Below are positions 1 through 64,000 of a stretch of DNA of 64,000 nt, one piece after another. The stretch's first letter is position 1, and each line of letters begins with the position of its first letter. The position numbers and the translations under genes were made by a program. The notes beneath the pieces were generated by a model. That model worked only from the letters and a program-made list of their open reading frames with translations. It ran no database searches and was not told where the DNA came from. The stretch is from Amphibalanus amphitrite (Eukaryota; Arthropoda; Thecostraca; Balanomorpha; Balanidae), in NCBI RefSeq assembly GCF_019059575.1, contig NW_024882865.1, positions 62,001-126,000 on the forward strand, in the 5' to 3' direction.

Positions 1-272
1 AAATTCAACAGAATGGCAATAAAGCGCAGTTTTTAGTGATGTGCACAATAGCAAATTTTGTGATATAAAGAGGGCATCAAAATCTTAGGAATCTTCTGTA
101 AAAACAACAAAAACAACACCCAAAACCAACATCAGCACCTACCCACGCTGCTCCTCAAGACGCAGAACCGGAAATAGAGACCTACGTAAACAAGCAGCTG
201 ACTGTTCTGAAAGACAGGATAAAACACCTATCCGTCGATAAGAAATACGATTTTTTTAGGGGAGGCGTTTAA
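1..272. other. No gene seen; A-rich edge of window
   Basis: Nothing coding is visible. There is a short AAAACAACAA-type run near 100-120. The stretch ends at a TTAA (269-272) followed by CCC, which resembles the boundaries of the TTAA elements elsewhere in the window. Confidence 0.4.
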
Positions 273-284
273 CCCAGGGGTGCG

Positions 285-620
285 TTTTCCCCACAGTTAC
301 CCTACTACCCGATTTTAAGGTCTTAGGTCAGCCAGTGACCTCTTAGGTCAGGTAAGTGCCACAAGGCACGGGCTCGGTTTTAGGTTAATTACTTTGCCAA
401 AAATGGTCGCACTGCCGCGATTTTGGCATCATCGTGTTTGTCTAGCTCAGGCGCATTGAATGCTATACTTGGTGTTCGGGTGAAGTCAACTTAAGGTGTT
501 AACCTCGGGTCAAGGTCAGGTCGGAGCCCCTCAGGTCACGAAAATGGTTGAAGGAGGTCATATTGCATATCATTCTATTCGGCAGGTCTTCCTGAGTCCA
601 ATGGTGGCTTTCCCGACTCT
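285..620 (+). repeat. GGTCA-rich interspersed repeat, partial copy
   Basis: This stretch resembles 62820-63170 in the same orientation. Shared landmarks in the same order are a GATTTTAAGGTC block, a CGCGATTTTGGCA block and a TTCGGCAGGTCTTCC block. It is rich in AGGTCA/TGACCT hexamers. The right end is diverged, and a TTAA at 741-744 may be its boundary. No coding capacity is seen. Confidence 0.7.
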
Positions 621-1136
621 CTAGCTCCATCTGATCAGGAGTTATTGACGAAAAACTTATATGGTCTTAGTGACGTCATAAATGACGTCACGCAAAGTCA
701 ACAATGCTAAAGTCAAGCATTGGACCTTGCAAGGAGTGCATTAACCCTTCCCGGTGCCCGAATAGCAGCTCCCAATTTCCCTTGTTGACTTAAAGTGGTG
801 CTAGATCCTGTATTATACTCAATTATGACGTCATAACTTAACAGATTCACGTCATATATTTAGTGCTTGACATCCAAATGATAGCTTACATATGACAGAG
901 AAGGTATGCAAAGTTTTATGAAGTTTGCTTCACTAGTTGTGGAATAGCAAGCAAAAAACTTTTGCGGAAAGGCCGCTGGCCTCTCGCTGGAGCGTTTCCG
1001 ACCAGTGTGCGGTGGAGCGGTGGAACGCCAAAGGAATCCGAATGTAACCAGCACCGTTTGAGCAGAAGACTTTTAATAAAAGCTCGCCAGCCACAGTAAA
1101 ACAACAAGGAGCCCAATAACTGCTAGCTGCATCAAT

Positions 1137-2243
1137 TCATAGAAAGCACTTGGACACTGCATTCCGCCTAGCCGTAACCACATACCACCAAGGAAGCAAC
1201 ACACAGACCGCCGCCGTCAGGGAAGCGGCGCCACCGTCGCCACTGCCACGTCCGCTCCGCCTGGGGGTCACCCGGGTCATGTGACATTCCGTGACCCCAG
1301 CGACCCCGCCCAGCTGACCTGACCGAGCCCACCACAGGAACGGCCGGACCGATAACCCGTCCGGGTCATATGCCAACATGGCCAGCCCGTCGAAGACCAC
1401 GTCATAGCGGTCGTGGTGATGGAAGCGGGAGGGGGCGCATCTGCACGCGTTTAAAAGTCCGCTCAGCAACGCGACGGTACCAGAGGTCAGCGTCTCGGCA
1501 GGCCGGTCATGGTATTCATGAGGGGCTCGGCCGGCACAGGCGCGGCGGGGACGGTATGGGGCGCTCCACCGCCACGCCGCCGCGGCAGAAAAGAGTGCAT
1601 TGTCTGTCGCCCGTCTGGGTGCGTGTCCTTGGAGCCCGTGAATGGCGGACCGCCGCGACACGGTCGGGCAGCGGTACGGCGCAGGTTTGTCCTCGGCCAT
1701 TGGAGGAACGCCGAACGTCTCTTCCTCAGAACCGGCCGCCTTTTTAACGGCGGTCCCCGCCACGGGCTGGGATTTCCTGGCGCTGATATCACGGCGCATG
1801 GTGGCTGATGGAGTTTGAGAACGACAGAGACATGTCTTCTGCAGCAAGCTGTGTTCAGTGGACCCCAGAGGGTGCCTACCCCAGAGGGTGCCTGTGACGA
1901 GTCTGAGGGCGATTTGTGAGATCGTCATAACAGTGTCCTTTTCGTGTGCTTTACTGAGTAACGCTCTCGATATGAATACGATGAGCCTCACCGCCAAACT
2001 TTCCCGATGGTTTCGCCATCGTCCGTTGCAGGACTCGAATAATCTACCGCGGAAAGGATAACACTGACAATATCCGCTATAACTCGATCCGACAACTCCT
2101 TCATAGAATAAAAACCTACAACCGAGCGACCCCGATCGAGGAAGATTAGCACCTAATCCTTTCACTCGGAGTGGACTGGAAACACGGTCGAGTGTCCACA
2201 ATGTCTGCTGACGCGTCATTCCATGTTGGACAATGTACGACAT
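1137..2243 (-). CDS. Unsupported 368-codon open frame, GC-rich
   Basis: The frame runs 368 codons without a stop on the minus strand. I recognise no domain, and the residues are mostly Arg, Ser, Ala and Pro, as expected from non-coding GC-rich DNA. Other frames of both strands are also open here (for example + strand 1370-1747 and 1509-1808), which points to low stop density rather than coding. No matching splice pattern or neighbouring exon was seen. It is listed because of its length; I think it more likely is not a gene. Confidence 0.15.
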   Translation of the reverse strand: MSYIVQHGMTRQQTLWTLDRVSSPLRVKGLGANLPRSGSLGCRFLFYEGVVGSSYSGYCQCYPFRGRLFESCNGRWRNHRESLAVRLIVFISRALLSKAHEKDTVMTISQIALRLVTGTLWGRHPLGSTEHSLLQKTCLCRSQTPSATMRRDISARKSQPVAGTAVKKAAGSEEETFGVPPMAEDKPAPYRCPTVSRRSAIHGLQGHAPRRATDNALFSAAAAWRWSAPYRPRRACAGRAPHEYHDRPAETLTSGTVALLSGLLNACRCAPSRFHHHDRYDVVFDGLAMLAYDPDGLSVRPFLWWARSGQLGGVAGVTECHMTRVTPRRSGRGSGDGGAASLTAAVCVLLPWWYVVTARRNAVSKCFL

Positions 2244-3078
2244 GGATCATTCCGCCACTAACCGTGGCTGAACCCGTGTCCCGGGACAGTGCAGCTCGGG
2301 GCCCGTCTGGTGCCATCAGCGCGTCCCACCGACCACCAGAGTCAACACCAGAATCACCAGGTCACCAGAACCTACAGCAATAACCCAGACTGTTTGCGCG
2401 ACTAACACGTGGAATGCGGGCTATCGGGTGTCCTGCCGACATTCTGTGATGCCTCCCCAACGCGATATTCCAGAAAGAATGCAATTATCGTCCGAAGAAT
2501 GGTATGCCAGATTACAAAAGTGGCGTTCCAGGCTACAGGCCGCATATTACGGACCCCATGCTGGACAGAAGACATTCCAACTGGCAGTGCTACAGTCCAG
2601 AGTCATATGATGACCAGCTGTAATTGTCGCACAATCCTGGGCCCTGTTTCACTGCACGGCGCTATCAAGCATCAATACCGGTGGCGCCATGTAGCGGCAT
2701 CCACTGAAACAGGGTCCTGGATGTCCCGGACGCAGGTCAGTCCTGGTACGGCACACAGTGCGCTGTGAGGTCAGACCGCGCCCCGGTACGTACCGCCTGC
2801 GGTCACTCACCCCGATCACCTGGGCAGGGCAGGACCGGTCTGACCAGCCGGTCGGCTGGCTGGCCGCTCCACCCACGCGGCGCGGCGGGGTGGACTCGCC
2901 TACTCTGCCCAAACGCACGGCGGGGGTGAGCTTGGTTACACTAGGCCAGTCGGACCTTCCACCCACACAGCGGAGCGACTTCTGCCGTCTGGCCAGTAAT
3001 AGCCAGCTTAAAACGCCGGTGGGACACGGCAGTCTCCTATCCTTCGAACAGTTACAAAGTATCCCGTCAACACCCACA

Positions 3079-3114
3079 CCGCATAAAATGCGGTGGCCGC
3101 ATAAAATGCGGTGG
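3079..3114. repeat. Tandem pair of an 18-bp self-complementary unit
   Basis: The unit CCGCATAAAATGCGGTGG occurs twice head to tail (3079-3096 and 3097-3114) with no mismatch. Each unit contains a small hairpin, CCGCAT paired with ATGCGG. Confidence 0.9.
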
Positions 3115-3151
3115 CCACTCCTGTCTGACCAATAGACAATCTATCAGAACT

Positions 3152-3213
3152 TAGCCCACCCTTCAACACCCAAGGTCAGGAATAGCCCACCCTTCAACAC
3201 CCAAGGTCAGGAA
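3152..3213. repeat. Exact 2 x 31-bp tandem repeat
   Basis: A 31-bp unit starting TAGCCCACCC and ending AAGGTCAGGAA is present twice (3152-3182 and 3183-3213) without mismatch. The identity suggests a recent slippage duplication. Confidence 0.9.
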
Positions 3214-6200
3214 ACTTTCGTCCATTTACGCAATAACATAACCATTGTTTCCTTCAAACAGAATGGTCTCCTTTCCTACCCATACATAACCACCATCAAC
3301 AACCTCTCAATCAACACGCACCAGACAACGCACAGCTTTGCCACCCCGCCCGGCCAGTCATGATTAGGCCAGCAAAGGCACGGGCCACACAAATGTTAGG
3401 ATATCAGATTCCTTTCTCTGTGGTCGTGGCCGACGAATCCACAAACAGCGCCGTCAATTATATAAGAGATCTACTATCGTGTGCCTCCAAGTTGATGCAG
3501 TCACTTTTCATTCATGAACTACGCGAGATACGTAATTCGTGTGCGCACTAATAAACGTGTCCTTCAATTGAAGAATATATGACCACGATAGCAATGCAAA
3601 ACACTGCCATTTTGTTGACGAGAGGACCGCTTTCCCTTGAGCTAAACCAAACCCGTAGATAAGTATTGTACTGTAACCTCGCACCGACACATGATTCCTG
3701 CGAGGCTGAGTTCCACGTGTCTTCCTCCCTCCTCCTCAAACCTGACGAACCTCAAACAGACCTCAGCGAGCCGCGGAAGGCAAACAGTCCGCTCACACAG
3801 CTCCGTCTAGGTAAACGTGCGAACAGCGTACACCAGCGGTCAGGGTGGGAGCTCCCTGCATTCCACCGGCCCTGCCACCACCGCCGACCGCCACCACCGC
3901 CGCCCCCAGCCGGGCGAGCATCAGTGCGGGCTTCCGATCCATCATCGGAGCCCACTTGGGCGGGGGCGTATAGGCGAGAGCGGCGAGCGTTCGGACGCCA
4001 CTCCGCGGAGGTCAGAGAACTTCGAAATTCAAATTCAGAAGGGCAGCTGGACGATGCTACGGTATGTTCGAAACAATACTCAACTAGCAGGTCTTTAACC
4101 AAGAGCCAAACAGGCAGAAGTCAGGAGCGCTCATCCTCACGGACCGTACCAGTTATCTCGTGATCTAGGAGGAACCTACAAAACAAACCAAACACATCGC
4201 CTGCACCGCTCTCAATTTACCAGTCTCTGCTGTCTGTCAGCATTCCGCTCGAATCTCACTACATCCGACCCAACATCCGACTCAACGATGTCACCGCTAA
4301 AACACACGCCGCTTTCCTGTTCCGCACTGTAGCTTTACACCAGTCAGCGCGGGACCGGGTCGGAAGCGTCGTCGGTATCCGAGGCGGCTATGGTATGTCG
4401 TCTAACCACTAACCGGTCCACATGTCATCGATGTCACAGCCCGACACACTACTCTACGGTGGTGCAAAATTGCAGGAACGCTGTAACGTCAATGTGGGTT
4501 TTGCAGCGTACAGCATCGCCGCTCGCATTGCAATGGTAAGGTGAGGACGACCACAGTGATAGATGTGAAATGCATGAATCAAAAACGAGGAATGAAACAG
4601 ATGTGGACACCGATCATGACATTTTCAGAATTCACGTAACCGATATGGTTGAGAAACACGGGACTTCATAATTCGTAACTTCATAATTCATAATTCGGGA
4701 CTTCATAAAACAACTAGATGAACAAAAGCTAGTCTCGGGAAGGACGAAAAAAGAAGTGTAAGAGGGTAATATCTTCCAGATCCGAGTTCCGATTCCCAAA
4801 AGATATTGGACAATAGTGTAGTGCTTGCTAAAACTACATGATATCTGCAATCTGCATATACTCGTCCCATTTCTTTGCAGTTTCGCAACTCTTCAAACAC
4901 AAGGAGTATAGACCTTCAAACCAAAGGATCAATGATGTTCTTTAGCCACAGCTGATCCCAAATATAATGAGCCTCGCCCGATCGCCAGACCCCCTGACGG
5001 TGCGCACTGCGCATTGTGAGAGCAGCAGGGGCCGGGTGGGCGTTACACCTGGGCGGCCCAAACAATACCACCTGCAAACAGGAGTCACAGGTGGGGAACG
5101 ATAGTGGGGGCGGCCGCGGGAACACTTGGCAGTGGTGAACAGAGGACCACCCGACGTCGCTCGATGCAGTGAACCGCACGCAGATGCCGCCTAGCCCTGC
5201 CTCCGCCCTCGCGTGACATACTAAAATTAGCCGAGCCGATAGCGTGTAAGGCCCTCTCCATTGTCCGCATGGTAAACTGAATTTTCCCTTTTCGCCCCAG
5301 TTGTCGGACACAATATACAGGTTTGAGCGGAATCCAGAGCGGCATAATCTTCTGGCGAATACAATGCATAAATGCATAATCCCAAAGTGAGGAATAACAT
5401 CCGGACTCAGGTCAATACATCTCCACTGTCCACAAACGCCTGAATACATCCACGTGAGTATATACGGTCCACACTGTGTCCCCAGGTGTATGGGAAGAAC
5501 GTTAAACGGTCAGTAGGTCCGCGAGGATGTGCTTAACGTAACATAGATACCAGAACCGGTATCAGACTCACTCAAGGGAACAAGAACACATGTCGCGTTC
5601 CGCATGATCGGCCACACAGGGTAGATAATTAAGGCGTATCCCGGTTGGTTAATTAATTCCGACCCCCACCACAGAGCCGTGTGACCCTAGCCCGTGTCGG
5701 ACAAATCACGACCCAGCCCATCTCATTAAACCAGCTGTCAGTTCCGGTTCGGCAGTCATCAGTCGCCCGGGCGGGTATCAGTCAATTCAGTGCAGTCGCC
5801 CGGCAGATCCACGATACCCCACGCTGGGTAAAGGCGAAAAGGTGAAGGTTGCCGGTATGGGTACGCCATGTTGAGATGGATGGACGGGCACGATATCCAG
5901 GTACGGACTCACCGGCCGTGACTACACCAGCTCTGGATTGTGTTGCGTGACAACGAGGTGGACAGATAGCGTGGTAAAGAAGACATGCACGAATGGACGA
6001 ACCCTCACGAAACGAAATAGCACGAAATCACGACAGAGACTTACGGCAAACATCCGAAATTCGAGCAAACGAACGCATACCGAACAAGATGGGTGATTTA
6101 GCATTACTCCCCAGTACGAGCCAACCAGAAACAACAGAAATTAAACAACGTCACAATGCACGCCGCCGTAACAACATATTTCGAAATACGTCCAACAGAC

Positions 6201-8689
6201 CACGCGCGTAATTTCTGAACCATGCTACTGCGAAACCGACATATCCACGAGCTTTAGCTACTACAATAGATAGCGTGCATGCAGCTAGCATCAAAACACA
6301 GCGCAATGCTGATGATGATGCAAACGGGTTGAGAGCCACGCGAATGTGGAAACGACGAATCCATTTGCAGCGGACTCGCGCAGACAAGGCTGGCATGGAA
6401 CTGTTTTACTGAAACCCGTTTAAGCCACTTCAGCAGCAACATTCCTACTACTTACGTCAATTCTCTCCCTTCTCCACACATACCAAGCGTGCAAGCATAA
6501 CAGCGAGACCAGACAGATCCTCTCAGCCTACCAGAGTGGATCGACCACCATCCAGTTATACCGAACGCGGCCTTGGCGGGGCGATATATCACTTCTGTAG
6601 GTAGTTTCAGCCGCCCATCCAACAGTTCAGCCAATGGATTTGACCGTCCGAACCGTCGGACCTTCTACTCTCTCGCTGCTAGATCCTCTGGTAATAAGGG
6701 TAGGCGCGGCCGAATTGCCCCTCAACCCAGTTCGAGACGCAGCATGTTGTGGGCTCGATAATCAGTGCAGAAAACATTTTGTGCTATGAAGTATGAGAGG
6801 AAGTGTTTCTAGACTCATTTAGTGACAAAAATAACAGCTGAAGTTAAAGCATTTTAAACTCTTCACAAAACGTAAGAATCCAATATTTGCAGCATGCATT
6901 TTTGATATACAAAGCAATGGCTCAAACTTTGATAAGATGTCCGTTGAAAGACGGAGATAATATCACGAGTAGGTACACTCCTCCCCACAAGTTCCATCTC
7001 CCTCACCAGGTCACGTCAGGCGGCTGTCTACGACTCCACCGTCATCCGGACCTGACGTTAGGCCAGAGACTCGGGACATCGCGTCACCTGGCATTCAATC
7101 TAACAAGCAAGATAAGCGAGCTGTCCCCTGACCTAAGCTCAGCTGCAGCCAGTGGTAGAGCGAGTTAATGCCAGCGCTGGTAAAACATACACTAGGGGTG
7201 ACATGAAACATAGCTCCAGGCGGTGCAATGCAAGCACGTTGCCAGCTCTACACAGCAACAGCCAAGTGCACAGTGCGCCTACCCCTCCCCGTCTGCTCTC
7301 AAACATTTCCAACGGAGAGCAGACAGCCCAGCAGCCAGCACAAATGACGTCACCGCTGTCGGCGGGGCGCGGTGCTTTACGACCACTTCAAATTGGGTGT
7401 GGAGCTCGGCCGGGCGGTCATAATTTGCCGACTGGCGGGCAACACAGGCAGCCGCTCCTGATACACTCAGCAGCCAGGTCGTTCAGCGTTAGCGAGAATC
7501 GACGCCTGAGGCAAGATCTGATTGAATCGCCATACCCTGAGGGAGTCGTAACCATAGATCAATGCAGAACTTCCCCGGAAGGGGAGTAGCAGCGATGCGA
7601 GACATCAAGGCGGTTAAGGAGCGGCTTAACGGCATTAATTTCCATGCTGCTTTGTGGAGCGTGTCTGGAGGCACGTGCGCCTTCCGCTGTATTATGCGGG
7701 TTCGGGTGGAGACGGATCAGATAGCCGAGGGAGCGTTCCACACCGGTGGAGAGGAGACCTTTCAAAGACGGAACGAGACGCTCCACCCGCCCCGCCCCGT
7801 TCAATCAACTAACAACGCCCCAGTCCCGTTTTTGTTAGATCTGATCCGACCGTAAAAACAGAAGCCGCTTCAGAAAGTTGGGGAGTTGACGGGCATGCGT
7901 CGGCATTCTTCGGTAGCTTCAAAGACGAAGCGCGAAAGTAAAGTGTGCGTTGTACAAAAACAACACTTTAATCCAACACCACTCGCAAAACAGTCCGATC
8001 AATACCAACTGCATTGAATTCGGACCACACAACCGCGAACCCTGCCAGGCCCATACGAGTAACGGCTAATCCATCTAGCTCACGCCCACTCCTCTGACAT
8101 GCATAACACGCCGTGTGGCCTGTCGCAAAGGGTGGTCGCATCAGCCGTCCGATCTGGGGACGGGGGCGGGACGGGACGGGGAGGACCGACCACACCACAC
8201 GGCACCCGCCCTACTCAGCGTGACAGAAAGCCGTGTAGAACAGCCCCTAAGGCGTCCCCATTACAGCAAGGCAGCCCAGACGACTCAGGACAGAGAGCGG
8301 GACAGAGCGAGGACCAGGTGGCCAGGTCAGGACAGAGGGCCAGGTGGCGGATAACCGGACACGCTCGCGCGCGTGAGCTGCGACCCCGCCCCCTCTCCCT
8401 GGTAGTGGAGAAAAAGGTGAACGGGGAGGGAAGGAGGGATTGGGAAGGGGAGAGAGAGAACGTAGGTAGACAGTGGGGTCAGTTGCGGTGCAATGCCTGT
8501 AATCGTAGGACCATTACTGGTAATACATTGTGACTTTACCAAAGATATCGGAAACAATATAGCAAATCTACCAGACCGGAGTGACATTCGTCTAAAAATG
8601 TCAGAGTAAACCAAACTGCGCTACATTTCATTTCAACTGGCTAGCTGGAATTTAATCAAGCGCAACCCAAAAATCACCGGTCACTGTCA

Positions 8690-9060
8690 CACTGAGTCGG
8701 CGCAGCAGTCAGCCGAGAGACACAGGACCGTCGACGGCACCGACCTGACGCCGTCGCCACCGACACTTGACAGACCAACGCCGTCGCCACCGACATACCA
8801 AGTAATTCGCCGCCGACGAGCACATTCCTTCACCGCCGGACCGACGCCGCCCCAACACAACGGCGTGCAGTGTCGCCCGGTCAACGGGCGCAAAAACCGC
8901 CCAGTGCCGCGTCCCACGGCCCGGCTAAAGCGGCCGCTCGATACGGCCGGGCACGCCACGCCCGCGCACGGCGACCGGCCGGGCGTGGCGGCCGAACCAC
9001 CGCCGGGCGTGGCCGGGCTGACCCGCCACTGATGGCCTGAGTTCCGGACCCGCCCGTCAG
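8690..9060. other. CpG-rich patch, no gene recognised
   Basis: The stretch is very rich in CG dinucleotides and GGCCG motifs, with a short internal repeat (GCCGTCGCCACCGACA at about 8751 and 8779). It could be a promoter-type GC island, but no adjacent exon was found to support that. Confidence 0.35.
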
Positions 9061-10299
9061 GGGACACGGTGATAACGGGTGGTTTTCATGGCCCATAAAA
9101 TGGTTATCCAAAGTCAGCAAGCTATTAGTTGAAGAGGCTCGAATGTTTTAACACCTGGAATAGCTAAGGCGTCAATCCCCTTCAGGCTTAATTGCTCTAA
9201 TACGACGAAAACGGGCTTCCGAGTGACCTTCAAACTAGGGGTCCAGCCGCATCAGAAGCCCCACATTTTCCCCGGTCACCTGGCGATGGCGGTCGGCGGC
9301 GGGGCGTCGCTAAGAGCTCCCGTACACCAGTGACCACGGGTAACAAACAACCCATTACTATCGACAGATCGGCACGCTCCACGGGCCGCGCGGTAGGCGC
9401 TCCTAGAAACCGACCGACACAACGCCCCGGGGCGGAGAGCTACAATAACACCGCCAACCGCTGGGCACCCTTGGTGCTCCATTGCCCCAGACGCTTCCCT
9501 GGGCCTGCAATCATCAGTTGATCGGAGCTGAAGCTTTACATCCATGGGGATTTTGCATGAATCCCCAACTCCAGGGCTATTCATAACTGCAACTGAACCG
9601 GTTGGGGCATGTGTGGCACTATAGTGCTAGTTCCGACAGACGAGAAACGAGGCCCCGTGCGTCACGTCACGGAGTATTATCTCGCCTGCGCAAAGCGCCC
9701 TTTCAAGAGTCACCAACAAAGCCCATTTGTCAACAACGGTTCGCTGCAACGCCAGCGAACGGGCTGAATTAATGCAACGATGCAAATGGGCAGCCGGGTG
9801 AGGGAGAACCGCAAAGTCGCCGACTGTTTGTCACTGAACAATGCCCCGGTCACGGGCAGCGGTACAGTGCCGGTTGGTGCCGGAACTGCGGGGCACCAAG
9901 CGTAGCTGAAAACGACCTTAGCCATGACCCCGAAGGGTACGAAGAGCTGAGAAACAGAAGGAGTATGCTGCCAGCATAAGACTCGTTCCACTCGTTTAAC
10001 GCGCAGTCTAAAAGACGGGCTCCAGGATCGACGAACAAGAAATCACCAGCATTGAGACATGCACGAGTCAAGTCCTCCGCTCAGGTGTGTGCGGTTTATA
10101 AATCCCTCCACAACTGGACGCAAGTTCTTCACACTCGCGCGAATGATTCAGTCACACTTCAGTGACCAACACTGAGCGATACTGCCCAGTGTTTCTCATT
10201 AGCATATGGCAGTCCCAGACCAGTCGGGAGACCGGTACAGCCGCCGCCCCTCCCTCCTCGGCCGGGGCCGCTCCCCCTCACCGGCCGCACCTCCATCTG

Positions 10300-10530
10300 T
10301 CCTCCTGCCCACTCCCAAGGCAGCCCTCTGTCCTCCGCCACTTCCAAAACATCCCTCTCTCCTCAAGCCGCCCATAGACATCGCTCTGTCCTCATAACTG
10401 TCCAAGACACCACTCTGCCCTTCCAGACACCTCCATATAGCTTTATCCTCCCTGATCCACCCACAGACAAACCTCTCCCCTCCCTACCGCTCCCCAGACA
10501 TCCCTCTGTCCTATACCTGTCTAGACATCC
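10300..10530. repeat. Degenerate minisatellite, CCAGACATCCCTCTGTCCT type
   Basis: Variants of a CCAGACATCCCTCTGTCCTC-like unit recur about every 30-35 bp (for example around 10320-10340, 10360-10390, 10400-10420 and 10490-10515). The copies are diverged, so the array is old. Confidence 0.5.
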
Positions 10531-12462
10531 CCTAATAAACGTTATCCAGATCCACCCCGTTGCTAGGCAGAAATCGCACGCCCGTCGACCGCCCCTCACC
10601 CACCGCGACCTACCCTTTCTGGAGGACCCCTCCCACCACCCTCTGAGCCTACCTCAGTCTCCTTACGACAGTCACTCCCCTCGAGTCTCCGCTCGCCGAC
10701 CTCAGGGCTCAAGGCACCACGTCCTCCGGCCGTCCGTCCCTGTCCGATCCCCGGGTCTGGAGACCTCCGACACCAGCGCGGTCGAACACACACCGTCGCG
10801 CGCCGATCCCTCGCAACACTGGCGCGCGCCGCCGCGGCGTGGCGCGATGGGCGGCGCTCGCCAGTCGCGACGCACCGGCAGCGAGCGACCGGCCGGTGCC
10901 GTCAGCTGGCGCACGGACAGCTGACTGGGCGCGGCCGACGCCAGCGCCGCCCTGGTGGCCGCCAGGGGCAGCACGAGCCGCGCCCGGCAGAGCGGCACGG
11001 GAGGACCTCGGCTGGGCAGACTGAACCGGAGAGATCAGGAAACCTGGGGCGAGGGAATGGTCCTCGGCGGGCTTTCCGACATCCTGAGAACAGATAGGAG
11101 CGTGAGGACTCGGCGTTTACAAGGACGCCATGCGAAGTGGGATGGGTAACTCTTGCGTCATTGTTCTCCGTTTACGTTTCGATGATTGCCTGGGCAGAGA
11201 TGGCACAGCTGGACTTCCGGGGGATCGATGACAGAGACAAATCGATTCAAAACAAGTTGAATGGCCCTCGATCGGGCGAAATCGGGGCGGCATGCGCGAC
11301 CTCAATGCGCCCCACTGATATCTCGATCTAAGCATGCCGCTCTTGTGGAATGGAAATGTGACTCCATGAACGCGAGCGCGTATAGAATGACCACCAGCGT
11401 GCACAGCACAGATGTCAATTAGTTAGGTAGCAGAGTGCAAATTTCCTTTTAAAAAAATCGCCGACCAGCAAGAGCAGACACTACTCGAAACCATTCACCA
11501 CCAACTTTGTCGGGTTCTCTCTGATTGACAGTGCGCTTGCGCTAGCATTTAGCACTCGCAAGCAGTTAGTGCGTAAAGTTAGCGTTCCCCGAGATATTCC
11601 TCAGATAAGAGCTACTTCCGTCACAGGAGCTCAATTTGGGACTCAGCCTGGTAGCTTACCATAGTGGTAGCTCACCAGTTACCACTATCGTTAACCAGCC
11701 GGTTACCAACTCAGCTATGAAAGCGGGGCGTCAATCATGTTTCGGTACCGCTGACTGAAGGGGCGTGTGGATCAGATGTTTTGCGGAGAATGCACACACG
11801 TTTCTGTATCGTGTTTTGTGGAGCCGATAGGCTGACGGTTGAATGGGCGATAATTCTTCGACGGGAGGTGGAGGAGCTTGATATTGATAGCATCCTGGGT
11901 TCCCAGCGATTCCGAGAGTTTTTATTCGACCTCCATCGTCTGCTAACTTTCTCAGCCTGGCTTCAATCACTCTGTCCAGGACCAGCCCTAGGTCCTGCTT
12001 GCCGTGAAAGCACATTAACATTTATCTTAATACCACACCTGACGTTTTGGCTTCCTGACAAGGGTATGTAACAACCAAGACTGATTCAAATTCACTATGT
12101 CCATTGTCCAAAGCAGCCAGAGTCGCTTTTTCAGACTTCCTAATTTCAATGCCTCTCAATACCTAATGCACCACTTTCGTCTCCAACCACCTCTCCTCCG
12201 CCCGGTTCACGTCCGGCCGTCCGCCCGCTCCGCACCGCCCCAGGGCCGTGCACGCGTCTCGGCCGTCGCCGGTCGTGTTGTGTTTACGTTTCGCTGCAGT
12301 GAGCAGCCGTCCGAACGCACGGGCGCCGATTTCCGCTCCTCAGCGCCCCTCCTCCTCCCTTCCTCCCCTCCCCCGGGTACGATCTGCACCTGACGTCCGA
12401 TTACCGGCCTCGGGCACGAGCGCTGACAGGCCGGCCGCCGCTTCCGGTGAGCCCCGCAGGCG

Positions 12463-12560
12463 GGATCGGTGTCCCTGGAAACGGGATCGGTGATCCTGGA
12501 AACAGGATTTGCGTCCGTGGAAACGGAATATGGGTCGCTAGGAACGAGGAAAAGGGTCAG
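12463..12560. repeat. Degenerate ~22-bp tandem repeat
   Basis: A GGAAACGGGATCGGTGTCCCT-like unit is repeated about four times with mismatches, seen from the recurring GGAAACGGGAT, GGAAACAGGAT, GGAAACGGAAT and GGAACGAGGAA. Confidence 0.6.
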
Positions 12561-12838
12561 TGAGCAGCGTCCGTGGTGGACACATGAAAAGTTATGATGT
12601 TTCTGGAAATGGAACAGATACTCCTTGGGGTCGGATAGGGGCACTTAAAACAAAATCAAACGAATAATTATAACAAAACTTTCTTATTAATGAGTCTTTA
12701 AAGGAATCATCCATGGCCGGGCCAGTGAAAACACAGTAGGCTCAGGGGGGCGACACGGCTATTCGCGCAATGTATTCAGTTATGGGCCGCGCGGGGCCTC
12801 GGGATGACGCGGCTGGAGGCAACTGCTCAGCGCTAGGA

Positions 12839-12882
12839 CACACCGTTCAGCGCCCTGGCGGGGCCGGGCGCTGAACGGTGTG
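12839..12882. repeat. Perfect 17-bp inverted repeat with 10-nt loop
   Basis: The arm CACACCGTTCAGCGCCC at 12839-12855 is the exact reverse complement of 12866-12882. The spacer TGGCGGGGCC separates them. The stem is GC-rich and would be stable as RNA or as extruded DNA. No transcript or gene boundary is apparent nearby. Confidence 0.9.
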
Positions 12883-12892
12883 CAATGAATGG

Positions 12893-13150
12893 GTTATGGG
12901 CGGGCAGACAGAGATGAGGTATTGAATTTTAATTGACATCAGCAATCGGGTGGGGAAGGAGAACGTTTCTAATCGAGCTTGGGCCGGGAAAGCCGAAAAT
13001 GTCACGATCGGCTCAAAGCTGCGTCAGGGCCGAGTGCCGTACCATGTGTAGTATATTTAGGCTGGCAGACAAAGATGAGTTATTGGATTTGAATTCACCT
13101 TACCATCGGTTTCTGGTGGGGTTTGAAGACGTTTTTAGTTAAGCTCGGGG
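12893..13150. repeat. Diverged direct duplication, two ~95-bp copies
   Basis: The stretch 12895-12990 and the stretch 13053-13150 share a series of landmarks in the same order: GGCAGACA, AAAGATGAG or GAGATGAG, TATTGAATTT or TATTGGATTT, GGTGGGG, and AGCTTGGG or AGCTCGGG. The copies are about 157 bp apart. Confidence 0.6.
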
Positions 13151-13160
13151 TGTGGCAACC

Positions 13161-13401
13161 CACTGGCGGATCCAGGGGAAGGCATTTGGGGCAAATGTCT
13201 TCCCCCACAACCGGGGCAGTGCCCGAAATCGCTTTTCGAAAATTAAAGAAAACTTCACAGCTTTTCTTAGGAAATGTTGGTTATTCACAGTACGCAAGCA
13301 GTACGGAAGGAATCGAAATCCGAATTTTTAAATTAATTCGGAGAAACCTTTTTGGGGTAAGCCTCCGCAGTGTCCAAGACCGCTTCCTGGATCCGCCAGT
13401 T
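13161..13401. mobile_element. Short TIR element, ACTGGCGGATCCAGG ends
   Basis: The sequence ACTGGCGGATCCAGG at 13162-13176 is the reverse complement of 13386-13400, a 15-bp terminal inverted repeat enclosing about 210 bp. A clean target duplication is not visible. The ends resemble the element at 15264-15429, which does have an 8-bp duplication. It is non-autonomous. Confidence 0.65.
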
Positions 13402-14277
13402 ATGAATAAGTCACGGTCGATACCGAGCTTCGGCGGGACCAGGCGCTGCATTACGTTGTACCTAAAAGGAAGAGGTGGACAGACACCTAACCCCACATCC
13501 TACTGCTATACCCGTGCTTCTGTGGGTGAAGCACTGAAGCATCACGGAATCCCACAGGACCTGCGAGTCGACGAGGTGGCCGCTTTGGCCGCCGGGTACT
13601 GCAGCTCCCTGGAGTTGCCTGGGACCGATGGTAAAACAACAGCTCCGGCGGTGCCCCTATGGGCCGTAGTAATTAGTGAATTCCCGTAATGCAGAGATCA
13701 TATCCTCAATAATCGCCATTAAGATTTTATATTCCTAAGCAATATGACAGACCAATTATGCTTACCTACGTTCAGGCATTACCTCTGATGGTTATACGCC
13801 CATGAGTACCTACAACATGTGTTCGGACGGGGTGATCTTTCTACAATGTGCGCACCATCCATGGGCCTAGGATGCATCGAGGTTTAAAAGAATGCAGTCT
13901 GTAGATCAATCAACATAACAATGGTGGTATGCAACCACATTATTAAAATATCTCCCCCGCTCCCGCCGCGTTCCAACGCCCCTCCGTTATGCATTCGCCC
14001 TATGTGTCCGCCGAGCCGGCTTGCCTCCAATGACGTCATCGGCCGGCCGGCGGCGTTCAAGGTCAAACGGCTGGTGTCCTTGCCTGGAGTTCTATAGCCT
14101 TGAGTAGGCTATAGAAACGGAGGCGGTGACCTGTGGCGACCAATCAGCAATCAGAATTGGCAACATCCTTGGAAACAGATCTTCCCATCCATCAGATCCA
14201 AGATAATAGGACTGGAGCTTCTGACACGATCAAGCTGACGTTTATGACATCTCGATCGGCGTTCCTAACCTGATAAC

Positions 14278-14856
14278 CAGTGGCGCGGGAACCGGGGGGG
14301 CTAGTGGGGGCTGAGCCCCCCAGCTTTTCGGCTGGGGGGGCTCGTAATGTATTTGAGCCCCCCAGCTGGAGGAATCGAAATCGGAAATCTACCAACATAA
14401 TTTCATAGATTCATACATAGGCGCGGGAACTGGGGGAGGGGGCAGTGGGGGAAGCTTGTCCCCACAACTCTGCGGCCGTGGGGGCGGTGCCCCACAACGT
14501 TTCATGAGGCCAGGAACCGTTGGGCAGCTTGTCCTCCCCAAATTAGGGGTTGTGGGTCGCAATGGAAAAAAGCATGTAAGTGAAAAATCCACCTATTTCA
14601 CTGGCTCGGCAACTCATTTGGCAGATTAAAACCTTTACTCCAGGTTGCCAAAACGGTAGTTTCTTCACTCAGCTGAGACGGAATACCTCACTTTTTGAAA
14701 ATATTTTCGTGTTTTTTTTTTTGTTGAAAAGGCCAAGGCCTGAAAAATAAGTGGCCTAAACCGGTGAGAAAACTAGATTTGGGGGTACCCTAGGTTGATT
14801 TCTATTATGGTTCAGCCCCCCCCCCCCCCAGTCTGGAAGAAGTTCCCGCGCCACTG
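14278..14856. mobile_element. hAT-type non-autonomous element, 579 bp
   Basis: The left end CAGTGGCGCGGGAAC is inverted at the right end (GTTCCCGCGCCACTG). Direct copies of CTGATAAC flank it exactly (14270-14277 and 14857-14864). An 8-bp target duplication with CAG-type ends is characteristic of the hAT superfamily. The inside has runs of C and G and inverted segments (AGCCCCCCAGCTTTTCGGCTGGGGGGGCT) but no transposase. Confidence 0.85.
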
Positions 14857-15263
14857 CTGATAACCTCTCGTGGCAGTCGCCCTATCGACGACTCAGTGTC
14901 GCCAGGACACCCTCGTCGCAGAGCGTAGGACTGTTGGAAGGGAGCCAAGTTCAACTTCGCGTCATTGTCTGCAGAGAGGACAACAACAGGGAGCTTATAA
15001 TAGAATGAGTGAATACTATCTACAAATATCTTATTCATACAATCAATATGAAGGACGTGGTTCTAGAGCTAGAAACAGACCAAAAAGTATCAACATGGAC
15101 GAGATCAAGCCACAGCTATGCGTGGGTGAAGGACAATGTTTGTTCGTCAGTTGCCAAGTTGCCTTATCGCATGCGGACACAAGTCCTTTGCAGACCGTAC
15201 GAGAACAGCAACGCCCGCCGCTTCCGTTATGCCTAACGAGCGCCTAACGAGCTCAAGCTGTCA

Positions 15264-15429
15264 CAGTGGCGGATCCAGGGGGGGGGGGGCAAAATGGGCA
15301 TTTCCCCCCCCCCCCCAAACGGCATAATTTTAACATTCCGCCTATGGACGATGCATGGAAAGAATCGATAAATTTTTATGGTTTGCCCCCCCCCCCCCAA
15401 AAAAAAACTCTGAGCTGGATCCGCCTCTG
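15264..15429. mobile_element. hAT-type MITE, 166 bp
   Basis: The left end is CAGTGGCGGATCCAG and the right end is CTGGATCCGCCTCTG, nearly perfect inverted repeats. AGCTGTCA flanks it on both sides (15256-15263 and 15430-15437), an exact 8-bp target duplication. The centre is dominated by C, G and A homopolymers. No coding capacity. Confidence 0.85.
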
Positions 15430-15437
15430 AGCTGTCA

Positions 15438-16916
15438 ATGAGCATAGTCCCAGCAGTCTGCATAGCTGTCTATATGCCCGCGTGCCATGCAATGCATTCA
15501 ACAAAAGTGGGCGAAAGAGATGTCCCAACTGCCAGCTAACCACACCGGCACGACTGAGACCCATCAAAAAGACTGCCCGTTCCGGACGGTGACGCAGTCC
15601 ACTAGGAATAATGCAGCCATTTCCAGTGAAGAGTTGGAACTCCTCACTCGCTTGCATCATTCAAAAACACGGCGAGTGGAGCTGAAGGTCACAGCCGTCA
15701 CGAGCCCGGCGCGTGACGACAGAGTCACGAACCGTCACGGAGGAGGAGCGGTGACGTGAACAGTCACGAACTCGTTACGGTCAGAAAGCGTGACACGTGC
15801 GAGCGTCGCCTGGTCCGCCGCTTTAGTCAGTCTGAAGAGTAGTGTTGTTGTTTTGTTTAGACCAAGGGCCAGCGTATAGCTGACAAATAAAGGTTGCAGA
15901 AAGCAAAGTACGCTCCCACGTTTGACATGTTGTCTGCAGAAGGCGCAGTTTTTGGCCACGGCATCATCAAATAGATCGTCCAAACCAATCCTTAACGCCA
16001 GAGGCCAATCAGCCCATGACTATGAAATCGGCCTCACCCTAAGCCGTCGCCTCAGGTATGAAAATATCGCGTCTTTGAAGACATCGCGCCACTCGTCTGC
16101 AGCCAGACAACAGATACACTGCTATTACAGGGCTGATTAGGGTGTGGTTAGTCAATAAAGACCGACTTTCTCACGGCCGTGGGATAATCTATGCGAGCTG
16201 GGACCGGGTTGCATGCATTAGCTGCATGAGCCGACGGGGCGTGTACCCTGAAATATTCAGTGACCACAGCGCACAGACCTCCACCTGAAGACGTGGCATG
16301 CGGACGATGGGCTAGACGTCTCTCCAGCTGTATAAATACTTCATAGTTCGCATAATGTGACAAGGTTTACACAAATGGCACAAATTAATGCCTTTCCTAA
16401 GCAGCGTGACGCGGCTGTGCGAGACGCCTAAAAACGAATATTCAATGTCAGTCATATAAGTTCACCAGAGTGTCAAAAAAAGTCACTGTCAAGTGTCATC
16501 CCAGAGTGCGAATGCCATCTCACGAAACCGCGACGTCTCGAAATGAACACCAAACCTGCAAGCAAGCACCCAACGTGACCACGACCACCACACTAACCCC
16601 AGTTGCAGCCACTCAAGCGGAGAGATCACTCTCACAGAGAAGCCTAAACTCCTCCCAACCGCTGCCGACTTCCATAGCAACACCAAGCAGACTCAGCCGC
16701 ATGGCCAAGCGACGGTGCCGCCGCTTTGTGAAATCCATAGCCATGTAGCCTGACACCCGGGTGGTGTGTGGCGTGGGTGTTTAGCGCCGTGTAGACATGC
16801 GGAGAAGCGTGGGCGGGTGACTGAGAGACTAAGGAAGAGACCGGAGAAGAGACAGAGACACCGCTAGCTCCGACCGGCAGACGGACGAGGTGTGGGCGGG
16901 AGTGGCGGGAGAGAGA
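15438..16916. other. Gene-free stretch
   Basis: No recognisable exon or RNA gene was seen on either strand. Several TGACGTGA/GTCACG-type short motifs cluster at 15690-15800. Confidence 0.4.
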
Positions 16917-17332
<416 letters not shown>

Positions 17333-17339
17333 ATAGGGT

Positions 17340-20300
17340 GACTCGACCGACATCTGGGTCAGTGTTGGCAAAAACGGGGGTGTGGGCGGGTGATTTAGCA
17401 CCTCAGACATCACACACCCATCACTGGAAGGTATCATAGGCGGACACTGGCTATCAGTCTCCGTTATCACAAACGAGCCTTTATTGATCGACAGGAAATC
17501 AATCAACTGTCCGGGAGGCATCAACGATTTATAAAATGACCTATGGCGGATCTGTCATGTGATTAAAGCAAATACTGGCATTTAATATTTGAACGTCTAT
17601 GCGAACAGCACACAACAAGCAAATCTAAATATACACTGAGACGTCAGCAGAAGAAAGTCGAGCGAAATGTCAGCAAGCAGTGTTCACCTGCGTCCTGCAA
17701 CACCCACTGTCTGGAATTCAGCACAAGAGGTCTAGGAGACCAATACAGTTGGACACTCATGTCAACCATAGTTAGCCTGATCAAAGCCTCGAGGCCCAGC
17801 TTCTACTCCGGCATGCCGACAGCCGCCGCCATAACAATAGGCTGAAATGCAGTCGCCTCCACAGCAGCTGGCCTCGTCACTGATTGAGAAGGACAGCGTC
17901 TGCAAGTCACACCACACGACCGGGGCTGCCCAGCCTGAGCATCACTCATATCTGCTGGACAGACAGGGCTAGTTGAGAAGGTAATGGCCAGACGGCGCTA
18001 GTTTAGGCAGTATGGGGAAGGGAGGGAGCCGACAGCGTCGTCGTAAGTCCTATAGAGACCGCCAAGAATAGCGTGGAAAAGGTTGTTTGAAAAGATAACA
18101 ATGACTTTCAAAATGCGCGTGGTGAAGATGTCGCATGAATGGAACGGACTTTCGACGCGGTTAGCTCAAGTTTTTTGCTGAACATGCGAGACACCCATTA
18201 TGCGCTGTTTTTGAAGCTTAAATCCAAACACTGTAATCGCTTACCGGTTGGATATGACAAATGGTATGGTAAACCATGTAACAACAGAGCACCGGCTCGC
18301 TTCGTCACCACTACGGCAGTCCTCCAGGCTAAGGTAGTGCGCCCCCGTCTGGGTTACCATAGCAACAAGATGACGCAGTGCTATGCCCGGCAGTAACCAA
18401 GGAGGTGGCTATTCGCTGCACCAAACAACGGAGGGTGCAAGGGGCGAGCCTCTGTGAGCTTTTAACACGAACAAACACAATACTTCAGCATGGCGCCACA
18501 CATAGCTTGTAGCTGGAATGGCTCTGGCCTTGAACCTCAATCGTTTGTGTTGTTAGGGGGCAGACGGTTTGTTCGGCGCCACGACAGGGGAATAGGTATG
18601 TGTCGTCTAGGGAAGGTGACAAGTGAAACATTCCAAGTGAGATATGTCAACGGTGTACAGAAATAATGGCTATTTAACGCCAAAAAAATGTGAATAACAG
18701 AACAGCCATTGTAAAAGGTTCATGTAAATCAACGTCAGGGAGAGGATTTATCCGATATGTTTAATTCCTCACTTTCACTGGACCCGCGACACCACCCTAC
18801 CGAAGCGTAGCTCAACACCGGCATACTTTCAGGCGCCTGGCCGGCGCCGGCAGAACCTTGACAAACTTTTTTTCGGCCAGTCCGGAGACGCATCTCCCGT
18901 TGGTATGGCCACCGACCGCTCAATACTTACCGAGCTGAGATACGCTTTATTGCCTCTGACCGCTCAATACTGAGCTGAAATAGGCTATGGTCACCAACGG
19001 TTCAATCAGAGCCGAGACACCGTATCGATCTGGTGAATCAGCAGCTGACAGGCATCTGACCGGGCGGGCCCGCTGACCGGGGACCAGACGCCAGCGGGGG
19101 TGCCAGGTCACCAGCTTAGGCCACCAGGGGGCGGGCGGCGCAGTCGCTGGCCAGGCATGACATCATAGACCGACCATTGTTAGTATGGGTGAAAGCTTTT
19201 AGCTAAATACTCTCGGGAAGAAACGATATAAACCCCTGGTTAAAAGTACGGGGCAACAGCATCCCACACATCACTAAGGACATTTTCTCTAATCACGCCA
19301 TCAGAACACGTGGGCGGGATATCTGGCAGTCCGGAGTGGTTATCTCTAGATTGAGGCTATCACGGGCCAAAACAAACGAGTTGTGTTGCAAACATGCGGC
19401 TGGCGGAGAGCGGTGGACATCACCGGATCTGGGGTCGGTGTGGCCCCGCCATGAAGGGGACCGTCTGGTTTACAATGGTAATGAATAACAAACAGCACAA
19501 TGACTGTCTAACATTAATTGTCTGCGAGGCATAAATGGAGAATATAAGAGCAATTGTGCCAACAGCAACGATATTATGAGGAAATCCCGGCATTCGTATA
19601 CATACAGGCAAAGCTATCGAGAGTTACGTTCAAATGAGTGAGACAGCGCCATCCGAATTACAATTAGAACGAAACTGTTCCCAAATGTCGATTTGTCCCA
19701 TACATCAATTAGAAGTTGTAAAAATTAGCTGCACGGGCAGGCTCCAAGCTGTAAAAACCAGCCATCCGCAGTTCGTTATCACCCAATAGCCACAAAAAGC
19801 ATAGAAACTGCTAATAAATATGCCACTACAAACAAAGTTATACAATCTAAGACCTTTACTCGATGGCTCAAACAGCTGCGCCAAGTGCAAGCTGGCCTGA
19901 AGTTTGCTAGGCCAATGCGCTTTTAGCTGTGACAGCGACCCGGCGAAAAATAATGTAACAAAACAAACAACGATACACCTGTCATCTTCCCTGAAGAGTG
20001 GGATTGTGGAATAGATATACTCCTTGAGCAAGCGACTAAGCGGCCAAAGCGCCGTCAAAATGTCTATGACGGGCACTTTGCTAGTGGCAGATAGTAGCGG
20101 ATCAACATACGCTGACAACTAGGTAGGACAACCGGACAAATAATTTTCTAGCTCTTCGAAATGAAAGGAGTGGTCATAAACGTAACCAAGAGTTCTATCA
20201 ACCGATCAATGGTTCCCATCGACCGCCAATGTCCTGGGACACCAACCACATGCAATAAGTCTTCCACCATAGCCCAGTCAGGGAAAGCAGCTTCTCAGTA

Positions 20301-20500
20301 CCATCTGAGGCGACAACTATGGGAAGCATTGCTAGTACAAGCCCGAGAAGTCGCTCACCATTTTGAGGAGCTTCCGCAGGCTCGCCTGAACCTCCAGGCG
20401 CCACATGGGGCGGCTCAGTGTTCGCTGAAGAGTACGCCGTGGACCATGGCGCTTGTCAGTTGTGATGAAATTTCCAAATGTCACCAAATTCGTTATTCAT
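17340..20500. other. No gene assigned; downstream of the phosphatase gene
   Basis: This is where the missing 3' exon of the minus-strand PP2C gene should lie, but I could not identify it. A 137-codon minus-strand open frame at 19705-20118 has hydrophobic stretches but no recognisable family and no convincing splice acceptor. Confidence 0.35.
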
Positions 20501-20705
20501 ACTTTAACTTTTCCTCAATAGATAGCAGGTATCTTTCCCAAAGCGACTTTACGAAGTCCCGATATGAGGTCTGTACCTGTTTCTGTGACCAACACAGTAC
20601 AAGCACAGACACTGGACCTCACTCCCCTCACGTGAGTCCCCACCCCACCCATCACCTCCACCACCAGCCCGCAACCCTCTCTCCACATGCAGCGTCTGTA
20701 CTCAC

Positions 20706-23700
20706 ATGTCTGTGTCGTCGGCGACGGCGTGTCTCTCTCCACGCGTCCTCCTCCCGTCAGCATCCGGTTCACCTCTCGCTCAATGTCGAACCCGGAGTCC
20801 GACGGCTCGACGGCGCCTCCAGACGCCGCCGAGACGTTGAACATGTCCGGTGTTATCTGACCCTGACTCGGACTGTCAAAGTCCACCCGCGGCACGTCTC
20901 CTCCCAGACTCTCGTCCACGAGCAGCGAGGCGCTGGCGCTGGCACAGCCACCGCCGGCCGCGATGGAAGGGTCCGTGCTACGGATGGAGCCCGGCGCGCG
21001 GCCGCTGGGGGTGGCCGCCGCAGCGTCTGTGGTGTCGACTGGACCTCCCAGACGCAGCACTACCACAGAGATGTTGTCGGAGGAGCGCAGGTCGACGGCC
21101 GTGCGCACCAGACGCTCGGCCAGACCGGCGAAATCGTCTGACGGGGAGGGAGCAATAAGGTCAGAAGAATGGTGTAGCGTGTCTAACTAAGCAGGCATGG
21201 AGAGTTGACAGGCTGACTGTAAGGTATGGCAAGAAGTGTGAAGTGGCGAGTGTGGCGTGGCGTAAAGATGACTCCTAAGCTTAATTTATGTTACTCAGCT
21301 GATTGCGCCATTAGCCATCCGATAAAAAAGTGAAACGCAATAATTTTCTTCTCGTTATGTTCTCACCACATGCACTCAGTTCTTCCCCTCCCTAACCTTA
21401 CACCTCGTCCCATTACGCCCGCGCCCTTTTCTTCCTTCCCCCATCCCTCTCATTCTCCATCCTCCTCTTCCTCAGCAACCCCCTCCTTCCCCCATCCATC
21501 CCTCTTTTTCTCCCCTCCTCTCCCCGTTCGTACTTGGGTTCTCCTCCATGTCGTTCATGACCATCCGCACCGTCTGCTCAGCATCGATCACGTCGAAGAA
21601 ACCGTCGCAGGCCAGCAATAGGAAGTCCTCGGTGCCATCCAGCTCCACAGTCGTTACGTCCGGCCGGTCGCTCACGAACGGACGAAAGTTTTCGTCACCT
21701 GACGACGGATAGAAGAGATGATTATGGAGATGACGAACACTGAATACGATGTCGAACGGCAGGTGAGAAGCGAATGGCAGGGACGGAATGGAACGCGAAT
21801 ATGTAAAGGAGGCAAGAGAGAAAGAGAGAAAGACAAAGATTGCTGGAAAAGAGAGTGATGAGAGGGAGAAGAAAAGGGAGAGTGAGAGAAAGAGGGAGAG
21901 ACAAAAGGAGCGGGAGAGGAAATGAGGAAAAGAGACAAAACAAGATGGAAGACACGAAATTATTTCCACTGATGAAAAAACAATGAACGGAACGCATTCA
22001 TAACATTGGGTTGGTCGCAAGGCAGGAGGAAGGATTAACCGCCCAACAAAAAGGTCCGCACGTAAAATACATGCCGCTCAAAGTACTTTTTAATCACCAG
22101 ACGTCAATCGATAATGGCATGATGTTGACACCCCCAACACGCCGCCACATCGCATTCCTGTCCATCACGTCTGGCACCCGCGGGCCGGATCTCCCGCGAC
22201 AGACAGAGGCGGTAGCAGCCGCCCGGTGACCGCATATAAACAAACAAAACGCCTACTAATGCCGGCGCGGCCGCCGCAGCTATCCGCCACTGAACTCATG
22301 TGTGCTGACGGGGATGATTGCAACTCGGCCGGCCGCAAAGGCGGCGAATACCGTGCCAGTCATGAGCTGAGGCTGGAGTCAATGGATGATGTGGCATGGT
22401 GGTGTAACCGAGTGGCTGTTGAGGGGACCTTGGAAGAAGATTGATGAATATAATCGTCAGGGGCTGTTTGCACTATCTCCGGTGTGCCGGAGGTGAAGGA
22501 ATGTCCACCCCCTTCCCATTCCCACACTTGGAGTTCGGTAGCAGACCGTTCATTCCTTTATCAATGAACTATCAAACGTAAGACATCCGACCTTATCCAG
22601 TGAGCGGCAAAGCCAAAACTCTCGACATGGCCGTTTGAATAGCAGCCGCGGAGCCATGACCAGAACCAAAGCTGACTAAAATTCCAGCACTGGTTTACAT
22701 CAGCAAACAGTTCATTTCTACTACCTCACAGACGCGTCCCAAGCCGGTAAATTACGTAATGCCACGCTCAGTTGATTTTCCGGCGTGATTCACTTGCCCA
22801 CTTCACGGAGGACTGCCAGCGTGGCCACGGGAGCCGTGCAGCCTTCGGCGCCGCTTGCATCGACGCCGGTCACCGCCCTTTGTGTCGCAACACTCCAACG
22901 AGGCATTCGTTCTTATATGGGGCGTATGCTCCAAATTGCATCCGTAAGCTATGTCTTTGCCGTAGTGTGGTATTCGCCATTACGGTAAAATGGAAATGGA
23001 AACGGAAGTGGAGGAAAAAGCAACATAAAGTGACGTAAAAAATTGTTGTGAATCGTTACTGCATGCTGTCCCCAATAAGGTATAACGCATCTTTTCCGTC
23101 ACACAAGTTGTTTATTAGGACTTTAGGGCGCGTCGACTGCGGTGGTCATTTTGCGCCCATTGTTGAACATGTGGCACAACATCCGTAAGAGTTGAGCGCG
23201 ACATCACGACACTATAAAGCCGTTACAATCGATAAGTGCAATAATTGAACTAACTTAATTTATCATTCGCCAAAGTAAGCCATTGTCAGTTATTAACGAC
23301 ATATAACTGGAAAATGCATTAGGCATCACCAATAATTGACAAAACCGAGAAAAAAATGAACAGAGCAACCAACACACATCAAGCCGAAATGTTGCGTATC
23401 AACTACCTACGATATGTTATATTATGTCAGATACATACGGCTATACATCTTTAGCAGCAAAGCGTCGACTACCGACATGAATTACAGATGTTAAACTCAC
23501 CGAGGGCTCGTGACACCGACAGAACGCCGTTGACCCGATAGGAACCGTAAAAATTGACAAAGCCGCCCAGCTGCTCAATGCGCGCCTTTTCGTCCTGAAA
23601 AAGGGAAAGCAGTTGTAGATGGACTGTCAGAGAGAAACAGGGAACGCATGGGTGGAAAACTACCTATAACTGATCAAAGTGCAGGCAAGAAGAAAGTCAA

Positions 23701-25947
23701 AAATTCAAATACACGCAATAAAAAATCCTAGCAAAGAAAAAAAATGTCTTCACAATTAAAAAAGACGCAAAAAGAACAGCCTAGCATGAGAATGAAGTCA
23801 AACAGTGATACCTACGAGACTTCTTAGTGAACACACGTCTGCCCGCATCCCCCAGCTCCAGCCCTACTCCCGGCCCCATCCCACTCACCGGCCGCTCGGG
23901 TTTGTGCGGGTTGACGACGCGCACGGGCAGACCGGCCCTGCTGAGTACCGCCTGGCAGTCACCGATCCATGCCACGTGCAGGTGTGTACTGGAGATGAGC
24001 GCGGCCACAACCGCAGCGCCCGCGTTACTGCCCTGCACGCCGGCACACAGCGTCACACACCGTCACACTGGGGTCACCTGGGGTCACACCGGGTCACGGG
24101 AGGGGTCCCATGGGGTCACGGGAGCGGCCGCGCGGGGTGGACGGTCGTAGCGGTCAGTCACCAACGGTGGGAATGTTGCAGGTGCTGGGTTCAACGGACA
24201 TGAGGTGCAATAATAGGCAGATGGTAGTTGAGGCTGATGCGAAATGAGCTCGGAAACGGCGTGAATGAGGCGGCTGTGAAGTAACGGTGACGCATTTGAG
24301 GCAAGATGCGCGGAAAACACTGGTCAAGCTATAATATCCGTTAGCATTATAAAAACTAAGTTTCAATACTCCTTTGTGCTCACATAACGAGACAATCACG
24401 ATACCTACTCTACATGACCCAGATATTCTGCCCCCGGTAACAAACATGATGTCATGTAATACCTTCCCATAACACTTTCTGGTCATGTAACACCTCGCAT
24501 GGCTGACCCGCCCCTCCCCTCGCTACACCCTCTCAGTCACCGCCGGGAGGGGCCAATACAGGTAGGCGCCATGACTCCGTGAGCCACTCCTGGCTAGACA
24601 GCGGGGGTGCAGGCCGCTCCCCGAAGGCGGAGCGATTTGCATCTCTGACCGCCGCTGGCCAGAAGAGCCGGTGTGGCGCGGCACTGGCCCGCACCCACTG
24701 ATGACTCATGGTCAGGGACCGACACCGGCCCACGCAGGCCATGACCCCGGGACCCGGCGTGCCACCGTGACTGTACGTATCGTCTTACAAACTAGCCTGC
24801 AAACTCGGCACTGGATATGCTAAATGACCTCGATCCATAACCGTTTGAAGCACAAAATCCATGACTAGTGATATCGTCAAAATCAAATTTCAAATCTCGA
24901 ATGCCATGCATCACCATTAAAAATCAGATGAGCAAATAGGCACTCTATAAATCATACCGCTGAAGCATTTCCCAATCCAGCTCACGCTCGCGCGTCGCGC
25001 GTCACCCACGTACCGTCGCGTTGAAGCCCTTGTCGGTGGTGGAGAACGCGTCGATAAAGGCCAGGTGCGGCTTGTCGGGGAACTGCGGCGATTCGGCCAG
25101 ATTGCGAGCCATGTGCTGGGTGCAGTACGCAGCTGCGTCGTAGCCGATATGGCCGTCGAAGACGCCGTAAAAGCCGTAATGGTCCGGAAGCTGAAATGAA
25201 GTCGCAGAAAACAATTAAATGAATATTTTGAATCAACTGTGTTAATAAGATGCTATACCGCTAGGTAAAGCCATGCATGATTTCAGAGCCTTTTGTTAGG
25301 TATGAACATAAATGTGTAACACATTTATTGTTTATCTATAAATGAGGGGAAAATGAAACAACTGAGCACCATAACTATATACTTATGACTAAGTTTGGAG
25401 CTGCTCCTACAAATATTCAGAAAAACTATTAATGTCTGAATTTTTAGCGAGCAGCCTTACCTTTTTGTCCGTTACCCCTCTGAGGTCGTGGACTAGCACC
25501 GTTCGGTCCTCCATCTTCCTTCTCTTGTTCTTTACTGCCTTGTTGCTGATGGCCAGCACCGGAGTGGCCATCGCTGAAAATAAGGGTAGAGCACTGATAT
25601 CTGTCTCTGAGCTCAGTTGGTAAAATATTTTACACCCCTGCGGCAACTGCCAGAGGTTGGGCCCACTCATTATGCAAGAAGCTCTACTTGGCGCAGGCTA
25701 TATTCATTCAATCTAAATGTCAGCTTAGCTTGTATCTAAATAACAATAAATGAAACTGACATGAATCACTCATGCAGAATTTCAACAAAAAACATAGAGT
25801 GAATGATGAAAACATCATGGCAAACATGTCTTCTATTTGATATATAATCATGAATGGCTTAGAATGGTTTCGCTTTTCCACTGCTTACTGCAAATAATAA
25901 CATATAAAAATCTTACCAATGTTCTCTTCTGGCTCCATCACTGACAT
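20706..25947 (-). CDS. PPM1F: PP2C-type protein Ser/Thr phosphatase, PPM1E/PPM1F group
   Basis: A metal-dependent phosphatase that dephosphorylates Ser/Thr residues; relatives PPM1E/PPM1F act on CaM kinases and PAK, and worm FEM-2 belongs to the same group. Coding exons, in order: 25917-25947, 25461-25573, 25014-25190, 23889-24032, 23501-23594, 21534-21698, 20706-21137. All have GT-AG borders and matching phases. Metal-site motifs are intact: RRKMEDR (residues 28-34), VFDGH (58-62), AWIGD (128-132), CDGFFD (217-222) and SSDNI (260-264). The stretch [18 protein letters not shown] and [14 protein letters not shown] are typical of PPM1E/F. The catalytic domain starts almost at the N terminus, unlike the long human proteins. 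About 10 residues usual between exons 3 and 4 are missing, so a micro-exon may have been overlooked. After the catalytic domain a Ser/Gly/Ala-rich tail follows; the 3' end is unresolved. Confidence 0.9.
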
Positions 25948-25957
25948 CTGAAGTTAA

Positions 25958-27301
25958 CCTGAAACAGATAACAGGCCCAGGGTCATGCCATGTCAGCCTT
26001 GATGATATTTACAAACAAGACTGATGATGACATGATGACATTAATAATCCTAGATTGCAAATCCTGATAATTGTAAGTAACTATATTTGGTTGGAGACCA
26101 AGCCCAAACTGCAAAGACATGGCAACTGTGAAAAGGTATTGTTCTTGCAGAGGCACTCAGCCAGTTTACAGTGTGATCAGTGATGCCAATTTAACATGGT
26201 GTGGTGCAGATTTTGAGTGGTGGAGTGTGGGGTGTGGGCCTGTGGTATGGTATTGTACCGTGCTGCTATGCTGATTGCTGGTGCATCACTGTCCAAGAAA
26301 ATTATGAGAGACAATATGTGGTTCGCACATTTGCCCACCAAAGTTACCCAAGTTGGTTCTGTAAGTTACCTGAATGGTGCCAAACCAATTTTCAGACTGA
26401 TTGACTTGAGCTGATGCAGATTTGTCACCCTGGATGGTGTGATCTATTGACCTTGTTGCCAGATGCTGCAGTCTGAGTGGGGGGCTGGGTGCTGCCAGCT
26501 CAGACACTCAGCCAGCAAACCGTGTGGTGCAGACAAATAAATGTGTTGATTTAGCATGGAGCAAAGCAGTGTAGAACCTATCATAGCACCATGCCCATTG
26601 CCCAGCCAATGTCAAATTGGTTGAATCCAGGGCTCTGTTCAGTCGCTATTTTTATATCAGCGTGCTGTGGGTTGTCCCCACATAAGGAAGTTATTGCTGG
26701 TGATTCTTGGCCTCTCATTGGTCTAACGAATAGACCACTTGAATTTGACCAGCGAGGAGCCAAAAAGTAGCAGCATGCTCGCAGCCTGCTGATAAATAAA
26801 AGGGGGCAAACAGAGCTCAGGTTGAATGTCAACATAACATTGAGGAGCACCTGACTTTCGACATCAATTCAACATTGATATCATGTTGATTTTGCATTGC
26901 ATTTGATTATTTCATCAAGATCAGGTCAATTGTGCCTAACAGAACTACGTTGATGGCGGTTGATACAACATTTACATCAATGTTGATCCTAATTCCTATG
27001 TTGAATCAACGCTATTGTGCTACTAGGGTTCACCTCCAGCAATTATAAATAAAAAGATTGAAAACATGTGTTCAAATAACAAAGCACCCCAGAAAAAAGG
27101 TCAAATTAAATTGAATTGAAACCTACCAAAGCAAAACTTATTCTCCGGGAGAAAATAAAAACAAACCTTTCAGCCGAACTCAAAATGATTCAAAACTTCC
27201 AACTACGTGTATAAAAAGCACAGTAATGACTAATCGAACACATCCAAGATGTAAACTCACAACTAAATTAAATAAAAAATAACTGCCCCCGTCCACTCAC
27301 C
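25958..27301 (-). other. Likely 5'UTR intron of the phosphatase gene
   Basis: Coding exon 1 is preceded on the minus strand by an acceptor (TATCTGTTTCAG, exon from 25958). A good donor, GAGGAAG|GTGAGT, sits with its last exon base at 27301, suggesting a non-coding first exon just above 27302. The interval between them holds diverged TTGAT/ATCAA-rich sequence (26820-27010) and no coding signal. Exon pairing is inference. Confidence 0.45.
26820..27015. repeat. Degenerate ATCAACATTGAT-type repeats
   Basis: Short inverted motifs such as ACATCAATGTTGAT, CAACATTGATATC and TGTTGAATCAACG recur across about 200 bp. This looks like the remnant of a palindromic element; no boundaries were resolved. Confidence 0.4.
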
Positions 27302-28415
27302 TTCCTCAAGCGTGGCGACGAAGTCGATAACGAAGGAAATACGATAAGAGTCACTTTGCAATAGCTAAGATAGGGAGACCCGCCCCTATCCGTCATCGCC
27401 GTCACAAACTTGTGTTCCGAATTGAAAATCATGTTCTTGGAATATCACAGCAGCGAACGTAAGCGAAGCTTATTACGTCAGGACATAAAGAGAAGCAACC
27501 ATTAAATTATAACTATTCCCATTTCTCATCTACTTCGACCAGGATTACCGTTTATACCTTTTACCGCAGACCGCTTTTACCTACTTACAGTTTCTTTGAA
27601 GTGCTTATAGAATTTGGTGCTGCTGAAAAAGCCAGGAAGTTTCTGTAACTGCAATGAAGCAAACACATGATAAACGATTTACACACGAAGAAGATTATCT
27701 TCAATTTTGCACCTATATATTGCGCTACCTATATATTCTGCAAAATATTATCATTGGCCATTGTGGTGTGGTGGCATGCAGTCTGAAGACACAAAGGCAT
27801 CCAGAAATGTGATAAGGATTGCTGCGAATCCCACAAGGTTCTTCGAGTTCCAAAAAATCGTAGAAAGAGACAAGAGAAAAACGCCTCGTTTTGATTCGCC
27901 ACTCAAACACGTCAATACATTGCTCAGGGAGTATGCAAAGAAGGCAGGAAAAATTATAAAAAAAGTCAAATGCAATTCAGCGCTAGTTCCCTCACGGATC
28001 CGATAACAGTAAAATGGAAACAGTGAATGCGTTCTCAGGCTTTCCATGAGCGGGTTTCTGCATAAGCGTAACTTTATATCTCTTTGTGGGTGCTCAAGCA
28101 CCCCCAATCCTGAGCTCAGCACCCCCTGCCTTCTTAAAGCACCCCCAGCCTCCTCAAAACATTCCCAGCTGACTCAAGGCCCTCAATAATCAGAATGTCC
28201 ATCTCCTAGTACTGTAATGAGCCCAGTGAATCATGCAAATACTATGCTTACTCAATTCAGTGACTAAGAGAATATACATTGAATAAATCACCACAAATTA
28301 AGATGCATGATATTTGTGTTAACATTACATCTGATATTATCAGGGGCCCGGGAACGATTTTCAAGTTGGGGGGGGGGGGGGGCGAGCCTAAAATACCTGA
28401 CATAATGCATATAAA
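27302..28415. other. Intergenic, no gene supported
   Basis: It probably includes the promoter of the minus-strand phosphatase near 27300-27450. A 99-codon Lys/Arg-rich plus-strand open frame at 27707-28006 matches no family I know. A G homopolymer of about 14 lies at 28369-28382. A CAGTGGCATAGCTAGGGG motif at 28417 looks like an isolated hAT-type terminus without a partner. Confidence 0.4.
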
Positions 28416-28559
28416 ACAGTGGCATAGCTAGGGGTGTAAGGGGACACGTTTCCCCTCCCCCATCGGGTTCAAAGGGACCCTTGGGTCCGAGAGGCCTTGC
28501 GGCGCCATTTGACCGCTGAGGGTTAACGATGGCCATATTTCTACTCAGAAGGGCCCCGT

Positions 28560-29610
28560 GAGGCTCTTTAGAGCACCTCATGGGCCCTAAATAGCCACAC
28601 TAAGGTCTCCATAAGGGCCCCACGCCGACTTCTGAGGGCCTCTTGCAGCTTTTAAGGACACCTCGGTGGTCTCCAAAGGCCCGTTAAGCCTGAAACAGAC
28701 TCTCCGCAGTCAGGAAATCGCATGCGAGAGCCTATTCAAATACATGGAAGCACGCTCGCATCAATCGCACGCACCTCCCGCGAGCGATTGATGCGAGAGG
28801 AATTACAATGTTTTTGAATAGGCTCTCGCATGCGATTTCCTGAACGCGGAAAGAGTCTGCTTCAGCCTTTACTGGCCTCTGAGAGGTCTTACCGGCCAAT
28901 GAGGGAAAGTTCTAGGGGCATTTCCCACCTGTGATGGTCCCACACTTATTTTTCTGAGGGCCCCATAACGGCAACTATGGGGCCCTCGTCGGTGCCTATG
29001 AGGGCCCACACCGGTGTCTCTGAGGGTTTCACACCCCCAACTCCGAGTGCCTACACCAGTGCCTATTAAAGCCCTATATCGGCGGCTCTGAGGACCCACC
29101 CAACACCTGCGTATCTAAAGGCCACCCACTGATGACTTGAGGGCCCCACAACGGTGACCCTGAGGGCCCCACCGGCGTCTGACAGTACCATGCCGGTCTC
29201 TTAGGACCCCGCAGGACTTCTTCTGCCGGCCTAATAAGGACCCCATGCCGGTCACTGAGACCCCCTGCCGGCTTGTAGAGAGTTCGCGTCAGCAGCTCTA
29301 AAGGCCCCACACCCGTCTGTAACGGCTCTACACCAGCGTCTATGAGGGCCCGGAGCAACGCCTGTAAGGACCCTCATCGGCGCCTCTGAGAGAATCACAC
29401 TAGCACCTCTGACCGCCCACACCGGCACCTGCATGGCGGCCCCACACCGGTGCCTCCCTTACCGGCGGCTCTGAGGGCCCTACGCCGGTGATTCTGAGGG
29501 TGCCACCGATAACTGAAGGCACCACACAAGCCCTTAGTGTAGCTGAGCTTTAATCCCATACCGGCCCTCCGAGGGCGCCACGTCAGTGCACTCATTGCCC
29601 CACACCCCTA
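28560..29610. repeat. GC-rich degenerate minisatellite, GAGGGCCCCACACCGG type
   Basis: Variants of TCTGAGGGCCCCACACCGGCGCC recur roughly every 25-45 bp for about 1 kb (clear copies around 28990, 29010, 29150, 29165, 29340, 29410-29450 and 29475). Copies are diverged in length and sequence. It is interrupted by the palindromic MITE at 28687-28868. Confidence 0.75.
28687..28868. mobile_element. Palindromic MITE with TTA target duplication, copy 1
   Basis: The ends AGCCTGAAACAGACTCT and AGAGTCTGCTTCAGCCT are inverted, and most of the 182 bp can fold on itself (GAGAGCCTATTCAAA pairs with TTTGAATAGGCTCTC). TTA flanks both sides (28684-28686 and 28869-28871), as in PIF/Harbinger-type elements. A second copy is at 55797-55980 inside a SPO11 intron. 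Confidence 0.85.
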
Positions 29611-29639
29611 CCTCACACCCGGAGCGGGTAAACTGTGTT

Positions 29640-30041
29640 ATACCTATAGCAACGATTTTACCACCGTTGTACGTTATGTATTTCTCAAAGTTGACTCAAA
29701 ATGGTCCAGTACAAAATCTGGCCTGCCAAACTTATGGCCAACGTCAGGCCCAAACACGTTTTGGGCAATCAGTCTCAGTCCATGACTCTATTCTTCGGCA
29801 ACTACGGTGCAAGGCCGATACTGTAGAAACTTGCAATTTGTACCCTTGACCTGACCTTGACCTTGACCTCAAACTTTAAATTAAGTGCATGTTTTTAGTT
29901 ATTCGTGATGAGATCTTTCGATTGGCGTTTGAATTTTCCAAATCGGACCAATAGTTCGGGAGATAACAGGGGGGTAAAATTTATCCCCCCAGCCCCGCGC
30001 GTTCGGCTGGAGAGTGGAGACCCCAGCCCCGCGCGGGTTAA
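29640..30041. mobile_element. GGTCA-family TTAA element, related to 62782-63370
   Basis: The right part (CCCTTGACCTGACCTTGACCTTGACCTCAAA, then a GGAGATAA...GGGGGG block) matches 63180-63320. It ends in GCGCGGG followed by TTAA (30038-30041), like the other TTAA elements. The left end near 29620-29640 is not clear. Confidence 0.6.
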
Positions 30042-31259
30042 TGCATTGGGTGAGCCAAAATTGTTTTACAGTGGCGCTATTAAAACAAGCTCTCGAACCG
30101 ATTTAACATCATTTCTTGCATGATGCCTGATGGTTACAGTAAAAAAGAACAGCTAAAAAAAACTACAAAAACTATGGAATGCCTTTTTGAAAGCTATTGA
30201 GCACCCCCAATGATTTTTGGAAAACTACACCCATGGGTTTCTGTGATAATTGAATCATTGCTTCAGCCAGCTTCACCTGCCGCCGTGCAAAACATTAAAA
30301 TAGTTTGGTTATTTTATTTATTGCTTGTAACAAAACCACTCGCTATCAGCGACGAGAAAGGATTGAGGAATGAAACAGGATGTATGCTTACATTTAGGGC
30401 AGCACCAAACCACGAACGTTAAACAATCACCAATCTTGTAAACCACTAGGAGCTTGAAAAAAAAACAAAAGCATTAAGTAAGTGAAATCGTCTCATGCTC
30501 ATTTGTAATTTGGTCGTAACCTTTGGCGGATTCAGAAAGCCGGTGTTTGACGCTGCAGACTGTAGAAGCATAGGTACGTACTCCTACAAGTATGTATGAT
30601 ATTCAGTCTGAGAACTCATCAGATTTCGCTGACAAGTTCATCGGTCATTTGTCCCATCCTCGTCGGACCAAACAACAAAATCAATCGACGATGAAACCAA
30701 TAAAATTATCACAGCAGAAAGCACATGCGTACGACTACGGCTTTCTCCAATATGATAGCAAATGATAGCGCCATATATCGATATGAATGATTCATAATAA
30801 AGCCTCACACGGAAAACCAGCAATCCTTTATAGTCGTGCTGATCACCGAACAATAATGGGTATGGAATCACGATACAATTACTAACTAGTACCTATACCT
30901 ACACCAGCTGAGCAACAACAGTCATGTAACAATCAACATCGTAGGGTAACATTGGCGAGTCAATCATCCGACGCTCTCTATACATGACCTTATTTTGAAG
31001 TCCCTGATCACTCATCATTGATACATTTCCCTACTGAACACAAGTGGGCACCACCGGCACGACATGCCATGCAAGCATCGCAACGGCCAGCGGAGCAGCT
31101 ATAACTATAACAGCTATAAATACGATGCAGAGACTAGCGGATGTGGAAATTTGTCCCGTCCTCTTCAGGAATCCAGAAATGATGGCTTGCAATTTGTTCA
31201 CACAGCGCCAAACCCTTAGCAGTTGCGGTGTACGATCAAGGCACGAGCTATCTCCGGTA
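30042..31259. other. Intergenic downstream of PGAP3, nothing recognised
   Basis: AT-rich sequence beyond the PGAP3 stop codon. No exon, RNA gene or repeat boundary was identified. The PGAP3 3'UTR should occupy part of it. Confidence 0.45.
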
Positions 31260-34200
31260 TCACACCGACTTTTCCAGCTTCTTCACTCCTAACTGGTGTC
31301 GGCAGTCATCGATGAGGAAACTGGAAACAATGGCGAACAGTTAGGTCAGTGTTTCACCTGCGCTAGAATGACCACTAAACACACATCAAACAACTGCTCC
31401 TCGATTCCGAAGTCATAACACTTCCTCGCGCTAATTTCAATGTTCATAGAAAGCTCACCTGTACCAGAGCAAAGGCAGCGGTGACGTGCTCAGATGCCAG
31501 AGCGCATGCGCGTCTAGTGTCCACGCTATGGGCGGGAAGTCGGCAGTCTCCAGTAGGATGGAGACGGACACAAGCGTCACGGTAAGGGCGCATTTCCACA
31601 CGTAGGGCAGCGTCCTCCGCTTCAGACCGCACCATACCAGCCAAGTGATCACGTTCAGGGCGCCTGTCGGTGTGCGGACGGGTCATATTAACTGGTGTGT
31701 TCGGGGTAGCCGCGACTGTGTTTTATTAGCGAGCTGAGCACACGATAGCGAGGAGATAAGCGATGAAAAAAAAAAACGATCCGGACTGTAAAACTAATTA
31801 TCCAGTGACAAATTCAATGATTTTACCAATGAAACCGACTCTGTAAGCATTCGCTGTAGCTAAGAGCTAAATGAAATTTATCGTAAGAACTGCTTTACGA
31901 TTAATGCAAAAATGATAGCATTGTGACTTGTAAAATTTTCTCTGACTCTGCCTGGTACCAATGATATTTTTACAAAACATTTTGCCTTTTTGTTGACTTT
32001 TACTTGACGTAGGTAGCTTGTGTTGAGAAATAATTTAAGCAACGGAAGAATAATTACTTACCTACAAAGATGTTGGCTTTCATGTTGTAGCCATAGTCAA
32101 ATCTGACCAGAGACAAGTACGACAGGTGGTATATCAAGAAGCCCATGCAGAGAAGAGAGACCGCAATCGAAGGAAGGCTCATTTGGGAGCCTAGTAGCCT
32201 GTAATTAAAACGCGCTCGTTGTAAAAAAAAAAACGGATTCTTGTATGCTCAGTTTGCTCACTGCTCAGTCGCCTGATATAGTCAAGGAAAAAAGAACTTC
32301 ATTGTGAGTAAAACGTGACTTAACTGCACACCCAATGTATTATGTGTGCCGTGAGTGTCGTTTCTATCGTGAACTGATGCCCGATGCCGCTGCAGAAGTT
32401 ACCTGATGCAGGCCGAATAAAAGGAGAAGAGAACCATGGAGAAGGCAGAGAAATAGTCCAGCTTCTCTGTGGAGTCAGTGTCTTTGGTGTGGAACACAAA
32501 GGACCAGAACCAGCCATTCATACACACCTGAGGAGCAGTGAAAACATGGTCAAAACGGCACAAACGGCGGCATCTGAGAGGGTAGGCTATTGTGCTGTTG
32601 TGACAGCACACACAAGTGACCCTAGTTCGCTAAGAAGGTACAAACTTCTCAGAGGGATGCCTGACAGACCAACTACAACCATCAGGCACTTTTGTCAGAC
32701 ATTAGAGTGGGTGAATCAGCAGTTAGCACAACTATTTTTGGGAAAAGTGACTTACCAGTGCGTATGTGATCCACAGCCAATAAAGTGGTGCATGCTGAGG
32801 CACAAGTGTCCTGAAATGCCTCAGCATTACTACATGACACATCAGGTTCATGAGTGAAAAGATGGCACTGGCTGGCTCTTGCATTCCCAACCAGCACACA
32901 AATGGCCACTGAAAATAAACAGATGAAGATGAAAGGCATGACACTGTTGAACTAATAAACAATGGCAGAATGAAACAATATTTAAATTCAATACCTCCAT
33001 TCTAAAAAAAACTGTTAAAGGAAAAGGGCCACCTTCGTGAAATATGAAGATATCGTTGTTTTTCATTTTGACATTATTATTTTTCATTTTCTTTTTAAAA
33101 CTGGTGCCAGAAGTGCACAATTTGCGAAAAATTATTTAAAACTATTTAACATATTGGTACTATGTTGATACTCTCTACGGCACCTACTGTATGATGGCAT
33201 AGCGATGACGTCACACTCAAGCCAATCAGCGTTCAGAAGACAGACTCGTCGAATTGTGTCAGATAAGCTGATTGGTTAAAGCTGAGCTGGTTGGAGCTGA
33301 TTGGTAAAAAACCAAAGCCTCGCCGCGGGTGGCTGTATTGTCGGATAAGAACGCATTCCTGGGATAAGGACGCATTCCTGGCGTATTTTCTTTTAAAATT
33401 GCCGATAACTACGAATGGAGGCCGAAATCGGCCGTAAGGAGGTAGACAGACAGGTTTTCGGACACGGGCTACAAGATGGCTATCTCAGTTTCAATCCCCA
33501 TGTTAAAGGTGGCCCTTTTCCTTTAAGTAAACAATAAATACCTAGTCATCCAATAACTTGTCCAAATGTTCTGGTATGATAAATATGACAAAGAGACATT
33601 GACATTGGAACACATAACAGGAACAAAATGATTCACCTTGCCATGGAACTGAGGTGTGGTTCTCCCATTTTTCACAAATTCATCAACTGTATTCCACATG
33701 CAGTCATACTTGCATTCATCCGGACATTTCCAAATGAAGCCATCACCTGGAAATTGAAATGTGAAAAGATTTTATCATAGACCTCTGTATACATGGACTG
33801 GACACAGAAAATCCGGCCATGACCACAACGGCCCTAAAAGTAAATGCTTATAACTCGAGAGCCAGTTCACCTACGACATCCATTTCTTCACCGCCGCATA
33901 GCCCCATTCATTGAAAATGATGGGGATCATCCGCCGAACCGATGCGGTGTAACGGGGGAGCACCAGCACGTGGCGCGTGAGAGATGTTTATGAAAATGGC
34001 GTGACAGTATCTCGGGAACGGCTGGACCGAATGAGTTCAGATTTGGCACCCAGCTAGGTATAACACACCTGCCAATAACGCATGTCCCAATTTTGAGGTG
34101 CCGATGCACGTGCGCACGTGCACACCCCTTTTTTGTATCTCAGAAACTACTCGTCCGATTTCGCTGAAATTTTGTATACAGGCAACAGCCTAACAACCAT

Positions 34201-37200
34201 TGCTGGTTCCCACCTCAAGCAAGGGGTGCGACTGCACGTGCGCACGTGCACACCCCTTGTTCATATCTTGGAAACTAGCCGCCCGATTTAGCTGAAATTT
34301 TGCATATACCCAAGTGTCTTATAACCATTGCTGGTGTTTGTCTCAATGTTGAGGTGCCGCTGCACGTGCGCACGTGCGCACCCTTCCAGTATATCTCGGA
34401 AATAAACAGTCCCATTTCGTTGAAACTTTGAATACAACCATGGTCCCCACAACTACCGCTTATTCACACCTGAATAGTTGATATCATAACTAAAAATAAC
34501 AACAAACGACTCAAAACTGTTGATCGTGTAATCCAACAGATTCTGATCGTTGTAATTGTATGCGGATAAATATCCGGTAGTTGGTGAGCATTTGAGCTAA
34601 TTTCCTATGCTGTTGTATTCAAGGATACTTGTTCTCAAAAACAGTATTAAGAGAAAAAACGTTAAATCGCTTTTATTGCTCTGAAAGGGGATAAAAGTGC
34701 AACGCTCATGACGGACCGTCTTAAATAAATTCGTCCTAATGACGGCGACGGAAAAGAGCACGTGACTTTCTGTAAAGTATCATTAGCATTATTCCCAGAC
34801 CTACGTGTTTTGTCATAAAATAGGTATGAAACTGGAATTGTACATTTAAGTTTCACTTTTAAGTGTTTCATATTGAGGACTTATCATTAGTTTCGGTTGA
34901 ATAATTGGTGTCGGTGTGCTTACAAACTGATACGTTATTAGATGTCACAAGTAGAAGATTATTTGTTAAACAATTGTTCGTTTTTTAGCTGCATTTTGGA
35001 GAAGACCATTTACCTACAAGATCCCACAGGAAGTGCAAGCAAACGTTCCTGATTGACGCATCGTTACATCTATACACTGTGGTTCCATCCACTCTTAGCC
35101 AGATCTTTCCCAGCGTGAGTAATGCTTTATAGCTTGCTTCATTTTTATTTGTCTTTGCTGCTTTTTCTCTGGTATGTTTGCTCGCCAAAGTCGGTATTCA
35201 ATAAACCAGATTAGTTACTGCACTGCCTACCATGCTTGGAAGGCATGCTCGTAGACAAGATAATCAATGTCATCGAATTCGAATCAATCTATTTGTGAGT
35301 GTCATTGATCAAACTATAAAATAGCAATCTTGACGCATTTACATTCATTATTACTTTTAAGTCGTTTGCTTCTCAATGCAGGTGTGCTTGTAGGACGTAG
35401 GTTAATATCAAGTATCACTGTGTAAAGGCAGTTTTGCAATACATAAATCTATCCGAAACCTTACTTTTGCAAACACATTTACTTGTTCTTGTCATGCTAT
35501 CGTAATGACTTTGCGGATCATGCTTGGCGAGGGCCGCTTGTTCTTAAATGTAAAAAATTACCGCTAAGCACACATTATCCTATAAAGTGTGACCGACATA
35601 CTTCTTTCTCTATTTCTTTCAGTGACGCCACTCACAGAGATAGTCAACGAGCCGCTAACGAACAATGCCCCCAGGATAGCACATCATCGAAATGCCAACT
35701 CCAGGAGCAGCAGCAGTCGCCGACATGATGTAGGAGGAAAATTTATCAGCAGTGTTCGGTGCTTGCTGAAGAGTACAGTGACCTTAAGCACCATTTGGCA
35801 CAGTAAGGCTGATACAGCCTTTCCTCCCGAGTGTAGCCCACGATGCAGCTCCACAGGCTGACCGGATGCGGAGAATCATTGCCTACAGCGTCGTTCATCG
35901 GGATGCGTGGACGGAACACTGGAGCACGCAGCCGCTGTCCTAACGATCCCGTTCTCCGCCATCTGGCTGGTCCAGCGGTAGCTGCGTGCGACTGTCAGGT
36001 GACCGCTGCATAGCCCCACACAGGCCGTAGTAGCAGGGATCGAGCCGGCTCCGGTCGCCGCCCAGCAAACTATTCTGCCGGCCAAGGTCCTCACCGAGTT
36101 GTACGGCGCACGCTCTCTAAAAGAGTGGCCCATTTAGGAGACTGATAGAAAAGGAGCGACAAGATCGGCCGCAGTGCCGGTACATCGGCGAGGCCGAGTC
36201 GCTCCGCCGATCGAGCAACTGCTGACGCCTTTGAGTCGAGGCAGCTCCTGGCTGGAAGCGCTGCGGCCCAAGTGTAGCGCCTGACGGCTGACGGCAGTAC
36301 AATACAGCTGCAATAGGCCCCAGCCCACTGTGGACTCGCCGACAACGAGAGGGCGGACGCCCTGGCCAAGGAAGCGGCCGGGCTGTCCCAGCAGATGACC
36401 CCGGTTGACGTCCGCACCCTCACACGGGTTGTTGCGCGGTCCACCAAGAAGAGGTGGCAGGCGGACTGGCCAGCTGGCTGGTATCGCACCGTCATGGGGG
36501 ACCGCGCCCCCGCCCCGGGACGAGCCGCCACCAGGTAGGAGGCTGTTGATATCCGCCAGCTCCGGTCGGGTCACTGGAGACGATCAGAGCAGTAACTCCA
36601 CCGGATTGGACGAAGATTAACGACCGAGTGCGCCCAATGCGAAGACAAAGAGTGTCCAGCGGGCCGCTGCCTGGTCTGCGGTGAACCAGCGGACACCCCG
36701 GCGCACGTGCTGCTCGAGTGCCCGTGCTTGTACATACGTCCCCGGCTCCGTGCGCTGGGAAATATCATCGGCGCGACCCACGACATCCAATGCGACGATG
36801 TGGTGGCGGCCTTGGCCACCGGCTACATGGCCCACAAGGGCCGTGTATCGGCTAAACTCTACCGCGTGTACTTTTCTGTCATCATTTTGACGAACACCCA
36901 GACCGCACAAGGGACACTGCATGATGATCCAGTTAAGCATCCAAGAGCTCAGTAGCCGTCAGCGCCATATGAATGGAGTGCCATCCCACTCCATCCTTCT
37001 TCTCATTTTCAATTTCATCCCACCGCCACCGGTGGTGGAACAGAAAGACTATGAGTGGCATGCACCAGCACTTATCCGCGGACATCCAACAGCTCTGTGT
37101 AAGCCATTACATTGTTGGGCATAGCCACTGTTGGGCTCTTGCTATTATTACAGCGGATTTCAAGGAACCTTTTCGAGAAGTGCAATAAGTGCTCGACCAT

Positions 37201-39623
37201 TGGCGGGTCGGTGAGCCGTGTGACGCGGGAAAGCATGTACTCTCTAGCACATCTTTTTCGAGTGCCCTTTCTTCATGGGTGACTGATTGGGGGAAAAACG
37301 GCACCTCTTCCACCCGAACAAGTACCCAACAGCTCGTCCCGGGATTGGGCGGTTCAACAGTGAGCCAGTTTTCTCGAAAAAAAAAATCGCACAGCTAATT
37401 GATAAAGCGTCCGCGAGTGAATCCTGCATTGTTGTTAGCTCTTTTGTTTGCTTTGCTGTTTGTCATGTAGTAAAAATGCTACATCGTGCAGCTGACCGAT
37501 GAGTGGGTATGTACCTACTGGTTTAATATGAGCTGGATTTTTTTTTCGGTGCTGAAGAACTATCAGCTATGTATACCTAAGTGTGCTCAGTCTGATCTGC
37601 AATACATATGTTTTACAATGCATGTGCTTTTACTTTTTTTTTTATAAATTTAGCTCGAATGTTTGAATGGACGGATTGACAGAGCCGGAGCCCACGCTAA
37701 GCGGAGCTTGTTGCGTAGACCCCGACCCCTACCGTCCGATCGCGCAATTCCGGGTAACGGGAGAATTTAGATGCCAAAGTTTAACGTGCCCTTCAAAGCC
37801 GGACACGGCCTGTCCCACTCAACTGACTTCAACTGGGTGCGGATGCTCCCACCAACCGCAGACCATCCCCGTCAGGAGTCTCAAATAACGAGCGCCGGAG
37901 CGTCTCGAACCCGGGCTCTCACTACCGGGAGTCCGATGCTCTACCAACTGAGCTACGGGACAGGCATTACTTTTACTACCAATTAACTTCATCGTTATAC
38001 AGAAGTTCAGTCTCGTTCGAAAGCAAATTTCTAGGATACCAAGTGCATGAGTCGCATGTGATTAAGCTATGGAGTACATTGCTGCGTAGAAGATCTCAGC
38101 AGAACGGAACTGCTAGTTTCCGAGCTACCAATTAGGGGTGCGCACGTGGCGCGTGCGCACGTGCAGCGGCACTTCGAGCTTGTGACGAGAATCAGAAACA
38201 GTTAGCTTTGCTCTTGGGGAGGCATAGACAAAATTCAAGCTTAATCGGGCGGATACTTTCCAAGATATAAACAAGGGGTGTGTACGTGCGCACGTGCAGC
38301 CGCACCTGATAATGCAGAAGTTCAGTCCCGTTGGGAAATACGTTTCTAAGATACGCAAATGTATGTCGCCAGTGGTTATGGAGTACATTGCTGCATAGAA
38401 GATCTCAGCAAAACAAGACGGAACCGCTAGTTTCCGAGCCACGAATTGGGGTGCGCGCGTGGCGCGTGCGCACGTGCAGCGGCAATTCAAGCTTGCGATG
38501 AGCATATCAGGAACGTTTAGCTTGGCTCTTAGGGAGGCAGATACAAAGTTTCAGCTAAATCGGGCGGCTAGTTTCCAAGATATGACCAAGGGGTGTGCAC
38601 GTGCGCACGTGCAGTCGCACCCCTTGCTTGAGGTGTGAACCAGCAATGGTTGTTAGGCTGTTGCCTGTATACAAAATTTCAGCGAAATCGGACGAGTAGT
38701 TTCTGAGATACAAAAAAGGGGTGTGCACGTGCGCACGTGCATCGGCACCTCAAAATTGGGACATGCGTTATTGGCAGGTGTGTTATACCTAGCTGGGTGC
38801 CAAATCTGAACTCATTCGGTCCAGCCGTTCCCGAGATACTGTCACGCCATTTTCATAAACATCTCTCACGCGCCACGTGCTGGTGCTCCCCCGTTACACC
38901 GCATCAGTTCGGCGGATGATCCCCATCATTTTCAATGAATGGGGCTATGCGGCGGTGAAGAAATGGATGTCGTAGGTGAACTGGCTCTCGAGTTATAAGC
39001 ATTTACTTTTAGGGCCGTTGTGGTCATGGCCGGATTTTCTGTGTCCAGTCCATGTATACAGAGGTCTATGATTTTATGAAATACAAGAATCAAAAGAAAT
39101 AAGCAATAAAGAAAACCTTTCTTAAAATAAAGCTTTATTTATTTTCAGTCAACACACGCTAACTAAATTGTCAATAATTTGCAATCCGAGTTCTTCAGGC
39201 TCCGAAGATTTAAGAACTAAATGGCCTGATCACAAAAACCTCTTCTTGAATTTCATCCTGACTTTATGTCAAGTTGCTGGTCTTCTCTTTTATTAAATGA
39301 GAGTAATGTGCAATATTTATGATAAAAAAGCTGATAACACTAAATATTGACCATTTATGAACATACATATGTATCATTATTTGCAACTGTTGGCCACATC
39401 ACAACTACCAGACCTGATATTATAATTTAATTCCATCAGATTTCAAAGGACCTTCCTCAATCAATGCCTAGGCTAAAAATCAAACTGACAAACCTTGCTG
39501 TGCTCGACATTTCTCTTTGTAGCACTTTGCCACACAGGTTCGATAAAACTCAGACCTATCACCAGAAGAACACCATGCAACAGAAGTGCAGGTGAATATA
39601 ACAAGCAATATATGATTGTTCAT
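31260..39623 (-). CDS. PGAP3: PGAP3, GPI-anchor remodelling phospholipase (Per1 family)
   Basis: A Golgi/ER multi-pass membrane protein of the CREST hydrolase superfamily that removes the sn-2 acyl chain of GPI anchors before re-acylation. Exons: 39494-39623, 33637-33746, 32756-32908, 32403-32527, 32062-32198, 31459-31663, 31260-31320. All borders are GT-AG, phases match, and the 921-nt CDS gives 306 residues (human about 320). The start ATG at 39623 opens a hydrophobic signal peptide (MNNHILLVIFTCTSVAWC). Family landmarks in order are CVAKC, WKCPDECKYDCMW, TPQFHGKWPF, QEPASAIFS, FHTKDTDSTEKLDYF, RFDYGYNMKAN, and the C-terminal ETADFPPI...LDAHALWH. The His residues of FHT and DAHALWH are present. 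Intron 1 is 5.7 kb because of a large inverted-repeat element; intron 2 holds a 504-bp MITE. Confidence 0.96.
33019..33522. mobile_element. TTAA-flanked MITE in PGAP3 intron 2, 504 bp
   Basis: The ends AGGAAAAGGGCCACCTT (33019-33035) and its exact reverse complement (33506-33522) are 17-bp terminal inverted repeats. TTAA flanks both (33015-33018 and 33523-33526), as for piggyBac-type insertion. No transposase. A TGACGTCA motif lies inside near 33208. Confidence 0.85.
34105..34385. repeat. Left-arm double E-box palindrome units
   Basis: Three units each carry GCACGTGCGCACGTGC (about 34108, 34218 and 34363), a self-complementary 16-mer holding two CACGTG boxes. Each is followed by a conserved TATCTCGGAAACT...CCGATTT.GCTGAAATTTTG block. 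The mirror units in the right arm lie at 38145-38745. Confidence 0.8.
36326..36955 (+). pseudogene. Non-LTR retrotransposon (LINE) 3' fragment, decayed
   Basis: One reading frame, broken by TAG at 36536 and TAA near 36593, gives the end of an RNase H domain (HCGLADNERADALAKEAA) followed by a zinc-finger-like C terminus (ECAQC...CLVCGEPADTPAHVLLECP). This order is typical of R1/Jockey-type LINEs. Weaker remnants upstream (about 36080-36320) include GARSLKEWP and LRPKC. The rest of the element is missing; no function expected. Confidence 0.75.
37634..37960 (-). mobile_element. tRNA-derived SINE, full-length copy
   Basis: Read on the minus strand, it opens with a tRNA-like head: TAGCTCAGTTGG matches the pol III A box and GGTTCGAGACG the B box about 35 nt later. 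A ~220-bp body and an A-rich tail (T-run at 37634-37643 on the plus strand) follow. A similar GCAT..ACTTTTAC sequence flanks both ends (37619-37633 and 37964-37976), a probable target duplication. The anticodon stem does not pair, so it is not a working tRNA gene. Confidence 0.8.
38110..38760. repeat. Right-arm double E-box palindrome units
   Basis: At least five related units contain GTGCGCACGTGC or the full GCACGTGCGCACGTGC (about 38150, 38286, 38465, 38600 and 38725). Units are spaced 115-180 bp and share the CGAAATCGG/TTTCCGAG spacer. They are inverted relative to those at 34105-34385. Confidence 0.75.
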
Positions 39624-40300
39624 TTCTTTTTTAATCTTTGGTCTCGGCCTATATCCAGCAATATTGATATTCGCACAAGCATAGCGATGAAAATGAAATT
39701 AAAAATGCTTTTTTTTTGTCCGAAGCCAAACAAGGGGGACATTCAAATGTGCAACAATTCAAATTTGCGACACGCACGCAGGTGCTACAAATCCAAAAGT
39801 GCATCAACGACGAAAGTGCGATTCGACGGAGGACCTAATCGACAAAAGTTCTACAAAGTGCTACACTTTCATTGGCTGGCGCAAGGCTGGAGCTGGGCGG
39901 AGGCGAGCGAAGCGCTGGCCAATAGGAGGGAGTGTCACAGCCACAGCTACCTCGGTACTCTCTCTAGCGGCCGGCCGGGACGGCCACGCCGGAGCGCGGC
40001 AACGGAGCTCGGACGGAGGGGAGGGAGATCCGCCGCGCACAAAAATAGCCGCACCTGGCCGGTCCGCGCGCATACCTGGGACGGGGACGCCGGCGTGGAC
40101 AATACACATTCCAGACGCCGCCGTCAAAACAGGGGGCCGGTCTCGGCCCTCCCCAGGCTGCGCGGCGGAAGGGTCAGGCGGCGCGGCCCGGTCAGGCCGG
40201 ACGCGCCCGGGCGGCCGGCGTCCTCGCGGCCGGCCGGTCTCGGCGGTCTACCTGGCCGGCTACGAGCCACAGCCGGTGAACACCTACATAACTCATAAGC
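39624..40300 (-). promoter_or_regulatory. Probable PGAP3 upstream region, GC-rich
   Basis: Upstream of the PGAP3 start codon, an AT-rich 150 bp gives way to a CpG-dense block (39940-40280). A CCAAT motif lies on the minus strand at 39871-39875 and another on the plus strand at 39919-39923. The transcription start was not located. Promoter role is inference from position and composition. Confidence 0.4.
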
Positions 40301-40512
40301 ATTCATACATGCGGCGGTCACATGCTGATTTGGACAAACGATTTCAGCGAAGGAAACAGAAGACGGTGAATTCCCCAGAACCTGCTTTTTAATTCTGCAT
40401 GTTATTTTTAATGCAAATTTGCAACGAAACACCTTGGAAAGCACAAGAGATCGTTTCAGCCAAGATAAAAACATCCCCATTATGAACTTCAATATCATGA
40501 TATGTATTTTAA

Positions 40513-42409
40513 CCCACGCACCGACAGGGGTCTGTCTGCGCCAACTTCTTACCGACGGGGGGGATGACCGCCCCCTGAGATCTCGAGAACGAAGTCAGAT
40601 AGCGACAAGCGGTAAACGGCATGGGATACGCACGGACAAGGTCTACAATTTTTACAAAGGTCATTTTCAGGTCAGGTCAAAGATGACGTCACAGGGGTCA
40701 AAAAAGTCAAAATGGCGACGCTAGATATGGATAGTTTTTTTTTCTCGAATCACTTTCGAACTACAGGGTGATTTTTTTTACTTGTTAAAAAGTAATGAGG
40801 TTAAGTGGCGTTAAAATGCAAATATATATGGTAAAATTATATACCAGCATGACGAGCATTCTGGGACATTTTGATTTCATGCAGACACGATGTGAAGGAA
40901 CGTCCATCGTGTATTTTACTTGTGCTTGAAGTTACCCCCTCTCTCACCGACACGAATCAGCCCGCCTGAGCACGTGTTGAACAGTACCATGGACTCCCAT
41001 GCTCATTAGGCGGACTGAAAAGGCTCCTATCACCCATTTTCAGCTCTGCCAGATATTTCCAATGTTTTCTTGTTATATCTGCCATACCTGGGTCCAAAAA
41101 CTAGAAGTCTAGAAAAGGCAGGTCGAGGATTTTGCTACTGGCGGCCCTGGTGGTGTCTGATTCGCTGTTTTTTGTTTCTCCCTGAAGACTGATTCTTCAG
41201 AGGTTGCACATACGCCAGATGGACCGTTTGAAGGTCATTTATGACTACAAGCTTGTTCCTGCATTATTTAACGTCTTTCCGAGGTATCTCCTTGATGATC
41301 GTATGCTTCGAACTGCCTCAATGCTTCAAAATCATCATTTTGTGTCGTTCCTTGCTGAACGGCGGTGGACCATGCGTGCCCGATTGGTGGGACATTTTCA
41401 GGCTCCATTGGGGCCGAGGCCTTCGGTTAAAAGGGACAAATCATGACACCATACAAAATGTCCCAGATTTATCTATCACGTGCATTGCTTTTTTGCACAA
41501 AATTTTTTGATTTAGGGACCACCATTGACGTTTACTTTTTAACAGTTAAAAAAAATCACCCTGTACATAGTCAAGATAGGAACAAACTAAGGGCATCATC
41601 GTGATCCTCTCGTCAATCCGCATCGATTGATATATATGTTGACCTCGAAAGGTCAAGGTCAAAGGTTGACCTCAGGTCACGTGACCTCGAGGTCGTCATG
41701 TATATCATTTGATGCGCCTTGACGAGCTGAACTCAATTGCCGGGGTTACATGAGCAAGTAAATGCGTATCAGGAACGGATTTTCATATTCGCTCACCATT
41801 GTAGTCCGTTTGTAATGCGTATTAACTCTGCTCATGTAACCCCGAGCAATGAGACCATCCGTGCGGCTGTATCTTGTTCCTGTACGGAGTTATTGGTAAA
41901 AAATCTTTGGTGACCTTTGATGACGTCACATGACCTTACAGCTGTCCAACAGCAAAACAGACCTCAAGGTAGTGAAGGTTGATCGTATATGAATTCATGT
42001 ATGGTTTATGGGGCCATTCCGACCCGTTTTAGTGGTAAAAACAGGGAGTTGCTTTTTCCCCCATTGACTTATAATGGGGAGGTCGAGAAATTGACCTGAC
42101 CTTAGGTCATCGATATCAAAATTCCGAGATACAAAAATTGTAGCTACTCATGAGTTTAAAACATCCAGCGACTTTCAAAGGCCTCCGACATCTACTGTAG
42201 CTGTGGCACGGTGTCAAAGTTGCAAAAAGTGACTTGAGGCTAAGTCATTCAAATTGACCTGATGACCTGACCTTAAAAGTTAGGAGGTTCAAACTTGCAC
42301 ACCATGTGTAAAATTGATGAGAAAATAGTCGTGCCAAATTTCGCGCGGTTTTCCCGCTATCTACGAAAAACCTAAGGGGGCGGATATCCGCCCCCCGTCG
42401 GTGCACGGA
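40513..42409. mobile_element. TTAA element, GCACCGACGGG family, copy with nested insertion
   Basis: Ends CCCACGCACCGACAGGGG and GTCGGTGCACGGA are inverted; TTAA flanks both (40509-40512, 42410-42413). Apart from an 800-bp nested element it is an inverted copy of 47021-48021. TTAA target plus CCC ends suggest a piggyBac-type non-autonomous element. AGGTCA/TGACCT hexamers are abundant. No transposase. Confidence 0.82.
40764..41563. mobile_element. TA-flanked element (Tc1/mariner-like), 800 bp, nested
   Basis: Terminal inverted repeats begin CAGGGTGATTTTTTTTA and end TAAAAAAAATCACCCTG, with a further match TTAAAAAGTAA inside. TA lies on both sides (40762-40763, 41564-41565). The related copy at 47021-48021 lacks it, giving an empty site near 47760-47780. 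The interior has short open frames (41204-41446, 41241-41510) that I do not recognise as a transposase. Confidence 0.85.
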
Positions 42410-42413
42410 TTAA

Positions 42414-43572
42414 CCCGCGCCCTGCTGTGCAAAAATGGCGGCGCGGAGCGCCTCCGTTTTTGGTACACCTTATCATACATCAATTCTACACATGTTGTGA
42501 AACTCTAAGGCCAAGGTCATTCAAGGTCAGGTCACCAGGTCACTTGAAGTGACCTCACCTCATAAAAAGTTTCAATGTCTGTCATAGCTACACCGAGTGA
42601 CCGATCGCTTTGAAACTTTCAGCGATTGCTAAGAGCAATAGCATGTACAAAATGCTTATATCAGAATTTTGATATCGATGACCTGAGGTCAGGTCAATTT
42701 TGCGACCTCCCCATTATAAGTCAATGGGAGAAAATTGAAATGCGGCTCTTTTGGACGAAAGACATTACAAACACTCCCAAACACCGAATTTACAAGTGGT
42801 TTAGACACACTGAACATGAAAATGGTGCCCGTGGCCCTTGTTTATGCCCTGAGGTCATCTTAGGTCACGAATGGTAGGTATCTAACAGTTTTTCGCAAAT
42901 AACTTTTGATAGAGGCATGCTAGAGAGATGAAAACGCCTTAGATGTGTTCAGCTCGACGATATCGATATGGATCGACTGATATGCAACATGACCCTTTCC
43001 GGTCAGGTCATGACCTTGAACTGAGGTCAAATTTTCAAGTTGACCTTTCAAGGTCAAGTTATAGTTCATTCGTTGCGTCTTGACAAGAGGAACACGATGC
43101 CGGTGAAAGTAAGCTCGTACAAGGCTTGGGTCAAAAGTTATTGCAGAAAAACTGTTTCCGAAAAAATCGGCTATTTTTGCAGTTTTTGCCCCCTGCAGGC
43201 AAAACCGTTGAAGTTAGTTCAACTCTGAGCGAATCACTCAGAAAGGGCGTTAATAGGGCTATCGAATGCGCTTTTCCGCGGCGCTGTAGCTCTACCTATT
43301 GGTTCCCGAGGTATGCGTTGGCTTCTTGGAAATTTTCGACATTCGACCTGGAAATCGGCGAAATTTTGCCTTCAATGACCTCTGGTGACCTGACCTTTGA
43401 CCTGACCAAAAAATTGACCGCAGTGATTTCGTCATTATTTTTGACGCTCTTTCGAACGCCGCCTTCTGCGTATCGCTACGTGGCCCAGGAGCCGAGTTAC
43501 AAGGGGGGTGTTCAAACACCCCCCCTCCCCCCAGCAGGGCGTGGAAATCCAGGACCCCCAGCCGGGCGCGGG
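42414..43572. mobile_element. TTAA element, CCCGCGCCC family, 1159 bp
   Basis: The left end CCCGCGCCCTGCTG and the right end (reverse complement CCCGCGCCCGGCTGGGGG) are inverted. It shares its left TTAA (42410-42413) with the preceding element and its right TTAA (43573-43576) with the next. AGGTCA motifs are dense, including the palindrome AGGTCATGACCT at 43005-43016. No transposase. Confidence 0.75.
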
Positions 43573-43576
43573 TTAA

Positions 43577-44455
43577 CCCTCGCCCGTATTGGTGTTTTTC
43601 CAACCGTGAACGTATAAGGGGGGTCCGTTGGACCCCCCCCCCCCTTGCCGTTTCGCCCCTGATCGAGCTAGAGCTTCGCGGAAAAAACGAGCGTGTTGCC
43701 CGTGACGAGAGGAAGCCGATGATACCTAATTTTAAGGTCCTAGGTCATTGGTTGACCTTGCAGGTCAGGTCAATGACCCAAAAGTCGGGAAAATCGGGAC
43801 CTGTTAGAACGTCGTAAAGTGTGGCTGCTATGGGTTTTTTTGGGGCGCTGATCACGAATATCATGTTAGTTTTGATCACAGATGATGTCTTTATGCATTT
43901 AGTCAAGGTCGGGTCAGGTCAGGTCAGGTCAACCAGTAGGGGTCCTGCCGGGTATTCCTAGTAGGTGTCAACCGCCTCTGACAGCTTCGTAACATGTTAC
44001 GAAGGCACCAAAACTACTTCGTAAATCTTCATATGGTTGTTAAATTCGAATTCAGCTCCAAAAACTGGCCTAGAAACATGTAAAACTCGAAAAAGTGAAC
44101 CGAGGTCACCAAAGGTCAGTGACCTGACCTGACCTTCAGGTGTCCTTGACACCCACCCTAATGCATGGGGGCAACGTCATATCACATGTTTGAACGCTTG
44201 AAACCACGAAAAGACTGCAAACGCGCGGCTAATGCGAGCCGACATACGCCGAATCGCGATTCCGGCCAAACATGGTCTCAAAAGTAGGTCACAGGTCAAA
44301 GGTCATTGGGGTCAGGGTCATGAAATTTTCAGGGTAGGTGTAAAATTGATTAACGCGAGGGTACTTAAAGTTTCGTCGCGATCGGCCGCTTTTTACGCGA
44401 GTTATTCGCGAAAAACCATGGGGGGTCCGTTCGACCCCCCCTATACGGGCGAGGG
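43577..44455. mobile_element. TTAA element, CCCTCGCCCGTAT family, 879 bp
   Basis: The left end CCCTCGCCCGTAT is exactly inverted at the right end (ATACGGGCGAGGG). TTAA flanks at 43573-43576 and 44456-44459. Inner blocks GGGTCCGTTGGACCCCCC and GGGGGTCCGTTCGACCCCCC lie just inside the ends. Inverted copy at 50785-51671, partial copy from 63375. Confidence 0.85.
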
Positions 44456-44465
44456 TTAATAGAAA

Positions 44466-44530
44466 CGTTCGGAGTTGGAGTCGGAGTCGATTTTTGAAGC
44501 CGGAGTCGGAGTCGGAGTCACCCTAAAATC
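44466..44530. repeat. GGAGTC hexamer repeat
   Basis: Eight or so copies of GGAGTC/GGAGTT (GTCGGAGTC, GCCGGAGTCGGAGTCGGAGTC), interrupted by GATTTTTGAA. A closing GACTCCG near 44539 is in reverse orientation. Confidence 0.8.
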
Positions 44531-44584
44531 CATCGACTCCGCAGCCCTGAGGCAAACAACTTTTACTAGGCAAAGCTTTGCTAC

Positions 44585-44801
44585 TGTATAGTCGACTACA
44601 GAATGATGTTCCACTTTTCACAGGCAATTATTTGCCTGGAGTGGTAGGCTGTGCCGCATCACACGGGCTGAGTTCACAAATTATAGCTTTGTCCCAATGC
44701 TCACAATCAACACGCTTAATCGCGTGATAAACGGCACAATTTAGCGCTCCGGTCAACTTAGCTTCTGAGGAGTGGAACATCATTCTGTAGTCGACTATAC
44801 A
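44585..44801. mobile_element. MITE with perfect 31-bp terminal inverted repeats
   Basis: The 31 bases 44585-44615 (starting TGTATAGTCGACTACAG) are the exact reverse complement of 44771-44801. The TA at each outer edge fits a TA target duplication of a Tc1/mariner-type MITE. The 155-bp centre carries no coding frame of note. Confidence 0.85.
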
Positions 44802-44857
44802 CTGCACAGCAGTGAATACCAGGTCAAAATGCAAGCATTTTCCTCAATTTGGAGAGT

Positions 44858-45950
44858 ATTTATGGTATGCCCCCTTTGCTACGTCCGAGACCACCTTTCG
44901 GGATCCGTCTTATATGATTCAGGCACAGTTTTCTCGCTTGGAATTTGTCAAGAGGTGACGTCTGCTTCCGGGCTGTTCAGAAGTGCCCCCTGTTCTGGGT
45001 TGTGGTGTTGCCCGAAACGGCACGAACCTTTCCCGATCGATACATTTTTAGTAAATGGTCCACTGAGCGGCTCTAGTCCAGCGGCTTTTCCGCAAGTCTA
45101 GTTAACTTTTTTAATATTTTGTCCCATTCATCATGTCTGATTACGGTGTAAAATAGAATAGGCATTAACTACCGGGTTCATTTACTAAATCAATTTACCT
45201 AGGTACTCTTCCAACAGGCTCGATCCATAGCCGATTATCCAGCAGGTGCAGGGCATTCCTATTTATCATGGTAAACGACGCATCCTTATGCACGTAAAAT
45301 GTAGTAGGGCATTTCCTTTGTAATCACTTGCCTATCCGAGAAGACAATTATGAAACAGCAACTTGCATATAAGTTTCGGAGAAAACTGATCCTTTTTCCA
45401 CTCACTGACAGACACATCTTATCACGCGTCGATGAGCTATTAATGTTTGGAAACCGATTACGGATTAACCCCTTGTCAGTTCTGTAAAAAGAAAAACGGT
45501 CAAGGAACGTGATATCCGCGGATATCACGTCGTTCAGTAAAAGGCACAAAACGCGTATTGTGCCTTTTTCTGAATATTCATTTGGGCCCTGGTTCCTGGA
45601 GATATAATGTCAAAATTTTTAGATCCTTCATTGGGCTGAGCCGTGTCCGAATAGCTGGCGAATCCATGGGGTGGATATGAGGGCATTTGGGGGCTTATAT
45701 CATCGCCCTCCCCGCAGCCACAGCGCCGAACTAAATAAAATTTGCCGTTTATTTTAAAAGAGAGAGAATAAATAACTGTTATTAAACAAAGCTCGATTAA
45801 AAGGGAACAGCAATGCATGAGAAATCGAAATCCGATGATTTTTTTTTATTTGAAGAAACTGTTATGGCATGCGCCATTCGTAACGTCCGAGACCGCCTTT
45901 CTGGATCTGCCTGTGCTTCAGGGACAATTTCCCGGGAGCGTGTTTCTGCT
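44858..45950. repeat. Pair of diverged direct repeats (44858-44940 and 45862-45950)
   Basis: Both carry TATGG(T/C)ATGC, ACGTCCGAGACC, CCTTTC(G/T)GGATC and TCAGG(C/G)ACA in the same order and spacing. They are probably fragments of one unidentified repeat family. The DNA between them has no recognised gene. Confidence 0.6.
45507..45568. repeat. 24-bp perfect palindrome plus adjacent hairpin
   Basis: The arm ACGTGATATCCG at 45507-45518 is followed directly by its reverse complement (to 45530) with no spacer. Eight bases later AAAGGCACAA and TTGTGCCTTT (45539-45568) form a second hairpin with an 8-10-nt loop. No coding context. Confidence 0.85.
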
Positions 45951-46560
45951 TACCTTCGGCGCTTAACGACTGATTCGCCGCTGATACAGAGTGTCTCCTA
46001 TACATCTGACACTTTTTAAATGTATCTAGGTACCGAACAACTCAACAAAAAAATGTTTTCAAATTGGCAGTTGAAAATGGTTCAGTTGGAAAGAGCATTC
46101 AATTCTGTCCAAGGTTTAATCTTCATTTTTGCATTATAAGCAACAGTATTCTTAAAAATGTACCTAAATGTTCCATACCATTACATTGTCATTTTTAGCG
46201 AAATTCATCGATTGGCCTCAACAGATTTCACGACAGTTTTCGAATCATTCTAAAGTAGAACGCATGAAAATACGACACGGGCACCTCGATGCGATGTATT
46301 TTTTGTTTTATTACAAAATGCTTGGCCGTCAAAAAGCAATCGAACGAAATGGATACCAACCAAATCGACACAGACCAACCCAATACACACGGGTAAAAAA
46401 AAAACCTTCGCGTTGCGGAGCACGCGGGTAACCCTAGTATACCTATACCTACCTAGAGTTCACCTATGCAGTTACTAGTGCTTATGCATCTCGCCGAGCC
46501 GATCGACCGGCGCAGCGACGGCCAGCCGAAGGACAGACGAGGCACAGTAGAGGCACGCAT

Positions 46561-46816
46561 TTTTTTTTTTTTTTTAATATAAATTTAGCTCGAATGTTTG
46601 AATGGACGGATTGACAGAGCCGGAGCCCACGCTAAGCAGAGCTTGTTGCGTAGACCCCGATCCCTACCGTCCGATCGCGCAATTCCGGGTATCGGGAGAA
46701 TTTAGATGCCAAAGTTTAACGTGCCCTTCAAAGCCGGACACGGCCTGCCCCACTCAACTGACTTCAACTGGCTGCGGCTGCTCCCACCAACCGCAGACCA
46801 TCCCCGTCAGGAGTCT
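46561..46816 (-). mobile_element. tRNA-derived SINE, 5'-truncated copy
   Basis: It is nearly identical to the body and A-rich tail of the SINE at 37634-37960 in the same orientation (tail T-run at 46561-46575 on the plus strand) but stops before the tRNA-like head. This is typical of incomplete reverse transcription. Confidence 0.85.
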
Positions 46817-47020
46817 AAGGTCACGCATTCAAACCAAATTCCACAGAAAATGGAAAAGAGGGAGACTGGAGTGTGGAGAATGCCGAGCTTACGAGTGCAT
46901 ACTGCATATCAAAGTCGTTCTCATAGAAAAGTGGCTTAGTATGGAAAACCTTCATTTGTGGCGCCGTGAATTGACAGGCTATGTAGGCCGTGCATGTAGG
47001 TGCCTACAACAGAAATTTAA

Positions 47021-48021
47021 CCCTCGCACCGACGGGGGGGCGGATATCCGCCCCCCTGAGGTTTTTCGCGAATAGCGGGAAAACCGCGGCGCGTAGCGCC
47101 GCGAAATTTGGTATGACTATAACCTCATCAATTTTACACATGGTGTGCAAGTTTGAACCTCCTACCTTTCAAGGTCAGGTCACCAGGTCACTTTGAATGA
47201 CCCAACCTCAAGTCACTTTTTTGCAACTTTGTCACCGTGCCAGAGCTACAGTAGATGTCGGAGGCCTTTGAAAGTCGCAGGATATTATTAGGTCATTAGT
47301 AGCTACAATTTGTATATCTCGGAATTTTGATATCGGTGACCTAAGGTCAGGTCAATTTCGCGACCTCCCCATTATAAGTCAATGGGGGAAAAATCAACTC
47401 CCTGTTTTTACCACTAAAACGGGTCGGAATGGCCCCATATACCATACATGACTTCATATACGATCAACCTTCACTACCTTGAGGTCTGTTTTGCTGTTGG
47501 GCAGCTGTGAGGTCATGTGACGTCATCAAAGGTCACCAAAGGGTTTTGGCCAATAACTCCGTACAGGAACAAGATACAGACGCGTGGATGGTCTCATTGT
47601 GTTCAGGTCATCAAGACGCATCGAATGATATACATGATGACCTCGAGGTCACGTGACCTGAGGTCAACCTTTGACCTTGACCTTTCGAGGTCAACATATA
47701 TATCATTCGATGCCGATTGACGAGAGGATCACGATGATGCCCTTAGTTCGTTCCTATCTTGACTAATTCGAAAGTTATTCGAGAAAAACTCTCTCCATAT
47801 CTAGCGCCGCCATTTTGACTTTTTCGACCCCTGTGACGTCATCTTTGACCTGGCCTGAAAATGACCTTAGTAAAAATTGTATATCTTGGCCGTGCGTATC
47901 CGATGCCGTTTACCGCTTGTCGCTATCTTGCTTCGTTCTCGAGATCTCAGGGGGGGGGCGGTCATCCGCCCCCCCCCCCCCGTCGGTGCGAAGTTGGCGC
48001 AGACCCCCGTCGGTGCGCGGG
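47021..48021. mobile_element. TTAA element, GCACCGACGGG family, 1001 bp, uninterrupted copy
   Basis: The left end CCCTCGCACCGACGGGG and the right end CCCGTCGGTGCGCGGG are inverted; TTAA flanks at 47017-47020 and 48022-48025. Inverted relative to 40513-42409. It contains AGGTCACGTGACCT at 47646-47659 and many further AGGTCA half-sites. No transposase. Confidence 0.88.
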
Positions 48022-48029
48022 TTAATTGT

Positions 48030-48430
48030 GTTTACTATAAGGGTAGGTAACTAGTATTAGTAATTTCATAGGGAAACGTCCTGAGAACGATACCAGGGAA
48101 AGTTTTGTCGGAATATTTAATTCTCGCAATTAAAGGGTTACGTGTTGCTACTTACGATCAACGATTTTATGACGACTTACATAGTAACGATTTGCGAAAA
48201 ACTGTATTTGCTTTCTCAGTCCAATTTCATCAACACATTTAGCTATGCCTATTATGTTTCATGTTTGGTTTCGCGCTACAGTGAGGTGAGACACTTAAAA
48301 AATATTTCGGCCTCATCCACTTAACTATCTACTGGTTCATTGGTTTGTACACGGCAGTGTTCCGATGAAGATAAAATGACACATGTCAATTTCTATTTAG
48401 CTCCTACTATACCAGTATAACGCCTTATGG
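48030..48430. other. No gene or repeat recognised
   Basis: AT-rich sequence between two mobile elements. Nothing supported. Confidence 0.4.
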
Positions 48431-49050
48431 GCGACTAACGGAGCGAGCGAGAGGGTGAGCCTTGCACGTGCGAAATTTCGAGGGGGTACCTCCAGCTGAC
48501 TTGTGCACGGCACCCTACTAACCGGTCTCTAGTGATGTGCCAAATTTGAGCACAATCGGCCCAGCCGTTCTCGAGATCTGGAATCGGCACCCTGCACGTG
48601 CGCACGTGCAAAATGGGTCCCAACTGACTTTCGCACGGCACCCTACTAACCGGTCCCTAACCATGTGCCAAATTTGAGCGCCATCGGTCCAGCCGTTCTC
48701 GAGATTTGGAATCGACCCCTGCACGTGCGCACGTGCAGCAGCACCCCAACTCTGGCACATGGATATGCATTGCCTAGTGGGTGCCTACCAACATGCCAAC
48801 TTTCAGCGCAATCGGCCAAGTAGTTACCGAGATATTGCAACAATTACAAAAGTGACACCTCTTCGTTTTGCACGTGGCACGTGCATAAGGGGTCACCCAC
48901 ATGCATCGGCAATAGTCCAATACTTGGTAGAAGGAATGAAGCTACCCTACAAAAATTACCGCGTGTAAATTGGTCAAGTGGTTGCTGAGATATAAGCCTC
49001 GCAAAAGCGTGACCACGGCCGGCCGGCCGGCCGCTCATATTCAGAAATTT
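48430..49050. mobile_element. Fragment related to the giant inverted-repeat element arms
   Basis: Units of about 120 bp carry GCACGTGCGCACGTGC (48594 and 48719), the phrase CCAAATTTGAGC.C.ATCGG.CCAGCCGTTCTCGAGAT and CCCTACTAACCGGTC. The layout matches the arm units at 34105-34385 and 38110-38760, but the opposite arm is not seen here. A GGCCGGCCGGCCGG run closes it at 49018. Confidence 0.6.
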
Positions 49051-49053
49051 CCG

Positions 49054-49545
49054 TTAATAAAGGGACCCTCCCAGTTCCCACCTTCAAAAAAGTAAATGAA
49101 TTGGCATGAAAGTGATGTCGCTCGGTTCAGAAAGAGCAAAAACGAATATCTACCTAATTTCATCGAAAAATATTCACCGGTTTTCAAGATATTAGACTTT
49201 TACTTTTGTTTACTTTTTGGGATCTTCGCTGTTCTTATAGCGACTTTATTTGAAAGTGCGGCATTTGTTGCGCGCAAAGCAGCATATACCACCGCGTGCT
49301 ACAAAACGTTTTAGTCAAACATTTAAAAATCGTTAGATGTATGAGATGACGTCACACATTCAGAGGGGTATTCCTATGCATTAGCCCCTCTGAATCAAAA
49401 TGCTGCAATTTTGAAATTCAATATTTCCGATTTAAGGCATTTCTCGATGTTGTGAGTGCCGAAACCGGTACCTAATTGTGAGCCAGGGACCCCATTTTGG
49501 CTATCTCAACTCAAATCTAATGTTAAGATGGGAGGGTCCCTTTAA
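49054..49545. mobile_element. MITE with AGGGACCCTCCCA inverted ends
   Basis: AAAGGGACCCTCCCA near 49058 is inverted at TGGGAGGGTCCCTTT before 49543. TTAA occurs at both edges (49054-49057 and 49542-49545), though the exact duplication is uncertain because the left end has two extra bases. No coding capacity. Confidence 0.7.
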
Positions 49546-49828
49546 TCTAAGGAAAGACTACGCTCGCTTCGCTCGCTCCGTAATAATTGCCTGTTTTCTT
49601 ACACTTCATAGACATAAACAAACGTCAAATCGTCCTGCAGATGTTGTAATCCCATTCTTTCTCTTGCCCCGGCCCCCTATACTCCACCCGGCCCAAGCGG
49701 GTCCGCCCGCGCTCCACGTGGTCCGGCCCGGCGGCTGGTGCTGTCCTCCCCTCATCCGTGCCGCTGAGCTCTGAAGCGCGGGTGCCCTAAAACCATGAAT
49801 CACACCCACCCGGCCCGAGCGCCAGTAG

Positions 49829-49861
49829 CCATGCGGCTCGGGCCCGGCCCGAGCCGCATGG
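49829..49861. repeat. 33-nt near-perfect palindrome, GC-rich
   Basis: The 16-base arm CCATGCGGCTCGGGCC (49829-49844) is followed by one C and then its exact reverse complement (49846-49861). It sits in a CGGCCCGG-rich stretch (49660-49900). Confidence 0.9.
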
Positions 49862-50640
49862 TCCGGCCCGGGCGGGTCTGGCGGCTGTGGATGGCACCGG
49901 CCTCATCCCTATCGCGTTGTTGAGGAGTGTACCTGGCAAAGCACAGTGGAACGGGCAGCCTCATTGGTCGACCGCTAGCCAATCAAAACCATCGCACTTT
50001 TGAACCGCCTAAGGGCCTAATGGCGTCAGGATCCCTGTAGCACTTAATCGCACTTACAAGCAGTCGCACTTCTGAATCTGTAGCACTCGTGTAGCATTTG
50101 CACTAATGAACTGTCGCATATTTGATATACACCCAACAAAATTTCAATGCGCCATATTTTGTCTAAAATGCGTTATAAATATATACAAAAGTCCAGATGT
50201 TTTCAGCTGATATATCTGAACTAGGATGTTTATTATTTCGAAATCGAAATGATTATCATTTCGTACATTAAAAGTTTCTGCATTTATAAAAAAAAGCTGA
50301 CTATAACTAACGCAAGTTATATTTCAATTTGATAATCTAAGTCAATAAAAAATTAATCAAAATGCATTCTACGCTTGAACAGCAGACGTCTTTAGATGAC
50401 CTTGGACTTGTGCTTGGATTTTTTGCATGTTGTTGATATTGTTAAAGTGTGACATTTCGCAATTTCCGCGCAGCGTATTCCAGGGTATTTCGTTGGGATT
50501 GCTATTCATGTTTATAACATTTTGCGATTTTAAGGCGTGGTAACAGCCCGAGCCGTTCAGAAGTTATTGGCCTGCGCCTAACTTGAACTAGGGGCTAGGG
50601 TAGGTATATTGCTGGGTATATTGTTCCATAACGCGACGTT
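49862..50640. other. No gene or element recognised
   Basis: The first part is GC-rich, the remainder AT-rich. No exon or repeat boundary could be supported. Confidence 0.4.
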
Positions 50641-50784
50641 GTCCGTTGACGCAAGGCCCTATATACCCGTTGACGTGAATGGCGGCGGGAGGGCGGGGGC
50701 CGTCTTACGTCGGACCCGATTTTCAAATTGAAAAGCGTTCAATAACCCCGGATAACTGTCTTCAGAAATTTTTGATAAAAGGTG

Positions 50785-51671
50785 CCTCGCCCGTATAGGA
50801 GGGGGGGGGGTCGAACGGACCCCCTCGGTTTTTCGCGAATAACTCGCGTAAAAAGCGGTCGATCGCGACGAAACTTTCAGTACCCTCGTGTTAATCAATT
50901 TTACACCTACCCTGAAATTTTCATGACCCTGACCCTAATGACCTTTGACCTGTGACCTACTTTTCGAGACCATGTTTGGCCGGAATCACGATTCGGCGTA
51001 TGTCGGCTCGCATTAGCCGCGCGTTAAGCGTTTGCAGTCTTTTCGTGGTTTTAAGCGTTCAAACATGGGATATGATGTTGCTCCCATGCATTAGGGTGGG
51101 TGTCAAGGTCACCGGAAGGTCAGGTCAGGTCATTGACCTTTGATGACCTCGGTTCACTTTTTCGAGTTTTACATGTTTCTAGGCCAGTTTTTCGAGCTGA
51201 ATTCGAATTTAGCAATCATATGAACATTTACGAAGTAGCTTTGATACCTTCGTAACATGTTACGAAGCTGTCAGAGGCGGTTGCCACCTACTACGAATAC
51301 CCTTACTGATTGACCTGACCTGACCTGACCCGACCTGGCCTAAATGCATGAAGACATCATCTGTGATCAAAACTAACATGATATTCGTGATCAGCACCCC
51401 GAAAACCCCCATAGCAGCCACGCTTTACGACTTTCTAACAGGTCCCGATTTTCCATACTTTTGGGTCATTGACCTGACCTGGAAGGTCAACCGATGACCT
51501 AGGACCTTAAAATTGGGTATCATCGGCTTCCTCTCGTCACGGGTAACATGCTCGTTTTTCCGCGAAGCTCTAGCTCGATCAGGGGCGAAACGGCAAGGGG
51601 GGGTCCAAGTCAACGGACCCCCCCCCCCCCTTATACGTTCGCGGCTGGAAAAACACCAATACGGGCGAGGG
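50785..51671. mobile_element. TTAA element, CCCTCGCCCGTAT family, inverted copy
   Basis: Inverted copy of 43577-44455. The right end ATACGGGCGAGGG is intact with TTAA at 51672-51675. The left end CCTCGCCCGTATAGG is present but its TTAA is eroded. Another short TTAA-bounded segment (51676-51813) follows directly. Confidence 0.82.
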
Positions 51672-52137
51672 TTAAACTTTAAACTTATCCAGACCAGCCA
51701 AAGGTACTGAAAGTTTCGTGTCGGACTCGATGTTCGATACAGAAAGCGTTTTGGAATATCGCAGGAAAACGAGACCCCCCCCCCCCCCCCACAGTCAATG
51801 AGTCATCCGTGGGTTAATAATTGATAAGCTCTTATAGCGTAGAGCGCTCAACATCTTCAGCTTCAGCGCAGCTTCTGACTTCTGAGTATGTTTTCTAAGT
51901 ACCTATGCGGACAGCGGTTCAGTCCTATCAGCCCTCCATGGTTGGTTTATTAGAAGGATTTAGTCGGCATTTAATTATGCACCTCAGTTTAAATTCCGTA
52001 AAAAAATGTCGACACATGCACAGAAGTGACTTCAAGCTCTTATTTCATTTCAGCAACATGAATATCTTTTTCTTATCTCGTGTTCGTGAGACTGAATAGA
52101 AGTGACTTCTTGCTCATTTTTAACTTGATGCCTGCGA

Positions 52138-55100
52138 ATGGAGTATGACGACCTTGACGAGCCGGCGGATGAGTTTGTATCTAAAACGTTCCATGTGGGA
52201 TGCTTCAACGGACATGAAAGGACTGGTTATGCCCGAGGTTCTCCCATACACACTGCGCCTACTGTCAGCACCGGCTCGTTCTTCCAACCGAGATTAACCA
52301 CGTTTGCGACGAGTTTTAACATAAGTGGTGACCGGTGTAGAGAACAAAGCGTGGGAAAGCCACAACCACAGCAGCCTTCACCTGAGAGCATATCCTTACT
52401 GTATGGATTGCCTGTCACGGTACCAATAAAATTGGAAGATGGCCATGCTCATGAAACTCTAGAAGATGATCTTGATGATCTGGTCGAGCCGTATACCGAG
52501 AGGCGCCATGGTTTTCAGGTGCGAGATGACCTCGACGAGCCGGTGGCTCAGTCATCTTGGCAAAGGACTCGGCTCCAAATGGTGGATGATCTTGATGAAC
52601 CTGATGAATGCGCACAGGCGTTTGCAACGGAATGTCGCGACGATCTCCACGAGCCTGCAGATCTGCCGCTCCCTGCGCCTGTGGCATCTGTGCATGACTT
52701 GCGAGATGATCTGGATGAACCAGCTCCTCGCCCTCTACCGGAAACAGTGGAGCACAATAATGCCCTTTTTGATGACCTGGAGGAGCCCGCTGCATCACCA
52801 TGCCGTGCTCGACAAGATAAGAGAAGCTCTCGCGTAGAGCTACGCGATGACTTAGCGGATCCCGATGTCGATGATCATGCGTCACCTCAGAGGAGCACCG
52901 GTAGCAAACTCGACCATCTTTATGATGACCTGGATGAGGTGCTGGTCGATGAACTCATATCAGAAGTTAGCGACCTCATGCTGCAAAGTCATGGTTTTGT
53001 ACACGAAGGCGCAGAAACGTCATGCCGTTTTAGTCGAGAGTCTACAGCTTCTTTCACTGATGACATCAGCCGTCACTCCTTAGTTCGTCAAGGTACCCAA
53101 TCTTCACTCCATGCAGCGCAAGGCAGTAAAACGCCCTCTACCTCCCAAGGAGATGTCGCCAAGCGCTTGTGTTTCGAAGAAAGCGAACACCGAATGAAAG
53201 GGACACATGACGCTGAAACGCAGAACACCGCAAAGAGGCATCGACGGGAATGCCAACAAACTGCAGGTCGTCAAGAAACAGGAAAACGCTCTGTTGAAAC
53301 TGTGCAAGGCAACGTCACACGGACTTCGTCTCCTACTATCGCCAGTCAATCATCTATGCCAGCAGTATCAGATGCCGAAGGCCTACGTCATGCTGATGCT
53401 GCGCCAAAGACTGCCGCAGTATCCATCAGAGGAGTTGAAGAGCATGCTGGTCTCCCGATAGCCAATGTTTCAGGCAACGAGTCGGAAGTGAACACTCCAA
53501 CCGCAAACCCTCGCTGTATCGATGAACCAACTGCCAGATCGATCTCATGCGAAGCGAACGTTGGCACTGAAGCCGTGAGTCAGGACGCTCCAGCATCTGG
53601 CAAACATGATACATCGTATCCCAAAGATACGTCACGACCTACATCTCAGCAGTCATCACTTCTGTTGGACATTTCCCAGTCTCCAGTCAGGTGGACGTCT
53701 CTCCCGCTGCAACAGTCCGAGGTTAGCGTTCCGCCCCCGCTGCCTACATCTCCGCCATTGCTGCGGCCCGGAACTACCGACCCTTTGTCTTCTGCACCAC
53801 CTATGCAAGTTGATGCTGCTGCACCAGTACAACCCCTGGAAACCAGTTCTCAAACATCAGCTGGAATACCAATGAGCTGTAGTCAGCACAAGTTCACCGG
53901 TTCAGTAACTTCCACGCCGCCTACCGAGGACAACACTCCAGCACACGTCTCAAAAGGCGCTTCTGAAAACCTACCTGCGCCCTCTGCGGCCAGCACATCA
54001 GCCGCCAAACCACCGAGCAAGTCCCGGGCTGCCCGTCCTGGTGCTGGGAGCCGTGACCCGCGCCGACCTGTCCAGACGGAGACGGTTCTGGCGCGGATTG
54101 ACGCTCTGCTCGCCGCAGTTGCCACCTGTCGGGAACGCGGCGAAACTCCCGAGCTGCTGCTGCCAGCCAAGACCAGATGGCGGGACCTTCAACTCTGCAC
54201 CGAGTGAGTACTTTGCGTAACTTCTGAGAGACGCTTTGGTGCCTTTGTGACTTTGCCATACCGTCGGTGTCTATAATCTATATGTAAGATGCGTCGGGTA
54301 CACAGTGTACGTCGGGTACACTGTGTACCCGACGTCCGCCGAATCGGTTTACGTCTTACCTTTTATCTGATCTTTTGTCTTTTCGAATGATCTATACTCA
54401 TTACTCACACGATTTATTATCCGTAATTCCATCACACCGTCTACCCAAACACTTCCCTGAGCTACCCCGTGCCCTCTGACCGACAGTGCCGGTCATCTCG
54501 TGGTGACCGATGAGACGCCCCGCGCCGAGGTGCGGGTCCGCAGCGAGAGCCGGCTCAACATGATGGTGCTCCTGCTGCAGAAGATCAGACACCTCGTCTC
54601 CACCAACACTCACTCAACCAAGAGGTCGGTACGAGTGTAATGGATGCGCTGATTTTCCGCTAAAAGAACGTGCGTAACGCCAGACGATAGGGAAATGTCT
54701 TAGTATATTTCAAACTGACTGTTCCAAATGCTATTTCCCATTACGCGATGTAAACACGTTTTCTTTACTCTACAATGGGCACCATTAAAGAGACCCAACC
54801 AGTGTGTTTTGCTCCTAAAAACGATAGTTGTCTCAATCATTAGCACCTCGTTTCATCGTGTGTTTCAAGATTCTCGTTTATATATCATACAAAGCGGCTG
54901 AGCACTGGTTATGACCCAATAATTAATCGCCGTTCCTCATTCGACAGGGACATCTACTACCAAGAAGTATCGCTGTTCGGCAGCCAACGTGCCGTGGACG
55001 CCCTGCTGGATGACGTCACTGACCTGTTGGCCATTCCGCGCGAGAGCTCGCACGTGCGCGCCACCTCCAAGGGCCTGGTGGCCGGCCAGCTGGTGCTGCG

Positions 55101-58100
55101 CTGCGGAGATGTGCTCATGGACTGCTCGGCGGCCAAACACGGTGGGTTTGCTCGGGAAAGGCGTGTTTAGAGGCGCGAGCTGGGCCATGTGTTGGATGTA
55201 GGTTTGCGCGGGAGATGAGTGTTAGATGCGCGAGCTTGACCATACATTGGATATCGATAATTGGTTTGGTGTAATACCCATGGGACTTCTCTCCAGGGCT
55301 GCTGGTGCCGGAGAACGTGCCGCACGTGCAGCTGGTGAGCTCCTCGGCACGCTTCATCCTGGTAGTGGAGAAGGACGCCACGTTCCAGAAGATCCTGGAC
55401 AGCGGTGTGCTGGACCATCTGCCGCCCGGGATCGTCATCACGGTCAGTTACGCCGGACAGTTTCAAAGCTTTCAAAGTTGAAATGCAGTTATCAATTTTA
55501 TAAGTGTAAATTATCGGTGCGGCCTTCTGTCGCTACCCAAAGTTGATTGTGTACCATCTCTATTCATCACGGCGTCACCGTTCGGCAGGGTAAGGGTTTC
55601 CCGGACCTCAACACACGCCTGCTGCTGCGCATGCTGACCTCCCGGCTGGCCGTGCCGGCCATGGCGCTTCTTGACGCCGACCCTCACGGCCTCGAGATCT
55701 TCTTCGTCTACAAGTACGGCTCCCTGGTAAGGCTCGTTTGCTGGTAATATGACATACGCTTTGCTGGAATGCATACTTAGGCTTTTATTTCCCTTAAGCC
55801 TGAAACAGACTCTTTCCGCAGTCAGGAAATCGCATGCGAGAGCTTATTCAAATACATGGAAGCACGCTCGCACCAATCGCACGCACCTTCCGCAAGCGAT
55901 TGATGCGAGAAGAATTGCAATGTATTTGAATAGGCTCTCGCATGTGATTTCCTGAACGCGTAAAGAGTCTGTTTCAGCCTTTAGCCGTGCTCGATATTTT
56001 TGTCGTACGGATAATTCGGTCGTTTGAAAGCAAGTGCTGAACAATGATTGAGGTTCGTACTTCGTGATACGCATTATTGATCGTTTACTTGGTGCTGCAG
56101 CAATTCGTGACATCTCTATTTATTATGCTGTTTCCCAAAAAGTTCTTACACACCCGTTGCTGAGTACCTACTTTCTTTAGCTTCGTCCCACTCAAACACT
56201 GAGCTTTATCCATGTGTGGGCAGGCTCGTGCCCGGGAGTCGGACCGACTCACCACACCGGGCCTGATCTGGCTCGGAGTCCGGCCCACGGAGGTACTGCA
56301 CCTGGATATACCCCGTTCAGGTGAGGCAAAGAGCGCCAGGGGGCGAAGAGCGCCTGCAGTGGGCGGTGAGCCGGACAGGAGGTGTGTTTGAGGGGTGCGA
56401 CTACGGGAAGCGGTTGAAGTTCTGTGGAGAAAGAGAGGCCAAGTGGGTGCCGCCTCACATTCCCCTCCGTCACTTTCACGCTCGTTCTAGGCGTTGTCTG
56501 TTGTGTTGTATTCTTAGAACTGACGTTCACATTGTGTCCTTGTAGATTCCGTACCCTTGCAAAAGGTTTAATAAACCCCAAGCGTCTAATTCAAGCTATA
56601 CTAAGGCTCCACTTCGACGCAGGAGGGGAGGGGGGGGGGATTTCTCTAATGCATGGTAACCGATAACTCGCTCTTGACGTTCGCTCGGTGCCGCTGTGCG
56701 TGCGTGATTTACGAGGTGTTCACGTTCACAGTGTGGTGTCACGGCGGTTCTTTAGTCATGCATTAGGTGACTGGGAACAGGTTATTACATCAGATGCTCA
56801 GCGATACTGGTGGCGGGTTTTTTATCACAGCGGCCCGATCGAGCCCGCACTGAGTTATGTCTGAGATATTGAATAGTTTGCCTACCTAATCACGCATCAC
56901 GAAAGATCAAAATATCTTGTTGCTATTTGGCTTGATTTGAATTGCCATATATTGTAGCCTGATCTCAGATGTTTCGTCGGCATCTTTTTGCTGGCAAAGT
57001 TGTAGAAGTTCACCCAAAATAATGTTTTTTCATCAATTATCCGATATTGGATTTGGATGCCTATTGAAAATCATGTGATAGTATCGGCGAAATACCTATA
57101 AAGTCCAGCCTATCTATTGCACCGATCGAACCCCGGCCCCGCATCGGCTTGATCTCCGACAGAGAGAATGCTCGCAATTTCTACGACGCCGTAGTAAAAA
57201 GTGGCCTGGATCATGTCGGTCATACCTGGGCGTACGACTGCGTCGCAGTGGGTGCCCTCTTTTGTAGCCGGCTGGACTGAGTGTTCGATCGGATTGGCTA
57301 AGTATGGGTCATTTACATATAGTTAGGTTAGGGTGGACTCATTTTATATCATAATTGTGAGTCAGAGACAGAGTTATTGCGGAACTAAAAATGGTTGGAT
57401 ATTTTTACAAATGCGGACAGGTTTGATGGAGCTGTTGATAATCATGTGTTATTAATCTGAGTACCTAGTAGATGAGATCACGTGGGTATTTTTGCTTATG
57501 CATTATGCATTCATTTACTTCAGATATTCCGTAGGTACGACGTGCAATATCCCGTATTGACGTGCAATATGAAACGTCTAAATTCCCTTTCTTTTATTTC
57601 CTGGGGAGAAGCGACATCCAGCAAAAGCGTTCTCTCTTGAAAGACCACTTCGTGACAAGGCTTCTGTTTACAGATGCTTTTGGTGCTTTACATAGTTCAT
57701 ACCGCCATTGCTCCCTTCTATTGTGCTCTCTTGTGTCTCCTATGTGACCGTTCCGTCCCTTTCCCCAGCTCTCCTGCCTCTAACCGCCGCCGACCGCAGC
57801 AAGGCCCGGTGCCTCCTCTCTCGGCCGTACGTGAAACACAACCGCTTCTGGCAGCGACAGGTCAGTCCGCACTCCGCGCTCGGCGCCGGGCTATTGGCTT
57901 GAGCGAGTCAGAGGTGGCCAACTCGCCAGGTTTTGGGTGACACGAATAGGTCGCTGGCTTGATAGTTTGCAGTGGCACGAAGAGGCCGATGACCCGTTGG
58001 GCCATACGACCCTCAAAGGTCACTGCTGTGGAACGGGCTGGCATACAAGGTCGCTGATGTTCTGGAACGGAATGGAACGCAATTGCTCATTTTGTCCCTA

Positions 58101-59915
58101 TTGATAAGATGGCACTACATAACTCATATATCTCCCATTTCCACGGCAAATCACATTTGTATTGCTCGATTCAAGAGCTGGGCTGCAGTTTTTTTTGGGG
58201 GGAGGGGGTACCGTAAACGAGGGTGACTTTGCCATGTTTTCAACTTTAGACGCCTGTATTCTTTAAGCTTGTTAACTTATTGGGATGACTCTATGTTCAA
58301 AACACGGATGAAGATTAGCTCTTTGGGTTTTGCTACTATCGTATTTATATCTTGCCTAAAAATATAAATTTTTAAGCAAAATGAGTCGTGGCAAAGTTTA
58401 ACTGAAAAAGGGGTGACTTTGCCACTATGCTAAATAATTTTTTTTAACGCTAGCAAATACTTTTCAAGCATTTTTGTTTCATTGTATGGGGAAAGGCAAC
58501 CATCTTTAATTGTTTAATAGGAAAAAATAAAGCAATTCGATATTTTTTTGCTCTGAGACGATGTACAAAAAAGGAGGGATACCTTACTTTTTGTAATACA
58601 TTATATTTGTTGAAAATAACTGAGATTTGATCGTAAATAGAAACTGAAAATGGTTCAGAATAGATAAAGCAAAGATATTATTGTACCGGTAGTCTAGGAC
58701 CTTGCCGCGTTTTTCCAGCGGCATTAAGAGGAACAGAAAGAGGACGTTCTTGCGGGAACTTACCGACATCCTTCTTATCAGCGTTTTGATCTATAAAATT
58801 ATACAGATTTCTTCAGCCAGTCTCATTGGCAAACTCAGGAGTTGTAGATGATCATGGCCGTGCTAAAAAAAAAAAAAAAATGGGCCCAGCTTCATCCATT
58901 TTTTTTTATTTTGGTAACCTTTGCCTTTTTATACTCCCACTGTGCATTACTGTGTTAAATTTTAACATATAAACTTTTACATTTAAAAAACCAGTTTGGA
59001 GGTCAAAATGATGCTACATTTAAAACTTCTTTTGAATTGCATCGGATAAGTATTTCATTTTTGCATTGATAACATGGTGGCAAGGTCACCCCATGTGGCC
59101 TGCAATTCACTTGGAAGAATCGCCACCAAAAATTTTAGCTAAATGAAATGACAAATGCCAGTTTTGTTGGATATGCTAACTTAACAGCCTTGTCATGATC
59201 AACCATACCAAGTTTCAGCATCACAGTTGGTCTAGAACATGGTTAGATAAAAAAAAGTCCGGACCTCTTCAAATTTGACCATTTCAATGACTCCAATAAA
59301 ATGGAACCCAGTTCCGTATTTAGTGGCTACTTATCTCTCAGTGTTGGTTATGTTGGAAGGCCCATCAATTATCTTTCGTTTGTGCATACAAACTTATTAC
59401 ATTATTCGTAAAATATCACTGGAGATCACCCTCAAACATTTGTTGAGAAGCATGGCAAAGTCACCCCCGTTTACGGTATTTCTTTTTTTTTCGTCCCTTT
59501 GCTTGAAAATAAAATAAGAATAAAGCGTATGCTAGTTACATCTACCCATACGCGCGACTGACTTAGTCAGAAGCCGTCAGTCAATCAAATGCAGTCACCC
59601 GTCATATCTATCTAGTGTAATCGGTATAACTTTATTCAGTCGGTTTTAAATTACACACCCGAGAGCAGCGGATTATCGGCGGCCCTTGGGCATCGTCTCG
59701 CTCCCCAGATCCGCGAGATCCTGGCGTCGGGTCGGAAGGCAGAGATCCAATGTCTGAGCGCGATCCACCCCACCTTCCTGACGGATCTCTACCTGCCGAG
59801 CAAGATCCAGGAGTGCCTGGCGGGTGGTCTGGGAGTCTCGAACGGACAGGATGTCGTTCCCCGGGATCGTACTGAGCCGTGTGAGTCAGTTCAGGCTCTG
59901 GCCGCTGTCGAGTAA
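52138..59915 (+). CDS. SPO11: SPO11 meiotic recombinase with long acidic N-terminal extension
   Basis: Relative of topoisomerase VI subunit A that makes meiotic DNA double-strand breaks through a tyrosine-DNA link. Exons: 52138-54203, 54487-54624, 54948-55141, 55297-55442, 55589-55726, 56224-56320, 57769-57860, 59709-59915. Phases agree and the 3078-nt CDS gives 1025 residues; typical SPO11 has about 330-400. The core shows RDIYYQE with catalytic Tyr likely Y739, then TSKGLVAGQL, the Toprim glutamate in VVEKDATF (E824), GKGFPDLNTR, LLDADPHGLEI (D877, D879), and LSRPYV. The family N terminus (VLARIDALL...) begins near residue 650 in exon 1. Before it lie nine DDLDEP-like motifs (residues 4 to about 267) and a Ser/Thr/Pro/Gln-rich low-complexity stretch with basic AKRHRRE near 365. 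An in-frame TGA at 52126 precedes the ATG. After YLPSK about 40 extra residues follow; a donor at 59881 offers an alternative end. Confidence 0.94.
54292..54334. repeat. 18-bp perfect inverted repeat in SPO11 intron 1
   Basis: CGTCGGGTACACAGTGTA (54292-54309) is exactly inverted at 54317-54334 with spacer CGTCGGG, which itself repeats the arm start. It could extrude or fold in the pre-mRNA; function unknown. Confidence 0.92.
55797..55980. mobile_element. Palindromic MITE with TTA target duplication, copy 2
   Basis: Second copy of the element at 28687-28868, with the same ends (AGCCTGAAACAGACTCT) and palindromic core. TTA flanks at 55794-55796 and 55981-55983. It lies in the SPO11 intron between exons 5 and 6. 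Confidence 0.88.
56321..57768. other. SPO11 intron 6, no insertion recognised
   Basis: A 1.45-kb intron with a G-run near 56625 and otherwise unremarkable sequence. No second gene was seen in it. Confidence 0.5.
58211..59476. mobile_element. TA-flanked element with CCGTAAACG ends, 1266 bp
   Basis: CCGTAAACGAGGGTGACTTT at 58211 is inverted at the end (AAAGTCACCCCCGTTTACGG to 59476), with one or two mismatches over about 26 bp. TA flanks at 58209-58210 and 59477-59478. Internal GGTGACTTTGCC motifs recur (58412, and inverted near 59082). No transposase is recognised. It sits in the last SPO11 intron. Confidence 0.8.
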
Positions 59916-60573
59916 CCAGAGAGGTTTGTCGAAGGCCACCGTCACAGGCTCAGACGCACGCTGTGTAACGTTGTTCACGAGGAAGGTTGGATTCTGCAAA
60001 GCCAAAGAAGACCAGGGAAGACGCAGGAGTGTGAATTCGAGTTGGTTGAGCACTGAGCATGGCTTTCGTTGGACGTCGATTGTTAGGTGTGAGCTGCTGT
60101 CTTTCTACCGAATTACCGATCAGATGAACATGTTTGATAACTGTGTCGATCTGTCATATACTGTCAACGAATTGTGTTCAGAGAAGTCGCGCTCATTGGA
60201 AAGGTAAACTGAAGTTTGTGAGGGATCTATGCTTGTTAAGAATCACCGGCATATAACATATTTGTGCCGGCGTTTTAATTTAATTCGCTTCCTCTTGTAA
60301 TCATAGCTGTTGCCAGTAATCCATGATCATGTTTCATCGTCAACTTCAGTTTATTCTGATCTCTATCATTTTATATTCTCAGAGGTTCGTGCAACATCAT
60401 ATATCGGTGCAATGTTTCTGGACGCTGTCGGTGCATTATTTGTACCGATTAGTGATGTTTCCGTTGCCGTTTCATTTGGTCTCTCACTCCATAGTTCATA
60501 GTTGCCTGTATCTCTAAACATGTTCGTCTTTCAAAAGTCATCAGGAGCTATAAATGTCTTTCTGTAAAGTCGA
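59916..60573. other. Downstream of SPO11, no gene supported
   Basis: It should include the SPO11 3'UTR. An open frame continues in another register at 59824-60207, but it overlaps the SPO11 final exon out of frame and matches nothing. Confidence 0.4.
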
Positions 60574-60599
60574 ATGAGGTTTTCGAGTCCTAGATATGT

Positions 60600-61167
60600 A
60601 TTTTTATTTATTCACATGTCCCGTTATTTATTCGAATGCCCGGCTCACCGCAGGGCATTCGCTGTCGAGTGGCAGACGGCCGCTGAGAAGTACGACCGGT
60701 CTCGCGCTCACGCAACTGAGTACGTACGTGATCATTACAATAGTACTGCCAAGGCTCTCCCCGCCGTGCGCATCGGCACAACCGTCGATGTGCAGGACTC
60801 GCGTACGGGCCAGTGGGACAGGACGGGCATCGTGGTCGGCGTGGGTGATCATCGTGATTATCTCGTAAAGTTGCCCAGTGGTCGTGTATTGTGGCGTAAC
60901 CGGCGATTTTTGCGCCCCCATCGTCCGCTGCTACCTTGTTCGTTTCGCCCATGTAGCGTTCCGTCGCCGCCTGCACGTGATAGTTCGCCCGCGGAACGTG
61001 ACGACTCTCGGCTCGTCCGATTCCGCCTCGATGGTGTTGATGCGCCCTCTGTGGCGCCGTGTGCTCCCACTGTCACCTGTGAGCCTGCTCCATTGCGTCG
61101 CAGTGAACGTGCGCGCCGTGCTCCAAGTCGCTTGGTTATTAATCCGCGGTTGAAGTCCTATGATTAA
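60600..61167 (+). pseudogene. Ty3/gypsy retrotransposon integrase C-terminal fragment
   Basis: The frame to the TAA at 61165 reads AFAVEWQTAAEKYDRSRA, then LPAVRIGTTVDVQDSRTGQWDR, VVGVGDHRDYLVKLPSGRVLWRNRRFLRP and a basic RRSERARRAPSRL tail. This is the pattern of the C-terminal end of gypsy-type Pol (integrase GPY/F-like region). Reverse transcriptase, RNase H and the integrase core are missing upstream, so the copy is 5'-truncated. Confidence 0.75.
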
Positions 61168-61298
61168 GGCACTGTGCCCACGTTGCGGCACTCGCTGTAG
61201 TTTTGTTACGTTGGTACGTTTGTGTCCATGTGTATGTGGCGCAGAAACATTTTCTTTTTCTTAAACTTAAACTGTTGTACCAGTGCAGTGTCACAACA

Positions 61299-61610
61299 AT
61301 TTGGGGGAGGTGTACCGGCCCGTACCTGTGACCGACTGTGGTGGGCTGACCGGGATCGCCTGCGGCGCCTGGGGGCGCCGGCCGGGCGGACGGAGGGTCA
61401 GTGTGTGCTGTGGACTGGTGGAGTGCGGTGCGCCAATACACAACACAAATCATGTCATCATTCAATCCCATTTTGTTCCTCATTCAGTCAGACATTGCCT
61501 TTACGTTGTTGCTGTTATTCACGACCGTCGTTGTTAGGTATATATGACCGTTCTTGTTGTTGCGTATGATTATGGTATTTGAATACATACAGGCCAGAAC
61601 TCTCTAATTC
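61299..61610 (+). repeat. Polypurine tract and probable 3' LTR of the gypsy fragment
   Basis: TTTGGGGGAGG at 61300-61310 has the form of a polypurine tract, and TGTACCGGCC begins immediately after at 61311 as an LTR start would. The right LTR end was not resolved; a T-run lies at 61620. No matching 5' LTR is seen in the window. Confidence 0.55.
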
Positions 61611-62212
61611 GCTTGCTGTTTTTTTTTTTTTGTATTCGATCATCACTGTTTGATTGTATCCTGCTCATGCATAAGCATCCCCTCTATCAAAATGATCCCT
61701 CCAAAAGATGATCTTTTACCACGCAATATCATGAGTTTTTTGTGTTATTATTTTGAGTGGTGACGTTGGTGGGTGCTGCTAATCGCTTGTTGACAAACGC
61801 TCGCATTGGGTAGGCTCTGCATATTGACAGACTTTTTGTTGGTGGCATCAGGGATGTGAACTAGAATCGGTTGTGTTCTATGGACCAGGCGCAACTAATG
61901 ATCATAAATGTGGTCAGCTGACCTGACATTATTGCTTACGCATGGCTGCTCTGGAATTCCGTTTAGGTTTGCGGGGCACGCGATTATGCCTAATAATCTG
62001 ATCAAATTATCAGTGTTTTGTGTCAAACCGACCGAGCCGGTCTAGTAAATATTGCATAGATTTTTGCAATTCGACTCGCTTTTCCTTTCAACACCGGCGG
62101 AAATGCCACTTTCTATCGGGCACCTCTCCTGACGGTGATAAAAAGTCGCCTCTTACGGTAATGCCCACCACTTTTTCTGCGGGGTGTCTGCTGCGGTGCA
62201 ACGGCGGTGGCC

Positions 62213-62356
62213 GCAGAGGGGGCGAGTTTTTCGGCCGCCCGGGCCGAGCCCGGCCGAGGTTATAAGTACTATGTGCTGGCGAACGGGTTTCCAGTGGCAG
62301 TGAGCGCGAGTGGTGTCGGGGTGAGCCAGGAACCCATCATGGATCGAGCCGGCCCG
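62213..62356 (+). CDS. Possible isolated exon, product unknown
   Basis: An open frame reading GYKYYVLANGFPVAVSASG and SQEPIMDRAGP ends at a good donor (CCG|GTGAGT, exon end 62356). An acceptor CCGCAG precedes at 62211-62216. It cannot join the SPO11 alternative donor at 59881, because the junction would create TAG. I do not recognise the family. It may be the first exon of a downstream gene or chance. Confidence 0.25.
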
Positions 62357-62359
62357 GTG

Positions 62360-62780
62360 AGTTTTGAGAGACTTCTACCATGTTGTATGGTGCGTGTTTA
62401 TGTGTCTGTGATGTGGTCTCATGGATAAGGGGCGTTAAGATCGAAAGTTTGTTTGGATACCCATTCATGTTGTCGCTCGGATGTAGTGATACGGGGACGT
62501 TGCGAAGCACTTAGATCAGGCCAGTTTCAGCATAAGCTATTAGATCAATAATGACAGAGAACCATACAAAACGCCTTTAATTAGTTAAAGAAAAGGCTTG
62601 CCAACATGTACGTACCGATGTCGATGAACAACAATTGACTTCATCTGCCAAATTTTAATGAGCAAACGGCGAACAATTCGCGAGCTCGCATGAACTGTTC
62701 GCGAACATGCCCATGGTAAAAAGGGGGAGGGCGGATAAGAGTGATATTACTATCGCACAAGCCGTTTCGCCACTAATTGA
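62360..62780. other. No gene recognised
   Basis: Mixed-composition sequence between the possible exon and the terminal repeats. Only a short GCGAACA-type direct repeat near 62668-62705 was noticed. Confidence 0.4.
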
Positions 62781-62781
62781 A

Positions 62782-63370
62782 CCCTCGCGGAAAAGACGAG
62801 TGTGTGCGCCGTGACCTAACACAGTGGACAGTATCTGATTTTAAGGTCACATGACAACCGGTGACCTCATGAATGAGGTCAGGTCACGTGTCCCAAGGTA
62901 GGGGTTTTGTTTTTGGTGAATTACTTCGCCACAATTGGTGGCAGACCCGCGATTTTGGCACCATCGTGCTCGTCATTGCATAGTCTAGCGCGTCAAAGGA
63001 CACTTTTTGTTTGGATTTATTCCACTCAGGGTGTTGAGCTCAGGTTAAGGTCAGGTCAAAGCTACTCGGGTCACAAAATTGATCGGATGAAATCATCTTG
63101 CACATCATTCGATTCGGCAGGTCTTCCGGAGTCCATTGATAGCTTTTCGGACTCGCTAGCTCAATTTGTCCCAAACATGAATATATTTAATTTTGACCCT
63201 TGATCTGACCTTGACCTGTCGCTTGAGCTTGACCTCAAAATTCAAATTTCAGACAGGTTTTAGAAGCGTTCCACCGAGTTTTCGAACGGTTTCGGAGATA
63301 ATACGGGGGGAGCATTAAATGATCTACCCCCAGTCAGTGGTGTTCGACTGAAGGTTTGGTCAAACCCGGA
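62782..63370. mobile_element. GGTCA-rich TTAA element, related to 285-620 and 29640-30041
   Basis: It begins at a mutated TTAA (TTGA) followed by ACCCTCGCGG and runs to CTAA at 63371-63374. Its left part matches 285-620 and its right part matches 29840-30000. AGGTCA hexamers are abundant. No coding capacity. Confidence 0.65.
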
Positions 63371-63374
63371 CTAA

Positions 63375-64000
63375 CCCTCGCACTTATAGGGGAGGGGAGA
63401 GACCAACGGACACCACCCTCTCGTTTTTTCGGGAATAACAGGCAAAGGCGGCTGATGGCGACGAAACTGTCAGTACCTTTAAACTGATGAATTTTACACC
63501 TATCCTGAAAATTTCATGACCCTGACCCAAAAGAACTTTGACTATTCCGAGACCATGTCAGGCCGGAATCATGATTCGGCGTATGTATGTCAGCACACAT
63601 TTTACGCGCGTCGTCTCCAGTCTTCTTGTGGTTGTAAACATTCCAACGTGTGAAATGTTTGTCCCATGCATTATGTTGGGTGTCAATGTCACGTCGAAGT
63701 CATTGACCTAGATGACATAGGATCAATTTTTCTAGTTTTAGGTACACGTTTCTTGGGTAGTTTTTTGGAGCTGTTCTCGATTTTAGCACCCATTTGAAAA
63801 TTTAGGAAGTAGTTTTGGTGCCTACGTAACATGTTACGAATCTGTCAGTAGTGGTTGACATCATAGATACTTACCTATTTCATCTTTAATCAAAACTAGC
63901 ATTGAATTTGTTATCAGGACCCAGAGACACCCCACAACACGCTCGCTCTACGATATTCTGGCAGTTTCCGATCTTCCCGACTTTTGGGTCATTGACGTGA
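63375..64000. mobile_element. TTAA element, CCCTCGCCCGTAT family, cut by window end
   Basis: It starts CCCTCGCACTTATAGGGG and follows the inverted-copy order of 50785-51671: GCGACGAAACT, CAGTACC, AATTTTACACCTA.CCTGAAA.TTTCATGACCCTGACCC, TTCGGCGTATGT, GTAACATGTTACGAA. It is more diverged than the other copies and continues beyond the window. Confidence 0.75.

Follow-up and report, generated by a model that had tools for sequence, protein, structure and literature searches.

We found that the SPO11 gene of Amphibalanus amphitrite encodes an N-terminal extension of about 640 residues in which a short acidic motif, DDLx(E/D)P, is repeated nine times, and that a single exon carries this extension and the start of the conserved SPO11 sequence in one frame. 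SPO11 proteins usually have about 330-430 amino acids. The gene lies in a stretch of 64,000 nucleotides (G000:C1368:62001-126000), here called the window, and we searched the genome to which it belongs (807.55 Mb, 2644 contigs) for related sequences. We propose that the extension is a largely disordered tail carrying a putative multivalent docking motif for a partner in the meiotic break machinery, a reading to which we assign a probability of roughly one half.

The SPO11 gene and its first exon

A gene model built from the splice signals (GT/AG) and reading frame of the genomic DNA alone places SPO11 at window positions 52138-59915 on the forward strand, with eight exons and 1025 amino acids. 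The parts of the gene are as follows.

52138..54203, forward strand: exon 1, the extension of about 640 residues and the first conserved residues (open frame, GT donor, intact in the likely second allele)
54064..54203, forward strand: start of the conserved part of SPO11, from residue 643 on, within exon 1 (alignment to yeast Spo11, 8urq)
54487..54624, forward strand: exon 2 (splice model, second copy)
54948..55141, forward strand: exon 3, with RDIYY (splice model, 8urq alignment)
55297..55442, forward strand: exon 4, with VVEKD (splice model, 8urq alignment)
55589..55726, forward strand: exon 5, with DADPHG (splice model, 8urq alignment)
56224..56320, forward strand: exon 6 (splice model, second copy)
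57769..57860, forward strand: exon 7 (splice model, second copy)
59709..59915, forward strand: exon 8, with the stop codon (splice model, second copy)

Exon 1 holds 688 codons in frame with the rest of the gene and lies in a stop-to-stop frame of 692 codons (52129-54207); the frequency of stop codons in the window gives an open run of that length a chance of ~1e-13. An in-frame TGA lies 9 nt before the ATG at 52138, and the second copy of the gene, on contig C67, has an in-frame TGA at an equal distance. The exon closes at a GT donor at 54203 and not at 54110, the end of the range first noted. Pfam detected TP6A_N at residues 711-768 (2.6e-17, 62.8 bits against a cut-off of 26) and TOP6A-Spo11_Toprim at residues 819-990 (2e-50, 171.5 bits against a cut-off of 24.1), and a phmmer search of the PDB aligned the protein with topoisomerase VI A subunits and with yeast Spo11 (8urq), to which RDIYY, VVEKD and DADPHG all align. 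We take the second tyrosine of RDIYY (54958-54960) to be the catalytic one. Judged by its domains, aligned residues and open frame, the gene is an intact member of the SPO11/Top6A family. A role for acidic residues of the Toprim domain, with which VVEKD and DADPHG may be compared, is described in excerpts of PMC11746154. Because the alignment to yeast Spo11 begins at residue 643, within exon 1, the extension spans about 640 residues; both this length and the presence of extension and conserved start in a single exon agree with what had been predicted.

The window has other features. An exon-like ORF at 21472-22077 (reverse strand) matches protein phosphatase 2C (PF00481, 2.8e-10), and an ORF at 20515-21186 on the same strand reads as its continuation, with no Pfam match of its own. 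A long simple repeat at 16800-17440 is open on both strands. The 199-aa ORF at 60568-61167 (forward strand) has no Pfam match and looks by eye like the tail of a retroelement polyprotein; a further ten long ORFs in the window likewise lack a Pfam match.

The repeated motif and the composition of the tail

The nine motif copies start at residues 4, 113, 130, 150, 168, 190, 212, 237 and 263 and are spaced by 17-26 residues within the array, which bears out the nine repeats first noticed in this sequence. Eight of the nine fit DDLx[ED]P, and the ninth reads DDLDEV. The second copy sits in DDLDDLVEP, bringing the number of DDL in the extension to ten. All were located by translation.

52147..52164, forward strand: motif 1, DDLDEP, residue 4
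52465..52491, forward strand: motif 2, DDLDDLVEP, residues 110-118
52525..52542, forward strand: motif 3, DDLDEP, residue 130
52585..52602, forward strand: motif 4, DDLDEP, residue 150
52639..52656, forward strand: motif 5, DDLHEP, residue 168
52705..52722, forward strand: motif 6, DDLDEP, residue 190
52771..52788, forward strand: motif 7, DDLEEP, residue 212
52846..52863, forward strand: motif 8, DDLADP, residue 237
52924..52941, forward strand: motif 9, DDLDEV, residue 263

Shuffling the composition gave a mean of 0.005 matches to DDLx[ED]P (maximum 1 in 5000) against the 8 observed, and a mean of 0.35 DDL (maximum 4) against 10; a six-frame translation of the window contains no further DDLx[ED]P. 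Position -2 of the motif is hydrophobic in seven of nine copies (P = 0.001, uncorrected for the 24 offsets shown) and position -1 is Arg or aromatic in seven of nine, and no comparable agreement among copies appeared at the remaining offsets.

Among the nine copies pS is 0.95 (saturated) and pN is 0.12, compared with a pN of 0.66-0.74 at four flank offsets (copy 1 omitted), so that the motif has been retained while the linkers diverged; the spacers have no mutual similarity. The same codon is used in 71 of the 174 pairs that share an amino acid, against 73.7 +/- 8.1 expected if codons were independent and drawn from the rest of exon 1. Codon choice among the copies thus looks independent, which argues that the peptide, and not a recent DNA duplication, keeps them alike: the copies would be either old, with their peptide kept by selection, or independently arisen. 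We rejected a tandem DNA repeat on the same codon identity and because neither of the two arrays that Tandem Repeats Finder reported in 50000-60500 lies in exon 1.

Genome-wide DNA patterns for DDL[DE]EP, which leave aside DDLHEP, DDLVEP, DDLADP and DDLDEV, matched 19 places with a CTN leucine and 1 with a TTR leucine. Ten of these 20 places are in the two SPO11 copies, two are in an Asp-rich ORF, seven are isolated copies, mostly within short frames, and one is on contig C1996. The reversed control of the CTN pattern was more frequent (64 places versus 19). At the DNA level, then, the genome shows no enrichment for the pattern itself, and its clustering in SPO11 is the exceptional feature. 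The Asp-rich ORF (C442; L003:4626-5645) has two DDLDEP copies 7 residues apart, and its second half looks by eye like a bromodomain protein. In the open-access literature no protein paper was found by title for DDLDEP, DDLEEP, DDLHEP, DDLDDLVEP, EDLDEP, DDLDEV or DDLADP, and on the basis of that literature a DDLxEP docking motif has apparently not been described before. Possible look-alikes are the WDR5-, CTF4- and RPA-binding motifs.

The array is strongly acidic, with a net charge of -37 in residues 101-290 as opposed to +5 in residues 601-650 and +6 in residues 689-985. Two further features of the tail are the following.

52906..52992, forward strand: possible helix over and after the last motif, residues 257-285 (single-sequence AlphaFold2, low confidence)
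53008..54057, forward strand: Ser/Ala/Thr/Pro-rich stretch, residues 291-640 (composition)

Charge-hydropathy classed residues 101-290, 291-450 and 601-650 as disordered and residues 1-100 and 451-600 as ordered. AlphaFold2, run on residues 1-290 as a single sequence and hence weak evidence, gave a mean pLDDT of 41.8, with possible helices at 105-120 (over motif 2) and at 257-285 (motif 9 and after). The tail is probably largely disordered. It has no match in Pfam or the PDB, and a search for a donor gene, with 26 genome candidates scored, returned only the two SPO11 copies at E <= 1. Its GC3 is 0.44, against 0.80 for the core, 0.89 for REC114 and 0.74 for one other ORF, which may reflect a different history or expression; together with the missing matches, and judged by these three comparators, this fits a lineage-specific addition. 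Among viral contigs, 6 stretches fit a pattern for SPO11 relatives and 0 were confirmed.

A second copy and selection on the extension

A pattern search of the genome found five motifs with identical spacing on the reverse strand of contig C67. The SPO11 copy there has all eight exons, 1025 amino acids and an intact frame, and its exon 1 (C67:70566-72631) pairs with window 52138-54203. Frame breaks in a close relative had been named beforehand as evidence against the extension; we looked for them in this copy and there were none. Every motif and its spacing are also intact, so that repeat number and spacing are conserved, here between two copies of one genome.

We regard the C67 copy as most probably the other allele (haplotype) of SPO11, because the core matches at just these two places in the genome, three further locus pairs sharing a motif string are 90-96% alike in six of seven blocks (76% in the seventh), a C-type lectin match lies ~37 kb from SPO11 in agreeing orientation on both contigs (by coordinates only) and REC114 is likewise present twice. 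A fourth locus pair, not predicted to match, gave no match. In single adults of Balanus improvisus, alleles of one gene differ by 2.6-3.9%, with dS of 0.06-0.12 (PMC8270832, excerpts). Ks between our two copies falls within that range for the extension (0.093) but exceeds it for the SPO11 core (0.166), and for this reason the second copy could, less probably, be a recent segmental duplication.

The two copies differ in other ways. About 190 bp at window 51886-52074, ending ~63 bp before the ATG, is missing from the C67 copy, so the proximal upstream regions differ. Synonymous divergence climbs along the gene from 0.015 at the 5' end to 0.13-0.30 from residue 521 on; recombination or conversion between haplotypes may have left a boundary there. 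At C67:69061-69870 (reverse strand) exons 3, 4 and 5 each lie within an open frame of 362 aa, and introns 3 and 4 of that copy seem to be stop-free; in the window copy the frames around these exons are 108, 68 and 66 aa. For the C-type lectin, 150 matches were scored of 499 candidates in G000, and several of them score equally on a pair of contigs.

All estimates of selection compare two copies from one genome and so have limited power. Over residues 1-640 Ks was 0.093, Ka 0.041 and dN/dS 0.445 (Fisher p = 1.6e-4), and omitting the most scrambled part (521-565) left dN/dS at 0.41 (p = 4e-4). The ratio was 0.075 in residues 641-688, 0.028 in the core (689-985) and 0.216 in the C-tail (986-1025). 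The comparison of the copies has thus shown purifying selection on the extension, weaker than that on the core. The motifs (57 residues, 137 nonsynonymous sites) had 0 of the 58 nonsynonymous changes in the extension (p = 0.005 versus the rest), and they appear to be kept by selection. Within residues 1-290 there were 12 changes, 0 of them in motifs, and the difference between motif and linker was not significant (Fisher p = 0.14); power is lower there because synonymous divergence is small (Ks 0.015 over the first 100 residues and 0.055 over 101-290). Exon 1 differs between the copies by two indels, both of 3 nt, whereas the seven introns have 39 gaps, of which 32 are not multiples of three, a count affected by the poor alignment of introns 1 and 5 (64-72% identity). 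This keeping of the frame through the tail argues that the tail is translated into SPO11.

Docking, its alternatives and known systems

Docking is the most economical reading, because a short motif has been kept although the spacers around it are dissimilar and, for the most part, apparently disordered. Each DDLxEP would be a docking site of the short linear kind, and nine of them on one tether would make SPO11 a multivalent ligand that could be concentrated, or link several SPO11 complexes, within break-licensing assemblies. The tail would emerge on the auxiliary-protein side of SPO11, since the N terminus of yeast Spo11 lies against Rec102 and Rec104. Our candidate partner, a guess, is REC114, because it is encoded in the genome and because the first 110 residues of the REC114-like ORF (199 codons, 55.7 bits to PF15165) carry a net charge of +6 against the -37 of the array. 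This ORF, which seems to be a single exon, lies at L011:1120-1716 and L012:1165-1761, the two copies differing by 17 nt and 8 aa. REC114 is only a candidate because none of the nine motif copies has the Trp that two known REC114 ligands need; the motif, by its sequence, is a poor fit to those ligands. Searches for MEI4 (PF13971) and DUF4554 (PF15091) gave no match in the genome and were uninformative, the control genomes being equally blank. Of what was first suggested for this region, the single gene, the single frame and the constraint on the repeated motif have held up, and docking to a partner remains inferred. An axis protein, the other kind of partner first suggested, is neither favoured nor disfavoured by these results.

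The tail could instead be a tolerated, fast-evolving disordered addition, in which nothing but acidity and flexibility counts and the motif is incidental, produced by composition or by an old duplication, with no specific partner. The much higher dN/dS of the extension than of the core, its want of relatives in the genome, Pfam or the PDB, its unusual GC3 and the lack of a significant rate difference between motifs and linkers in residues 1-290 all suit this view; yet composition does not yield eight exact copies, and the codons are randomised while the peptide stays identical and the linkers have nothing in common. We consider it unlikely, if the most serious of the rivals. The charge contrast with the basic segments would also allow an intramolecular brake, the acidic array mimicking DNA and covering the surface with which SPO11 binds DNA until something displaces it, but charge alone would not call for Leu and Pro at exact positions, and we judge a brake distinctly improbable.

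It is a little less probable again that the tail sets the amount or location of SPO11, through nuclear export, decay or kinase feedback, and does not dock to the break machinery. An export-like LISEVSDLML lies at residues 273-282, and SQ/TQ occurs 9 times in residues 291-640 against 5.1 expected from shuffles (p = 0.04); however, ~0.7 export-like patterns are expected per shuffled extension, neither SQ/TQ (p = 0.19) nor S/T-P is enriched over the whole extension relative to shuffles, and neither kind of pattern explains the DDLxEP array. The poorest prospect is a main SPO11 product without the tail, with transcription or translation starting inside exon 1, for instance at Met 579, or the 5' part belonging to another transcript. 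Met at residues 148, 281, 353, 407, 556 and 579 would permit shorter products, and the upstream indel of ~190 bp and a GC3 shift near residue 640-660 could be read the same way. Against this, both copies retain frame and motifs with exon 1 indels of 3 nt solely, dN/dS stays under 1 along the extension, the frame enters the conserved part without a splice site, and residue 579 is Val in the C67 copy.

Returning to the docking tail, we put forward only tentatively the larger idea that this is an animal SPO11 with an acquired multivalent recruitment tail, in which the catalytic subunit, and not a bridging protein, would nucleate or count break-machinery assemblies through nine copies of an undescribed motif. 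How SPO11 is recruited and restrained beyond a few model species is largely an open question. Nine near-identical, apparently selected motifs are ready bait for naming a partner, and varying their number could reveal whether break number depends on multivalency. The open-access literature yielded nothing on multivalent short linear motifs of meiotic SPO11, and for an arthropod SPO11 N-terminal extension it gave only YTHDC2 in mice.

The protein shares TP6A_N, Toprim, RDIYY, VVEKD and DADPHG with eukaryotic SPO11 and archaeal topoisomerase VI subunit A, from which it differs by the ~640 additional N-terminal residues with their repeated motif. In Daphnia, an inventory of meiosis genes lists one SPO11 homolog (PMC2680839, excerpts). 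Another meiotic protein likewise has a fast-evolving disordered region in one long first exon, with no motif array in its excerpted description. In mouse, TOPOVIBL and ANKRD31 are bound by the REC114 PH domain through short peptides, both of which need a Trp for binding; like DDLxEP as we read it, these peptides are short, come from break-machinery proteins and dock to a single domain, whereas here the motif is acidic, present in nine copies and free of Trp (PMC9671922, excerpts). The closest parallel in position is yeast Spo11, whose N-terminal extension likewise precedes the winged-helix domain near auxiliary proteins: it lies in contact with Rec102 and Rec104, and recombination is impaired when its residues are substituted, but it comprises 25 helical residues, with no motif array in the excerpted account, compared with ~640 here (PMC11746154).
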